DNA from: Polytrichum commune
Taxonomy: Eukaryota; Streptophyta; Polytrichopsida; Polytrichales; Polytrichaceae
Direction of reading: 5' to 3'
NCBI GenBank assembly: GCA_950295325.1
Contig: OX485808.1
Location: 32,883,180 to 32,947,179, forward strand
Length of the DNA stretch: 64,000 bases
Shown here: positions 1-64,000 of the stretch, piece by piece
How positions within the stretch are numbered: the first letter of the stretch is position 1
How the letters are laid out: each line of letters begins with the position of its first letter
Made by a program: the position numbers and the translations under genes
Notes under the pieces: generated by a model
Databases searched by the model: none
Seen by the model: the letters and a program-made list of their open reading frames with translations, nothing else
Told to the model about the DNA's origin: nothing

Positions 1-328
1 TATTGAAAGAACAATAAATCTACCGTTGTGCTATATTTGCAAGTTTTCCGATTACATAGGACAAGTTTTCTACTGACGTCAATCAATTGCCTAGGACACA
101 TATGTTATAGTGGTTTGTGGTAGTATTGTGACAACTTCAAGCTCCAACGAGGATTTTGATCATTGGACCAGATGCAAATTGGGTCACACAGCTGCAATTA
201 GGATCTCAGAACCATAAAGATTGTCATTCCATGTCTTAGAAATCGAAGTTGAGATGCAAAACTTATGACGTCAAAATAGATATCCTCTACTACTTTGTCC
301 AATCGTCGTAACACGAACGCGTAGACCC
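1..328. other. intergenic, nothing recognised
   Basis: No open frame, repeat or RNA gene could be supported here. It is AT-rich flanking DNA of the TIR transposon that follows. Confidence 0.5.
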
Positions 329-336
329 TCCTAATC

Positions 337-1836
337 CACGGGGAGGTCACTCAATAGGATTTTTGTGTACCACGTGCGGCGGAGGGGTATTTGTTTAGGG
401 GCTATTTACCTCCAAGGCACGAATTAAAAGCTCCCTATAATTACATAATATTTTAAAATGGCCTATTTTTTTGTACCCTACCATTACTTATAATGCCCAT
501 GTCATTGAAATTTTTTGTAGTCTATATTCCTTTTAATTAAAAAAATTGAATTTAAGAATGTATCCAATGCAAAAGTGATGGGAAAAGCATGGCAACAAAA
601 AAATATAAAAATTACGTACCATTGCAAAAACCAAGTACAAAAACTTAAAGTGAAAATACAAAAAGAAGACTTAGGATGGAACACAACATGATTGAGTGTG
701 TGTTTACAAACACAATAAGATTGTGTGTGTGTTCACAAATACAACACCCGCTCCATAAAAATCCTTTATTCAAAATCACTTTACATGCTAGTGAAGACCA
801 AAACCAAATAGTGTGAAACACTTTAAGCTTGGTCATGAATATTATATAGTTCGTTCTGTCACAAACTTGGACAGTTGCTCTGAATCATTCCTATCAAGAG
901 TGTAAACCTCATTTGTAGAATTGTAGCTCATGGTTACCGTAGATATAATGCAATCTACATCAATCTATTTGCTATCCGTGTGATCATACTTAAATTTGTT
1001 ACGGCCTGGATATTTTCTATAATATTGCAACAATACTTCGATGTGGGGATTATTAGGATTTCTCCTCCCTGATTCCTCCGTTCGAGCAAGGAGGTCAACC
1101 ACTTGCCTAAGTACTCCAAATTGTTTCCCATTGCGCCGCCGCATAGCCTGCACCCTACCCACCCACCATGAACTGGAATCTACTCCGTTTAATATGTTAG
1201 TAGCATTTCCAGCTTTAACATCAGTCATTGAACGTCCCCTTTTCGTTTGGCAGCGGATTTTACAGTTGACAATAGCATTGTTGTGCTCCGTTGGACAAAA
1301 TGCACCCCACAATCAGATCCTATAGATAACAAACTTGATCCACATAAAGATCTTGCTTGGAGACAATTATCATCGTTGTTGAAATGAATACTATGTTTAA
1401 TTCTTGCTAATCTATCTTTGGATAGAAAAAACATTACCATTGAGTTGCGAGACAAACGTTGACTTGTAAATGGAATGCCCATCAACTTCTACGGTTGGCA
1501 AAAATTTTCCGGTTCTCTGTACTGAGGCTTCCAATTTCATCCATTTTTGGGTGAATGATGAGTAATTTTTCATCCATCCCTCGTGAGGCATGCGTACGAA
1601 ATTGATTCTACTAAACATACATCCTAAGATCCTTATTTTCAGCCGCTATATTATTTTTACTAAAAGGGAATGGCCCATATTTTATACCTATCTATTTTAC
1701 TTGTAATGGGCTTATGTACTTTTAATGGACCCTTCATTATTTGGAATTATTTTATAATTTTTATGTCAAATGATTTTAATCCTCCCTATATTATGCCGCA
1801 CGTCGTTTTTAAAATGCACTAAGTGACCTCCCCGTG
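337..1836. mobile_element. TIR DNA transposon, hAT-like, 1500 bp
   Basis: The two ends are a perfect 15-bp inverted repeat, CACGGGGAGGTCACT at 337 and its complement ending at 1836. They are flanked by a perfect 8-bp direct duplication, TCCTAATC, at 329-336 and 1837-1844. An 8-bp target duplication is typical of the hAT superfamily, so the superfamily call rests on that length; no hAT transposase was recognised. The inside is AT-rich near both ends with fragmentary minus-strand open frames between about 965 and 1618. It looks non-autonomous. A perfect duplication suggests insertion was not ancient. Confidence 0.8.
965..1618 (-). pseudogene. fragmentary open frames inside TIR element
   Basis: Three overlapping minus-strand frames (965-1312, 1225-1485 and 1412-1618) encode up to 115 residues. 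One contains the stretch SSSWWVGRVQAMRRRNGKQF, followed by a Leu/Arg-rich segment. I do not recognise the family. The frames could be a decayed transposase or host-derived sequence carried by the element. There is no clear start or continuous gene. Confidence 0.3.
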
Positions 1837-1844
1837 TCCTAATC

Positions 1845-4800
1845 GTGTTATCTAGGTATTAACCTAGAATTTGGTGTCTACGTTTTGAGCAAAGAGTCCA
1901 ATCTCATCATTAATTAACTTGTCTTTTCAGTGCCCATTCTTGCCTACAAGCTTTGTCATATACTTGCTACTCAAATACAGGTGTCCAACTACAAAGACCG
2001 ATTGCATAAGGTGTTGATGCACATAACCAGATAGATAAGAACTCTAACCGCATAAAACTTGCAATGCATTTGATTCGCTTGTAATGAATTGCTTTCATTG
2101 AAATCAATAAATTAGTTGTCTAACTTGCAATTTGTATTGCAACGAATCTTTTCTCACAAAGGTGTTGAAGCATAAGGTAGATGAGGCTAATTCCGTCACC
2201 TTCCTTAATCAGACACACCTATTTTTGGCTCCTAATCGGCGGTATAATTGCTTTAATTTGGTGGGTGAGTAATCCATGATGATTTAGCTGTGGCTTTGAT
2301 GTTAGTCACCTTCTTAAAAGTGAAACTACAAGCACCATCCTCCATAATGAGGAGTGCTATGCACCAAGCTATGACACGTTTCATTATTGTGCTCGAGGTG
2401 GGCAAATTAGGAGGGGGCATTGAGGTCCCAACAACTTGTATTATGAGTATTCTTTAATGAAAAAACAATTTGGCAACATCTTATCTTACATGTGACCACT
2501 TTAAAAACATGATATAACCAATATTGATATTAAACTTGGTTGTCATTGACAAGTGACCCATGTGGAATTTACTAACGATGTTGCCAAAATTCAAGACTTC
2601 AAGAAAATTCCCGATCATTTTAGAGGAATTTAGAGAATATACCTCAAATTAATAAAGAAAAGCCGAAAGATGTCAACATGTAACCGGATGAACTTGCAAA
2701 CAGTAGGATCTCGACAAGATGAAGCCCAATAATTTCCTACCCATCAGCCAGATGCATGCCAGAAACCAGAGATTTGCAGATCTTACAGTATTGATGAATG
2801 TGCATTATGGAATAGGATGATGACATCAGACCTATGTCATGATAAGAATGCTCATGCATCATGTGCGTTAACCCTTCTGAACACTTGCTGGAACCGAATT
2901 TGGACTGGCATTTGCCAACCATTCTTCTGAGCATTTGTTGAAAGTGATTTGACAAGTGGCAAGTTCAACATGTCACCTTTTGTCAACCTTATATAATCAA
3001 CCAAACTTGACCATTATAATGACAAATATGTAGTAAGGTATGTGGGCAATATATCGATTGGTTTTTCTTGTTCTCCATCTATCAAATTTGAATTTATGAT
3101 GAAACATTAACAAGAACCAATTTGAAGATTAGACCTCCCTTAATTTAGTCATATTTATCCGATATGCATGTTTGTTGATTCCTTAACCGAATATATAATC
3201 CCCCCCAATTGTGTTCACTATTGAGTGTGGGGTGGTTGAGAATTTGGAGGATTTTGTGCATGTGTGTGCATGCGCATTTGCCTACATGGAACATAGCATC
3301 AATATTAATGCATCTTGAAATGCGAGGCACTGGTCTTGGTGCATTCCACTTGGACTGCCTTCAGCAAGGGATGGGGAGAACCAACCGCCAGTTACGGATG
3401 AACCGGTTGAAATTTAAGATTCTAGGAAAATTGCCCATCATTTTAGAGGAATATATGTAATGTACTTCAAATTATCAAAGGAAAACCAAAAGATCACAAC
3501 ATGTACCCGGTTGGATTTGGAAATGCCAGCATTTAGACCAATTATGCCCAAAAATCTCCCTGGACACTGGCCTTGGGCTTATTCTCTCAGGACATACTCA
3601 CATGTGAAAGGGGCAGCCATCCTAGTGCTTTACATGGACCTACACACAGCCCTTACCAAAAAAGCATGCAGCACGCCTTGGGATTCAGATGTGAGAGGTG
3701 CTGGTCCATTCGACCACATGGAACACAGCACCAATTATACTTCATTATGCAATATGATCCACAAATCTTTGTGCATTCCACATGTAAGCATTCCCTCAGA
3801 CTTCCTCTCTTGGTAACTCAGCTACATAATGTGAAAGGGCACTTGGGCGTGTGCATGAACAACCTCGTGAATGAAAAAATCCTCAACTGTATTCTTCACC
3901 TTTTTCGAAGTCCCCCATGTGAATAATAATGTCAATCAAACAACTTACAACTCTATCCAATATCTTAATTCTTTGATTTTACTTGGTTTCTTTGTAATAG
4001 TCATAGTACATTAATTTTTCAATGTAACTCAGTTCTCAAACTTGTCTTAAGATTGAAACAATGTTCAAGCTAAAATACTATATGGTTTAGTTTAGTTTTC
4101 TTAAAAATTCAAGTGTGTGTGTGTATATATATAGATATATATTCAAAAAAAGAAAACATCCAATATAAAACTTCCAAATCTGAGTACTAATAATCAAATG
4201 GTGCAATAAATTAGCTAGTTTGTAATCAAAGTTGAGTGATGAAATCAAAATTTTCAATCAGTTTTAACTGTAAGCTGTTAAAAAATTTCAAGTTTGAGCA
4301 AGTTATGTGGAGTTCAACTTTGGTTTTTGAATTGAAGTGGATTTAAATTCAAGCAGTTTGAATGTTCTACGAAATCCTATTCAAATGACCAACAACAAGT
4401 ATATTTGGTGATTGAACATAATTTGAAGTCCCAATGCAGTGCAAACTTCACAAACATTGGAATACGATTACAACATGTCTAGGCACATTGGAAATGAATG
4501 CAGCTTTTGTTCAACAAAGATTTTTTGGGCAAAACTTCACTATCCAAAAAAAATCGCGCAAAGTATTAGATTCATTTCCCAATATATGGCAGGATAGCAT
4601 CAACATCTCCTTTCCTGGGAAACTAGTGAGGCTGGGAACTTAGTGAAGGTGATACTAAATTCCTTTATGCTATGAAGTAGTGCCACCAAAAGATCCAAGA
4701 TTAGGAAGCATTGGTTATCTCGGCACTTGGCATTATTCACTTAAAGTACCGGCACTTGGCATGAAAGTATCAGCACTTGGCACTAATCACTAAATATACT

Positions 4801-5000
4801 AGCACCTGACACTATTTACTGACAAGCATGTGGCGCACACTAATCACAAGCACGCATTAATTTTCTTGAAATTTATGGCAAATGAGCATAGGATGCATGT
4901 ACCATAGCCATGAATTCAGTGCCACTCAATAGCAACTTCAGCCCTTGGTAACTTTGAGATTTGACTATATTGTGCGTGTGACTTGAATTAGTACCACCCT
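1845..5000. other. repeat-rich intergenic region
   Basis: No gene is supported. A direct, diverged duplication of about 125 bp is visible: 2585-2710 and 3405-3530 share segments such as CATTTTAGAGGAAT and ACATGTA-CCGG. The 3128-3240 stretch, containing CCCAATTGTGTTCA-TATTGAG, recurs near 29605-29720 and in part near 32040-32100, so it is a dispersed repeat. A (GT)n/(TA)n microsatellite lies at about 4113-4142. Frames up to 118 codons at 3209-3926 lack recognisable domains and overlap these repeats. Confidence 0.5.
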
Positions 5001-5008
5001 CACTAACT

Positions 5009-5348
5009 CGGGGGGGGGGGGGGGCAGTGTGTTAAAAAGTTAAGGATATAGGTGCGAACAACCACTATTTTATAGGGGGGTATTACTTTCAATTTATTTT
5101 TTTCACATGCTGTCATTATGTAAATTTCTACTTTGGGTTAATAGAAAAATGGCTTGCATTACTTATAATTCCAAATTACCTATTATTCCATACCCTATAG
5201 TACTTTAAAGATGTCCAGTGCCATTTTTGATACCCTATATTACTCTTAAGTCCATTTATAATTTTTAGCCCCCATGTTTTTAAAATACCCTATCATTTGT
5301 TCGCACGTATATTGCTACTCCAACCAATGACTACCCCCCCCCCCCGAG
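5009..5348. mobile_element. small MITE with poly-G/poly-C ends
   Basis: The left end is CT followed by C and a run of about 15 G; the right end is a run of about 12 C followed by GAG. The 8-bp sequence CACTAACT flanks both sides (5001-5008 and 5349-5356). Inside the ends, the inverted copies share GTGCGAACAA (left near 5052, right near 5298 in complement). The element is about 340 bp with no coding capacity. Because the terminal C and T are shared with the flank, the duplication could also be read as 6 bp, so the superfamily is open; hAT is likely if it is 8 bp. Confidence 0.65.
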
Positions 5349-5356
5349 CACTAACT

Positions 5357-6411
5357 GGTATATTTAATGTAGTATAAAGTGTTCATCAAAACGAGCCGCT
5401 AGGGGCCAAAGGCCCACCTCTGGTGGGAGAAGAAGTCCGCAAGGAAGTTGGCAAAGCATGAAGTTGACGAATCTCAACCTTCGTACCGAACGGAAAATCA
5501 TGGGGGACCAACTCCCGAAAAAAATCCCATTAAATTAAAAGGTAACTCTAATCTGCGAAACTCAATATACATGCACGTACTTAAATTATACTGTGGCCTT
5601 CTGATCACACTTCTATTATCCAACAAATTGGGCGCATGCACCTTGAGTAAACCGATGCGGAAGTAATCGCATCCATAAGCATAGAAAACTGCACGAAGCA
5701 GTGATGGATTACTACTATGCTGTAAAAATTCATGCTCCCAAGGTTCTTGATGTGATTAGAATGTTGTAATGGCTGACAAAAGTATTTGCTGTGAGTATAG
5801 AGTCACAATCGGTGGTCTTGGATGAACCAATACCGCTTCCTTGTTTGTTCAACCTTCGATTAATTCTTTCGCATTCATCCATCAACTCCCTACCTTAAAC
5901 CAGGCACAACAACCCCACAATCTTCTTGTTAGAATCATCTCAACACATGCAATGATTGACATCCAAAGCAAGGCTAGCCAGAAAACTTTAGAGGCACAAA
6001 AAGCCAAGACTTTGCAGGGAGTAAAGTAACAGCAGAAATTGACATTACCGTAGAAGGCTCTATTCTGACAGAAGACAATTGTTTCCTCCTCAAGATTGCC
6101 ATGTGTGATTCATGCATTGGTTGAACCAAATTACATCCCACATGGAACTACATTCCATAACTTGTAAAGATGAAATAGAGCACCCTCTACAGTACTCACG
6201 CTTGTACTAGGTCTCCCTATTACAGTACATAATACTAACAGAACGAAAGATGAGACACACTTTACCTGTTGTCAGCCAGCCGTCCGTATACCTATCTGTG
6301 GCTGCAAAGAGGCTCCGCCACTCTGTCATTTGATCTCGAGTTAAAAGTTTCTCCAAACCCTGAATGAAGCCAATCAGCAGGAGCTACATCAGCTTCTCGA
6401 CTAGCAACAGC
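5357..6411. other. intergenic, nothing recognised
   Basis: Only short frames of about 60-72 codons without domain signatures are present. No repeat or RNA gene was identified. Confidence 0.4.
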
Positions 6412-6845
6412 TTACAACCGCAGGAGATTTGGTTTTTCAGGAATTGATTTTGGAGCGTGCTTTGAAAAATCTGTCAAGAGGGAGAATAAAAGAGGAGTAT
6501 TGGTCTTGAAGACCTGGGTTGTGGCCTCGGCTAGGAGAGCATGCATGCTAAGCATGTGACCAATACGCAATGTGTTTGACATCAAAGTTCCCAACTCTTG
6601 CAACTCCTGCAACATATTCTGTCGGTGCGGTTGACTGTGTATGTTCCCAGCTAATGATTCCAGCACCTCATTACTGTCCTTGAATGTGAAAGAGTACTCA
6701 CCTCTGCCTCCATCATGATTGCATCTCCTTTGCAACCAAGAGTTCGTTGAGATGGTCCAGCTTCACCAACAATAAAATCTCTAGCGTAACCCATCTTTGC
6801 AATCTCTTCTACCAGACTTCGGAGCCGTCCAAAAGAGTCTCTCCT
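6412..6845 (-). pseudogene. two-exon fragment of an unrecognised gene
   Basis: Two minus-strand segments look like real exons. The upstream one (about 6845 to 6703) reads through FGRLRSLVEEIAKMGYARDF to DAIMMEAE and ends at a GTGAGT donor. The downstream one starts after a CATTCAAG acceptor near 6680, reads DSNEVLESLAGNIHS and on through a Leu-rich helical segment (MLSMHALLAEATTQVF), and ends at a stop at 6412-6414. An upstream in-frame stop and the lack of further exons suggest a fragment. I do not recognise the family. It lies just beyond the helicase end of the Helitron remnant, so transduplication is possible; it could also be the 3' end of a decayed host gene. Confidence 0.4.
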
Positions 6846-7437
6846 TAAACCCTAACCTTACTATGGCCTCAAGAGTTTCTTCCCTAGCGGCGAAGGAAAG
6901 GTTCTATGATCTATGAAGGATGTACACTTCTGGGCCAGAAGTAAATAGCATTTTTTCTAGATTGAAAACGGTAAAGGGCTTGATGGAGTCATCGTCTTTG
7001 AACTAGGCAACAGAGAAGGGCTACACAAATAAGTGCGGCCGGATTGAGGTTCTTCAAAGCCTTTGATTCAAAGATTTGCAACTCTCTATTATTAGCAGTA
7101 TTAGAACACATCATTCTGCAAAATTTACAATTGCACAATGAGTTTTTAGATTACTTTTGTACCAAAATTTGGGTGATTTAGGTGTCCAAATGGATATTTG
7201 TGGCCTTAAACCTTTACAAATAGAACTAAAACGTGTTACTACCTCTCATTGTATATTCAAACATTGGCTCTACCCCAATCACATGATTATGGATAGAATA
7301 GAACTTGTTCATGAAGAAATGTTATATGGATCTTGCCATAGGAATAACATACATGATTGCATTCACGTTTTACAACAAATATGACAACATATAGTGACAA
7401 AACGATAACTGATAATAATAAAACACAAGGTGCAAAC
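6846..7437. other. intergenic between gene fragment and Helitron remnant
   Basis: No gene is recognised. If the Helitron remnant is intact at its 3' end, that terminus (hairpin plus CTRR on the minus strand) should lie in or below this stretch, but I could not identify it. Confidence 0.35.
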
Positions 7438-9654
7438 TCAAAGCATAGAGTGGTACACAAGAATTATATAATATGCAAAGGGTGATGTACTTGGAAGTGG
7501 ATTTGAAGATGAAGACTTTGAGAGCTTACATGGAATAAAGTCAGATGGTAATAATCGCCTTTTTATTTTCAAATTGGTTCGATTTGTTACTCTTGACAAC
7601 ATGACATATGTTAGCCCTGGTGCAAATACATTGCGAATGTCCACAACCACATTTGTGGAGATGGTAGCACCTTGCGACTTGTGTCATGCCATTGCATATG
7701 CAAGCATAATGGGAAATCCACTTTTATAGAATTTTTTTCCAAATGTGTACACATGTTCGAAGGTGTTTCATTTGACAATCATTTGTTTTCCGGTGTTGGT
7801 GATTTGAACAATAATGTTTGTTACGTTTTGGTTTGTGTCAAGATTTATACTTGTCACAATTGCGGTGGTTCCATTTACAGCTCCCTTTGAAATGCTCATA
7901 TTTTCGGTGAACATTACAAGTGCATCTATAGCTACAATATGTAATAATTGAATAAAATGAGCATCATCTAGCTATTACTGCATATTATCATCCGGAAAAA
8001 CATTTGTGTCTAATTTCACAGATATCGTTTGTAAAATATTGAATTTTTTCTTGAAAACAATTTCATTGTACTTCATCACTTCCTCGCAATGAGAGCACAA
8101 TATGGTTGTGTCTTTATGAATGTGATCTTGCAAATGTTCCTTAGTTATAAAGCATTCTGCTAAGGCTACTTCTATCTCAAGTTCCGTAGGCACCCGTTCT
8201 CTTATAATGTTGAGAAACTGTAAATATGTAGGGTCTATCGCATGTCGTACCAACTTTTGCTATGTATGATATTTTGCAATAGCCCAACATGGAGCAGATA
8301 TGATGTGCCAACCTCTACACAAAATATCGGGGAATTTGGGTGAATGTATACATGTGGCAGGTCATTGTGCTAGGTCTCCAACTACAAGAACAAGTTTATT
8401 GCAAAGTGCATTCAATGATCTACTTCTGGCGGCTTGTTTGAGTCGGTGTTCGACGGTGCATAGCATGTAGTTTGTCATCATAGACATTTCATCTATGATA
8501 ATGACATCTGTCATTTGCAATCTCTCAAGTACAATTGATGGTTCTTGCAACAGAGACAAATACCCCCGAGGTGGAATACGAAATAGTATATGAGCGGTTG
8601 ACGCAGTGGGAGATAGTCGCAAAACTGCAGCTCCCGTTGTAGCGCACAACAATACATTCTTTTGTAATAGTTGAAAGTGTTGAGCCAAGTATTTTACAAA
8701 GAATGTTTTGCCGCTTCCGAGTGTAACAGTTAAAACGTGCAATCCTACAAGATTTTGAAGGATGTTATCAAGTACATATTGTTGCTCATTTGTAAGAGTC
8801 ATGTCAGAAATATGAATATCAAAAACATGATGTTTCTGTGGTTTTCCTTGGCGCAATGCATGCATAAATATTTCCATTGATGAATTTTCACGATCTGGAA
8901 TGAACAATGGATCGAGAAATGGATAGTCTTGTAGCAATTGGTCAAGAAGTTGAGCTTGTTTTTCTGTCTCAATAAGATTCATTTGTGTGTATTCCGATAG
9001 ATATTTTTGCACTGCTTGCACATCAGGAAGTAGGCCCCAATTGTAACACTTGAAAATGTAGTTATTGTTCGTGTTTTGGTATGATATGAGCTCTATTTCA
9101 TCTCTAAAGCAAAAATTGCATAGAAGAATATTGAAAAAAAATCCTTCTGTATTAAGCGTAGGATAAAAATCAGTGAATCTAGTGAGTTTCGATGTCTCAT
9201 ACAAATAAAACCCAAAGATGTCAATCTTGCAGCATTTTCCATTAGGCCTTTGTATTCTCTCCGTTTCAAATCTTTTGAAATACGAAACAAAAGTCATGTT
9301 CTCAAAATCAAGTGGTATATTACAGTATGCATCAATAGGACGGAATCCTAGTACTCTTGATTTTATAACAATTTTTGTTCATAGCAAAGGCGGTTTTGAA
9401 TCAATGTATCTAACTATTTTGTTTTTCTACACTATCAGGATGTGAAGGCAAGCCAACGCAGCTTCCGCAAGCGAAATTGGTTTGGCCATAATAAGTGAAG
9501 ATATCAATTGTAACTGAGCGTTTGACGCTCCTTGAATGCCCAATCGTTCAACATTGGTTTTATCTAATTGTATTGGACCGTGTGGCTCACATTTCATTGC
9601 ATATTTGAGTAAGTAATATGACCAGTACGCAGTGTTGATCCTTTGTATATTCAT
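7438..9654 (-). pseudogene. Helitron PIF1-like helicase, broken
   Basis: The linker piece (9654-9427) contains YLLKYAMKCEP and ISSLIMAKPISLAEAALACL, which are typical of the segment before the helicase in Helitrons. The main piece (9297-8362) has a Walker A-like TLGSGKT (canonical G-x-GTGKS/T), the sequence TTGAAVLRL, Walker B DVIIIDEMSMM and motif III VVGDLAQ. The next pieces (8253-7975 and 7650-7438) continue the helicase; the last carries motif VI as GLTYVMLSRVTNRTNLKI. Frameshifts and stops separate the pieces. The family unwinds DNA during rolling-circle transposition. Confidence 0.82.
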
Positions 9655-9889
9655 ATGTGCACCCCAAAGAAGTAAAATGGATGCATGATATGGAACGACA
9701 TTTCAATCCTCAATTCGAGGCCTATAGTAATCCCATCTTCTTGATTCTGTGTTAAATGTTGTTTTTCTTATGAATGAATAGGAAATGAAAATCCATACTT
9801 ACAAATACCTACATTTTTGTGATGGTATCGTAAACAACATGAATATAGTTGTTTTCGCATGACTTATTTGAACAACCTATTCTGATGTG

Positions 9890-10860
9890 GATCTGTAGGT
9901 TCAAGAAAAAATTTCAGTATTGTATCAAACACAATGGAGACGGTAGCAGTAATCTTATTTGTAATGCGTTCAACATCTGAATTTTCTATCCATAAAATAA
10001 TATGTACATACAACGATTCGTGAAATTGTATTTCATATCAAAACACGTATTCTTTAAGACAACCAAGTATACGGGGTCCTGATAGAATGTAAGAATGCAT
10101 AATTTTTTGAAGTCGAGCATGAAATATGGATGCACATTCCACAGGGCAGTCTTTCCATGTAAGTGAGGTATCAATTTTTTGCACCATGTAATCTATATGT
10201 GTAAATTCCTCCCATCGTAGAGAGTTTGCTTCATCAGCTGTTAAAGTAAGAAAAAAAATCAGGCATGCCAAATTTTTTTACCATTGCAAACAAGTCTTAT
10301 AGTTGAGATTTGTGCCATCGTGGGGACCCTTCTATTGATGAAAGATGATTGTACTTTGTTACATGTTGTAGTTCCTCGGCATCATTCATGTTCGGATGTG
10401 TTTGTTTTGTTTGTTTAATTTCTCTATCCAGACATGTTTGCGAAAATTCTTTCAATTATTGCACAGATTGGCGTATGTCATACATGTATAATAAGTATGG
10501 TTTGTATAGAGTGAAAGATGAGAACAATGTACTCATGCGGTATTCTCCTCTTTTATCAGAGCCAATACCATTTCGAAGATGCATATTTCCTATGGAATGA
10601 AAATCCATATGTTTCTTGGGTCCCTCTTGTGTGCGCATGTTGAACAATAGTGCCAAATCATAGACTTCGTGCGGAACGTTCATATATGAAAATGACATCA
10701 AGTGTAATGTAGCATTTCCGATTATTTGTTGAATTACATCTGGTGTAAGAACGCACATACTTGTGCTTTTGTGAGGCTGCTCAAAAACTGTAACATATGT
10801 TTGAAAGAATGGGTTGGTAGTTAGGTTTTGTGCCAATAATGGACTTAGAGAAGATGCCAA
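9890..10860 (-). pseudogene. Helitron Rep (HUH endonuclease), broken
   Basis: The segment near 10271-10040 reads LTLTADEANSLRWEEF, then MVQKIDTSLTWKDCPVECA, then a SYILSGPRILGCLKEYV stretch. This matches the conserved core of Helitron Rep proteins. After an in-frame TGA near 10041, the frame goes on with ESLYVHIILWIENSD, which occupies the position of the HUH motif; the first histidine is replaced (LYVHI where H-hydrophobic-H is expected). The frame at 10860-10456 is the probable N-terminal part. Stops and the missing HUH histidine make it a pseudogene. Confidence 0.75.
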
Positions 10861-12928
10861 ATGTTCAATTGATTGTGACGAATCTCTGGTGTACTCGACC
10901 TGTCAAAATTCCACTTGTTGAGAATTGGATTCCCCATGGTTGAATCAAAAATCGAGAGTTCCCAATACTTTAACCCTCCTTCTGCATACAAACTGGTGGT
11001 TTCGCAATGTTACAATGTTGCAACAATTTGACCTATTCTTCTGCAGCTTCTAAGCAGAATATTTACATGCATTTAAACTGGGATACCCTGAGCTACAAAA
11101 AAGCTTAAAGACCGACAAAGGTTTCCTTCTTGGCTTTCTCGGCTGCCTCCTTAAAATTGCTCCTGGCCATAATTTACCGTGATTTTCATCGGAAAGGGAT
11201 TATCCACATTAATTAGAACTTAGCAGACAGTATGTTGAGCTATGTGACATTTTCTGAGCAAGGTGCATGTAAATGACTGTGGTTCACAGGTGGAGGACAT
11301 ACAAATCACCTCCCAACAGAAACTACGCAGCCGGAAAATTTGTGTTCTACAAAAGACTGCAGGAAATGAAGCCCCCATAGCAATTTGCTCACCTCCTTAG
11401 ATTATCTACAGTAAAGAGATTTTCATCGGAAAGAGATTATGCGCACATCATTAGAACCCAACATACCTGTACAATAAGTTCCAAACGTATACTTTGACCA
11501 GACCATATTTTCCTTGCCCAATTTTGGTTATATTTCTAAAATATGAGGGAAACACACAATCCCAAAACAATGCCTATTCTCGTAATCACACACTTTAAAG
11601 TATCACAGGAGGGCCAGGCATTGCGTTTGTCTGTATAAACTCTGTCAGCATATACTATGTGTGCCTCGAACCACAACCTGCAACTCAAACTTACATTCTT
11701 TTTACAAAATTTTGACGAGACTCATGTGCCAACGATGCCCGCCAGGAGTTCTCCATGGTGGAGGTCGTTCAATCAGACTCAACAATATCGGTGCTTGCAA
11801 GGGATCTGTAGATGGTATGTTCCAATTCGTACTACCTCCAAATGAAAGGCCTGAACAGGGACAGCACACGGACAAACCGTTACATTGTCAAGTGGTGCCT
11901 TTCAAATCAACAATGTATTGCAAAATTTGGTTTGCATGTCTAATTTGGAGTTGACATACAACAGATAGTTGTGGAAGTTATATTTCAACACCAGCTTATG
12001 AATCCTAGTCTTATTAGTCTTGCGCAAGTAAACAAAATATGCAAATTTACCACAATTATAGTAGATTTGCAGATTTTTCCGTAACGCAAGACAATTGCCC
12101 AAGACTCATATGCTTGTAGTGTTTTGAGACCATATCCACACAGTTAAAACTAGCTACTCTAGTAGTAGAATAGTAAGTTTTACAAACATACATTTTATTC
12201 ACTCCGGCCCCCCACTGCAGGCCAGAGTTTTTCTTCTTCTGATCTCCAATTTCCCTCATATAGTAGATTTCATAACAACTCAAAAAATTAGCCTACCTTT
12301 TTCATTACAGACTGTTGATTATATAACACTAAATCATGTACTTAGGTGCAAGGATACTTGGATACAACGTTCTATGGGTAAGAAAGTTAAGTGAAAACCC
12401 ATAGAATAAGAAAATAACAAAAAGAAAACATGATAGAACCTCCATTGAGAAAAAAATGGATTACAATTGCACATCATCGAGCACCAAAGCAACACCTAGT
12501 CTAGTGAAGTCACACATTGACAGAACCAAAATTGACGTACTCCAGAGGCAAATTACTCGACAGATACCTTTATAGAGAGGATTTGGTGTGAAGATTTACA
12601 AAGGAGATAGTTATGATCTGTTCGAGTCCCACCTAGAAATCTGTTCAGAAGAAGAAATCACAGCGCAGGTTTTTGTCCAAAGCACAAACAAACACCTCTG
12701 CAATTAGGTATCTTCTTCTATCTTCTTCACATGCTGGGAAGCAGGGATTTGCTAATTACCTCTGCATAACCTGCTCCATATTGATCAGCAAAATTTCATG
12801 TCATCGCCCAAAGAAGCCTTCAGGCAGTTCGAATTGATTTCGGTGCAGCCTATTTCGGCCCCTGCCCCTTAAAAATGCATCATCGATCATCGGCTGATGT
12901 CCCCTTCAAAGCCGGAACCCTAAAAACA
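10861..12928. other. intergenic with diverged direct repeats
   Basis: No gene is supported. The sequence GATTTTCATCGGAAAG(G/A)GATTAT occurs near 11181 and again near 11414, each in a similar context, so there is a diverged direct duplication with a spacing of about 233 bp. At 12192-12240 there is a GC-rich dyad near CACTCCGGCCCCCCACTG whose reverse complement resembles 32170-32222. Confidence 0.4.
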
Positions 12929-13195
12929 TCATAGCTTATAATCCATGAGATATTTGAGCTTTGCATCCTTCCTGCTGCAAATGACGAACTCCTCATCAGC
13001 AGTATTTACAAGCATCCCTGTTATAATATCGGAGCAGTAGTTCCACATCCCTTTCTCAATTTCACCCTCGAACCAACCATCTCCGGAGAAGATCATCACA
13101 TCATGTTGAGAGCAAGAGATTTGGAGGAGCCAGGAAAATCTCCTGAGGACGGTCTCCCTGACTATGTAGGTCATCAGGGTCATGGTATTCTGCAA
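12929..13195 (-). CDS. candidate small protein, unrecognised
   Basis: An 88-codon minus-strand frame reads SQHDVMIFSGDGWFEGEIEK and ends KLKYLMDYKL. Its composition looks protein-like and it lies in relatively GC-balanced sequence, but I recognise no family. A competing frame over the same bases also reads plausibly for about 30 codons. It may be a terminal exon or a gene fragment. Confidence 0.25.
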   Translation of the reverse strand: MQNTMTLMTYIVRETVLRRFSWLLQISCSQHDVMIFSGDGWFEGEIEKGMWNYCSDIITGMLVNTADEEFVICSRKDAKLKYLMDYKL

Positions 13196-13771
13196 TCATG
13201 CTGAAGAGCTCTTCACAGGATGTCAAATCGATGATTAATTACATCTTGAACTTAGGATTGCGACAGGCTTTGTGAAAATTATAGGACAGCGGCTCTTAAC
13301 TTGAGAAGGTTGAACAATGCACTCGTGCCAATGACATTCAAGAGTCAACTCCTTTGGACTCCTCTGGCAAAGAGAATCGGCAAAGAAATCGTAATCGGGA
13401 AGGTGAAGAGAGTGAGTGTTTGTCTATCTGCACACGCAGTGGATGAGTGGTGGCAGGAACGGAGGAGATCAGGGGAGGAGGGTTACATCGGTCAAATCCG
13501 ACGGTCGAGAAAGCACAGGCAACGTGGCCTCACCAGAAGCCAGAAGTTGCTTTCATCGCCCATAGACTTCTTCTCGACAACGTGACCCTTGTCACCCTAA
13601 GTTCTCTTTGCACAATGACTTCGCAACCTTCAATCCTAGCTTTGGCTCCAATATCTTACCAAGCCCTTGTCTTTCCTTCACCTGGGTTCACTTGATGTTG
13701 TGGGCGTCCGGATGAAGAGATTCATCGATATTTGTGGAGGCCCTGGAAACTCAACAAACACATTGAGACTT
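13196..13771. other. intergenic, nothing recognised
   Basis: Plus-strand frames of 82-94 codons at 13301-13695 are Arg/Ser-rich without a domain. No RNA gene or repeat was identified. Confidence 0.35.
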
Positions 13772-14273
13772 AGGGCCACTTCACACACAAGCCAAGAGCC
13801 GTGACCATGAAATTGTGAGAGCCCAAAAGAAAGTGTCTAAAGGCCATCCCAAGACACTTCCAAAACCATGTAGTGTGGTCACAGGCCCTCAAGTGTAGTG
13901 TGAAGCCATATGTGACCGGGGTCCTCAACCAAATGCTATTTCAATGAATTTTTATTCATGCGGGTCCTCACGCATGATAGAATAGAGTAAATCAATTGTT
14001 GTGAGCGTTCAGAGTGCCATGGTCTCCCAGTTTTGTGTTAGACCTACCTCCAAGAGGTGGTTTTTGAAAATAGTCCAAGTGACCATGAAACAAGATCCAC
14101 TTGATGCCATGTAGGAATCCATATAGACTTTACATCCATCTTGCATTCACATACTTCGTTGGTCCCTCAAGCGTAGTGTGAAGCGAACTTGGACCGGCTC
14201 CGCCTTGTCCACCAATGAGAGTGCTTGAAGTGTAGTGGTCATGGGCTGTCAGTCTCGTGTGTGAAGTGGCCCT
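13772..14273. mobile_element. MITE copy A, AGGGCCACTTCACAC ends
   Basis: The left end AGGGCCACTTCACACAC and the right end GTGTGTGAAGTGGCCCT are inverted repeats. The inside shares long segments with 30116-30484 in the opposite orientation, for example the stretch around CCCAGTTTTGTGTTAGACCT and the one around TAGTGTGGTCA. It has no coding capacity. Flanking 8-mers TGAGACTT and TGATGTTT agree at only 5 of 8 positions, so a target duplication is not secure. Confidence 0.65.
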
Positions 14274-15106
14274 TGATGTTTTAAGTAAACGTGGAGAGGT
14301 TTTCCAACTGTGATGTTGCAACTTCAATTTTGTAATTTGAACCAACAAGTAAAGTAAGGTAAGCAGACCTTTTATCGGACTATTTATTCTCTACACCCAC
14401 TTCTCATTACATATGAAACATGCAATTAAAGCGAGATGATTGGGCTGCATGTAGCCAATTTCCCATGTAATGTTTGGAGCTCATAAGAATATCTTATTCA
14501 TTATTGAAGTGAATATTCTTGCACTCATTAAATGGCCATATAGGTCCCAAGGGTTGTCATGCAGTCTTTGTAAATCACTCATATCACGTGTGTTCATGGA
14601 ACATCAAAAATCATTGTATAAATGTCAAACTTAATTTTGAAGCCATGTATACATGTACAATAAGCTTTTGAAAATGGCCTTTGTAAACATTCCACTTTTG
14701 ATCTTTCAAATATAAATACCTCAAAATGCATATTTCACAACCATATTTATGTTGTTGTAATTCATTTTTATACTAGCTATATTAGAATTTATTAAACAAG
14801 ATTTGAGCCCTTGGGGGGGTTGTCTTGGTCTTATTCTCACTCGTTTCCGCTCATGCCCGAAACTACGCATTTCTCTCAAATTCTTCAAAAGCAAGGCAAC
14901 AACCTTTAGGGGTTTTGGGTGTATTTTTTCTTTGAATTAGAAGGCACGTTTTATACCATTAGAAATGCATCTGGAAGGGCTTCCCAACAATATATTGTAC
15001 ACTTGATTTGATGGAGAAATGGGTATGTTATACCTTATGAAAGTTTCGGGGGTCCTTGGAGGCATTATACTAGGCAACCTCTCGACCAACTTCTAGGAGG
15101 GATCTG
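14274..15106. other. intergenic, nothing recognised
   Basis: AT-rich sequence without a supported gene or element boundary. Confidence 0.4.
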
Positions 15107-15530
15107 TCATGACTCAAGACCCTCTTAAGAAGAGCACCAACTTTGGCGAATCACAATGGCCAATCAAGGATCTACCCATTCAACGAGGCGGTGTAAGAAG
15201 TGATACAACAAAAGAAGGGACAAAACCTTCATTTGATAGAAGATCCTCATCTACAATAAGGCTAATTTGTGGTGAATCTCACCTAGCAATCCAACACCAA
15301 TGGACTCCCCTAGTGAAGAGTAAAAGACTTGTTTCTTTAAAAAAATTGTAAATGTATGTACATTGCATATGAACATATTATTTTTTTTGAAAAAAACATT
15401 GTATACTTTATATAGATTTGCTAATCTATGTAATTTTTTTATTAAAAAAATCCAAGCTATTTTCCATGCCTGAAATAGAAAGAAGAAAATTACCTTAGAG
15501 TGACTTCTTCTCTATTGATGGCCTGTCGCT
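15107..15530. repeat. dispersed repeat, empty-site paralog of the CACTA target
   Basis: This stretch is a diverged copy of the sequence that surrounds the CACTA element at 55-57 kb. CACAATGGCCAATCAAGGAT here corresponds to the two sides of the insertion there, joined at ATG. Similarity continues through the segments around CAACGAGGCGGTGTAAGAAG and AACAATAAGGCTAATTTGTG-type sequence, ending near a CTATTGATGG motif. It is an old repeat of unknown type. Confidence 0.7.
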
Positions 15531-17255
15531 TGCTTGGGGAAAAATATGTTTTAATTAACTTCTCAAAAAATTATGAGGGTGGCCACTAAATACACAAGAG
15601 AGACGTCGAGTTCTCAGTAGAGTTATCCTTAGACTGCCTCAAAAATGTTTTGGTAGAAAATTTCACTCCACTTTTGACATTTTATAAATTTAAGAAGTGT
15701 TCAAGTGGTGTCAAACCCCCATTTTGGTGAAATAGAGGGTAGGCAATTGACTGAGGAAAAATTAATAATAATAAATAAATGAACTCAAGTGAGCAACAAT
15801 TTTAGGTGGCTTCAAAAGCTTCCTATGAAATACTCCAGGAGTCGATGCATCATTTGTTGACCCCAACATGATTAGTTGCATATTCATTCCAATTTGGTGG
15901 TAGACTTACTCCAGCTACTTGATCACATTGGCCTTGACACCTCAACCGCAATCTACACTGGGGAATCACATTGGCCACTTGCCCACCCCAACCCAGAAAG
16001 CTCAATAGAAACCCTAGACTCTTTTCCTCAATAGGAGGCCACATACCATTTGGAGGTTTTAATTCTAAAGGCTCAGCCTCAACTTTCCCAATTGATTAAA
16101 TATCTCTACCTGCTAAGGAAGCGATTTTCTGATTTGAATTTCAAGGTGCTTCCTCGGCCCGGTCAAGACCACAAGCAATGAACAAGAACCTCTTCATCAA
16201 TTCGGAATATTTAAATGAAAGGCTAGTCATTCCATTCTGCCATACCAATTCATCCCAATCAAGGGTGCACAGTACGAAACAGAATTAAGTTCAGCACATC
16301 AACATATACACCTAGAAACTTGGAAGTTAAAAGAAAAGAAATGTCTTCCTACATTGCCTGCTGCTACAAACAATTTACACCTTCATCTTGATACATGGAG
16401 TTGAAAGGAGCAAAGGCAACCATAGGTAGGTTGATTCCAAGTGCCAGAAGAGGCCCTAAAGAAGCTGTAATAGCTAGTTACCTTAACAGGAAACTTGGCA
16501 AGTACAACTCTAAAGAAATTATGCTACATAGGGATACAAGGACAGGATAATAGCGGATGTATCTGCAAGGACCGATTTGCCATAAAAAAAGACATGATGT
16601 CTTAAAAGGCAGCTTCATTATCCTCGTTGTGTGAAGATGAGCAAGATGATCATGACCAAGAATATGGAAGATGCTCGTGTCTCCTTACATCAATGTCATC
16701 ATTTGTGTCCAACTTGCACTGCAGCATAGCCTTCCTTCTACCTCTGTTGCACACAACATTTACATATATTGAGACGATGAGAGCACTAAAAACATAGAGT
16801 ACTACCATTACGCTTCCTTATTCCAATTCACTTCTAACTACTGAGATGGTACCCTTGGCTGATGAGTACAGTTTGGCACAAATCAAATGTACTTTTGAGT
16901 TTAGAGTTTTATTTATTGAGATACAGCCCTCGAGGGCTGCAAACTTTTTGGTGCTCAAGTTGTGCTGCATCTCAGATCATGTTTCTCACTTTCAGCTAAA
17001 GCTCTCTGGAATGCATTCCAGATTACCAGTTGCAAATCGAAATTGTGACGGCACAATTGACAACTTAGGTGGAGGACATTCTATGCTTCGAAGGGCTGTT
17101 GATGTGTAAAGTGTCAAGACAGATGGACCGTACTTTTCATAATTTGATGGGATACAAGATGCCCTGATGGAGGAAAGCTAGAATAGACATTAACTAACCG
17201 ACAATCTGGAATAAAACTGGCTTGTTTGAGTAATCTTGCAGTTTCAGGCACATAC
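15531..17255. other. intergenic and probable 3' end of the agenet gene
   Basis: 15531-16300 shows nothing recognisable. 16300-17255 is probably the 3' part of the minus-strand agenet gene: the last traced coding exon ends at a strong donor (AAG|GTATGT, exon edge 17256), so at least one further short exon should lie here. A candidate follows an acceptor near 16745 but its phase is not certain. Confidence 0.4.
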
Positions 17256-20200
17256 CTTTCTTGATGATGCTGACTTGCGAGACTTGGTCTGCTTGTCCTT
17301 CTCTCGTTTCTGTTCTGCTCTTGTCAACGGGATATCTGAGTCCACCTTAGCTTTGCGAGTCCTTGATGGAGCACTCGCAGCAGGCTTCTTTGGTGAAGGT
17401 TTCTTTGGTGAAGAACGACTATTCTTTGTTGTGGAGCGGTTGTTTTTTGCCGCTGCCACCTTTGCCTTTGGTGGACTTTTCGCTGGACTCTTAGCAGAAC
17501 GGTTCCCACTCCTCAGCTCTCTTGCAGGTTGTTTTGGACCTGTATACATGACCATGATGCCTCTATTGTCGTTCTTTTTTGATTCTAAAGACCGTCGGCT
17601 TTTGCGTGGTTCAGGAAGAGCTTTATGATCCTGTACAGATTTCCTTGTGGGTTTCTGCTTCGCCTTGGAGTCCTCCATTTTTGTCTTCCCTGCGGGTACT
17701 ATTGCAAGTTTCTGCCGTTTGGAGGGAGGACCATCCTGTAAGAGAAGAAAATGACAAGTTAACATAAGTGTCTGCATAAATTCAATAATTAACAGCACAC
17801 GCTGTATCATGTATGTAGTAATTTTAACAGAGCTGATTAACTTCCGTTATTTGTAGCACCATCACTTGCAGAGGGCTAAAGGCAGATTGATGTACCTCCT
17901 CCAAAGGACTGCCATTCCGTGGCAACCATTCACCATCTGTCCAGATCAAGGATGGCCTGACATTCCATGTCTTCACTACAGCAGTGTCTTCTTCTCCTGG
18001 ATGGAAAGTCCACGTTTAGAGCAGTGAATGGAACTCTCTTGGAGTGTTAAAAGAGTTTAATTGTTGATTTCCGTCAATCACTGCAGGCATTTAGTTGCAA
18101 TAAGGGTGATAGACTTTCCAGGGTCTCTTTTCTGAAATCACTAAGTAGCAAGCTGAATTTTTCATGAGAATGTACTATCCACAACTTTCGGGAGAAAAAT
18201 AGGCTCTGCAATCTACATACCATCCAAAAAGGAAATCTACATAAATCCCGACCAAGTCTCTTGGAAGATACTAATGCTGTCATACTGTACTGTCCATCAA
18301 AAACCTCTCTCACCGGTCTGTGGCCTACCACTTGTTGCGTACAATACATGCCATTTATCTGAGAATAGTTGGGCAAACCTGGAAAGTAGACAGTGATCCG
18401 TGATTCATCATCGTCATTCACCCCTTGAACAACTCCTTCCCACCACCTAACACATTGGTAATCAGGAACACTTTGTCAGACTTTTGCACACTAGGAAGCA
18501 GAGGAACCTGTACCTCTGTAACACATGCAACTTCACTGCAGACTGATATGGCATTTGAGGTGCAAAATCCTACAAACATTTACTAGAAAATTGATGATTC
18601 AAAAATAGGGTCAGCTGAAGAAATCCAGTCTCTTACCCATCCTGAATGAATGCGTCGACATAATCTCCTACCATCCAAACTTGAGAAGCTATAGAGCTAC
18701 GGCGACGCTTTTTGATATTACTGGAGGGATGCACTGGTCGCATCCACCGCCGCACACCAGACCTTGTAGTGCCAAAAGTCTCCTCCTCTCTTACACAAGA
18801 AATAGGGAACCATTCTTTGAGATGAGAGCGGCCTGCAGTAAGGTCACCAACTCCAGCAGGTGAGCTTGACTATCATATTTCTTTGCAATATCTGCAGCCA
18901 ATAAGCTGAAAACAGATGAAACCAGAAGAGGCATGGTAGAATAAGATAATCTTCCTTAGCGAATCCTAAGAAAATGTTGCATGATATCTTTTAAAAAACT
19001 AGTTGCTGCATCCAGGCTGAATGCAACTCAGATAGATTTGTAGTTCCAGCACTCCATTCCTATCAACTGCAGAAGGAAAATGAGGAAAGCAAAGGAGAAG
19101 AACAAAAGCATACTACATGGCTAGGCAGTCTTATACTAGGGCACTTTGCAGCAGTGCTGATAGTAGACAGTAGAACAAGAAATAGAACAGATAAGAGACC
19201 ATCATCTGTAAGAAGATCATCATAGACCACAAGCGCCTCTTTGTCTGTCATCATGAGAACTTTTGCAGAAAACCATCCGCCTCGCAAACCTTCTTCTTCA
19301 GACATCACCTAAGTCAAAATAGAAGCAATCAAGTCAACAATCAAGTATACTTACAAGTGCAACAATGGAGAAGTGGAGCCTGCAGTCTACATCCTGCACT
19401 GGAGGATTAATTAGAAGGTGGTAAAGCTAACCTCTATATGTGTTCTGAGCAGATAGTTGGCATTTCAAAGGTCCAATAAAGTATATCAGTTAAAGCGACT
19501 ACAAAGCAAAAAGATAAAACCAAGAGTTGGAAAATTTCTAACCTCAACAACGGATCCTTCTTCAATTTTGTCCATGGTCTCATTGTCCCTACTTCCATGC
19601 ACAACAATCTGAAGCCTCTGATCTGCAAAGAAGAGCAAATTAACAATAAATTGGTGGTTAGATGGGATTTTCAAAGTTGTATTTGCTCTTGTATATCTTG
19701 ATTCTGATACAAGTTCATGTTCCTCAACAATGAGTAAAAATTTACCTACATGGACACAGTGCCACACATTTTCTAGCTGCCTCTATTTTTGAACAAACTG
19801 CTACAGTTGAGTGCATATTTTGTAATTGCTCCTTGAACTTGTTAAGAGTACTTAGGTCTCATTCTCAGGACCTTTGTCAAACTCCTTCATTTAGTTTACA
19901 CTTTCCATTTCAGGTGTCCTGACTACTCATATTCATACCTCCTTTGCTTGCTGATGAATTTCTTCCCCTTTTCACCGCAGGCTCTCTGGAAGCTAAAGGA
20001 GCTTTTGAATTACTCTTTCCTCTGGTGCTTGCAGCCACTGTTCTGCTTCCACTCGCCACCTGCTAATCATGTCAAAGTTGCTTCATGCTCTGTGAGAGAA
20101 GTATTGTGAATTGCCCTAAATAACTCTTTAAGAGGTTGGTTGGCCTGATGGACAACAAGAGTGCTCAAGTAGAATCATCTGCTCATCTGCTCAAATATCC

Positions 20201-23200
20201 ATTTACCAGTGGTACATAACCCTAAATATCTATCATCTTCTAGCACTGAAAAAATAATTTGACACCTCTATAACCGTAGATATGATATTGAGTAGAACTT
20301 TCACATGCAATTAGAATCCAGTCATGTAATCTTCAAGCTTGAAGAAATTGTCCCAGTAAGTTTATCCCTACCTTGCGACTTGTGTTTGCTGACACCATAG
20401 AATGAATTATGGTACTAATTTGAAACCACAATCTCATGGTCTACATGGATATGGTCTTGTGCTTTTGTACGATTCTTACTGTCGAACATCCCACCCAAAC
20501 CACAGATCGCAATGGGAGAAGTCCCATATCTAAGAAAGACCAGATCCTTAAAAACTCTACAACTGACCAGATGTAACGTTTACACAAGTTACGACTAGAA
20601 TACAAATACAAAAGTAGGTTGGGGTTAAAGCACGTATACTGGATCTATGAAGATAGATTATCATGCAATAGAGTACCTGCAGAGGTTTTGGATTTGCTGT
20701 TCTTCCTTGACTGACTGCAAGCCTGGCACTTGATCTTGTACCTGTACCTTGATATTGACCATAATTTTCATCATCATGAAACATGCCAAGTCGGTTCAGA
20801 GCCTCATTAGACGCATCCTGGATAGCCTTTGCAGCATCTACAGCAGCTTTAGCCACTGAAGCAGCAGCTGCTACGGAGGCAGCAACTGATGATATTTGTG
20901 CTTCACGCATAGCCGCCAATTGTGAAGGACTCTGGGGTGCCTATTATAAAGTCATCACACAAGTTGCATTAAGAGGATGATAATCAAATTACCTTGACAT
21001 AAGATCACCATAGATTTGACCAAGTTGACACCTCGACATGGAGAGGAACATTAAGAATGCCACCATTAACTTGGGACAATGAGAAAATAAAATTAGGCCA
21101 AAAGGAAAAAAACAGAGTAGCCTCTTGAATGCAAGAGATTAGGCAAATTAACGCCTTGGCCACTGAAGAAACAATACACCTCAAATGCACCATAAATACA
21201 GGAAACTCACCTGAGACTGAATTCGAGCCCAAACACAATGACTTTGGGCAAGAGCTGATGTAGCAGCAACCATAGCATCTTGAGCACTAGTTTGTGCGTG
21301 CAACAGTTGTTTGTCGGTCTCAACATGGACCAAACTCTGGGACGATTGAGGAACACTGGCATACCCATACAGAGAGGTATTTTGATGACTCTCCATGGCA
21401 TGATATTGTGATAATTCACGAGAATGATTCTCTGGATGTACAACAATCATGGTTCTTGTGTCATGGTTCATGTCAGACTTCTGCTTCTTGCGTGACTTTG
21501 AGTCTGAGGCACCAGCCTTCCTATGATGCCTAGTATTAGATGGGGTTTTCAGTAAGGCATTGGGTTGGCTAGCTATTTCCATCACTTGTGATAGAAGAAA
21601 ACCAGGAGTCAAACCAGAAAAAGCTACTTCATCTTTTTGGGCCAAACTGTTCTCTGGTGCAGCTCCAGACTGAAGAAGACCAGAGAAGGATGTGGGTGAG
21701 GTTAGTAGTCCAGGAGGCAGTAAAGCTGGGACCTCTATATCTACTTGGAGGGTTTTAGCTGTCATTTCTTCTTCAGCAGTGGCTTCAGCCATATCTTGAC
21801 TTTCAGGTACAGAAGCTGGGTTAACAATAGCTTCAGTGGCCTTAACCCTTGGGCCCTTCAGGTTCCTCTTTGCTGATGTGGACCTGGTCTCTCGTTTCTT
21901 GCTAACAACACCTGGTGGTTTTTCAGTAGTTGCAATGACGTTTTCTTGGGTTTTTTTACCCCTTGTGACCCGACCCCTGGGATAATCTTCTTTCTTGGGA
22001 AGATCTTTTGAAGTGTCATCTTCGTATTGAAGAATTCCTGCCAGACCTTCTGATTGAAGACCCAAAGGAGAAATAGGGGTAGCTGTTACTAGCTCAACAG
22101 AAGTAGCATTCTCCTGAAACATTCCATCTGACACAGAAGAAGATTCTGTCACCCTACAACTTCCAAATGAGAACTACACCATTCAGATAAGTGCAGGGGG
22201 ATACCTACTAAGCTTGAGAATGTAAGGAAAACACCAATACTTCAGCAGCCAAAAACCTAACCTCTGCTCATCATGACACACAAGACCAAGACTTTTGCAA
22301 GATAGAAATGAGAAGACTTGTCAGGAAGTTTCTGAAGCAAAGCTGTTAAGATGAAGGATGGGGCTAACCACTGGTAGATATCAAACTGGCGGCTGTCATA
22401 ACATCTTCAGCTACTCCATGTCCAGAAGTCTCAGGTTTCTGCTCAATATGTTCAAGTGTATCAGTTGTGGGAATAGCCAGTCCATCTATTGCAGGATCCA
22501 CCTTCAGAGACTGAACGTCCACCTCTGACATCGACATGTTTATTACAGTTTGAGAGTCTCTCTGTCTGGAAGTCTCGGCCAGTTCCATATCTCCAGTGGC
22601 AATAATTGAGATACCATCCTTGCCATTTTCATCATGTTCGGGGCTTCTAGCTGATTCTACTCGATCATCAATACATATATCACCAGAGCAAGGGGATGGG
22701 ATTACATCCATCCCACACCCAGCAGGCAGTGTCTCCTCAGAGACTAGATCCACCACCTTGGAATTATTCTGTACATCCACAAATCCTTGCACCTCTGAAG
22801 TATCAGGTAACCCAAGTTCCAGTTCTTCTCTAGTTGTCTCAAGATGTGGATCAAGCCCAGCACGTGTCTCGTTTAAGTCCACCATTGTGGGCTCTGATAG
22901 TGCTGTCACATTCACTCCTGGGTTCGGCGCTTCTTGTTCCTCTCCTTCGGAAGTTGCTTCATGATTACCACCATCACATGAATTGACCATTTGTCCCTCC
23001 AGTGTATAAAGCGTCTCACCAGGCTCATCAGAGGGAAGATCAGCTCTTTGAAAAGCAGACCCACCATCAACCTCCATAACTGCATCTGCTTCAGCTTGAG
23101 AACTTAAGTCCAGCATTGGGAATCCTTCATCGGTACCCTCGCCTGTAGGCACTTCATTCGCAATGCTTCCAAGTGGACCTCCATCTGCTTCAGCGTGAGG

Positions 23201-24853
23201 ACTTAACTCCAGTGTTGCGGATCCTTCATCAGTACCCTCATGTGTAGGCTCATCATTGACAATGCTTCCAAGTGGACCTCCATCTGCTTCAGCATGAGGA
23301 CTTAAGTCCAGCGTTGGGGATTCTTCATCAGTACCCCCGCATGTAGGCTCTTCATTGGCAATGCTTCCAAGTGGACCTGTATCTTCAACTGCCATGGCCA
23401 GATATATATATATATATATATATACACATTAGACATCAAAATGCTGATAGGTAAGTTGAGAGAATCTAGAACAAATCCATCATTCACTTCCAAAAACAGC
23501 CCAATTTCAAAAATAGGAAAGTAAGATCATGTTATCAAGGAATGTTATTGACAGCATTGACATCACAAGAGATCGTGAATCCCAACTGACTGCAAGAGAG
23601 TCGCACCCCGTTACCTGATTCATCAATTCCACCTGAAGTCTGTAGGTTGAATCCTCCAGATAAACTCTGATATCCATTTCCTTCATTCCCCTCAGATGTA
23701 TTCCATGTGTCTTCATTATTTACATCTTTATGATCCAGTGCAACAGAATCACATGTTGATCTCCAATCCTTGGCGTATTCTGCTGTACTCATATTGACTT
23801 CAGTATCCTGGGTCCCAGGAACAGTCTCATCAACTTTCATCATGTCAGCAGGAGGATTTAAAAATGTGCCCTCTCCAGAGGTTTGGGACAAACTCTCCGC
23901 ACTTCCTTCTCTATGAAAAACTGGTTTTCGGTGTGAAGATCCGACCCTATCTCCATCCGGGATAGAAATGGTTCCTCTGCTCGCAGAGTCAGCACTTGAC
24001 CCTTCACTTCTAGCCAAAGGCTCAGTAGAACCAGTAGAGTCAGATGTGTGTTTCTCAAAAACTGTTGGAAATTCCTGGGTCATTGACTTGAACTCCCTAA
24101 GACTTAACTTTGTACATTCACCTCCAGCAGAAGGCTGCAATTCATCATCTTCTTCTAATGATTCATTCTGCAGGTTACGGAGTGGACTTGCACCAACAAT
24201 GTCTCCTCCTGGAAACTCTCTACTGTTCCCAAGAACCTGATCCTCGACACCTTGATTGGGACCTCTTTTCCTGAAATCTCCCCCACCAAGTTGACCCTTA
24301 TTTCCACCATACCCGCCATCAACTCTGTTGCAACCATAACAATTGATAAGAACATAACTTGCCATGAGTGCAAAAGTCACGGATAATTTCAGCACCAATT
24401 ACACTACACCAAGTATGTGAACAAATGTGGATTACAAAATGGAATTACACCACACTATATATTTTTATGATGAGAATGCCTTTTACTGAGATTGTAGAGG
24501 TTGAACACAGTGCATTCCAATGACATAGTATACACGTTACAGATTTATTTACTCTCTGTAGAATGGATAGAACACTGTTATAGTTTGACACGTAATCCAC
24601 ACCATTCTTGGTGTGGTTACTTATATAACCATGATTGAAGGGCTTTTGCAAAAGCCTCATCATTTCGCTGTTAACATAATTTACTTTCATACCATGCACC
24701 AGTTATTATTCTCAAAGTATGCTATCTGAAGCGTAATGAAATGATGCTGATGTTTTTATGACAGTTTTGTAACCTATGATTACTCTTGCTGGTCCCAAGT
24801 GCATCATTGTCATCATCTTCATCATCCTCTTCCTCAAAATTATATTGCAATAG
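17256..24853 (-). CDS. agenet-domain protein, G2484-1-like, multi-exon
   Basis: This resembles the large plant agenet proteins typified by Arabidopsis G2484-1; agenet domains are Tudor-like and read chromatin marks. Exons, 5' to 3', with matching splice phases: 23615-24322, 22369-23388, 21211-22145, 20677-20931, 19939-20059, 19543-19622, 19200-19308, 18637-18832, 18379-18446, 17896-17996 and 17256-17735; a tentative acidic exon is 24784-24853. The N half is acidic and low-complexity. The 20.7-kb exon has the family's Ala-rich helix (VAASVAAAASVAKAAVDAAK). Agenet 1 runs from EEGSVVEVMSEEEGLRGGWF to HLKEWFPISC. Agenet 2 runs from VGDYVDAFIQDGWWEGVVQG to WNVRPSLIWTDGEWLP. The last traced exon is Lys/Ser/Pro-rich with nuclear-signal-like KRQK. 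The start codon and final exon are unresolved. Confidence 0.85.
23081..23377 (-). repeat. three 99-bp coding repeats (33 aa each)
   Basis: Inside the large acidic exon, three head-to-tail units of 33 codons each start GPLGSI and end near AEAD. Units share GPLGSI(A/V)N(E/D)(E/V)PT and the acidic EGTDEG core. The unit length is a multiple of three, so copy-number change keeps the frame. The units differ at several positions, so the duplication is not very recent. Confidence 0.9.
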
Positions 24854-27800
24854 CTGCAAGATTCTTGAATTCAATAATTAGTTTCCCAAATCTGATGCCA
24901 TTATAGAATTTGCATGTCAAAGCTCAATCCACGGGTTCAAAACCCTAACACCCACCACTATGAGGGAAAAAATACTCCATGTGGGATGAAGCGTTTACAT
25001 GGAAGAGATTTTAAAGTATGTATTACTAATTATTCAAAAACTAGTCCTTTCGTGATTTTTTTACTGATTAACAAGTCAAGCAGGGAGACATGAGAGGTGG
25101 TGACATAGAGACTTAATGGCAAAACTAAGCAAGCACATGATATGCTAAGAGGTATAATCCAACAAGATTTAAGGTGTTTAATTTCCTTCTTACACTTTTG
25201 TTCAACTAGAAAATACTAGAAGCATTTACGGTCTAGCTTTCCAAAGTATACCTGCTGAATAAATAAGCTCCGACTCCCTTGTGCCATTGTCAGCCAAGCT
25301 TGCAATGACTTCAGTCACACAGCTGCAGTAACCAGATTCAACTTGTGCATCATTCTGAGAATCTGAAATCATCACAACATCAGCTTGGGAGTATTGGTCG
25401 TGATTCACAGCATCAATAATAGCTGAACCATATACATCCAGTAGGAAGCTCAAGTGAGGAAATTGGAAACTACTGAAAGTGCTCTACAATACACATCCAC
25501 AATGCCAAGGATGTTCCTCTCTGCAAGGCTGAAATGTCCTTTATTCATCACAGACAAACATAGGTTGGGCATTTTTACACGCGGTCTGTTAAGGCCTATA
25601 GGATCTTGATACTCCATGCTGCAATAGCAATAGCAATAATTTGAGGTGGTCCAGTTCCTCGATGTTAACACGTGTAAGACATCTGTAAAGCTACGAAGGC
25701 TTTCAAAGTGGATGTCTAACAGCAGAAAAAAAAAAAACTAGACATTTTATTCCATAAAAACCAGCTCTGACTATAATTTGGTATGCAACATGAAAGCCCA
25801 GCCTATTAGCTCTTGCTCGGATCTAATGCAAGCCAACATTCACCAAACTTCCTTACGTTCACCTCAAAGAGACATAGGGTGGATGCAGCTGCAAGTCAAC
25901 AGTTGACTGGAGATTCACTGTGGACTTATGACTGGAAATTCACTCTGGACCATTTTGTAGCACCACAACTTGGTGGTAACAAGGACTTGTTCACTACGAC
26001 ATAGAACAACCACTAATATAGTCTAACCACCAATTGACTTAGATTGAAGATTGGCAGGTATATGTGTGTACCTCAAGAGCGTTTCAATGAGGACGATTTG
26101 TGATAATGAGGTAGAAGGTTTTCTCCGCTTTTTCCAATGCAGATGCATGTAGTATCAGACTAGAGCTTCCTCTATTACTCCTCGCCTCCACGACATGTGT
26201 AACTACAAAATAACATGAGTAACACTTAGTTTCAAAGGTGTACCTTCCTCTATAAGAAACACCCCTCCGTCCCTTTTGTAGCGTTTTAAGGGGAACATTG
26301 GAGATTATGAAAAAATACCACATTCTTCTCATACTTGTTGTGTCTTCCTCCAATGTTTAGTTCACTCTTTTGATAGACCTACCTAACTAGAAAGACTGCA
26401 TGTCCCTTCTCAGTCTTCAAGATAAACTATGGAGTAGCAACTAAAGCAACCATAAGCAGACAACTCAAAGAAGCCAACAAGCAACATGAGAGCATATGGA
26501 TGAAGTACACCTTTCAAGTCCAATTACATTCTGCACTGACTAAATTGGAGGAATTCATTGTGGGGCTAAAGTTTTAAGTATGTCATTTAAGTTCACCCTG
26601 CCCAATGATTTACGTATAGTATAAGCACAGGGAGAGAGTTGTATTTTAGTACATGCTTGTAATTAAAACCACATTCTCTTGCCCAAACTTCTTCCAACTG
26701 CATTTAGACGAAACCCTTTCTCTTATCGACACCCATGTAAAAGGTATAGAGGATGCAAGTATAAGAGAAACCCAGACGGTAGGTGATCAGATGTAATAAT
26801 CTTAATAATTCCAATTGTCATCGGGACTACAAAAACCTCCCATAACTTGTCACCTACAGCCAGCACACCCCTCTTGTACGCACTATTACTACCTCATATA
26901 TTCTGTCGACCTGCCACGAATGTCAAAACCAGCTTACAACTCCCTCACTGCCTTGCCATCATCCACAAATAGGCTGTTGCTAGATAGGGCAAGGACATTC
27001 AATCACTTCAACAGGCTTGTACCATGTAGTGTGTTCGGTGAACCATAGAACACACACCACACAAAATCTTCACATCCCGCTTCACATCTTAAAATTGCAA
27101 AAAGACCGCCAATCAAACCAAATTGATCCTTGCTTTTTCACCCTCGAAATAACCATGGGGGGGGACCATGAACCATTGTCACCCCACATACATTAAATTG
27201 GAGACTTGAGAGGTCACCTTCGACATTCGAAGGCTCCGAACTAGCTCACTAAAGCATAACATAGCACATGGACCACACTAAAAACCTCAACCCTCAAACC
27301 CCAAATTGCGCAATTGCTAAGAAAAAATGTCCAAAGGAAAACAACAATGCCAGAACGAAGAACTTGTTGTAGATGAGGAAGGAGCCCATCGCCGATACAT
27401 AAATCAATCCCAGAGTCAATGCAGGCAGTATAAGACAAACCTAAAATTGGGAGAATATAGAGGAGACCGAGACATGTATCGATTACTTTTTCCCCGAGAA
27501 ACCATTTCGTATCACACTCAGCAGTGTGTGTGCCTGTGTCTCTCTCGCTCTCTCTCTCTCTCACACTCTGCAATTCTTAGCTAAGTAGGTGTCCTGATAA
27601 TTGTTACCGACTTGCAAGGACGAGAGTAGACGGATGATTTTGCGTTGCATGCGGTGGTGGTGATGAGAAATGGAAAATTGGGGAGGATGTCTTACATTGA
27701 AGGAGCTCCAAACCCTAGAAGCCGGGAGGGGAGAAGACGGGAAGGAAAGGCAGGCAAGTGGGATGCACAGGGAACGTGAGTTGGACCTCCTCCCAAATGG

Positions 27801-28509
27801 ATGCACTGGCACTGCAAATGAGAGGAGCTCACATCCATCCCCATCGTATGTTCTCATCCAAAAATTCATCCATTTGATCTAATCATCCGCCTAACCATCC
27901 ATAAGGTTTAGGGTCAATGACGGGTCCACCTGAAGCCCTGTAATCAATGCAAGGAGGAGATCTCTACACTAAATTGTCCTCTTATTAGTGTGGGCTGGGG
28001 TAGGAAATTAATGTGGGTATCATTAAGTGTTATCACTCTTATTGCCTAGTCAGGGTGAATTAATGTGGGTTCAAGACCCAAGGTCTTCCCTATTTCATTA
28101 TGAAGAGTCCCAACCGAAAGGATAAGGTTTCATGACAAATGTAACAAAGTATAAAATAGTCATTGGCTTCAATTTCCTTGAAAAAACATTCAATGTGACC
28201 CATATTAATCATAAAGTATATATTTGGTGTGGGTTGTAAATTACTTTGGATTCTAGAGAATCATTCTAACCCACTAATAGGCGGCCCAATATCCTTGCTT
28301 ACCAATTTTGGAAAGAAAAAAAAACTATGCAACTCATCATTACATATTTAACAACTCGTGTATTTTTATACTATTTTTTTAAGAAGAAGTGTAAGGAGGG
28401 ATGCACACGGCCTATGATGTACATTAGTGGTATCTTGGTTTAAGAGAATGGTGATAAATTAATGAAGAATGATGATTTATTGTATTAAGTTGTACTTGGC
28501 TTGTGAGCA
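24854..28509. other. upstream region of agenet gene and intergenic DNA
   Basis: Only one exon-like segment (25252-25430, minus) stands out. A (CT)n tract lies at about 27539-27565. A poly-A run is at about 25726. Frames at 27241-27882 overlap on both strands without domains. The first exons and promoter of the agenet gene probably lie somewhere in 24.8-27.9 kb on the minus strand, but could not be fixed. Confidence 0.35.
25252..25430 (-). other. candidate exon upstream of the agenet gene
   Basis: The minus strand reads HDQYSQADVVMISDSQNDAQ, then ESGYCSCVTEVIASLADNGT, and reaches a good donor (GCAG|GTATAC, edge 25252). Its phase does not join the tentative exon at 24784-24853 without an extra exon, so membership in the agenet gene is inferred only from strand and position. 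The 5' edge is uncertain. Confidence 0.35.
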
Positions 28510-28775
28510 TATGATGATTTGGAGTCAAACAACTCCAAGGGAAGAACTAGGTTAGACAATTCATGAACAAATTGTGCATGGTAGTTAGATAGCTCTTAAT
28601 AAAAGATCTTTGCATTGGAGTTAGACAACTCCCAATGGAAGATCTTTGTGTTGGAGTTAGACGGCTCCAACTGGAATATATGGATTGGACTTAGACAACT
28701 CCTAGCGGATGCATGCCATTCATTGGAGTTGAACAACTCTTAGTGAATGGATGAAATAATTTAGAATTAGGCAGT
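28510..28775. repeat. diverged tandem repeats with GGAGTT/AACTCC dyads
   Basis: At least five imperfect units of about 50-60 bp each contain a small inverted repeat of the form GGAGTTAGACAACTCC. Two adjacent units also share AATGGAAGATCTTTG. No coding capacity. Each unit could form a short hairpin. Confidence 0.7.
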
Positions 28776-28881
28776 TCCAACCCTATGACGTGATTGAGCC
28801 AAAAGATGAAAAAACTATTTTAGAAGGACCGAAGAAATAAGATTCACAGTAGAATTGAAAGGTAGAACTACGAATATTGTA

Positions 28882-29436
28882 GGTTGATAGCAGGTTGGGC
28901 AAAAAATGCCCGCTAATTAAATATATATTTTTAAAGAATTATGTGGTCCATAAAAAATCATGATGTAAAATTAGGCAAATATGTATATGTATATATTGAT
29001 TTATTTATTTAGGCACATAGTGAACCCTACATACAATTTCATGTATTGTAACTTACTTTCCATTCATTTGTGATGGCTAGGCACACAAAGGTGACCATTA
29101 GGGTTTAGGTCAAGCCTTCTCAGTGTGCTCGTTAGGGTTGTGAACAATCTTTTATATCATTTTGTGTTCGTGTTCAATAGAGGATGTTTGAGAATTTGCA
29201 GACACGGGTAACAACCAACAACAAATCAATCATATGTTCCATCCTATTGACAAGGATGAGAGATCATTGAGTGTTCCAAATGGTATTGACGTTTGGATGC
29301 CTAGTTTTTTAAAGCACCAAAATTTCCATTGTTTAAACATTTTGATGATTATCTTTCCTTTCATTTAGGCCACTTGACCCAATAATTTCCAAGAATTAGG
29401 CTTCATTAGTATTTTTAGCCCAACATGCTATCAACC
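28882..29436. mobile_element. TIR element copy 1, GGTTGATAGCA ends
   Basis: The left end GGTTGATAGCAGGTTGGGC and the right end GCCCAACATGCTATCAACC are inverted repeats. The inside, including GACAAGGATGAGAGAT and CATTTAGGCCACTTGACCC, is shared with 30832-31406 in the same orientation and with 53410-53784 in the opposite one. The length is about 555 bp with no open frame. No clear target duplication was found. Confidence 0.7.
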
Positions 29437-30115
29437 CATGATACTACATTCTCAAATAGTGATTGAAACATATAAGGCATGTGTATGCTATTTGGTTTGG
29501 TTTTCATGTTCTCCAACTTTCTACCAATTAGAGTCACACAACAAAACTTGTGTTACATTAGCAAAACTATGACAAAGCATCAACATAAACATGATTGATA
29601 AATTGAACCTCCCCTTATTTAGTTATGATTATTGAAAATGCACATTTGTTGACTCCATACTTAAATGCACCAGTCCTCCCAATTGTGTTCATTATTGAGT
29701 GTAGAATAATTTTTTATATTTGAAAACATAGTCCAACTTCCTTTAAGCATATGTCTTTACGATGTTTGCTCTTTGATCCTCACCGAGCCACGTAACAACT
29801 AAATATAGGGTCCAATTAACAAGAGGAACTAAATAACACCCAGATACCTTAGTGATTGAAATGCATTGTCACTCCATTGAAAGAAGCTCCCATTCATCCC
29901 TTCAAATGCATCCATCCACACATTCATCCACGTATCCCTAATGTAAACCTCTAAGTGCTCCAAAAGATTCTGGTTCAAAAACGGGTCAAATTGAAGCCTG
30001 TCAAATCAATGATCATGAAGACCTCGCGATGAATTATAAATGAGTTGTGGTCCATTTTCCTAAAGTACCATTTTAAACCTAACTTCTCTTTAGGCCACTC
30101 AACAAACTATATATT
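29437..30115. other. intergenic with dispersed repeat
   Basis: 29605-29720 is similar to 3128-3240 around CCTCCC-TTA-TTTAGT and CCCAATTGTGTTCA. Nothing else is recognised. Confidence 0.4.
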
Positions 30116-30484
30116 AGGGCCACTTCACACCCGAGATTGAGAGCCCATGACCGGATCTTAGTCTCGTTTCATGGTCACTTGGATTATTTTCAAAAACCAT
30201 TTCTTGGACGTAGGTCAAACACAAAACTGGGAGACTATGACACTCCGAACACTCACAACCGTTGGTTTATTCTATTTCATCACGTGTGAAGACCCGCATG
30301 AACATACTTTCATTGAAATAGCATTGGGTTAAGGGCCCGGTCATATATGACTTCACACTACACTTGGAGGGTCCGTGACCACACTACACGATTTTAGAGG
30401 TGTCATGGGACGGCCTTTGGACACTTTCTTTGGGCTCTCACAATTTCACGGTCACGGCCCTTGGCTCGTGTGTGAAGTGGCCCT
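30116..30484. mobile_element. MITE copy B, AGGGCCACTTCACAC ends
   Basis: The element starts AGGGCCACTTCACACCC and ends GTGTGTGAAGTGGCCCT. It is homologous to 13772-14273 in reverse orientation and about 130 bp shorter. TATATT lies immediately on both sides; extended to 8 bp the flanks differ at one position (TATATATT and TATATTTT), which is compatible with an aged hAT-type duplication. Confidence 0.7.
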
Positions 30485-30831
30485 TATATTTTATGTATTT
30501 GAAATAACACTACAAGAACTAGAGGTGACAAATGGGTTGGCTCAAATGTACCCACTTCCATTGTCTTCAACACCCCTTTCAATCAAAACTTGCACCTCTA
30601 TTATGGATTCACTTGGGATATCAAGAGACTTTTAGCATACCAAAACTATACAAATCTAAGGACCATAAAGTACATAAGCTTCATGGTTTGTTTCAACCGT
30701 CCAAGCATCGTAACAATTGAACATCGTTTTAGGGGTAAATTGAAACCACAACGATCGTAGGGGCAAGGTCTCGTTTAGCAATTTTTGACATTGTGTTTGG
30801 GAGTAAACAAAACAATGAGTTGTATATTGTA

Positions 30832-31406
30832 GATTGATAGCATGTTGGGCCAAAAATGCCCAATAACTAGATAGTTTTAAAAAAAAGGCTTAGACAGTCC
30901 GTAAAAACAATTATGTAAAAAGAAGGCGAATATGTATATATATCTATATATATATGGGTACACAACATATCCTACATACAAATCCATGTATTGTATCTTA
31001 TTTTTTAACTGTTCATGGCGGACATGTACACAATGTTGCCATTTAGGGTTTAGATTAAATTGTCCTAGTGTGCTAATTAAGGTTGTGAACAATGTTTTGT
31101 ATTGTTTTGTGCTCATGCTCAGTAGAGGTTGTTCGAGATTTTACAAGCATGGCCAAGAGGCATAGGCAACTCGATCATATGTGTCCTCCCCGCCCCCCAT
31201 TGACAAGGATGAGAAATTGCTAAGTGTTGCAAGTAATATTGAAGTTTTGAATGCCCAAATTGAGAAAGATGGCACCAAACTTCTCAATATTTAGACAATT
31301 TGATGATGTTTTTTTTTCTTGCCATTTAGGCCATCTCACTCCATAATTTCCAAAATGATTAGGCTTGATTATTTTTTATATTTTTTGCCCAACCTAATAT
31401 CAACCT
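30832..31406. mobile_element. TIR element copy 2, GGTTGATAGCA ends
   Basis: The left end is GATTGATAGCATGTTGGGC and the right end is GCCCAACCTAATATCAACC. The inside is collinear with 28882-29436, sharing for example the TAGGGTTTAG segment and CATTGACAAGGATGAGA. It is more decayed than copy 1, with a TA-rich microsatellite near 30930-30955. Confidence 0.65.
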
Positions 31407-34400
31407 ATGATATGAATCAAATGATTTTGCCAAACCCAATAATGAGCATTAGGATAAAACTTGTCCATTCCAACTGTCCATTGCAACTTGCAACTCATGA
31501 TGAGAAAATGCATAAATAAAGCATTTTGGTTGTCAAGTGAAGGTTTTGGGTTAACAGTTCTCTCATATTTGCAACCAAAAACATTGAATTGATAACCATA
31601 ATGATTTGTTCATGTATGTTCTCACCATGAGTTGCAGTGGACAAGTTGTAATAGATGGTTGGAATGGACAAGTTTTCTCCTAATGGAAGATGGTCTTCAA
31701 AAAAGTTAAAATCCAACGTAACAAATCTTATATTATGCCATCCCACTTTGATGGAAATTAAGTTTTCTTTAATCTTATGAAGTTGACGCAACCCCAAGAC
31801 ATATCTAAATATTCTTAGTATGATAATTGTGTCATTCTAGAAATGCAAATGGTGGCCTTGCCAAAGATCACTTGAAAAAATTAGTTAAACTCCACAAACA
31901 ATTTTGATTATCAAATCAACTTGGATTATCTCATTTGACTAGCAATTGTAAATTGCAAAATTATCACTTCAAGTTTCATAATAAAAGTTGAGATTCGATG
32001 ATTCTAAAAAAATATCGAGTGAAGATTCTTTTTCTCCTCGAGTGATCACACATGCCTCCCTAGTTGTGTTCATTATTAAGCACCTAGAATTGGTGGTTGA
32101 AATTTGAGCACATAATCAATGCTCATTATAGAAACATATTTTTTTGGTGCTTGTTCTTGATTATAATTGTTGCCAAGAAGAAGAAGAACTCCGGTCTCCG
32201 GAGGAGGCCGGAGTGAATAGACTGTTTGTTCCTAGAACATCTTTGGCCACACCCTAGGGCAATGGCTTTAGATGTAAAACTACTTCACCCTTTGCAGGGA
32301 GTAGACACTATATTAGTAGCTAATAGTTAGTTAACCGATAACCAGTAGCATGTGACTGTTGTAAATGGGGTTTGTCCAATATAGTGGCATTGTAATATAG
32401 TGGCATTGTTTTATAGGGTAAAGTATACCGGGTTATAAGTTTGTTTATTTAGTCATACTAGGTCTTGAAGGTCTGTGACATCTTATTGGTTCTCTAGTCT
32501 TCCTTAATGAACTAGTATTGAGTGTGGGAAAATGTTTTGTATGTGTTTTGTGGATTTGGTGGTGGAGACTTTAGTTTCTTGTATGGTGATAATTGATGGG
32601 GGTGTTTGGGATTATGTCACTAGGTTTTATAGACATGGCATCGCGGTATTGAGCGAGGACGCATTTCATGTCATGATGTGTGATTTTTGGCTTGTTATGG
32701 ATGTTGGCTGTTGTAGTGGTGTTTGTGTATTGAATATTGGGGGAGTAGGGTGTTTATATCTTGTTATAAGCTCGTTGCATTTTAGTGCTTCTATGAGGAG
32801 TTGTTTTGGTAGGTATGAAAATGTTTATTGCATGTTTTGGATACTGGTTGGTTATGGGTTGAGATGTATGTGGTCGTATAATTATTTGTGGATTGTGTTT
32901 GAGGGGGAGATTTTATCGTTATATGTATTACGAAATTGTATGTATGGGTGCGGGTTTTCTATGTGGCATTCTGGTGGGTTGGTTAGTCTTGTCATTTTGT
33001 CCAATAATTGTAGGGTCCAATCATGTATTGGTTGTTGTTGAAAATGTATATTGCATGCTTCAATGGAAGGGTTGATTGTTATGACCAATGTGTAAATGAT
33101 TATTGAAGGAGGGTGATTATTATGTTGTTGTATGTAGTTGTGTAGGTGTGGGAATGAGAGTGTTGTTTGTATGTGTATGTAGTATATATTTTGAAAGAGT
33201 GGTTTGAACGTTTTGGCCAAGTGTTAATATTCGGATTGAAATTTTATCATGCTAGACAAGAAGTATGTTATTTATTGTCTTTTGTGTGGGGAGGGATGTT
33301 TTGGTAATAGGTTTGGCATTGGGCCGGGGCTAGTTTCAATGTCTCCACATCTTAGTAAAAAGATATTGTTAGAAATGAGAGAAAATATAATATTAAGTTG
33401 TAATTTTCTAATGTGTATTTATGTGTGGTTTTTTGTTCTCATTACATTGAATGAGAAATGATTTGTATTTGTTGAAGTGTGCCATTTTGATTTGAGTATA
33501 TGTATATTGTGTTGGTTGTTTAGTACACTCGTCTTATGGTATATCGGTTATAGGTATGGATCTTTTTTATGCCATTGGAGGTAAGTATGATGATAAGGAC
33601 CTCTACTATAGTAGTGGTATTTAAAAATACCCATTTATTTAGATTTTGTTTTTATTCGGGTTTTGTGTTCCTTGTTGATGATAGTGTCGAGGTGTTGTTC
33701 TTGATTAGTTTATCGCCATTAAGTCTTCTTTATCGCTAGATGAGTCTTCTTTGTCGAGCATGTCCGTAGATTTGAAGGCTGTCATGATTTTGTTGAGGGT
33801 TTGTCTTAGGGTGGCCATTTCTTTCTTCAAAGCCCTGGCCGCTTTGTCTGTTGTATATGTGACAAAATTTATGGCTTGGCTTGTGAGACGCGTTTCCATT
33901 GTTTACATTTCATTACGAACTATTGTGGTGCATTTGGCAACAACTTCTTCTATTATTTTGTTTACTATATTTTACTATATTTTATTTCCAATCAAGGGAT
34001 GTTTACATCATGGACCATGAAGTCGTCCCTTGCTCCTCTAAAACATGTGATTGGTTGTTGAACTCGTCTTGGGACCACTATGGTTTACGTAAAAAATAAA
34101 AATATAAGAGTGATCATGAAAATTGAGGTCCCTAAAAGGCCTATTTTCACGCCTACATTATCCTGTCATGATCTAATGAATTTTGTGATGAGAGAGGCAT
34201 AAGAGGTTCTCTTGCTGCAAATGTCACATGACCATGGCAGTGAAATTTTGTTTATATATATATATACATCTATATATTTGAGTGCAAACGTTATTGTAGT
34301 TGACATGAGATAAGGGGAAAAGAAAGGGGAGAAGATCAAACATGAAAAAAAATCCAAAACTACCCTTTTTAGATATGTATTTAAAAAAATCAGCACATCT

Positions 34401-34425
34401 ACATTTGGGTATGCGGTCATTCCTC
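31407..34425. other. gene-poor region with a GT-rich stretch
   Basis: No gene is supported. From about 32520 to 33950 the plus strand is unusually rich in G and T and poor in A and C; the 169-codon plus frame at 32532-33041 is explained by this bias. At 33705-33899 the minus strand gives a Lys-rich, coil-like 64-codon frame of no known family. At 32170-32222 a GC-rich dyad (ACTCCGGTCTCCGGAGG) resembles 12192-12240 in complement. Confidence 0.4.
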
Positions 34426-35575
34426 TTAGGGCCGTACCATATGGGTGGCAGGCAAGGCGAACAGGTGCCCGCCATTGGCCGACCTTGCCTGCCACCCACC
34501 ACACTACCGGCTGGCAGCAACCCGACACTCCCAGGTGGCACAGGGGAGTGGCACTGCCTTTGTACCAGGCAGTTCCGGCTGGCAGCTGCTCACTGCCGGG
34601 CCACATCAGCAGGAGTTTGAGCTTTCGGCGGTTCCTCGGCACTGCTCCGAACTGCTCCTCCCGGCACTCTCCGGCACTCCTGCACTCCTGCGAAACTCTC
34701 GAAATGCCGACCTCCACTCTTGAAATTCAGCTTCGGTGAATATGATGCTCATGTAACCTCTGAGCTCCGAGATCTTCACCACCCCCTTCTGCGTTTGCTT
34801 AACGTCGGAGTGTACTACACCTGTCCACTTGCATCACCTGATGTAACTTAGCACATTGGCCGAAGGAATCTGAGGAGTGGAATTTCGAAGAGAGACGCAA
34901 CAGGGAGGATTACTGATGGGCAGAGGGGAGCGGCGATCATGTGTTGTTGATTGATGCCAATTCCTTTCTCTACTCTATCTGCGACAAGCGGCAGTCTGAG
35001 ATCTGGAGCGACCTAGATATGAGGTTGGTAGGAGAAATTGCGGCAGCTTGTAAAATTGCTTTGAACTAAATTGCCGCTCTTGTAAGCTGAATTATATTTC
35101 TCCTTTGAAATCTAGGAGCTGCTACTCCACGAAGGACAATCAACACTGATCCAGATGTCTTTATACCCTCTTACTTATGAACTTGAGAATTAAGAAACCT
35201 TCCTCACAGCTGAAGCTCCTCTGTGCTTCTGTCTGTCGGTCTGCCTGTCAGTATTCATTTTCTAAGAATCTTGGGATTAGGGTTTTGGGTTTTGGGAATT
35301 ACGTCGTTAATTTAAAAGCAGGTTTGAATTCGTGAATTTTCTTGTTGCAACGCCTGATCGATCGACAGTGCGCTTATATTAAGAGCAGACATTCTGCGAA
35401 GTCAGTCTTGGGATTGCGTAGTGAGTAATAGATAAGCAGGCTCAAAGAACTCACGAATGTGTTGCTTCGTGGATTTATATAATTATAAGAAGGCCCAAAC
35501 TTTGCAAATTTGAGATTTGGGAATGCATGATCGTAATTGTCGACTTTTTATCCAAACATGAAAAGCCTTTGTGAG
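34426..35575. other. left flank of the retrotransposon with GC-rich inverted end
   Basis: 34426-34740 is GC-rich and starts TTAGGGCCGTACCATATGGG followed by GGCAGGCAAGGC. A similar sequence lies in reverse complement at 45968-46000 on the other side of the retrotransposon. This may be the left half of an older TIR element split by the retrotransposon. 34741-35575 shows no gene. Confidence 0.4.
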
Positions 35576-36125
35576 TGCGAAAGTGATGTCGTGTAAACTA
35601 AGATCGTTAAACACAACAGATCGAGTGTTGGCGTCAACATCAATTAGCAAAATAAAATAGCAAACTAAAATGCTAAACAACCACCTCTTCAAGATGAGGG
35701 TTTCTCTCTCCAAGCTTAAGAAACTAAAATATCTCCTTACAAAGCTTAAGAAACTCTAAAATTCACACACAAGAGTCAAGCTATCTCTCACTCCACGAAG
35801 GGAGAATCCAAGAGTGCAAGTGGTGGAGAAAGAATGCAAAGGCTTTACTCATAATCTACTACACCATAGCCATGAGGAAGCAACAACAAGCTCTCTCTCT
35901 CTCAAAACACACTCACAAGACTTGACTTGACAACAATGGCAAGTCAAGAGGCCTTCCTCTCCATACAACCCCAATCCTATGTGGAGTTCATCCATGGAGT
36001 GGATGAACAACTAACTAGGACTCCCAATGGAGTCCGTTACTCATCCCAACACACATGGACTCCTAATGGAGTCCATTTACTCCTAAATCGACGTGACTTA
36101 GCCCCCGATGTCACCTCATGTGACA
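35576..36125 (-). repeat. 3' terminal repeat, with 119-bp extension
   Basis: 35695-36125 is the 431-bp copy of the right-hand repeat. The extra 35576-35694 lies between it and the proposed target duplication GTGAG; it starts TGCGAAAGTGA on the plus strand and includes the 107-bp segment at 35587-35693. That extension is absent from the 5' repeat, so the two ends are not symmetric. Confidence 0.7.
35587..35693. repeat. 107-bp segment S, copy 1
   Basis: Starts TGTCGTGTAAACTAAGATCG and ends CACCTCTTCAAG. By eye it is identical to 36128-36234. The two copies bracket the 431-bp repeat. Confidence 0.9.
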
Positions 36126-36127
36126 GC

Positions 36128-36234
36128 TGTCGTGTAAACTAAGATCGTTAAACACAACAGATCGAGTGTTGGCGTCAACATCAATTAGCAAAATAAAATA
36201 GCAAACTAAAATGCTAAACAACCACCTCTTCAAG
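36128..36234. repeat. 107-bp segment S, copy 2
   Basis: Identical to 35587-35693 and located between the 431-bp repeat and the end of pol. Just inside it, at 36235-36242, the minus strand has a G-rich GTGGGGGCA that could be a polypurine tract. Confidence 0.9.
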
Positions 36235-36559
36235 TGCCCCCACTAGCAGATAAGGAGCCCCTCCAATCGGCTAGGAACAAACACACTCATCGGTAGAGTT
36301 GTTGAACATGATGAAGTTGTTGCTACATCTATACATATTCAATTGGGTAGTGGTAATCTAGGGAATTAAAATCATGATTGAGAAAGTAATCCAAGAACTA
36401 TTGGCTGGGTGCAATTTGAGCCCCATCCTTAATCGCCTTCAACAATTTATGTTGAATTCTTGGATAACTCTTTCAATGTGATTTTCAATCCCATAAAATT
36501 TCCAACCAACTAAATAACAACTTCACCACTAAAACATGTGGTAAACATCCACAAAATCC

Positions 36560-39500
36560 TCAATCATGACCATTAACGGCCACGGAATGAGAGGCTTTCC
36601 GACAACGAGGACAAACCCAATTGCCAGAAGGAAGAGTCAAAAGGGAAGGTGTCAAACATGCCATGTGCCATCCACGTTGACATTGGTCGCACAATAACAT
36701 TGTTGCAGCTCCTTTCTTCTCTCCACAAACATAACAAGGCAAACCCTGTGGTACGACCGCCAACTCGGGATGCACAGAGCCGTCGATGGGAAGGTGACAT
36801 GGAGCACAATTCTTTGAATGCTCACGACATTCCCGTCCATCCTTGCCTTCAAGCAATAATATACCACTTGGCAAGACATCTTTTACCCGCAAAATCGTGC
36901 GCCCAGCCTTGACATCCAATGTCGTAGGCGCCTCCCGTTGCAAGTAAACATAATCCCCCTTGGAAAATCTACGAACCTGAGGTCGATAAGCTCTACTGCG
37001 GATCCGGGCATATCGTAATGTATCACGATGTTGAGCAATATTTAAGTTCTCCATAGCCATAGGCATGGCCTTTTGGAAGAACGCTGCTCGGTCATGAAGA
37101 CATTGAGCCCAAACATCTGGATCATCCAAGTTTACCACAGGAGCCAATTTCTCTCGCACCGAGCTAGGTAAAATTGGTTCCCGTCCATACAAGAGTTGGT
37201 AAGGACTATAGGATGCCAAAGATGCTTGCCTGCTGAAACGATAACCCATTGCTATCCATGGTAACATCAAGTCCCAATCGCGATGGTTGCCATGAAGCAA
37301 TCCATACTTCCGCAAACCGCGCTTAACCGTCTGAACAACTCGTTCAGCTAAGCCATCTGCCTCAGGGTGATCTCTGGAAGTTGTCCGATGATCAATCAAA
37401 GCCTTGGTACACAAAGCCTCGAAAGATCCAAGGAATTCTCTCCCTTGATCCGTCAACACCTCTGCAGGTGCTCCAAACCGTGCCAAAACTCGATCAAGAA
37501 ATGCCATAGCCGCCAATTCAGAGGAATTTTGGGGAAGAGCCACGAGTTCAATCCACTTACTAAAATGCTCCACCATCACAAGCACATATTTGGAGCCACG
37601 TGGAGTGATAGTAAGCGGTCCGGCAAAATCCAAAGACCAACGATATCCCAAGCCCATAATAGGTAAAGGTTGAAGTTGAGGTGATAAAGTATTAAAACTT
37701 GACCTAACCCGGTCACATACTTCACACCGAGAAACATAAGTGGCAACCTGTTGATACATACCAGTCCACCAATATTGGTTGCGCAACATAGAGTGCGTCC
37801 TTCGCACTCCAAAATGTCCAAGCTCCTCGTGCACTTGCCGCACCAAAGAAGCTCTTTGATCTGGCCTTGGAACGATGCGCCTCGTTCCGTTCGGCCACAC
37901 ACGAAATAACAAGTTGTTTGCCCAACGAAACCTTATTATCCGGTGACTAACTCTATCTCGCTCCATAGAAGATAGTCCAAGAGGAAATATCCCTTGTTGA
38001 AGTTTGTGCAAGACCGCCTGGTCTTCCCACACATCACTAACGACGAGAGATTTATCAACCTCCTCATCTTGCTCTTCCACAAGGATTTCAGCAGCCAATC
38101 CCGACATCATTGTGAGATACGTGGCAGCATGCCAACTCGGCACTGCCTCACGATCACAATCTCTATGCCACCTGGCTCCAGTTAAATCCTCATCTGAAGG
38201 ACTTGGATTGCGAGACAATCCGTCTGCATCCAAGTTGGCAATTCCTGCTCGGTGAACAACTTCAAAATCATATTCCTGAAGTAACAATGCCCACCTAGCA
38301 AGTTTTCCAGTGAGCTTATCTGATTCCATAAGCCATTTTAAAGGCTGATGATCAGTCACCAAAGTAAACTTCTGTCCATACAAATAAGGTCGAAAATGTG
38401 CAATGGCCCAAACGGCCGCCAAGGCCTCGCCTTCATAAGAAGAATAATTAGATTCAGCACTATTATTACTTCTAGATGCATAAGCCACCACATATTCCTT
38501 TCCCTCTTCATCTTTCTGTGTCAATACCGCTCCCAATCCCACTGCACTCCAATCCGTGTGCAATTGAAAAGCTCTAGACACATCCGGGCGTCGAAGCACT
38601 GGCGCTGAACCGAGCCTCTGCTTCAATGTATCAAATGCCTGTTGTTGTTCCTGATTCCAAATCCATGGTTGGTCTTTCCCCGTGAGAATGGTAAGAGGTT
38701 TGGCAATCAAACTAAAGTTTTTGACAAACCTCCTATAATAATTTGCCAATCCTAGAAATGCACGAAGCCGTGGTACATCACTAGGTGCGGGAATTTTGTG
38801 CAAAGCATCCACCTTCGCCTGTTGCACACCAAGACCGCCAGGAACAATCATGTGGCCTAAATAGGGCAATTGATCATGGAAAAACTTACATTTTCCATGA
38901 TGTAAACGGAGTCCCCACCGTTGAAGTCGTTCAAATACCGCTTGCAAATGTCTCACATGATCCTGTGGACTGTTACTAAAGATGATAACATCATCAATGT
39001 AACATCTAGCAAACGGCAAACTAGCCAATAATTGGTCCATCACCCGCTGAAATTCAGCTGGTGCATTCTTGAGACCAAATGGCAGAAATTTCCAATGATA
39101 AAGTTGATCCTTGCCATCTTTATCAATTCCCCAAAATGCGGTCTTCACCCGATCACCCAACAACAAAGGTAATTGGTGATAACCAGACCTCAAATCCAGA
39201 GTGCTGAAGATTCTAGAAAATCCTAGTGCATCAAACAACTCCTCCGGCATCGGCATTGGATATCGATCCGACTTGGTCTTGCGGTTGACTGGACGATAAT
39301 CACCACACATCCGTTTTTCCGTCCAGTTGCCAAAAATATCCTTCTTTGACGGCATAACCGTGGCACAAGCATACTCTCCATTGGAGAGTTCAATCAATTC
39401 CGCTGCCAATAACTCTTGACATCGAGTTTGAACACCCAACCTTTCAGAGGTACTAAGTCTGTACGGCCGTCTGAAAATAGGGTGGTCGTCCTCGAGTTGA

Positions 39501-39703
39501 ATACGAACAGGTTTACCTTTATATCCTTCAAGATCATGAAGACTAAAGGCAAAACAATTACGGTAAGAGCGAATAAATGCCCGTACCTTTCGTGCTTCGG
39601 CACCAGTAAGCTTTGGCCCCACTTCAATTGGCCAATCGTCAAACTCCGTGGTTTCCTTCTTTATAGAAGGATTGCCAATTGGTGCCAGCACAGCCTGTGA
39701 TTG
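36560..39703 (-). CDS. pol: reverse transcriptase, RNase H, integrase, PHD finger
   Basis: 1047 codons after the UAG, ending TGA; there is no ATG at the start, consistent with expression by readthrough (numbering from 39691). RT has catalytic D166 (TLDLRSG) and YIDD (231-234). RNase H has D380, E422 and D447, and ends near DADGLSR. Integrase has the zinc-binding region (HEELGH at 621-626, CEVCDR at 656-661) and D688, D748, E783 with about 35-residue D-E spacing. A basic C-terminal segment (KGDYVYLQRE) follows. A PHD finger replaces the chromodomain seen in many plant Ty3 elements: CYVC, LLCDQCQRGWH, MAC, WVCPRC (986-1030). All catalytic residues are intact. Confidence 0.95.
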   Translation of the reverse strand, partial: QSQAVLAPIGNPSIKKETTEFDDWPIEVGPKLTGAEARKVRAFIRSYRNCFAFSLHDLEGYKGKPVRIQLEDDHPIFRRPYRLSTSERLGVQTRCQELLAAELIELSNGEYACATVMPSKKDIFGNWTEKRMCGDYRPVNRKTKSDRYPMPMPEELFDALGFSRIFSTLDLRSGYHQLPLLLGDRVKTAFWGIDKDGKDQLYHWKFLPFGLKNAPAEFQRVMDQLLASLPFARCYIDDVIIFSNSPQDHVRHLQAVFERLQRWGLRLHHGKCKFFHDQLPYLGHMIVPGGLGVQQAKVDALHKIPAPSDVPRLRAFLGLANYYRRFVKNFSLIAKPLTILTGKDQPWIWNQEQQQAFDTLKQRLGSAPVLRRPDVSRAFQLHTDWSAVGLGAVLTQKDEEGKEYVVAYASRSNNSAESNYSSYEGEALAAVWAIAHFRPYLYGQKFTLVTDHQPLKWLMESDKLTGKLARWALLLQEYDFEVVHRAGIANLDADGLSRNPSPSDEDLTGARWHRDCDREAVPSWHAATYLTMMSGLAAEILVEEQDEEVDKSLVVSDVWEDQAVLHKLQQGIFPLGLSSMERDRVSHRIIRFRWANNLLFRVWPNGTRRIVPRPDQRASLVRQVHEELGHFGVRRTHSMLRNQYWWTGMYQQVATYVSRCEVCDRVRSSFNTLSPQLQPLPIMGLGYRWSLDFAGPLTITPRGSKYVLVMVEHFSKWIELVALPQNSSELAAMAFLDRVLARFGAPAEVLTDQGREFLGSFEALCTKALIDHRTTSRDHPEADGLAERVVQTVKRGLRKYGLLHGNHRDWDLMLPWIAMGYRFSRQASLASYSPYQLLYGREPILPSSVREKLAPVVNLDDPDVWAQCLHDRAAFFQKAMPMAMENLNIAQHRDTLRYARIRSRAYRPQVRRFSKGDYVYLQREAPTTLDVKAGRTILRVKDVLPSGILLLEGKDGRECREHSKNCAPCHLPIDGSVHPELAVVPQGLPCYVCGEKKGAATMLLCDQCQRGWHMACLTPSLLTLPSGNWVCPRCRKASHSVAVNGHD
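36596..36742 (-). other. PHD finger at the integrase C terminus
   Basis: C4HC3 pattern: CYVC, then CDQC after 13 residues, H, C, then CPRC. The spacing LLCDQCQRGWHMAC matches canonical PHD fingers, which bind histone H3 tails with K4 either unmodified or methylated. Its position at the end of integrase suggests targeting of insertion, as chromodomains do in chromoviruses. Ligand preference cannot be read from the sequence. Confidence 0.9.
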
Positions 39704-39712
39704 CTAGTCCGT
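39692..39712 (-). promoter_or_regulatory. candidate UAG readthrough site before pol
   Basis: The minus strand reads ACG GAC TAG CAA TCA CAG with the same frame open on both sides. UAG-CAA-UCA fits the UAG-CAR-YYA leaky-stop context established for tobacco mosaic virus and some retroelements. Readthrough would make a gag-PR-MTase-pol fusion and limit pol relative to gag. No frameshift is needed. Confidence 0.7.
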
Positions 39713-42700
39713 GGAGAGGGCAACACCTTTGCCCCCATCATCTGCACTTGAATCCAAATGCGTATCCTCTCCACTACAATCAGTTTGTGTAACTAAATAG
39801 CTATCCACATGTGAAGTATCACCAAGAAATAGAAGTGGAAATATTTTATGGGCCTCCAACTTCCCAAACTCTTGGGCCAAAGCCGAAAAAATACGTTGGG
39901 CTCGAAGCTCTTCCGCAACATGAAGTTTCAAAGGAAATAATCCCTCGGTGTCATTGACCTCAATGTGATCCTTGGATTGCGGCTCCATTGCCCCCTGACC
40001 ATTGTTCTCTGCCCTCAGAGTAAGCAATTGGTCATTCATACGTTGTTGAGCAGCAAGACAAATTCCAATTATCCACACAATGCTATTAAGATCCATAGCT
40101 TGCCCCAATAGGAAACGTCTCTGACCTTCCTGAAGCCCGTGAGCAGCCGTGGTACCTGTAAGAAAACCCATGGCGCGTTCCCGCTCATCTGCCGTAGGCT
40201 CCTCATAAGTTTGGGATTTTGAATCCCAAACCATGCCAGGTCCACGAGATCGAAATGCAAAAGACTGTGGATATGTCACAAAAGTAGGTAGTGCACCTCT
40301 CGGAATTCCCACCTTGTTAATTAATGCAAATGGCAAGGTGTCATCCTTGGTAACTGCCAAGGAAACACGATGATCATTTAAAATGTCATCCACCTTGCGA
40401 TCCATAAGGCGGGGAATGCGGGCAATCGCCGCTGAAAGCACCCGAGGTGATACCAAGTTGGTCCAAAACCAACGAGGCCGATGAACAAAGGATCCCAAAG
40501 ATGCAGCATCCAGAAATGTTGGAGTACCCAAAATTTGGTTAATGTACTCACCATCCTTCACCACTTTGTACCGGGTATCACCCAATAATGGTACATTTTC
40601 GAAAATGTACCCTGGCGGAGTTGATTGGTGGGTAAACCACCATTGCGTCAATCGCATCAAATCCGCAAACAAACTAGACCTAGGATCATCCAATCCCTGG
40701 CCAGTTCCTGCCCGCGAATGGCCTTGACAAGGCCATCCTGCAATAATCAAATCCACGTGGCCCAACCTTCTCAAATCCTCATCACTAATCATAGTGACAT
40801 CTTGAGGAAGTTGACCACAACATCCATGAATGGCAGAGGCTGACAATTGTGCGGGGTATCTTAACAACAATTGTTGGATGTGGTGTCGGACGGCTCTGTT
40901 GGCTGCATACCCATTGTCCACATGAATATATCGCCAAACTGTAATTCCAGCTTCCAACACTGCCGCCAAACCTGTGCCAATGCCTCCAAAGATCTCCACA
41001 AGGACAATACCTTCAGGTGATGGTTGCCAACGAATGAGTTGAGCAAAAGAAAATGAGGATGAAGTTGGGGGTGCCTCTCCAAGCTCCAAATCCGCTACAA
41101 TGTGTCGACAATGGTCGGATAACTCCTTAGGAGTTCGCCATGGTGGAGGTGGATCCTTGAAATGTCGAGCAGGAATTTGAAAAGATGGTAAAAATTGTTG
41201 TTCTGCCGCATTACAAGTGTAGTCCATTGTTTCCTCCAATAAAACTGGAGCACAAGGCAAATCTGCAACTAAACCGCTGCAACCAAACATTGCCTCCGCA
41301 ACCATAGTCATAGCAGTGGCTGCAAATGTGACAGGAATAAATACCTTCCTGCCATCTCCAGTGGACCATCCCGGTCTAATCCATGCCTCTTCTGTCCAAT
41401 TATCCAAACCAAAGCCAAGTGGGTAAAAAGCTTGTTGACCAACAAGTATATCATAGTTGGTAGCATTAGTAACAACACACTTCATTGACAAATGAGTGTA
41501 AGTAGGCCCTGTCCCCACATGAAAAATCAAACGTAGAGGTGCCTTGGTGTAACCTGTTGCACGTTCAGTGCCCCCTACTGAAGTCACAATAGTGAATGGA
41601 CAAGGATCCAAGCTTGCTGGCGTCAATCCAAGACTGTCAGCAAGTCCTTTGCCAATCATAATCGGTTGAGCACCGGAATCCATCATAACTCTCAGTGGTG
41701 TAGCACGGATAGTGGGCATATCCGTACGTGAAACGACAAACAAAGATTTGTCGTTTATCAGCCGTACAACTCCTGGTTGCAAATTATGCCGTTCGCGAGC
41801 AGGCCTTGCAGAAATGTCTGCAAGATATGCCGCTCCGGACGCATAATTCGCAAACGACGTATCCACTGCTGAAATTGATGATGGAGGAATATCAGTTTGC
41901 TTACCAAAAGCAATGATCGCCGCATCCGCAAGACTCGCTCGCAAATTGGCTAAGTCCTCCACCTCCTCAGCCACAGGTACGTCAACCACAACTTGGGATA
42001 CTTGAAGGGATGGCAAATCCGCCTTACCTTCTAACATTCTCCCAGCTAAATGAAAAACTGCAGCAGGCTTGAAATCCGAAGCCATAAACTCCGAACCCGA
42101 GAAAATTGGCATATGGAGAATTTTATATGCCAATGCCTGCGTAACATCCTTCGAGATGGAATCCCCATCTCTCAAAGGTACAGGGTTTTTAGCCCCAACA
42201 ACAGTGGTGTCTACCAATTCAAATGAAAGAGGTAAACGTGCTTGACCAATTTGATCAGTTGGTCCGGCATGGCGAGGATGTAGAACCTTGTTGCTACCAC
42301 CACTCGTGGAAGCCACCGCATCTGCCAATGTTTGTGAGCGAGTAGAAGCCGCCGCCACCACCTCTCCAGCTGCTCCAAACATATACATGTCCGAACCCGA
42401 GGTGCCACCACCCACATGCGGCTCAGAAATTTGAGCAAAAGATGCAGAAGATTTGAGCTTTTGCTCAAGCTCTGCCACCTTAGCCTCAAGACTCTGCTCC
42501 CTTGGAGACTTTCCAGTGACATAACTGGCAGGCCGCATCTTAGGATGAAGTAGGAAACAATGATCCACATCGTGATTAGTGCCACCACAATGGCTACATT
42601 TCAATTGTCTCTTCTTAGAATTGTCCCCTGCCCTTACTGGTTCCATCTTTTGTTTTAATTTTCCCAAAGGCTGAGTTTTCTTCTTCTTAGGACAATTGGG

Positions 42701-43468
42701 ATCATTCTTCGAATGACCAGCTTCTCCACAACCCCAACAATGCAAAATCTTTTGCTCCTTGACGGGTTGAGTCTCAGCTAAACTGCTAGTAGCTGTGACA
42801 ATTCTTCTTGGTTTCGGACTCTCTGTCATCCAAGATACCATATCCGTGGCATCATGTTGGCAAAGAGCCCGATCACATTTCTCAACCACGGCAAACGCTT
42901 GTGCAAGCGTAGCTCGGCCCTCGTAGTCGAGGATAATCCGAGGTGATGCCAACTCAAGTAGCCGCTTGTCAATCTTAGACAAAAAGATTTTAACAAGCTG
43001 ACTCTCAGCAAAAACACCTCCCGACTCCACAACAAATCGCGCGAGTCGCGTATACATGGTCCGTGGAGTATCATCCTTCTCTCGGCGGAAATCCTGGATG
43101 CGCTGCATCTGGTCTCGCCGAAACCCACCATACTCCACTTCCAAATGTGCGACAAATTCAGTAAGGGGATTAAATGGAGGTGGTGGACCAACAGCCGTCA
43201 ATGCTGCCTGTGTAGCACGTGCCATCCGTGGAAGGGTAGCCGTGCTACTGCCAGCCACCAGTGGCCCAAATGCCAGTTCTTGGTCCTCAGACTCCTCCGG
43301 TGGATCCTCCTCCTTTAAGGTGGGTGGAGCTAAGGTGGCAATCGCCCCATCTTTAAGGGCTGAAATAAGCTCAACCCGGGCCTCCCAATACTGCTCCACC
43401 TCCCGAAGTTGTCGCTGATGACCCTCTGTCCAGCGTTCGTAAGTTTGGAGTGCCTCATACTCCAAATG
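39704..43468 (-). CDS. gag - protease - C5 cytosine methyltransferase polyprotein
   Basis: About 1254 codons in the same frame as the gag start (residues counted from 43465). Gag runs to about 320, with zinc knuckles CWGCGEAGHSKNDPNC (243-258, wider H-C spacing than usual) and canonical CSHCGGTNHDVDHC (290-303). A retropepsin-type protease lies at about 575-700, with active site MMDSGAQ. A C5-MTase lies at about 815-1140: motif I VEIFGGIGTG (823-832), motif IV AGWPCQGHS with catalytic Cys913, motif VI FENVP (955-959), motif VIII HRPRWFW (995-1001), motif X LLGQAM (1119-1124). The order is not permuted, unlike plant DRM. The frame ends at TAG 39706-39704. The enzyme would methylate cytosine C5; it is probably released by the adjacent protease. 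Confidence 0.92.
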   Translation of the reverse strand, partial: HLEYEALQTYERWTEGHQRQLREVEQYWEARVELISALKDGAIATLAPPTLKEEDPPEESEDQELAFGPLVAGSSTATLPRMARATQAALTAVGPPPPFNPLTEFVAHLEVEYGGFRRDQMQRIQDFRREKDDTPRTMYTRLARFVVESGGVFAESQLVKIFLSKIDKRLLELASPRIILDYEGRATLAQAFAVVEKCDRALCQHDATDMVSWMTESPKPRRIVTATSSLAETQPVKEQKILHCWGCGEAGHSKNDPNCPKKKKTQPLGKLKQKMEPVRAGDNSKKRQLKCSHCGGTNHDVDHCFLLHPKMRPASYVTGKSPREQSLEAKVAELEQKLKSSASFAQISEPHVGGGTSGSDMYMFGAAGEVVAAASTRSQTLADAVASTSGGSNKVLHPRHAGPTDQIGQARLPLSFELVDTTVVGAKNPVPLRDGDSISKDVTQALAYKILHMPIFSGSEFMASDFKPAAVFHLAGRMLEGKADLPSLQVSQVVVDVPVAEEVEDLANLRASLADAAIIAFGKQTDIPPSSISAVDTSFANYASGAAYLADISARPARERHNLQPGVVRLINDKSLFVVSRTDMPTIRATPLRVMMDSGAQPIMIGKGLADSLGLTPASLDPCPFTIVTSVGGTERATGYTKAPLRLIFHVGTGPTYTHLSMKCVVTNATNYDILVGQQAFYPLGFGLDNWTEEAWIRPGWSTGDGRKVFIPVTFAATAMTMVAEAMFGCSGLVADLPCAPVLLEETMDYTCNAAEQQFLPSFQIPARHFKDPPPPWRTPKELSDHCRHIVADLELGEAPPTSSSFSFAQLIRWQPSPEGIVLVEIFGGIGTGLAAVLEAGITVWRYIHVDNGYAANRAVRHHIQQLLLRYPAQLSASAIHGCCGQLPQDVTMISDEDLRRLGHVDLIIAGWPCQGHSRAGTGQGLDDPRSSLFADLMRLTQWWFTHQSTPPGYIFENVPLLGDTRYKVVKDGEYINQILGTPTFLDAASLGSFVHRPRWFWTNLVSPRVLSAAIARIPRLMDRKVDDILNDHRVSLAVTKDDTLPFALINKVGIPRGALPTFVTYPQSFAFRSRGPGMVWDSKSQTYEEPTADERERAMGFLTGTTAAHGLQEGQRRFLLGQAMDLNSIVWIIGICLAAQQRMNDQLLTLRAENNGQGAMEPQSKDHIEVNDTEGLFPLKLHVAEELRAQRIFSALAQEFGKLEAHKIFPLLFLGDTSHVDSYLVTQTDCSGEDTHLDSSADDGGKGVALSTD
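40046..41023 (-). other. C5 cytosine DNA methyltransferase domain
   Basis: Catalytic domain only. Motif I binds S-adenosylmethionine, the PCQ of motif IV carries the nucleophilic cysteine, and ENV of motif VI is the usual glutamate-bearing motif; all are intact. The spacing from motif I to VIII (about 170 residues) and the short region before motif X are similar to DNMT3-like enzymes. I cannot assign the subfamily firmly without an alignment. No obvious separate DNA- or histone-binding domain is attached on the same side. Confidence 0.9.
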
Positions 43469-43801
43469 CTAAGGCAGAAGTTCAAAGGCATACCAATCAT
43501 TGAAATTGGAAGACCTTTGGCGTTTCTCCTTAATCCAGGTACGAAACCGGAGTTTCCAATCGGGCAAGGAAATGCCCCCAGCTCGACCTGAAAACCGATC
43601 ACGCACTGAATTGTGGCGATCGTCCTCCATTTCGTCGAACGTGCCGACACTCCAAATCCGAAGCCTACTAGTAGTGTCCAACGCTGAAATAGGCTCAAAA
43701 GCCTCGTTGGTATCTACCTCTGGCTCAAGATTTGTGGTATGCACGTCCTCCAAGTAATCTGGTGAGGGAGATCGATAATATCGGCTCCTAGTTTGCACCA
43801 T
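43469..43801 (-). CDS. gag N-terminal part, ends at UAG
   Basis: 110 codons starting MVQTRSRYYRSPSPDYLEDV and ending DWYAFELLP before a TAG at 43471-43469. The start is the first ATG after the leader. The downstream frame continues immediately in the same phase (CAT TTG GAG), with gag-like helical sequence on both sides, so the TAG divides one gag domain. The Arg-Thr-Trp (FRTWIKEKR) region fits the N-terminal gag domain of Ty3-type elements. The TAG is either a nonsense mutation (CAG to TAG would be one C-to-T change) or a leaky stop. Confidence 0.75.
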   Translation of the reverse strand: MVQTRSRYYRSPSPDYLEDVHTTNLEPEVDTNEAFEPISALDTTSRLRIWSVGTFDEMEDDRHNSVRDRFSGRAGGISLPDWKLRFRTWIKEKRQRSSNFNDWYAFELLP

Positions 43802-45254
43802 AAAATAATCACTTGAGTACTTGCAACTATCTACAAGGTAATGGCAACCTGCACCTGTTGCGGGCTATCTAAATGGCAATCCCTTGCCAAATGCCAAGTG
43901 TTTATGCCCCCAAAATTCCAAAATTGTGCAAAGGTTTGAGATTGGTAATTAAAATGAAAAATCAGCGTTGAAAAGGCTCATTTCCAAGGTGATTATGGAC
44001 TCCGATCAACAAACTAAGTGCACCAATGGACTCCTAGGAAGATTTCACACAAATTAGGCTCAAATTTCACTCCGTTCGGAGTTAATTTGCTCCCAAAAAC
44101 AAAAATCAGCGTTGAAATTAATAATTTCAGCAATGATTTTGAATTCCAACCAACAATCCAATTACATTATTGGATTCCTTGGCAAATTTCACACAAGATA
44201 GGCTCAAATTTCACTCCGTTCGGAGCTAGTATGCCCCCAAATTTGAACCTCAAAGTTTGTGAGAATTGGATGCCAAGTTTGGAAGGTAAAAGTAAAAATG
44301 TGAAAATAAAATAAAATAAAATAAAATAATTGTTTTAATGAAACAAAACAAAAACAAAAACAAAAACAAAAACAAAAACCAAAAACCAAAAATTAAAAAT
44401 AAAAACTAAAAATAAAATAAAATAAACTTAAACTTAAACTTAATTAACTTAATTAACTTAATTAACTTAAATGAATTAACTTAATTAATTTAGTTTAACT
44501 CAACATAACTTAATTAACTTAAACTAATGAACGTAATTAATTAAGTTAATCTAAGTTAATTAACTAACCTAATTAACTAACCTAATTAACTAACCTAATT
44601 AACTAATCTAATTAACTAATGAAGGTAACTAACTTAATTAATGAATTTCACATTAAAGTGAAAGGGGGTCTTACCTGGAAAAGGGGAGGGGGGGCCAGGC
44701 TGGCGCCGCCCGCCATCCGGCCAGGCTGTCGCCCGCCCGCCCCCGGCCCGCTGCCACCTCGCCGCGGGGCCCGGCTGCCGCCCGCCCGCCCCCGGCCCGT
44801 GATTAGCCGCCCCCGCCCCGGGATTTTGCCGCCCCGGGGTGCAGAATTGGAGCTCCAGGAGCTCCAGGAGCTCCAAGAGTGTCCGTGGAGCTCCGGAGCT
44901 TCAAAAAAAAAAAAATTAAAAAAAATTCGGATTTTAAGTTTGGTTGGTGTTTGTTTGTAAATTTAAAAAAAAAAATTAAACTTTGCTTTTACAAATTGCA
45001 AGCAAGAATGATGTGACTTGAGAATCTTGAGACCAAATAGAATCTCAAGATTCAACCATCAACACTTGAAGAAAACACAAAGAGACAACAAAAGAAAAAT
45101 GGGAAGATTTCTCTCAAAATCTTCTTGAGGGTTGCAAGAAATGACAAACTAAGCTTTCAAACACTTGTATCACTCATTTGCTCTCAATACTGGACCATTC
45201 TAGCTCAGAAATACAACCAAAAATGAAAAATTTGAATACAATTGTTGTCAAGTA
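43802..45254 (-). other. long non-coding leader of the retrotransposon
   Basis: About 1.45 kb between the 5' repeat and gag. It contains a diverged direct duplication (44041-44100 and 44183-44240, sharing CTCAAATTTCACTCCGTTCG), (AAAAT)n and (CAAAAA)n tracts at 44298-44400, TTAATTAAC-type repeats at 44415-44645, and a very GC-rich block at 44680-44840 with a repeated CGCCCGCCCGCCCCCGGCCCG unit. No coding capacity is supported; GC-rich frames there are compositional. Its length and structure suggest a strongly folded 5' untranslated region. Confidence 0.7.
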
Positions 45255-45685
45255 TGAGGGTTTCTCTCTCCAAGCTTAAGAAACTAAAATATCTCCTTAC
45301 AAAGCTTAAGAAACTCTAAAATTCACACACAAGAGTCAAGCTATCTCTCACTCCACGAAGGGAGAATCCAAGAGTGCAAGTGGTGGAGAAAGAATGCAAA
45401 GGCTTTACTCATAATCTACTACACCATAGCCATGAGGAAGCAACAACAAGCTCTCTCTCTCTCAAAACACACTCACAAGACTTGACTTGACAATAATGGC
45501 AAGTCAAGAGGCCTTCCTCTCCATACAACCCCAATCCTATGTGGAGTTCATCCATGGAGTGGATGAACAACTAACTAGGACTCCCAATGGAGTCCGTTAC
45601 TCATCCCAACACACATGGACTCCTAATGGAGTCCATTTACTCCTAAATCGACGTGACTTAGCCCCCGATGTCACCTCACGTGACA
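45255..45685 (-). repeat. 5' terminal repeat of the retrotransposon
   Basis: 431 bp, beginning TGTCACGTGAGG and ending CCCTCA on the minus strand. It differs from 35695-36125 at two positions. It contains short self-complementary stretches (ATGGACTCC and GGAGTCCAT, 45611-45640) and a (CT)n tract. The internal sequence right after it (TACTTGACAACAATTG) is not a recognisable initiator-methionine tRNA primer-binding site. Confidence 0.85.
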
Positions 45686-46689
45686 GTGAGTTTAATTCAA
45701 CAGGTTCAAAAACCGCATTATCATTGGCAATATGTGAGCCCAAGCTCATCATTTCTTCAAACTGAGAGAGCAGCAACTCTGTCGCAGAAAAAGATAGCTC
45801 TCTTCTGGAGCTCTCTGGTTTTTTTTAAAATCTACCTGCCGCTTTCCCGAAGGCACCTTCCCAGCTCCTTCACAGCCTCCCCCTGTTTCCCGGCAGTGTG
45901 GTGACGGTGAGGGGCAGCGGCTGACGTGCCACCCCCCACCGTAGGCCTAAGCCTAGCCCGACAGGCTGCCTTGCCTCCCCCCCATGTGGTAGGGGCCTTA
46001 GTCCACGTTCGGTTTACACCTAGTGAGAGGCCCAAAGGCTTTAAAAATACATTTTTCAGAAATTGGACTATGAAAGTGTGACCATGGAAAAAGGCCATCT
46101 GACATGGGACACCTTCGTGAAGATTGACCACATAACGCCCAGATCGCTTCTACACCTAACTAGGGGACCACGTGACCGGCAGATGACCTAAGTTAAGCCC
46201 CAAGCTCTTCAAAGATGACCTGAAGAACAGGTAGAAATTAGGGCAGATCGACGGGCAATGACGGGAAGAGACCACTAAGAAGACACTGGTGGTCAACTCC
46301 TTTCGTAAATACCCTGTGATTTGAGACATTGCAGAGACAGGGTTTGTGGATTGCACTCATCCGGGTCAGAATTGCAGGCATCGTCGCCTTGAAAATTTCT
46401 GGTGAGCTTTGTAGATTTCGACACGCATGCCAGTGGACCCTATTACAGCTCTTGGGTTATTTTACACTAAGGAGCTCGATTGTCGGCGATGCTTCAGTTT
46501 CGTAGGAAGTAGAATTCTAATTTTGCGGTACTGATTTTTAGTCGATTGAAAGTGTGTAGGGTTTTGTTGATTCACTTTGTAATGTGGGAAGTTCGAGTAA
46601 GTTGTGAGGAAGCAAAACATTTGATCCTTGTTCACTTTTGTGGTTCTGTCATTACGTCCATTTTTTTCAGGTAATTATAGAAGATTGTC
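45686..46689. other. right flank of the retrotransposon
   Basis: Starts with the GTGAG target-duplication candidate. 45830-46000 is GC-rich and ends with the inverted partner of the 34426 end (complement reads TAAGGCCCCTACCACATGGG). 46001-46689 probably includes the distal promoter or 5' untranslated region of the CMSS1 gene; no other gene is seen. Confidence 0.4.
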
Positions 46690-47260
46690 TGTCTTTGAGG
46701 AAAGCAAGGGCTCCCATCGCTCAGGCTTTAGGGTTAAGAGGGTACGAAGGCAAATGATGTAGGTCACCTTCTGAGCTAGTGCAATTATAAAACCTCTGTC
46801 ATTTGGGGTTTGGAGGAAAAACAGCTCGCCTCGATGGTCAGGAGGTCTTTCCGAAGTTGTTTCAGATGATTGGGGGAGATTTTATGTCCTTAAAAGATGT
46901 CAGAGCTCCTCTCGCTTGAGGTTTAGGGTTTAAAGGTTTAGTGGGTTTGAGGCAAACGGCGTAGGTCATCTTACTGAGCTAGTGCAATTATAGAACCTCT
47001 TCGTGGTATGGTTTTTTGAGCAAAACAACTCTTCTTGAAGATGGTCAGGAAGTTTTTCCGATTTTCTGTCTTTAAGGGATGCCACATTCCTCTCGCTCGA
47101 GCTTTAGGGTTTAAGGTGCAATGGGTGTCGAGGCAAAGGGTGCAGGGTCATCTTACTGAGGTAGTGCAATTATGAAATTCTTCGTGGTTTGGATTATTAA
47201 GGAAACCAGCCATCCTTGAAGGTGCTCAGGAAGTCTTCCCGAAGTTATGTTGTGTTGGAT
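46690..47260 (+). promoter_or_regulatory. three diverged repeats with telo-boxes upstream of CMSS1
   Basis: Three head-to-tail units with periods of about 203 and 182 bp share GA(G)CTAGTGCAATTAT (46773, 46976, 47158 onward), GGTCAGGA and CCGA-GTT segments. Each carries a TTAGGGTT core: near 46728, 46923 and 47104; the last two are exact reverse complements of the telo-box AAACCCTAA. Telo-boxes are known in plant promoters of ribosome and translation genes, which suits a ribosome-biogenesis gene. Whether the repeats lie in the promoter or the transcribed leader is not known. Confidence 0.6.
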
Positions 47261-47476
47261 TGCAGTCATAATATTGGCAGGCAATTTTGCAGGTCCTGAA
47301 GTCGATATTTGAAAGTACGGGGAGCGCATTGTTGGAATTTCTACTGGGACTGTTAGTCTCAATGGTGCAGTTCAGTAGAGACACAGGGTTTCGTGAAGAT
47401 TAGATTCTTGTGCGAGAGGTTCTTGGGGAAAAGGAGGGGGGGATTTTAGCACATTCTATCCCTTTCCAGTTGGAGC

Positions 47477-49497
47477 ATGCCTGCAGTCATGCACAAGCGC
47501 AAGAGACCTAACCGCTCTGAGGGCAATGCTCCTGCAGCTGATTCTGGTATTATTAAAAAGCCATTCAAAACACGGCCGTTGACAAAAAAGAAGGCAAAGG
47601 CCAAGTTACAAGCTAATAAGCAGGATACTAGTCAAACTAATACTACTGTCTTGGACAAAAGTGCTCTGCAATGGCGCTCACATACAGAACAGTCTGAGTG
47701 GCTTACATCCACTTTTCAGTCTGTATTTGGCACTTTGCTCTCTCCATCCGAGCTGGAGCCCATATCAGGTACACTTCTACATCACCCCATATATGTCATC
47801 AAATATATGGAAGCAATTCTTGGTCAGCTGCTTGTTGTATCTCCTTGTCTTATGGAAGTATGGGAGCAAATTCATTATTCGTTCTTTTTGCCATTGGGCA
47901 CTGATTTGGTAAGGAGTTGTTTAGAACCAACGATGGGTTTTTGCTTGCTTAAAGGTCTAGGGCTTAGGTTTCATGAAGCTTTACTTGACAGGATTTATTG
48001 AGTGTAGTGTAGGGTGTAAATTTTCACATGCCAGCAACAAACTAGAACAATGCTGAAGGATTCCAAATCTCAGATTGCATGGTGGTTGATGAAAACGTTG
48101 TCAATGCAATTGCTGTATCCCTGAATCTTTTGGTGTCACAGGGGACAGGGTCGTGCAGCTGCCTGAAGATAGTGATCATAGTGTGGAGAAGCTAGGAAAT
48201 CATGTCAGACCTGTAATTGGCCCTACTTGGAAGGAGACTCTTTGTAATGAGAACAAAGTTGGTGATCCTGGCAGCCCAGTTGTCCTTGTTCTTTGCAGCT
48301 CTGCCATCCGTTGTGTGGAGCTTCTGAGGTGAGCCAGAGTTAGTTTTAGAGTCGCAGCGTCCCAACTAGTACATTTGCATGGTGGCAGCAACCTTGTTTT
48401 GTGAACTCACATTTGTTTCATTACCTTTGGGTGTTTTGTCCTGTCCTTGTTTAGAGTTTGTATTAAGAATTCCACATATCTCTGTTTTCCAAATGAATTT
48501 CTCTTCTTAAGTGGAGGCTCTATTTCCATGTGAGCAGAGGAATGAAGAACTTCACAGGCAAGGTGAAACCTGTCAAGCTATTCGCCAAACACATAAAACT
48601 GGAGGAGCAGGTATGGTATTTCACGTTGGTGTTCAGTTGTTTGTTGGAATGTCTCTGTTTATGCATGTGCCAGTCAAATAACAGTCAGAAGAGACACTAA
48701 AGCAGTGGTAATTGACTAGCCTTTGAGAGCTGTCAATAAGAGCCATTTTCTTGAGAGACTTAGTAGCCCATATTTTATCCAAATTCTAATATCTTTTGAT
48801 ACAATCTGTTCTTCTAATGCAGGTGAAGCTGCTAGAAAGTCATGTGAATATAGCGGCAGGAACACCAAACAGGTCTGCTTGAGCGTGTGCTTCATCCTGC
48901 CAGCTTCTCTCAAATTTGTTGTCCTTTCTTTAGTGGAACAAATACCACATGTAAAACATTATATAAGATGTGAGGATGCCATGTTGTTGAATGTTGGATT
49001 GCCTCATCATAGTTGTAGAAATGGGTGGTTCTACTTAGTAGAATGAGATTAGCAGTGCTCTTGTGGCATTTCAGGTGAATACCTTCTGCTCTTGAGGTAT
49101 TGAAGTTTGGAGGTTGGTATTCAGGGTTCGGAAGCTGATGGACATTGGAGCATTAGGGGTGGGCCGTCTGCAATTAGTGATTCTGGATATGCATTGTGAT
49201 GCAAAAGGATTGACTCTCTTGAGCGTTCCTCAAGTCAAGTACGTTTGCATGTTGTTAACATCTGCAATTTTTTTGGCATTTGAAATGGCCAGGAATTTGA
49301 CAAGTTTGTGTAGATGGATTAGGAACATTTGACATCTGCAAGGAAACCAATCTGTGTAAATATGTCCTCCTATGTATGGGCTTTTGTGGAACTGACAAGG
49401 AATAATTCTGTGTTGCAGGACTGAATTTTGGGAGCTGTACAGGGCACACTTGCATCAACGCATGCTTGGTAAAGAGACACGGATATGTCTATACTGA
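47477..49497 (+). CDS. CMSS1: CMSS1-type 90S pre-ribosome protein
   Basis: Six exons join in phase: 47477-47768, 48142-48328, 48538-48610, 48823-48872, 49125-49238 and 49419-49497, giving 264 residues with a TGA stop. The N terminus is basic (KRKRPNR and other Lys clusters), as expected for a nucleolar protein. The family core is clear: PVVLVLCSSAIRCVELLR, then VKLFAKHIKLEEQ, then VKLLESHVNIAAGTPNR, then a helicase-like segment with QLVILDMHCDAKG. Human CMSS1 and yeast Cms1 have the same block order and act in small-subunit pre-rRNA assembly. The start is the first ATG of the long exon. The neighbouring repeats with telo-boxes fit co-regulation with ribosome genes. Confidence 0.88.
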
Positions 49498-50851
49498 AAG
49501 AGGGCTTTGGTAGACATGATGAAGAGGTAGAATGACCGGCAAATTTGGCATTCATTTTAGGATCCAGGTGAGCACACGAGCTCTCACCCGATTTTTAGTT
49601 GTAAGATAGGGGGCCTTGCTTTACATGGCTTTGCTGCACCTTGTGTGGCTTGCTTTTTAGCATACTCAAGAGAAGAATTTGTTTCCTGGCAGCACCAGGA
49701 ACCTTGTTGGCACAATGATCAAATTTATGTTGACTTGCAATTTATTCTTAATAACTGGATTCCTTCGCTTGTGTTAAGGCTCAACACTTTGTGTTGGAGG
49801 CCTTCAGTGCTTATTTGAGAATGTTAAGATCTGCTTATATTGTACGCATTATGTCAAAGCTACAACAGCTGGATATGAAACATGCAAGTTCAGTGGATAC
49901 ACCTCATATCTATTTTGCTTTATGTTAATCTTGCTCCTGATCACTTTGAAACTGTCTTTGGAATGCATCTGATCTGCAACAGACATGCAACAAATGACAA
50001 ATATATGGCTTATTCTTTTGAATGAATGTCTTGGACCATTCAGAAAGATCTTCACATCTTACATCAGATCTTCCAAATACTTTATCTATTTGAGACATAA
50101 ATCACCATCTACAATAAAAAAAAATGATTTCCTATCCATTGATATCAGACGATTATTGCTCTACATGTATCCTCTCAGAACATTCAAGTTTCTCTGAAAT
50201 TTTCGGGTGCTTCTATAGTGATACTCAGTGGAGTGTGCCACTTCCACTACAAAAGTATCCTCCAAACAAATTTGACAGAAACTCAATATCTGGTATCAAC
50301 CGTTGACCTTGACAACATCATGGCACACAGTATGCTGTCACTTCCACACTTCTAGGCATCAGTAAATTCCCAGTCCTGCCCTTTTATAAGGCAGGAAATG
50401 TCACAATGAAAATAGTTCCATACGAGTCTATTTCCCCCATAAGCATATTTCTGCATGATTCATTGTACAAGCTCCTGAACAAATTGCTGGATACCATAAC
50501 ATGTCAAGCACTGGTTTAAGGTGTGTACAGCTTGCTAGGTTTGACTTTCAGCCTAAATTAAAGGTTGATCTCAACCACTGTTTAAAGCCTCTATAACCAG
50601 TGGTTCCACAAGTCTTGGTGGCGGCACTTAACCCAAAGATTATAAGGCAAGAGCATATAGAGTTGCAAATCTTCGAGTCACTAAGCTCACGCACTGTATG
50701 GATAACCTAATAAAAGGTTGCAGGTTGTATGTTGCAACCTCCCAAGGCATCCAAAGCAGCAAAGTCTAAAATGCTTCCTTTGACTCCCCCCCCCCCCCCA
50801 CCTTGCTAAAGCTATCTCTACCATAAACTTGTATATATGTACACACAGCTT
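49498..50851. other. intergenic between two convergent genes
   Basis: 3' regions of CMSS1 (plus) and the DnaJ-ferredoxin gene (minus). A poly-C run lies at about 50789-50801. No further gene or RNA is supported. Confidence 0.45.
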
Positions 50852-52811
50852 TTAATACCAGTCCACCCACTGATCACTTCCAGTAGGTTGCCTCTTCTTC
50901 TTTGGAGGCTGATACCTTCCATTTTCATAAGTCGCACGTGTCAGTAATGCTTCAAGTGTCACCACCTCACTTGAATAAGTTGTCCCCTCCAACACACTGC
51001 ACAATAAATCACATGGTATTATATGCAGTAACGGTAGTAACAGATTCATCACTATGTTGAAAGGTTAATGGTTCAGTATGCAATGTGTCTAGTAAAAGTG
51101 AAAGAAATAGGATTGTGGAAGTCCACGTACCGTTCTAGCAATTCTTCAAGCACAACACGTTGCATGGGAGTGACCCAGTAGATGCAGTTGCGAGGACACT
51201 GACCAACTGCCAGTTGAACTGCATAGTCTTCACCTTGCCCAGGTCCTCCTGTCACCAGGAGAAGGCACACAAATTATGATAATTGCTTTCGTCTTAGGAT
51301 GCACAGTATATAGCAAATATTGGCTTATCAAACAGTGGGCTTGAACCACCACTGTGGGTGGTCTGAGAATACTCACTCTGAGTAACTGCCCGGGCGCATG
51401 CAGTATTGGATGCAAAGTTAAATACATCTGGTGCCCTTCCTACACAAGGGTAGGGACAACCTGCACACAAACACACCAAGCCTGCTTTTTAACAAATGTT
51501 TTCTTGAATATGGTCTGCACATTGATAGAACTTGGATGCCAGACTACATACTGCAATATGAGGAAAGGAAAAAGCAGTGGAGGACATACCTCTGCCTATG
51601 CAGTTCAACTCAAACACAAATACGTCTTCTGCTTCACACTCTGGATATTGGAATGGATCCAGATTTTCTCTGCAAGTTTAATAGAAGGTAATATGCGTTA
51701 TACAAGAAAGTCAATGATCTGCACATATGGAAGTGGTTAGCCAACATACAGAGCATAATCTTAAGAGCTGCAAAGATACAAGGTGATCATAGAAGAAGCT
51801 CTGTACAAGTTCACAAACCTCTTGAACAAACCCCACTTGCTAAAAGAAGGGCTCAAAAAAGCTCCATAGAGGTATACACAGGTCGAAAACAGGACACTAT
51901 GCACTCCAAAACTAACAAATGCCTGCAGTTAGAAGATCGTTGGTTTGAATGCGCACCTCCTATATAAAATTTCCACGCTCTCATTGGTCAGCGCCTGAAC
52001 AGGTGAAAAGCCACATCCATCTTAGCAACAAGAAGAGGAGATGGTCCGAGGAAAGGAAGCATAAGAATGACAGGTACATACATTCCACACATTGTTAGAG
52101 TCGTCATTGCAAGTCAACACGCGACTCACCTCATATGCCCGAATGATCCGTTGCGTTATAGCATCGGCATCTTCAGAGCCCTTATAAACGTCCGGGTGAA
52201 ACTCCTTGACCTATGCAAACAATTTTTTTAAAAGTAAAGCATTGGCAAGCAATGTGCATCGTCAAGCCAGTCCAATCGAGTTGAGTTGCATGAAATCCAC
52301 ATGCCAAAACTCAACTCCTAAGACAAAATCTGGATATGGCAATTCACAGAACTGAGTTTGTTGCTCCCTGCTCGATGTCTCGTAACATGGAAACTGAGTT
52401 ATAACCTAAGGTGGAATGCTTGGGTATTTTTATCTCCTTTGAGCAGTTCATCATGCAATTCGTGTGTTAAACGGCTCCACAAGACAGGCCTGTAAGTACC
52501 CTGCTCCTAAAGGCACCTTTGATATCCTCTTCAGTGCAACCCGGAGAGACTCCTAGAACTGCATATGGATCTCCTTTAGTCATCCACTCCCCGGGCTCTT
52601 CTTGCTTCGAATTTCTCGCCCTTGCTGCTGCCACCTTCCTCCTCTTGTTTCTGTAGTCCGCGTAGCCCAATCCTCGAATTCCAACACCACATCGTCTACT
52701 CGAAACCAGAAATTGCGATTCCAATTTGCTCCTCGGTAATATACTCCGATGCAACTGCGATGCCGACGAACACATCTCCATCGGTATTTGGTGAAATTGG
52801 AACGCGTTCAT
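50852..52811 (-). CDS. chloroplast DnaJ-ferredoxin (DnaJ-Fer, DJC76/77-type) protein
   Basis: Seven exons join in phase: 52500-52811, 52130-52210, 51957-51994, 51590-51669, 51377-51460, 51131-51248 and 50852-50996, giving 285 residues with a TAA stop. Residues 1-70 are Ser/Arg-rich with few acidic residues, like a plastid transit peptide. The J domain starts at DPYAVLGV (81-88) and has the HPD motif (109-111), which stimulates Hsp70 ATPase. A cysteine-rich ferredoxin-like part follows: ECEA, CIGRGCPYPC (167-176) and GQCPRNC (214-220). The C terminus SDQWVDWY is typical of the family. An ATG 45 bp upstream (52856) is also in frame; MNAFQF was chosen because it gives a better transit peptide. 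The role in plastid Fe-S or redox-linked folding is inferred. Confidence 0.92.
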
Positions 52812-53409
52812 TTGAACACTCTGAAAATGAAAAAGAAATAGTGACACTCTCAGCAATTGGAGCTGTTTAATCCAAACTCCGAGTCACTCACTCCCAGTGC
52901 AAGATTCTTGTCTATGATTGCGATGGCGTAGAGGAGGAATGAAATGTTGCTCTTCAATCTTTGCAATCTTGAGGGCCACCGCTTGCCTGGAAGGATTTCC
53001 CTCGCAACACACATAAAAGTTGAGTTACCGGCACAAACTCGGTACACACGTGGTGCCAACTATATTGCCACGTCAGTACTAAAAGCTTATGTGGTAGAAG
53101 AGTGACCTGCCAGGTTTTATTGGGCTTTGGCCCATTAGGGAAAGAGGATGAGTACAGTAATAGCCCACCCACACTAACTGGTGCGGGCAACTAGTGATTG
53201 GTTTCTACCAGCATTGGTTATATCCAGTGGTTTGCACTGGGCAAATTGGAGTTAAAAGTGGCCCCTGTTGGTAAGAGATGTTCATTGGTGACCCACACTA
53301 ATAAAGTGTGGGTGGGCTATAAGTTAGTGTGTTGCTCACCTTGAACATATAGCGTTTGTCTATGTATGAAACGTTACAAATTACATAGTTTATAATGAAT
53401 TAAAAAATA
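52812..53409. other. upstream region of the DnaJ-ferredoxin gene
   Basis: Probable promoter and 5' untranslated region of the minus-strand gene. No other gene is recognised; no clear TATA box was assigned. Confidence 0.4.
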
Positions 53410-53655
53410 AAATCAAGGAGTCATATGGCCTAAATGGAAGGACAAATAATCATATAAATGTCCAAATATTAGGAAATTAGGTGTGTTTTGGATTGAGGTC
53501 AAAGTCAACAACTCACATGTATTGACAACATTATTGTACAAGTCAAGCACATTCACTCTGACATTCACACAAAGTGAACGCATTATAAATTGAACATCTC
53601 AAAATCAAAAGTCCTTAAAGCTTGAGAAAACTGAAGTTTCCTAGATAAGTGTGGG

Positions 53656-53703
<48 letters not shown>

Positions 53704-53784
53704 AGATGTTTTACATACTACCTAAGCCCTTTCTCCAAAAAAAATAATGATAGGGCAATTTTTGCCCATCATGCTATCAACCTA
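53410..53784. mobile_element. TIR element copy 3, partial and inverted
   Basis: The right end GGGCAATTTTTGCCCATCATGCTATCAACC is the complement of the left end of the copies at 28882 and 30832 (terminal core GCTATCAACC). The segment around ATGGCCTAAATGGAAGGAC matches their internal CATTTAGGCCA region in complement. The other terminus is missing or too decayed. A (CT)n microsatellite lies inside. Confidence 0.55.
53658..53699. repeat. (CT)n microsatellite
   Basis: About 21 uninterrupted CT units. Confidence 0.97.
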
Positions 53785-55157
53785 TACCCCTGGACAAGAT
53801 GTAGAGCATGAATTCCATGATGTTAGGGTTCATTTCTTGAATATCAAACGCCCCTTTGCATTACATTCATAGCCAAACTATGAATTCACATAATATATTC
53901 TAAAATTGGAAACTTATAGCTCATGTTGCCGCTCACCACTCATCGCTAGCTTCCCTCACATCTAGTAGAACCCAACTGGGCTTAACATGCTATATGTGTA
54001 GGTTCTTCCAAGCTTTTTGAGCAATGTAGTCCAATCTCTCTTAAACACATACCACTCAAATATAGGGTCGTAAAAAATATTGCTATGTTTAATTTCAACA
54101 CATCTATCTTACTGATGGATGGACAAACTTCGCTGACGGATGAAGGAAGAAATTGGTCAAGATAGGCTCCCTAACCTCTTGCTAGGCTTAAGCTTATACC
54201 GTAGCTCTCTAGCAGCTTGGGCATCATTTTTCTTAAGGATGAATTAAAGTGCGAAAGTAAGTCAGGCAATTCATAAAACAATATTCTAAAATTGGGTAGA
54301 TTAAAAAAAAAACAATTTAGACATTCATCCAAGTTGTTTTTATAGTTCATGGATGGTTTCCCTAATTTCATATGTGGCGGTTTTGTGATTTTAGACACTC
54401 TTAGGTGTTAATTTTTATATTTTGGGGACACTCAATGAAATTAATTTCCCATAAAATTAGCCACCTTTAAATTTAATTATATATCTGCCCAAGCTGCTAG
54501 AGAGCTACAATATACATAAAGATGGCGGCCTCTAGGCACTGAGTTTACATGTAGGTGTGTCCTCACATTGGCCCATGCCAAAACTTAGAGTCTAATAATA
54601 TTTAGCATTACAAGGAGGGGTGGTTTGGTGACAAAAGAGTGGATGAGATGGCATATATTGTTATGAAAAATCTGTAATTTGAGGTATGTGGGAAGGGTTG
54701 TTTGGTGAAGGAAGTATGGATGAGAATTAAGAAATTATGTACTATTGCGGTGACTTGCATGTGGGAGGGGTTCTTGGGTGATGAAAAATTGGATGAGATG
54801 GTGTAGATTGTTAAAAAAAGCATTGTAGCTTGGAATGAACCCCGTGTGGGAGGGAAAGATTGGATGAGAAGGAAGAATTTGTTGGGTGTTGCAGTACATT
54901 GTATGTGGATGAAGTTGTTTGATTGTTTTGGTTGAAATTGAAACTTTTGTCCAATTTCCATATGGCAACACCTATTTTTCATCTTGAAGCCATCAACACG
55001 TGAGTGCAACAATGCCATCAAGTAAGTCATTGTTAAAGGACATTAATCATATGTGGCATTAAGCACAACATAGCACCACTTTGGTCATTTATAATAGTGG
55101 TGTAAGAAGGATGCAAAGACGTTTCAAGAAGAGCACCGACTTTGGTCAATGACAATG
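53785..55157. other. intergenic, left half of an old repeat at its right edge
   Basis: No gene is supported; GT-rich direct repeats with GGATGAGA(T/A)GG occur at 54640-54900. From about 55085 the sequence matches 15107 onward (AAGAGCACC-ACTTTGG) and is broken by the CACTA insertion at 55158. Confidence 0.45.
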
Positions 55158-55419
55158 CACTACAAGAGTTTATATGACCTATTTGACAAAAATGTGACGA
55201 AATTCTGTTAATTTGGGTGTCATATAGGGCACCTTGATTCGGTCATACAATTAACAGAGTTCTGTCAATTTCTTTGTCATCTGGGACAATTATACACGTA
55301 GGATTCCATTTACTCCGGCCCCCTTGCCATGTTGGATTCTCTTTACCTCGTCATTTACCCATGGTGATGTGGTTTAATGTCCAAGTTATACTAGTAAAAA
55401 AATCCTAAATTAGTAATCC

Positions 55420-55600
55420 ACCCTCGCATTCGGGGCCTACTCACATAGGTCTAAGGGTGAAGGGCCACCTCACCTAACCTAGGCTAATGGACAAAGCCAC
55501 CTACCTACCCTAGGCGAAACCAAGGGTGAGGAGGGTCAAGGGGATCGAACCTTAAACCTCTTGGCTATAGTGTGAAGGCCTTAGCCACTAGACACCGCTC
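55420..55600 (-). mobile_element. tRNA-derived SINE inside the CACTA element
   Basis: On the minus strand, the sequence begins near GCGGTGTCTAGTGGCTAAGG (A-box-like) and about 45 bp later has GGTTCGATCCCC, an excellent RNA polymerase III B box. A body of about 130 bp follows and ends in a T-rich stretch (TTTTTTT near 55398). There is no anticodon-stem fold consistent with a functional tRNA, so a SINE is more likely than a tRNA gene. Confidence 0.6.
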
Positions 55601-55854
55601 ATTACATGATATAGGCCAAGTATGTAAGAGTTTTGTATGAAGAAGCCATAAGACTTATAAACTTATGTATATATATATTTTAATTAGTGAAAGTAAAAAC
55701 AAGCATAAAATTAATGTATTTACTGTTTTTAATTAGTACGTATTGTATTTGTATTAAAAACAATTTACAAAAATACTCCTAAACATTATTACAGTAATTA
55801 TTGTAATTATTTTAACTACATTAATTACAATAATTTCAGTATTTTACTGAAAAT

Positions 55855-56155
55855 AGCAAATTTCAGTATTTACTTAAATTAGCAAATTTCAGTATTTACC
55901 TAAATTAGCAAATTTCAATATTTACTTAAATTAGCAAATTTCAGTATTTACCTAAATTAGCAAATTTCAATATTTACTTAAATTAGAAAATTTCAGTATT
56001 TACTTAAATTAACAAATTTCAGTATTTAGCTAAATTGGTAATTTCAGTATTTACTTAAATTGGTAATTTCCCCATTTACTTAAATTGGTAATTTCAGTAT
56101 TTACTCAAAAGGGTAATTTCAGTATTTACTTAAATTGGTAATTTCAGTATTTACA
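55855..56155. repeat. AT-rich minisatellite, 24-26 bp unit
   Basis: About twelve units of the form AATTTCAGTATTTACTTAAATT with a changing spacer: AGCA in the first half (26-bp period) and GGT in the second half (about 24-25 bp). The switch indicates two successive amplification phases. It lies within the CACTA element. Confidence 0.92.
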
Positions 56156-56472
56156 TTAATTAATTAAATTAGTTATTACATTAATTATAGTAAATACATT
56201 ATTTATATTAATTACTTATACTAGTAATTACAATAATTAAAAACCTTTTGTAACACCTTTTGTAACACCTTTTGTTGTTAATAAATATGAGACACATGCT
56301 CAGGTGAAGGGAATAAGTTAAACGTGAAATATATAAATCTGATGACAGAAAATTGACACAAATTTTGAATAATGTCCGAATTGACAAAAACTCATAGCTT
56401 TGAGCTGATTTTGTCACTTTGGACATTTTAGTGTCACATTTTTGTCAATTATACACCCATTTCCTTGTAGTG

Positions 56473-56850
56473 ATGGCTAATATGGGATGTATCCGCTCAA
56501 CGAGGTGGTGTAAGAAATAATCCACAAAAGGGAGATAACACCTCCATCTAATAGAAGAACCTCACCCACAATAAGGCTGACTTTGTGGTGATTTTCACCT
56601 AACAATCCAACATCAAAAGGAAACCCCTACTGAAGAGTAAAAAGTTCATTTCTTAAAACAACTTTGCAAATTCTTGTAGTTGCATATGAATTTATTAGTT
56701 TTCGAAAGAAATTACGTAGACTCCATATAAATTGACCACTAATATATGGAATTTTGATTGAAAATTTTCCGAGCTATTTATTAATTAACCTACATGAAAT
56801 AGACAAAGTTTCTTAGAGTGTCGCTTTTAGGCTCAACTACCTTGATGGTT
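56473..56850. repeat. right half of the old repeat split by CACTA
   Basis: Collinear with 15142-15530, sharing CAACGAGG-GGTGTAAGAA, ACAATAAGGCT and AGAGTAAAA. Together with about 55085-55157 it forms one repeat copy. Confidence 0.75.
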
Positions 56851-57335
56851 CTTTGACATGACCATATGTTATGTTGAACATTCAAACTTATGGGATAATA
56901 TTCAAGTGACTTGTAACAACTATTCCCTTATTAAACAACAAGTTAGCACTGAACTCAATCTCGATCTAAAATAAATCACTTTGCAAGGGGGATTGTGAAT
57001 TAAGCCCAGCTTGGATCCACGTCACCACACCCACAGAGGCCAGTTTCAATATTCTACATCGAATGATTCGAAGCCTTCAACGAGCACAGCTGCAAACCGC
57101 AAACGATAAGGGCCCGAAGCTCATGGACATCGGAGAGCATCGAGGTAGAGGACACCTCACGATTTCTCTACTAAAATTTAAGAGCTAGGAATTTGACCAA
57201 CCGAGAGAGAAGGGAGAGTTTTCGCTCCTAACGTAAAACCCCAACGGAGGATGGACGCGCCGAGCTTCAAGTTACTTAGATAGGTAGATTGAGAAAGAGA
57301 GAGAATTGCATTGCATTGCAATAGCCGCTGCAGCT
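56851..57335. other. promoter and 5' leader region of the ICT1-like gene
   Basis: A purine-rich GAGAAAGAGAGAGAA tract ends about 30 bp before the chosen ATG. An in-frame ATG at 57306 would add ten residues. No other gene is seen. Confidence 0.45.
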
Positions 57336-60300
57336 ATGGCGAGAGCCGTGGCCATAACCAGCCTCTTGCGCCTCGGTTGCCGCCTCACATCCTCTCATCC
57401 TGTGTCCACCTTCTCTCCCATCGCTACTTCCCACTCTGTGTCATCGAATTCGTCCCGCGGGGAGCAATTTGGGCACCTTCGAGTCCCTGTGTTGAATGTT
57501 CACATTATTAAGCGCCAGCAGCAGCGGCTATGGCGGTGCATGAGCTCTGGTGGTGCTCACGAGGACAGCGGACGTATGCCAGCACGGCTTGTGCAGAAGC
57601 AGAAAGAGCTGGATGCGTTGCCGGAGTACGAGGACCTTGACCAACCCATTCCCAAAATCTCTTTAGGTTTCGATTCTCGTCACCTCACTCTCTCTGCCCT
57701 GTTTAGGGTTTGTCCCTGATAAAGCTCCTTGTACTTGTATCTGCATTGTGGCCAATTGGCTAAATGGCTAGGTAACAAGGGGATGCAATTTGTTAAAAAT
57801 CGCCGACTCCCTCTAGCTGATTCATAAACCCCCTGGATGCTTGGAATCTATACTCAAATTCCGTAAGGAGATCTAATTTACTTTGTTGTTCGGTCTTAAG
57901 TTGTGAAGTGTACAGCTTGCAACATCGTCAGGGGATGTCATAGAAGCATGGTGAAGAAGTCTCGAGCATTTGCTCTCCTCTTTTCAGTAGAATCATTAAG
58001 AATTTGCCTCGTTGGCGGTCTCAGGAGTGCTGTCTCAGGGTTTCCTTGTTGGTGAGACTATGAAATGAACAGTGCAGTCGGTTGCCCTTAGGGTGGTTTC
58101 TTTTGATATGTTTGGCATGTAATTACGAGTACTAGAGTGGATCTGAGTTGAACACTGAAGTAATTATGCATCAGTAGTTAAGAATTTTGTCTTTAAGCCG
58201 GTCAATTGGTGAGCTGTGGGCGATATGGTGCCTCCTTCTTCTGTGCTTGAAGGACTCACATCCCGTTTCTTAAGGAATTCTTGGCTCCTAACTGCACTAA
58301 ATATGATATTTAGAATCACCAATTCTATTTCTCTTGCTCAATACTAATTGTAAACTGCGGTGTAGTGTCACCAACACTAAATTTTAACCGAACATTATTT
58401 GTCATTCCCTCGAAATGTTTTGGATGAATATAGATTTACAGTGTTGCAATTACAGTCACTTACCAAGTGATTTTCATCCAAATTTCAATCATCCATGACA
58501 ATATGTCATCACAAGTTGCTGACAAGAGAAGGTAGGGGTTTGGCCAATGGATGAACTCATCCATCATCCATGACAATATTTGTTCACTTATTTGTAAGAA
58601 TTGTCATTCGAAAAGTTACCAGAGTGACATAAAATACCATATGACACTAAATATCATATTTAGTGTAGACCTTTTGGTCACACTTCCACATGCTACTGCA
58701 TCTGGTGGATTTTAAATGAGACATAGGTCTACGTAACAAACAACATGCATTGATGCCTCCGTGTATCTAGGCTAAGAATTTGTTGTTGGAAATGGTGACA
58801 GAACATGTTACAATGAGCTTTGCCAGGAGTGGAGGTGCTGGTGGTCAAAATGTTAATAAAGGTAGAGTTGGTATACTCTAGTCTTTTCTGTTGGTCCACT
58901 TGTTTCCAAATCGGGGTTACCACTCAAATAATCATCACATCTGCAATTAACAGAAGCAACTATGTTATGTCTTGTTTTCTTGGGATGGTAATTCAACTTC
59001 TTCCGGAAGCATTTACATGAGGCTCATGATGGTTGCTTGCTCTGCTTTCAGTGAATACAAAGGTGGACATGCGGTTTAAAGTGATAGCTGCGGACTGGTT
59101 GCCAGAGAGAGTCAAGTTGAAGCTGCTGCAAATGGTCGGTTGTGTGCCACTTTGACTTTAGTTCAATGTGAGCGTCATCTTCTTTGTTTGCTATCATCTG
59201 GCAATCCAGATCATACACTCTCTTTTACAATCAAAGCTTCTAGAATAAACTTGCGTCTGTGAGTCAAAACCATTTGTAAGCAATCAAGTGCCACTCATAC
59301 TCTACAGAATCTACCTTTTCACAGTTCTTTGTCATGCATAGCTGACATTATTTGCATGATATATTTGCCCTTGGTTGTTCTCTCTATGAGCATATAATAG
59401 CTTGTTTGTAAACATATTTTGATTGCAACCTTCTGATTTGATGCTTTTTACAGGAAAAGAATCGCATTAATAGTGAGGGCGAATTAGTGATGTCATCCAC
59501 CAGAACCAGGACGCAAAAGTGAGTTAGTGCATCATATTCTCTTGTGCAAGCCTGATTCTCGTTTGAGTTGATGGCCATATTCAGCACATATGGTGAAGAT
59601 GCAGAGACTTGAGTAATCAAGAGCAGATCATTGTGCATCTGATGAGATGTTAAATCAGATGTTTTTTCTACACTAGTTTGTGAGTTCTGTTGTCCATCTT
59701 CATACTTGTTGTATATGTTAAAACAGAATGAAGGACTGCTTCATCAACTGATGAACTGTTGTTGGTTTGTGATGCAAACAGGGGAAATATTGAAGATGCA
59801 CTTAGTAAGATACAGGTAAAGAAACAAGTGACCCCTTTGTTCTCACAGTGCATTTCATGTGGCTATTTTTCATGAAGTTGTGCTTATGAAAAGAAGGTGC
59901 AATAAATGTACAGGCAGGTCATCGACTCAAGGTCATTGGCAAAGCCAGTCCTTAACATACATATTTAGCATTCATTTTTGGCTAGCTCTTCTGTTCATGT
60001 CCTGTTTCCATCAATCTGCAGGAGTGTATTGATGCAGCATCATACGTACCTCCCCCTCCCTCAGAAGAAAAACTCAAAAGAATAAAGAAACTGTAAGACT
60101 CTCATTCCTCTTTTGCAATCTAGGTGCCAACATGTTATGACTGGAAAATGTGGCAATTTTCTACATATGGTGGGGATGCATAGACTCTCAAAATTTCAGT
60201 CTTGTCAATACCTTATCAACAGGATATGTCTGTAATATAGTGCTATTTGTGGCATATGTCCTATATTTAATAATTTATATTTTGTAGCTCAGCTGAAGCT

Positions 60301-60531
60301 CTGAACTTCAGAGTGATCTATACTAGTATCTCCCAAATCTTGACAAAATTCCATGATTGTCCACAGGATCAGTGTTGTAGAAGTTCTTATTTCTGGAATG
60401 TTTCTGATGATTTTCTCATAGTTGTGGTGTGGGATTGCAGGGCAAAAATAGATAACGAGAGAAGATTAACAGACAAGAAACGTGCAGGATCGAAGAAGAC
60501 AGAACGTCGAAATAAGGGCAGCTGGGATTGA
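57336..60531 (+). CDS. ICT1-type mitochondrial/organellar peptidyl-tRNA hydrolase
   Basis: Seven exons join in phase: 57336-57666, 58802-58861, 59052-59134, 59454-59518, 59782-59815, 60022-60092 and 60441-60531, giving 244 residues with a TGA stop. The N terminus (MARAVAITSLLRLGCRLTSS) is an Arg/Ser-rich, acid-free targeting peptide, probably mitochondrial. The release-factor core has RSGGAGGQNVNKV with the catalytic GGQ at 124-126, then VDMRFKVIAADWLPERVK, RINSEGELVMSS and TRTQ. The C-terminal tail is very basic (KKRAGSKKTERRNKGSWD), as in ICT1/ArfB proteins that enter the empty mRNA channel of stalled ribosomes. No codon-recognition domain is present, so it acts as a rescue factor. The first intron is about 1.1 kb. 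Confidence 0.94.
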
Positions 60532-61998
60532 GCTTAGTATCATGTCCTGATGTCTACTGCAATTTGTAGGGCCGAGTATTTTCTCAGGTCATGATAGATC
60601 AAGTGCATGTTTTAACATTCTACTGGAGGAAGTTTGACATCAGGTCCAAGGACATCAAAATTCTTGACTTGAGCTTTATACTGATTCAGTAGGATGTGAT
60701 GGTTTCTTGCCATTAACATTGTTCAGTTCAACTGTATCCAACTTAAGTTCAATGGATTACAAACATTTGGGCCAGTTCTTCTTGGCCCATTCAAGGCAGC
60801 TTGCTGTGAGATCTCTGATCATATGTGATTATAGCACCACGGTATAGTCAAATGTAATGGAAAACTATGAGTGTGTGTTGATATTGTTTAGTGGGACACT
60901 CCATGCACAAGATACAAGAAGGTCGTGGGCCTTATGTGGTCACTCTTCTTAATTTAACACCTTTATTGAGTTCCAAGCTAGTGTACCATGGTACCTTTCG
61001 GAAAAGGAGACCAATGGTCACCTTTTGTAAATTGATCCAGTCACTACCACATTTAGTGCTTTAGTGTAGAGCACAAAACCACATTCTCTAAATTTTTCTA
61101 AAAAAGATGCATGCGCAACATCATCCTGGGATGAGTGCACCCTTTCTGTATAAAACTGCCTAATGTGAAATCTGTGATGTGCAAACATGTGCCTTGTTCT
61201 TTATTCATGTAAGTCTTTTAGGGAACAGATGAGATATGTCCATTTCATATTGAATTGTTATAACAATGAAACACTGCCCAAGTTGCAATTACTAGTGGAT
61301 AAATTATGTGTGAATTATCTGACGAAATGCCATGTGTTCAATGTCATGTGCAGTCATAAATGGACATGTGATAGCATTTTTATCTGTATGGATGCATTGA
61401 AGACCAACATGGTAGTCTATGAACATCACAAAGTGCACAATTGGTTTTTATTAATGTAAGCTGGTGCAGAATGCAACAATACTAACACATTATGCAATGT
61501 ATTATACCAGCCTTAGTGCATTCCACATGTAAGTTCCTCATTCACACTTTAGTAATGCACCCGACAAGCATGGATCCGTATCTACAAACAACATCTGCTC
61601 TCATGATACATAACCGTTTGGTCATCCAAGATCAGAATGGTTTTCAGAACTCGTCAGAATTTCGCATCTATGAAAGCGTTATCATCCATATTTCTCAGAT
61701 TCTGTCCATGTTCAGAACGGATATGAAAAAGAAGAAGCTCAAGACGGTTATCTAGTCCCGGGTACCAGGCCCAATACCCGGGGGCATCAAGTGGGTAGAG
61801 GATAGAGAAATTCTGCACATTGGTGTGACCGCAAAGAGTAATTTTGGTCGAAGAAGATCCTGCTATGGTGTGCAATTGCTGCCGCGTCGATGCCATTGCG
61901 GCTGCTACCAAGCTGGGGTGAGGAGCAAGGGCAGTGTGATCCCCTCGCGCATTCGTTTCTGCTCGGAAGTTTGGGTGAGGAATTTTTAAGAAATAGCC
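60532..61998. other. intergenic, nothing recognised
   Basis: 3' region of the ICT1-like gene and upstream region of the next gene. Frames of 87-138 codons at 61187-62070 lack domains; the minus frame at 61654-62070 is antisense to the first exon of the next gene. Confidence 0.4.
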
Positions 61999-63710
61999 AT
62001 GACAGCAGCAATGCCCGTGGCGCCTGTCTCGGCAGCCCCTCGACAACCTTCGGTTTCTGCTTCCACACATTCGGGCCCCTCGGCTACACCTCTTCTCCCT
62101 CGTGAGTCGATTTCTAGCTCGATTTTTTGAACCAAAGAATCGAGGTTTGGATTCGGGAGTTGTTCATGTACATAAGAGTCATCCTTGTATGTTTTAGGTT
62201 TCTCATTGCACGGACTATTCACATATGGTAGCATGTGATCGATTTTCAGAAGCAGACATGGTCTCGTGATGAGCTCCTGTGTCTGGAGGCCGAGTTAATT
62301 TTAGGTGTTTATGTATGAATTTCAGTGTATTTATTTTCCTTCTCAGGTTATGGTGAAAGTTAAGAAATGCAGAATTCGGTGATGTCAATTTGATTGGTGA
62401 CGTGAATTTGATGCATCTCTGGGAGCATCGCATGCATATTTCTCGGTTTCTAGTAGCATAAAATTTATTTACATGCGGTGGGAGTTTGATCGGATCCGCA
62501 AGTGGCATAGGAAGTAGAAATGGTATCGTAATCATCTCATCTACATTTATAGGCCGGATTTAAAGTTCTAGGTGGTATTTAATTTAATTTTATTTATAAA
62601 TCTGGAGGAGAGGAGCGGGAAACGCTTGACCCTTGTATATGATTGCATTCTTTAGTGCATTTAATGACCTCAGGTTTTGGTTCAAGATACAAAGCTAATA
62701 AGCAAGGCAATCTGGTGATATCTATTTGCAGCAAAGGACGTTCGCCAGGAAGTTGAAACGGAGATTAAAAGTCTGGAGTCAGGGGTACGTGCAATCTTTA
62801 AGCTGCATTGCAGAGCGTGTTAGTTAGACTTTGCAGTATGCACGAGGCCCCAACTCGTGGACAGAGTCAGAAACTTACCGTTCCTTGAGCAATTTAAGAT
62901 GAGATGAAATTTGGTGTTAGCTGTAGGATTAAGTGACAACTACATCTGGCAATCGTTGCAAAACTATGACCTGTAGAAATAACCAACACCGTATATGTGA
63001 CAATAAATTGCTCTTTGGTAACCACATTCTTGTTTATATTTATAATTATCTACGTAGATGTGATCAAAGCCGTGGGGGTGTGGCATCTCACAAGGCTGTA
63101 AGTTTTTTCACATAATGGTTGGATTGTACCTTAACCCCCCTTTAGTAATTCTTCGTAACGCCACTTTATCTGGGCCTTTCTAGGTGTGTGAAGTTCGTTT
63201 CTGCAATACATAGGTCGTCTTGTCCAAAGGGTTGGATAGTTACGTTTCCATTTTCATCAGCTGGTTTTGTAATTCGTGCCTATCATATATGGTGCGTGGA
63301 TACTAGCGACCATGTTTTCTAATGCAGTATTGTACGAATTCAATCTGAAGAATATGTCAAATGTTAAATAATCTCTTCTCTGTGTTGGCATGTGTGTAAT
63401 GAGCTGCTCTTCTGTTACAGGATCAAGTGGTAGTGGCCAAAGCTGCAGCGGCAATTGTAATGCTGGCTACATTACAAGATGCAGTCCCATATCTGTCAGC
63501 TGCTGTAAGTGATTCTGCTTGCTAACCTTTTTCTGTGTATGACAATCTGATTAATCATCTAGGCACTGAAGGGGGGTTTAGTTAAATACGCAGATCAATT
63601 GGCATTGGAGAAAACACTTTCATTTTTTTATTGTGGAATAATTGTGTTCTATACAGATTCCGCATCTTGTGCCTCTTTTGCATGACAGCTCCCTCTCTGT
63701 GCATGTCCGG
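61999..63710 (+). CDS. 5' part of a gene with ARM/HEAT-like helices
   Basis: Four exons join in phase: 61999-62101, 62732-62784, 63421-63504 and 63657-63710, giving 98 residues that continue beyond the window. The N terminus is Ala/Pro/Ser-rich (MTAAMPVAPVSAAPRQPSVS). Then come KDVRQEVETEIKSLESG, VVVAKAAAAIVMLATLQDAV and IPHLVPLLHDSSLSVHVR. The last two have the alternating helix pattern of armadillo or HEAT repeats, but the family is not recognised. A possible acceptor at 63797 leads to a stop after 12 codons and may not be used. All donors and acceptors are GT-AG. Confidence 0.6.
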
Positions 63711-64000
63711 GTAAGCTCTCAGCTGAACTGATATATTAATATGTCAAGATTGTCTGCAGCCTATTTCACAGTTTCCCATTGGTTATGTTCCATTCAGGAC
63801 TCTCTCCCTCTCCTCTGGTTGTACTACTGGGTGTGAGTAGTGGTTTGTCGACTTTCATGTATGGCTCGAGATATTTATCAAGAACTTGGATCAATGAGTA
63901 TAATCAACCCGTTCATATATGTCTAGTGATCTGCTGTAAAGGTATTTTGTTTCACATGGAGGAGATCAATTTGAGTGATTTATGGGATTATGGCACAGGG

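Follow-up and report, generated by a model that had tools for sequence, protein, structure and literature searches.

What could a retrotransposon do with a DNA methyltransferase of its own? The question is raised by a window of 64,000 nucleotides of the Polytrichum commune genome, in which a Ty3/gypsy-like retrotransposon occupies positions 35587–45685 of the minus strand and has, between the protease and the reverse transcriptase (RT), a methyltransferase (MT) domain of DNMT3 type that is complete. The initial annotation had described a retrotransposon that encodes its own C5 cytosine methyltransferase in this place; the location of the domain is confirmed in the window copy, and the domain set supports the description (Table 1). 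The order of domains (protease, RT, RNase H and integrase) is that of Ty3/gypsy elements with the MT inserted, so that the element appears gypsy-like by its domains and not a plain LTR element, a class assignment that rests on Pfam matches and on the RTs of its relatives. All eight zinc ligands of the PHD finger are there by eye, and the protease motif DSGA is kept in 17 of 20 copies examined. The CCHC region of gag had no match in the Pfam search of the window ORFs, and inspection by eye gave no clear match for a tRNA primer site.

Table 1. Features of the element and its flanks in the window, listed by position.
Feature	Position	Strand	Remarks
Target-site duplication TCAC, 3' side	35583..35586	-	exact 4-bp duplication in 15/16 copies with readable flanks
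Terminal repeat B2, 107 bp, ends ..CGACA	35587..35693	-	
Repeat A2, 432 bp, begins TGTCAC	35694..36125	-	
GC dinucleotide at B1-A2 junction, palindrome GACA-GC-TGTC	36126..36127	-	
Repeat B1, identical to B2	36128..36234	-	
ORF2 (RT-RNase H-integrase-PHD), open, 1047 codons	36560..39703	-	
PHD finger, C end of integrase ORF	36584..36751	-	PF00628 5.6e-10
Integrase, zinc-binding and rve core	37004..37903	-	PF17921 1.4e-17, PF00665 1.4e-13
RNase H	38264..38668	-	PF17917 8e-39
Reverse transcriptase, YIDD	38804..39583	-	PF00078 6e-31
In-frame UAG ending ORF1, then CAATCA (CARYYA leaky-stop context)	39704..39706	-	
ORF1, larger open part (gag-CCHC-protease-MT), 1254 codons	39704..43468	-	
DNMT3-type cytosine methyltransferase domain	40046..41029	-	
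Aspartic protease, MDSGAQP	41369..41758	-	PF13650 8.5e-4, under Pfam's cut-off
CCHC zinc-knuckle region of gag	42521..42745	-	by eye: CWGCGEAGHSKNDPNC, CSHCGGTNHDVDHC
Premature stop breaking ORF1 of the window copy	43469..43471	-	same frame open in other copies
N-terminal part of gag, starting at the frame's first ATG	43472..43801	-	
Repeat A1, 5' terminus, begins TGTCAC	45254..45685	-	
Target-site duplication TCAC, 5' side	45686..45689	-	

Within the AT-rich 5' leader of the window copy we noticed a very GC-rich and CpG-dense patch (about 44680–44870); a 150-bp leader stretch of at least 75% GC occurs in 10 of the 20 copies examined, at varying locations, and is absent from some copies. Elsewhere in the window, an ORF on the minus strand (8362–9297) matches PIF1-like helicases (PF05970 3e-13) and is perhaps a Helitron remnant, and the plus strand shows strong base skew at 32001–34000 (GC skew 0.39, AT skew -0.27) around a 169-codon ORF that had no Pfam match at 0.01.

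The best sequence and fold matches of the MT domain are DNA methyltransferases. In profile alignments with solved structures, DNMT3A ranked first (1e-21), followed by 4onj, labelled 'DNA methyltransferase' and which we take to be a DRM (2e-14), and by DRM2 (3e-11); DNMT2 (1e-9 to 2e-9) and HaeIII (1e-7) were more distant, and no chain named DNMT1 or CMT was found at 1e-6. The motifs stand in the order I-IV-VI-VIII-X, with no DRM-like rearrangement. Judged by solved structures only, DNMT3 appears to be closer kin of the domain than are DNMT1, DNMT2, DRM or the bacterial enzymes. With regard to a viral origin, the fold search gave 2.2e-17 for DNMT3A in the PDB versus 7.6e-16 or weaker for phage and giant-virus methyltransferases in a viral fold library, and 29 IMG/VR loci are 27–55% identical to the MT over parts of the domain only, compared with 40–96% for its protein relatives among the matches listed (best 120 of 135).

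The MT is a real, conserved and family-wide component in this genome. The genome was searched with the MT as query, and 92 of the 605 first-look candidates were scored, each with at least 89% identity; by our own count the 463-residue query is free of stops in 42 of them. As to intact copies, the number of which the initial annotation had proposed to count, the whole ORF1 frame (1386 codons) is open in 15 of the 92. A PF00145 search of the genome had 352 candidates, 123 of which were scored, and its top 20 rows were fetched as 10-kb pieces, so that these copies were chosen by MT score. The MT, or a large part of it, is present in all 20, and 19 have it between protease and RT; in the remaining copy (L019) a gag-like match adjoins the MT and no protease match was found. 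Two subfamilies, A and B, are represented among the 20. Subfamily A is about 88–99% like the window copy, depending on the domain, and subfamily B is 60–72% like it in gag (54% in L019), 60–65% in the MT and 79–92% in RT, RNase H and integrase (74% in the integrase of L012). Both frames are open in L021 (subfamily A, 1386 and 1047 codons) and in L026 (subfamily B, 1366 and 1048 codons), and a single early stop in gag breaks ORF1 of the window copy.

Copies lacking the MT were looked for among the results of an RT search (146 scored of 1582 candidates), from which 12 matches with no listed MT partner were chosen by eye, a small and non-random sample, and about 2.6 kb upstream of each was read. 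The MT is full or nearly so in eight of the 12, with the protease in view in six of those eight. All or most of it is missing in four, none with a clean junction: L077 retains only the MT end, L079 and L082 only the tail behind the MT, and L080 nothing recognisable. A protease joined directly to RT was found in none of these 12 copies and in none of the 20 selected by MT.

Of the 21 copies (window included), 15 yielded a full-length MT domain. Motifs IV (WPCQG, with PCQ) and VI (ENV) are kept in all 15; 13 have an intact motif I, 14 an intact motif VIII and 12 an intact motif X, and four of the domains contain one stop each. Within subfamilies, dN/dS (computed as a ratio of means) is 0.36 (A) and 0.26 (B) for the MT, near the values for RT (0.30 and 0.21) and gag (0.28 and 0.15); RNase H gave 0.36 and 0.14 and integrase 0.26 and 0.15, and higher values were obtained for the protease (0.45 and 0.47) and the PHD finger (0.70 and 0.55). 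Between the subfamilies, dN of the MT is 0.28 and dS is saturated (about 2.7). Neither of the two observations that the initial annotation had named as pointing to a one-off passenger, namely copies lacking the MT with a precise boundary (among 20 MT-selected and 12 RT-selected copies) or decay of all catalytic motifs, was made, and the MT looks like an old, conserved, standing part of the coding capacity of the element.

The MT is the last domain of the Gag-protease-MT frame; a UAG codon comes next, and RT, RNase H, integrase and PHD finger continue in the same frame. UAG-CARYYA, which is the readthrough (leaky-stop) context of tobacco mosaic virus, stands directly after the MT in 21 of 21 copies (window included), the hexamer behind UAG being CAATCA in subfamily A and CAATTA or CAGTTA in subfamily B. 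The bases around this motif, before and behind, differ between the subfamilies; since the copies within a subfamily are close kin, the 21 cases represent few independent lines. The context of the UAG suggests that the MT is made at the level of Gag, with rare readthrough giving Pol: the MT would belong to the plentiful Gag-protease product, and RT-integrase would be made rarely.

The ends of the element are built as A1-internal-B1-GC-A2-B2, that is, as split direct repeats with termini TGTC...GACA. Repeat A, of 432 bp in subfamily A and 333 bp in B, opens the element at its 5' end and recurs near the 3' end, and repeat B (106–107 bp) flanks the second A on both sides. Both ends are readable in 16 of the 21 copies (window included), 13 of which have the complete arrangement, and the other three (L009, L018 and L021) read A1-internal-B1, with no A2-B2. 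Target duplications are exact over 4 bp in all of the 16 except L025, in which three of the four bases agree. L009, L018 and L021 have exact 4-bp duplications though they end at B1, as insertions without any repeat pair; these short forms could have arisen by B1-B2 recombination or from a second cDNA form. Insertions with 0–3 mismatches between A1 and A2 occur. A reading as plain LTRs was rejected, because B lies on both sides of A2 and the duplications fit only A1..B2 (A1..B1 in the three short copies). The internal junction GACA-GC-TGTC looks as if the ends of the element had been joined. Termini of the TG..CA type (TGTCAC..CGACA) with a short target duplication (4 bp) are as in Ty3/gypsy elements. 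No tyrosine-recombinase family was found among the Pfam matches of the ORFs, and ORF2 holds an rve integrase; of the features that define DIRS/PAT elements, split repeats are present, and a tyrosine recombinase and the absence of target duplication are not.

Traces of methylation were sought in private changes, counted in the coding regions of 12 A copies and 8 B copies (L009–L018, L020–L028 and window; L019 omitted). In subfamily A, C-to-T changes per site and copy are 0.0152 in CG, 0.0173 in CHG and 0.0121 in CHH, with T-to-C at 0.0019; in subfamily B the values are 0.0242, 0.0244 and 0.0173, with T-to-C at 0.0044. Private C-to-T changes exceed T-to-C about 4–9 fold, alike in CG, CHG and CHH. 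Since this decay affects all three contexts, it points to general methylation by the host and not to the enzyme of the element: the copies seem to lose cytosines as would DNA that is methylated at CG, CHG and CHH sites, for which the host is the simplest agent. Repeat A has a composition of its own. In the window it contains no CHG, whereas 326 GC-matched windows taken from these 64 kb have 15.6 on average and never so few, and shuffling the bases of the repeat gives 12–14.5. The repeat A of subfamily B (L011 1540–1872), 73% similar over 191 bp, lacks both CAG and CTG and contains CCG twice. CAG and CTG together number zero in the repeat A of eight of nine copies counted and one in L016; leaders have 12–46, with none in a 228-bp piece of L011 or in one AT-rich stretch of the window leader. 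One reading is that repeat A is a promoter spared CHG methylation. Depletion of CG in the terminal repeat was considered and rejected as a special feature, as 101 of the 326 GC-matched windows are as poor in CG.

Relatives of the element extend beyond this moss. Gag-protease-MT proteins were found in Marchantia polymorpha, an MT fragment running into RT (by eye) in Riccia sorocarpa (P0107) and MT fragments in Sphagnum troendelagicum and Calypogeia fissa; the other relatives are mostly metagenome proteins. An integrase-PHD relative with the MT before the integrase occurs in Volvox reticuliferus (P0220), and one from Haematococcus lacustris (P0279) has no MT in the fragment. Two layouts can be told apart: the MT precedes RT in one and stands between RNase H and integrase in the other, which retains the PHD finger; the PHD finger is also present in the algal relatives. 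Of 119 new proteins from the integrase-PHD search (among the best 120 of 349), 71 have no MT in the same protein, as is expected of fragments and of ORF2-type proteins, and the contigs of P0167 and P0168 have the same length as those of the MT proteins P0130 and P0029. Relatives that lack the MT may nevertheless exist. No match named Klebsormidium was found among the matches listed (best 120 of 135, 45 of 45 and best 120 of 349), few of which carry species names. P0002 and P0249 belong to this family of plant retroelements but are catalogued with bacterial metagenome genomes (Candidatus Obscuribacterales and Spirochaetia), and probably come from misbinned contigs. In P0149 and P0220, about 300 residues or more extend past the PHD finger, and the tail of P0149 contains a TSPPF stretch, which, also by eye, presumably resembles another methyltransferase motif.

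Trees were built from 29 proteins holding MT, RT and RNase H (RH), six with the MT before RT and 23 with the other layout. A single branch separates the layouts in quick trees of the MT (SH-aLRT 99) and of RT+RH (97), and careful trees gave the same split (100/98 with 14 RT+RH rows, 85/89 with 12 MT rows). MT and RT+RH distances are correlated (Mantel r 0.77, a value reached by 0 of 2000 permutations), weakly so within the six MT-before-RT proteins (0.37), and the long branches of P0164 and P0176 meet in the MT tree. No rooting is claimed, since the human DNMT3A outgroup sits on a very long branch. The trees favour one old association of MT and RT with a later change of place; two captures of MTs from related sources may account for them instead. 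The initial annotation had left it between the lineage known from Klebsormidium and an independent capture; since the MT and RT trees agree across the relatives, it is unlikely that the MT was captured independently and recently in this plant.

From the anatomy of the element we propose, with a probability of about 0.5 for the whole, that the best explanation of this locus is an MT produced at Gag level that methylates newly made cDNA prior to integration, which would proceed from joined ends. Most translation would stop after the MT, and rare readthrough of the UAG would yield Pol. The MT would enter the particle with Gag, be freed by the protease and methylate newly made double-stranded cDNA; this cDNA would pass through a joined-end (circular) form, which the integrase would cut at GACA-GC-TGTC. 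Related PHD fingers prefer unmethylated H3K4, and the PHD finger of the element could favour certain chromatin, perhaps that with unmethylated H3K4. New copies would arrive already methylated and would not be treated as foreign or damaged DNA, causing little harm, and the nearly CHG-free terminal repeat would keep the promoter usable. We infer that the element may be 'self-methylating', as the initial annotation called it. Counting against this explanation are the C-to-T decay in all contexts, the stops in four of 15 MT domains and the incomplete retention of motifs I, VIII and X, the four of 12 RT-selected copies with little or no MT, the many RT-integrase proteins that have no MT in the same protein and the three of 16 copies that end at B1, as well as the inactivity in yeast of KnitGypsy-Dnmt3, a result its authors call inconclusive (PMC5890265).

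The MT may instead act in trans on chromosomal DNA, be it older or competing copies or host sites, so as to limit rivals or copy number, the element's own cDNA having no need of it. Such an action would be in line with the slowed retrotransposition discussed by de Mendoza and colleagues (PMC5890265) and with an ORF1 open in 15 of 92 scored copies, in a genome with strong C-to-T decay of copies in all contexts; yet this spectrum is as expected from the plant host's own methylation, and an MT fused to Gag and protease within a single ORF is better suited to being packaged than to working freely in the nucleus, and we consider trans action rather unlikely. Lower still we place self-restraint as the main role, in which the MT is kept since elements that flag themselves for silencing harm the host less: purifying selection on the MT like that on other domains and the insertions with few A1/A2 mismatches agree with it, but a lineage that lost its brake should outgrow the rest, and no protease-RT join appeared in the small RT-selected sample of 12.

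Somewhat less probable again is a role away from DNA, with the MT binding or methylating the RNA of the element, or being itself a protein of the particle. The arginine with which DNMT3A recognises CpG, presumably R836, has no clear counterpart in the MT by the profile alignment, the region around it being longer. RNA methylation was raised by de Mendoza and colleagues for the LINE type (PMC5890265); against a role away from DNA, the domain matches DNA methyltransferases best, both by sequence and by fold, and the DNMT2 tRNA enzymes are far weaker matches. That the MT is a functionless passenger gene captured once is very improbable, given its conserved motifs and low dN/dS, its presence in both subfamilies and in relatives, and the congruence of MT and RT trees.

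On a wider scale, we put forward more tentatively, as a possibility that we would sooner doubt than assert, that one ancient capture gave rise to integrase retrotransposons spread across green plants, in which DNMT3 and a PHD reader are standing partners and the cDNA has joined ends and is probably circular. The MT would have moved within the polyprotein (before RT in the bryophyte type, between RNase H and integrase in the partly green-algal type) and yet stayed with its own RT, and methyltransferases would recur in elements with split direct repeats (DIRS group, SymbioDIRS-Dnmt3 and the Gypsy type) because such cDNA needs methylation to survive or integrate. The element itself widens what was a curiosity of one alga and dinoflagellates to a broader plant lineage, with relatives in tractable hosts (Marchantia and Volvox). 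It raises the questions of whether a retrotransposon methylates its own cDNA, of whether the enzyme is made at Gag level by way of a leaky stop, and of whether a PHD-bearing integrase uses ends with split repeats, which are known elsewhere from elements with a tyrosine recombinase. Should transposition require the MT, DNA methylation would belong to the life cycle of the parasite and not to host defence alone.

Some DNMT3 are known to sit in streptophyte and dinoflagellate retrotransposons (PMC12344493, 2025). The likeness to the Klebsormidium case that the initial annotation had seen holds: KnitGypsy-Dnmt3 of K. nitens is described with Gypsy domains, a DNMT3-type domain that lies unrearranged within the coding sequence and is under purifying selection, and A-coding-B-A-B repeats said to be structured as in DIRS (PMC5890265). 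Its kinship with the moss element rests on layout, compared by published description, and the majority of Dnmt3 sequences in K. nitens reportedly fall into a divergent clade (PMC5890265). In the sections consulted, the account mentions no leaky stop, target duplications or moss, liverwort or chlorophyte relatives, and the word 'PHD' is absent from its main text (PMC5890265). The CG methylation that had been ascribed to Klebsormidium belongs elsewhere, as de novo CG methylation in yeast was reported for SymbioDIRS-Dnmt3 of Symbiodinium and KnitGypsy-Dnmt3 gave none (PMC5890265). SymbioDIRS-Dnmt3 resembles the moss element in its DNMT3 within the Pol polyprotein, its A-coding-B-A-B repeats and its two domain orders, but has a tyrosine recombinase where the moss element has an rve integrase (PMC5890265). 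PAT, Ngaro and VIPER share the split direct repeats (A1 / B1-A2-B2), and DIRS-group elements can bear a methyltransferase domain (PMC6681497, PMC4157794); unlike the moss element, with its rve integrase and 4-bp duplications, PAT, Ngaro and VIPER use a tyrosine recombinase that makes no target duplication (PMC4157794).

In the open-access literature we found no such element for bryophytes or chlorophytes beyond PMC5890265, and no account of such a PHD finger or context of the UAG, of the duplicated target sites or of a spread of these elements in bryophytes and chlorophytes. Chromoviruses and other plant Ty3/gypsy clades have the same protease-RT-RNase H-integrase order and an extra chromatin-type domain behind the integrase, as described in REXdb, in the main text of which the words 'PHD' and 'methyltransferase' are absent (PMC6317226); the moss element differs in having a PHD finger in place of a chromodomain, an MT and no plain LTR pair. 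With respect to these precedents, new here are the UAG-CARYYA after the MT, the PHD finger behind the integrase, the split ends with 4-bp duplications and the CHG-poor terminal repeat.
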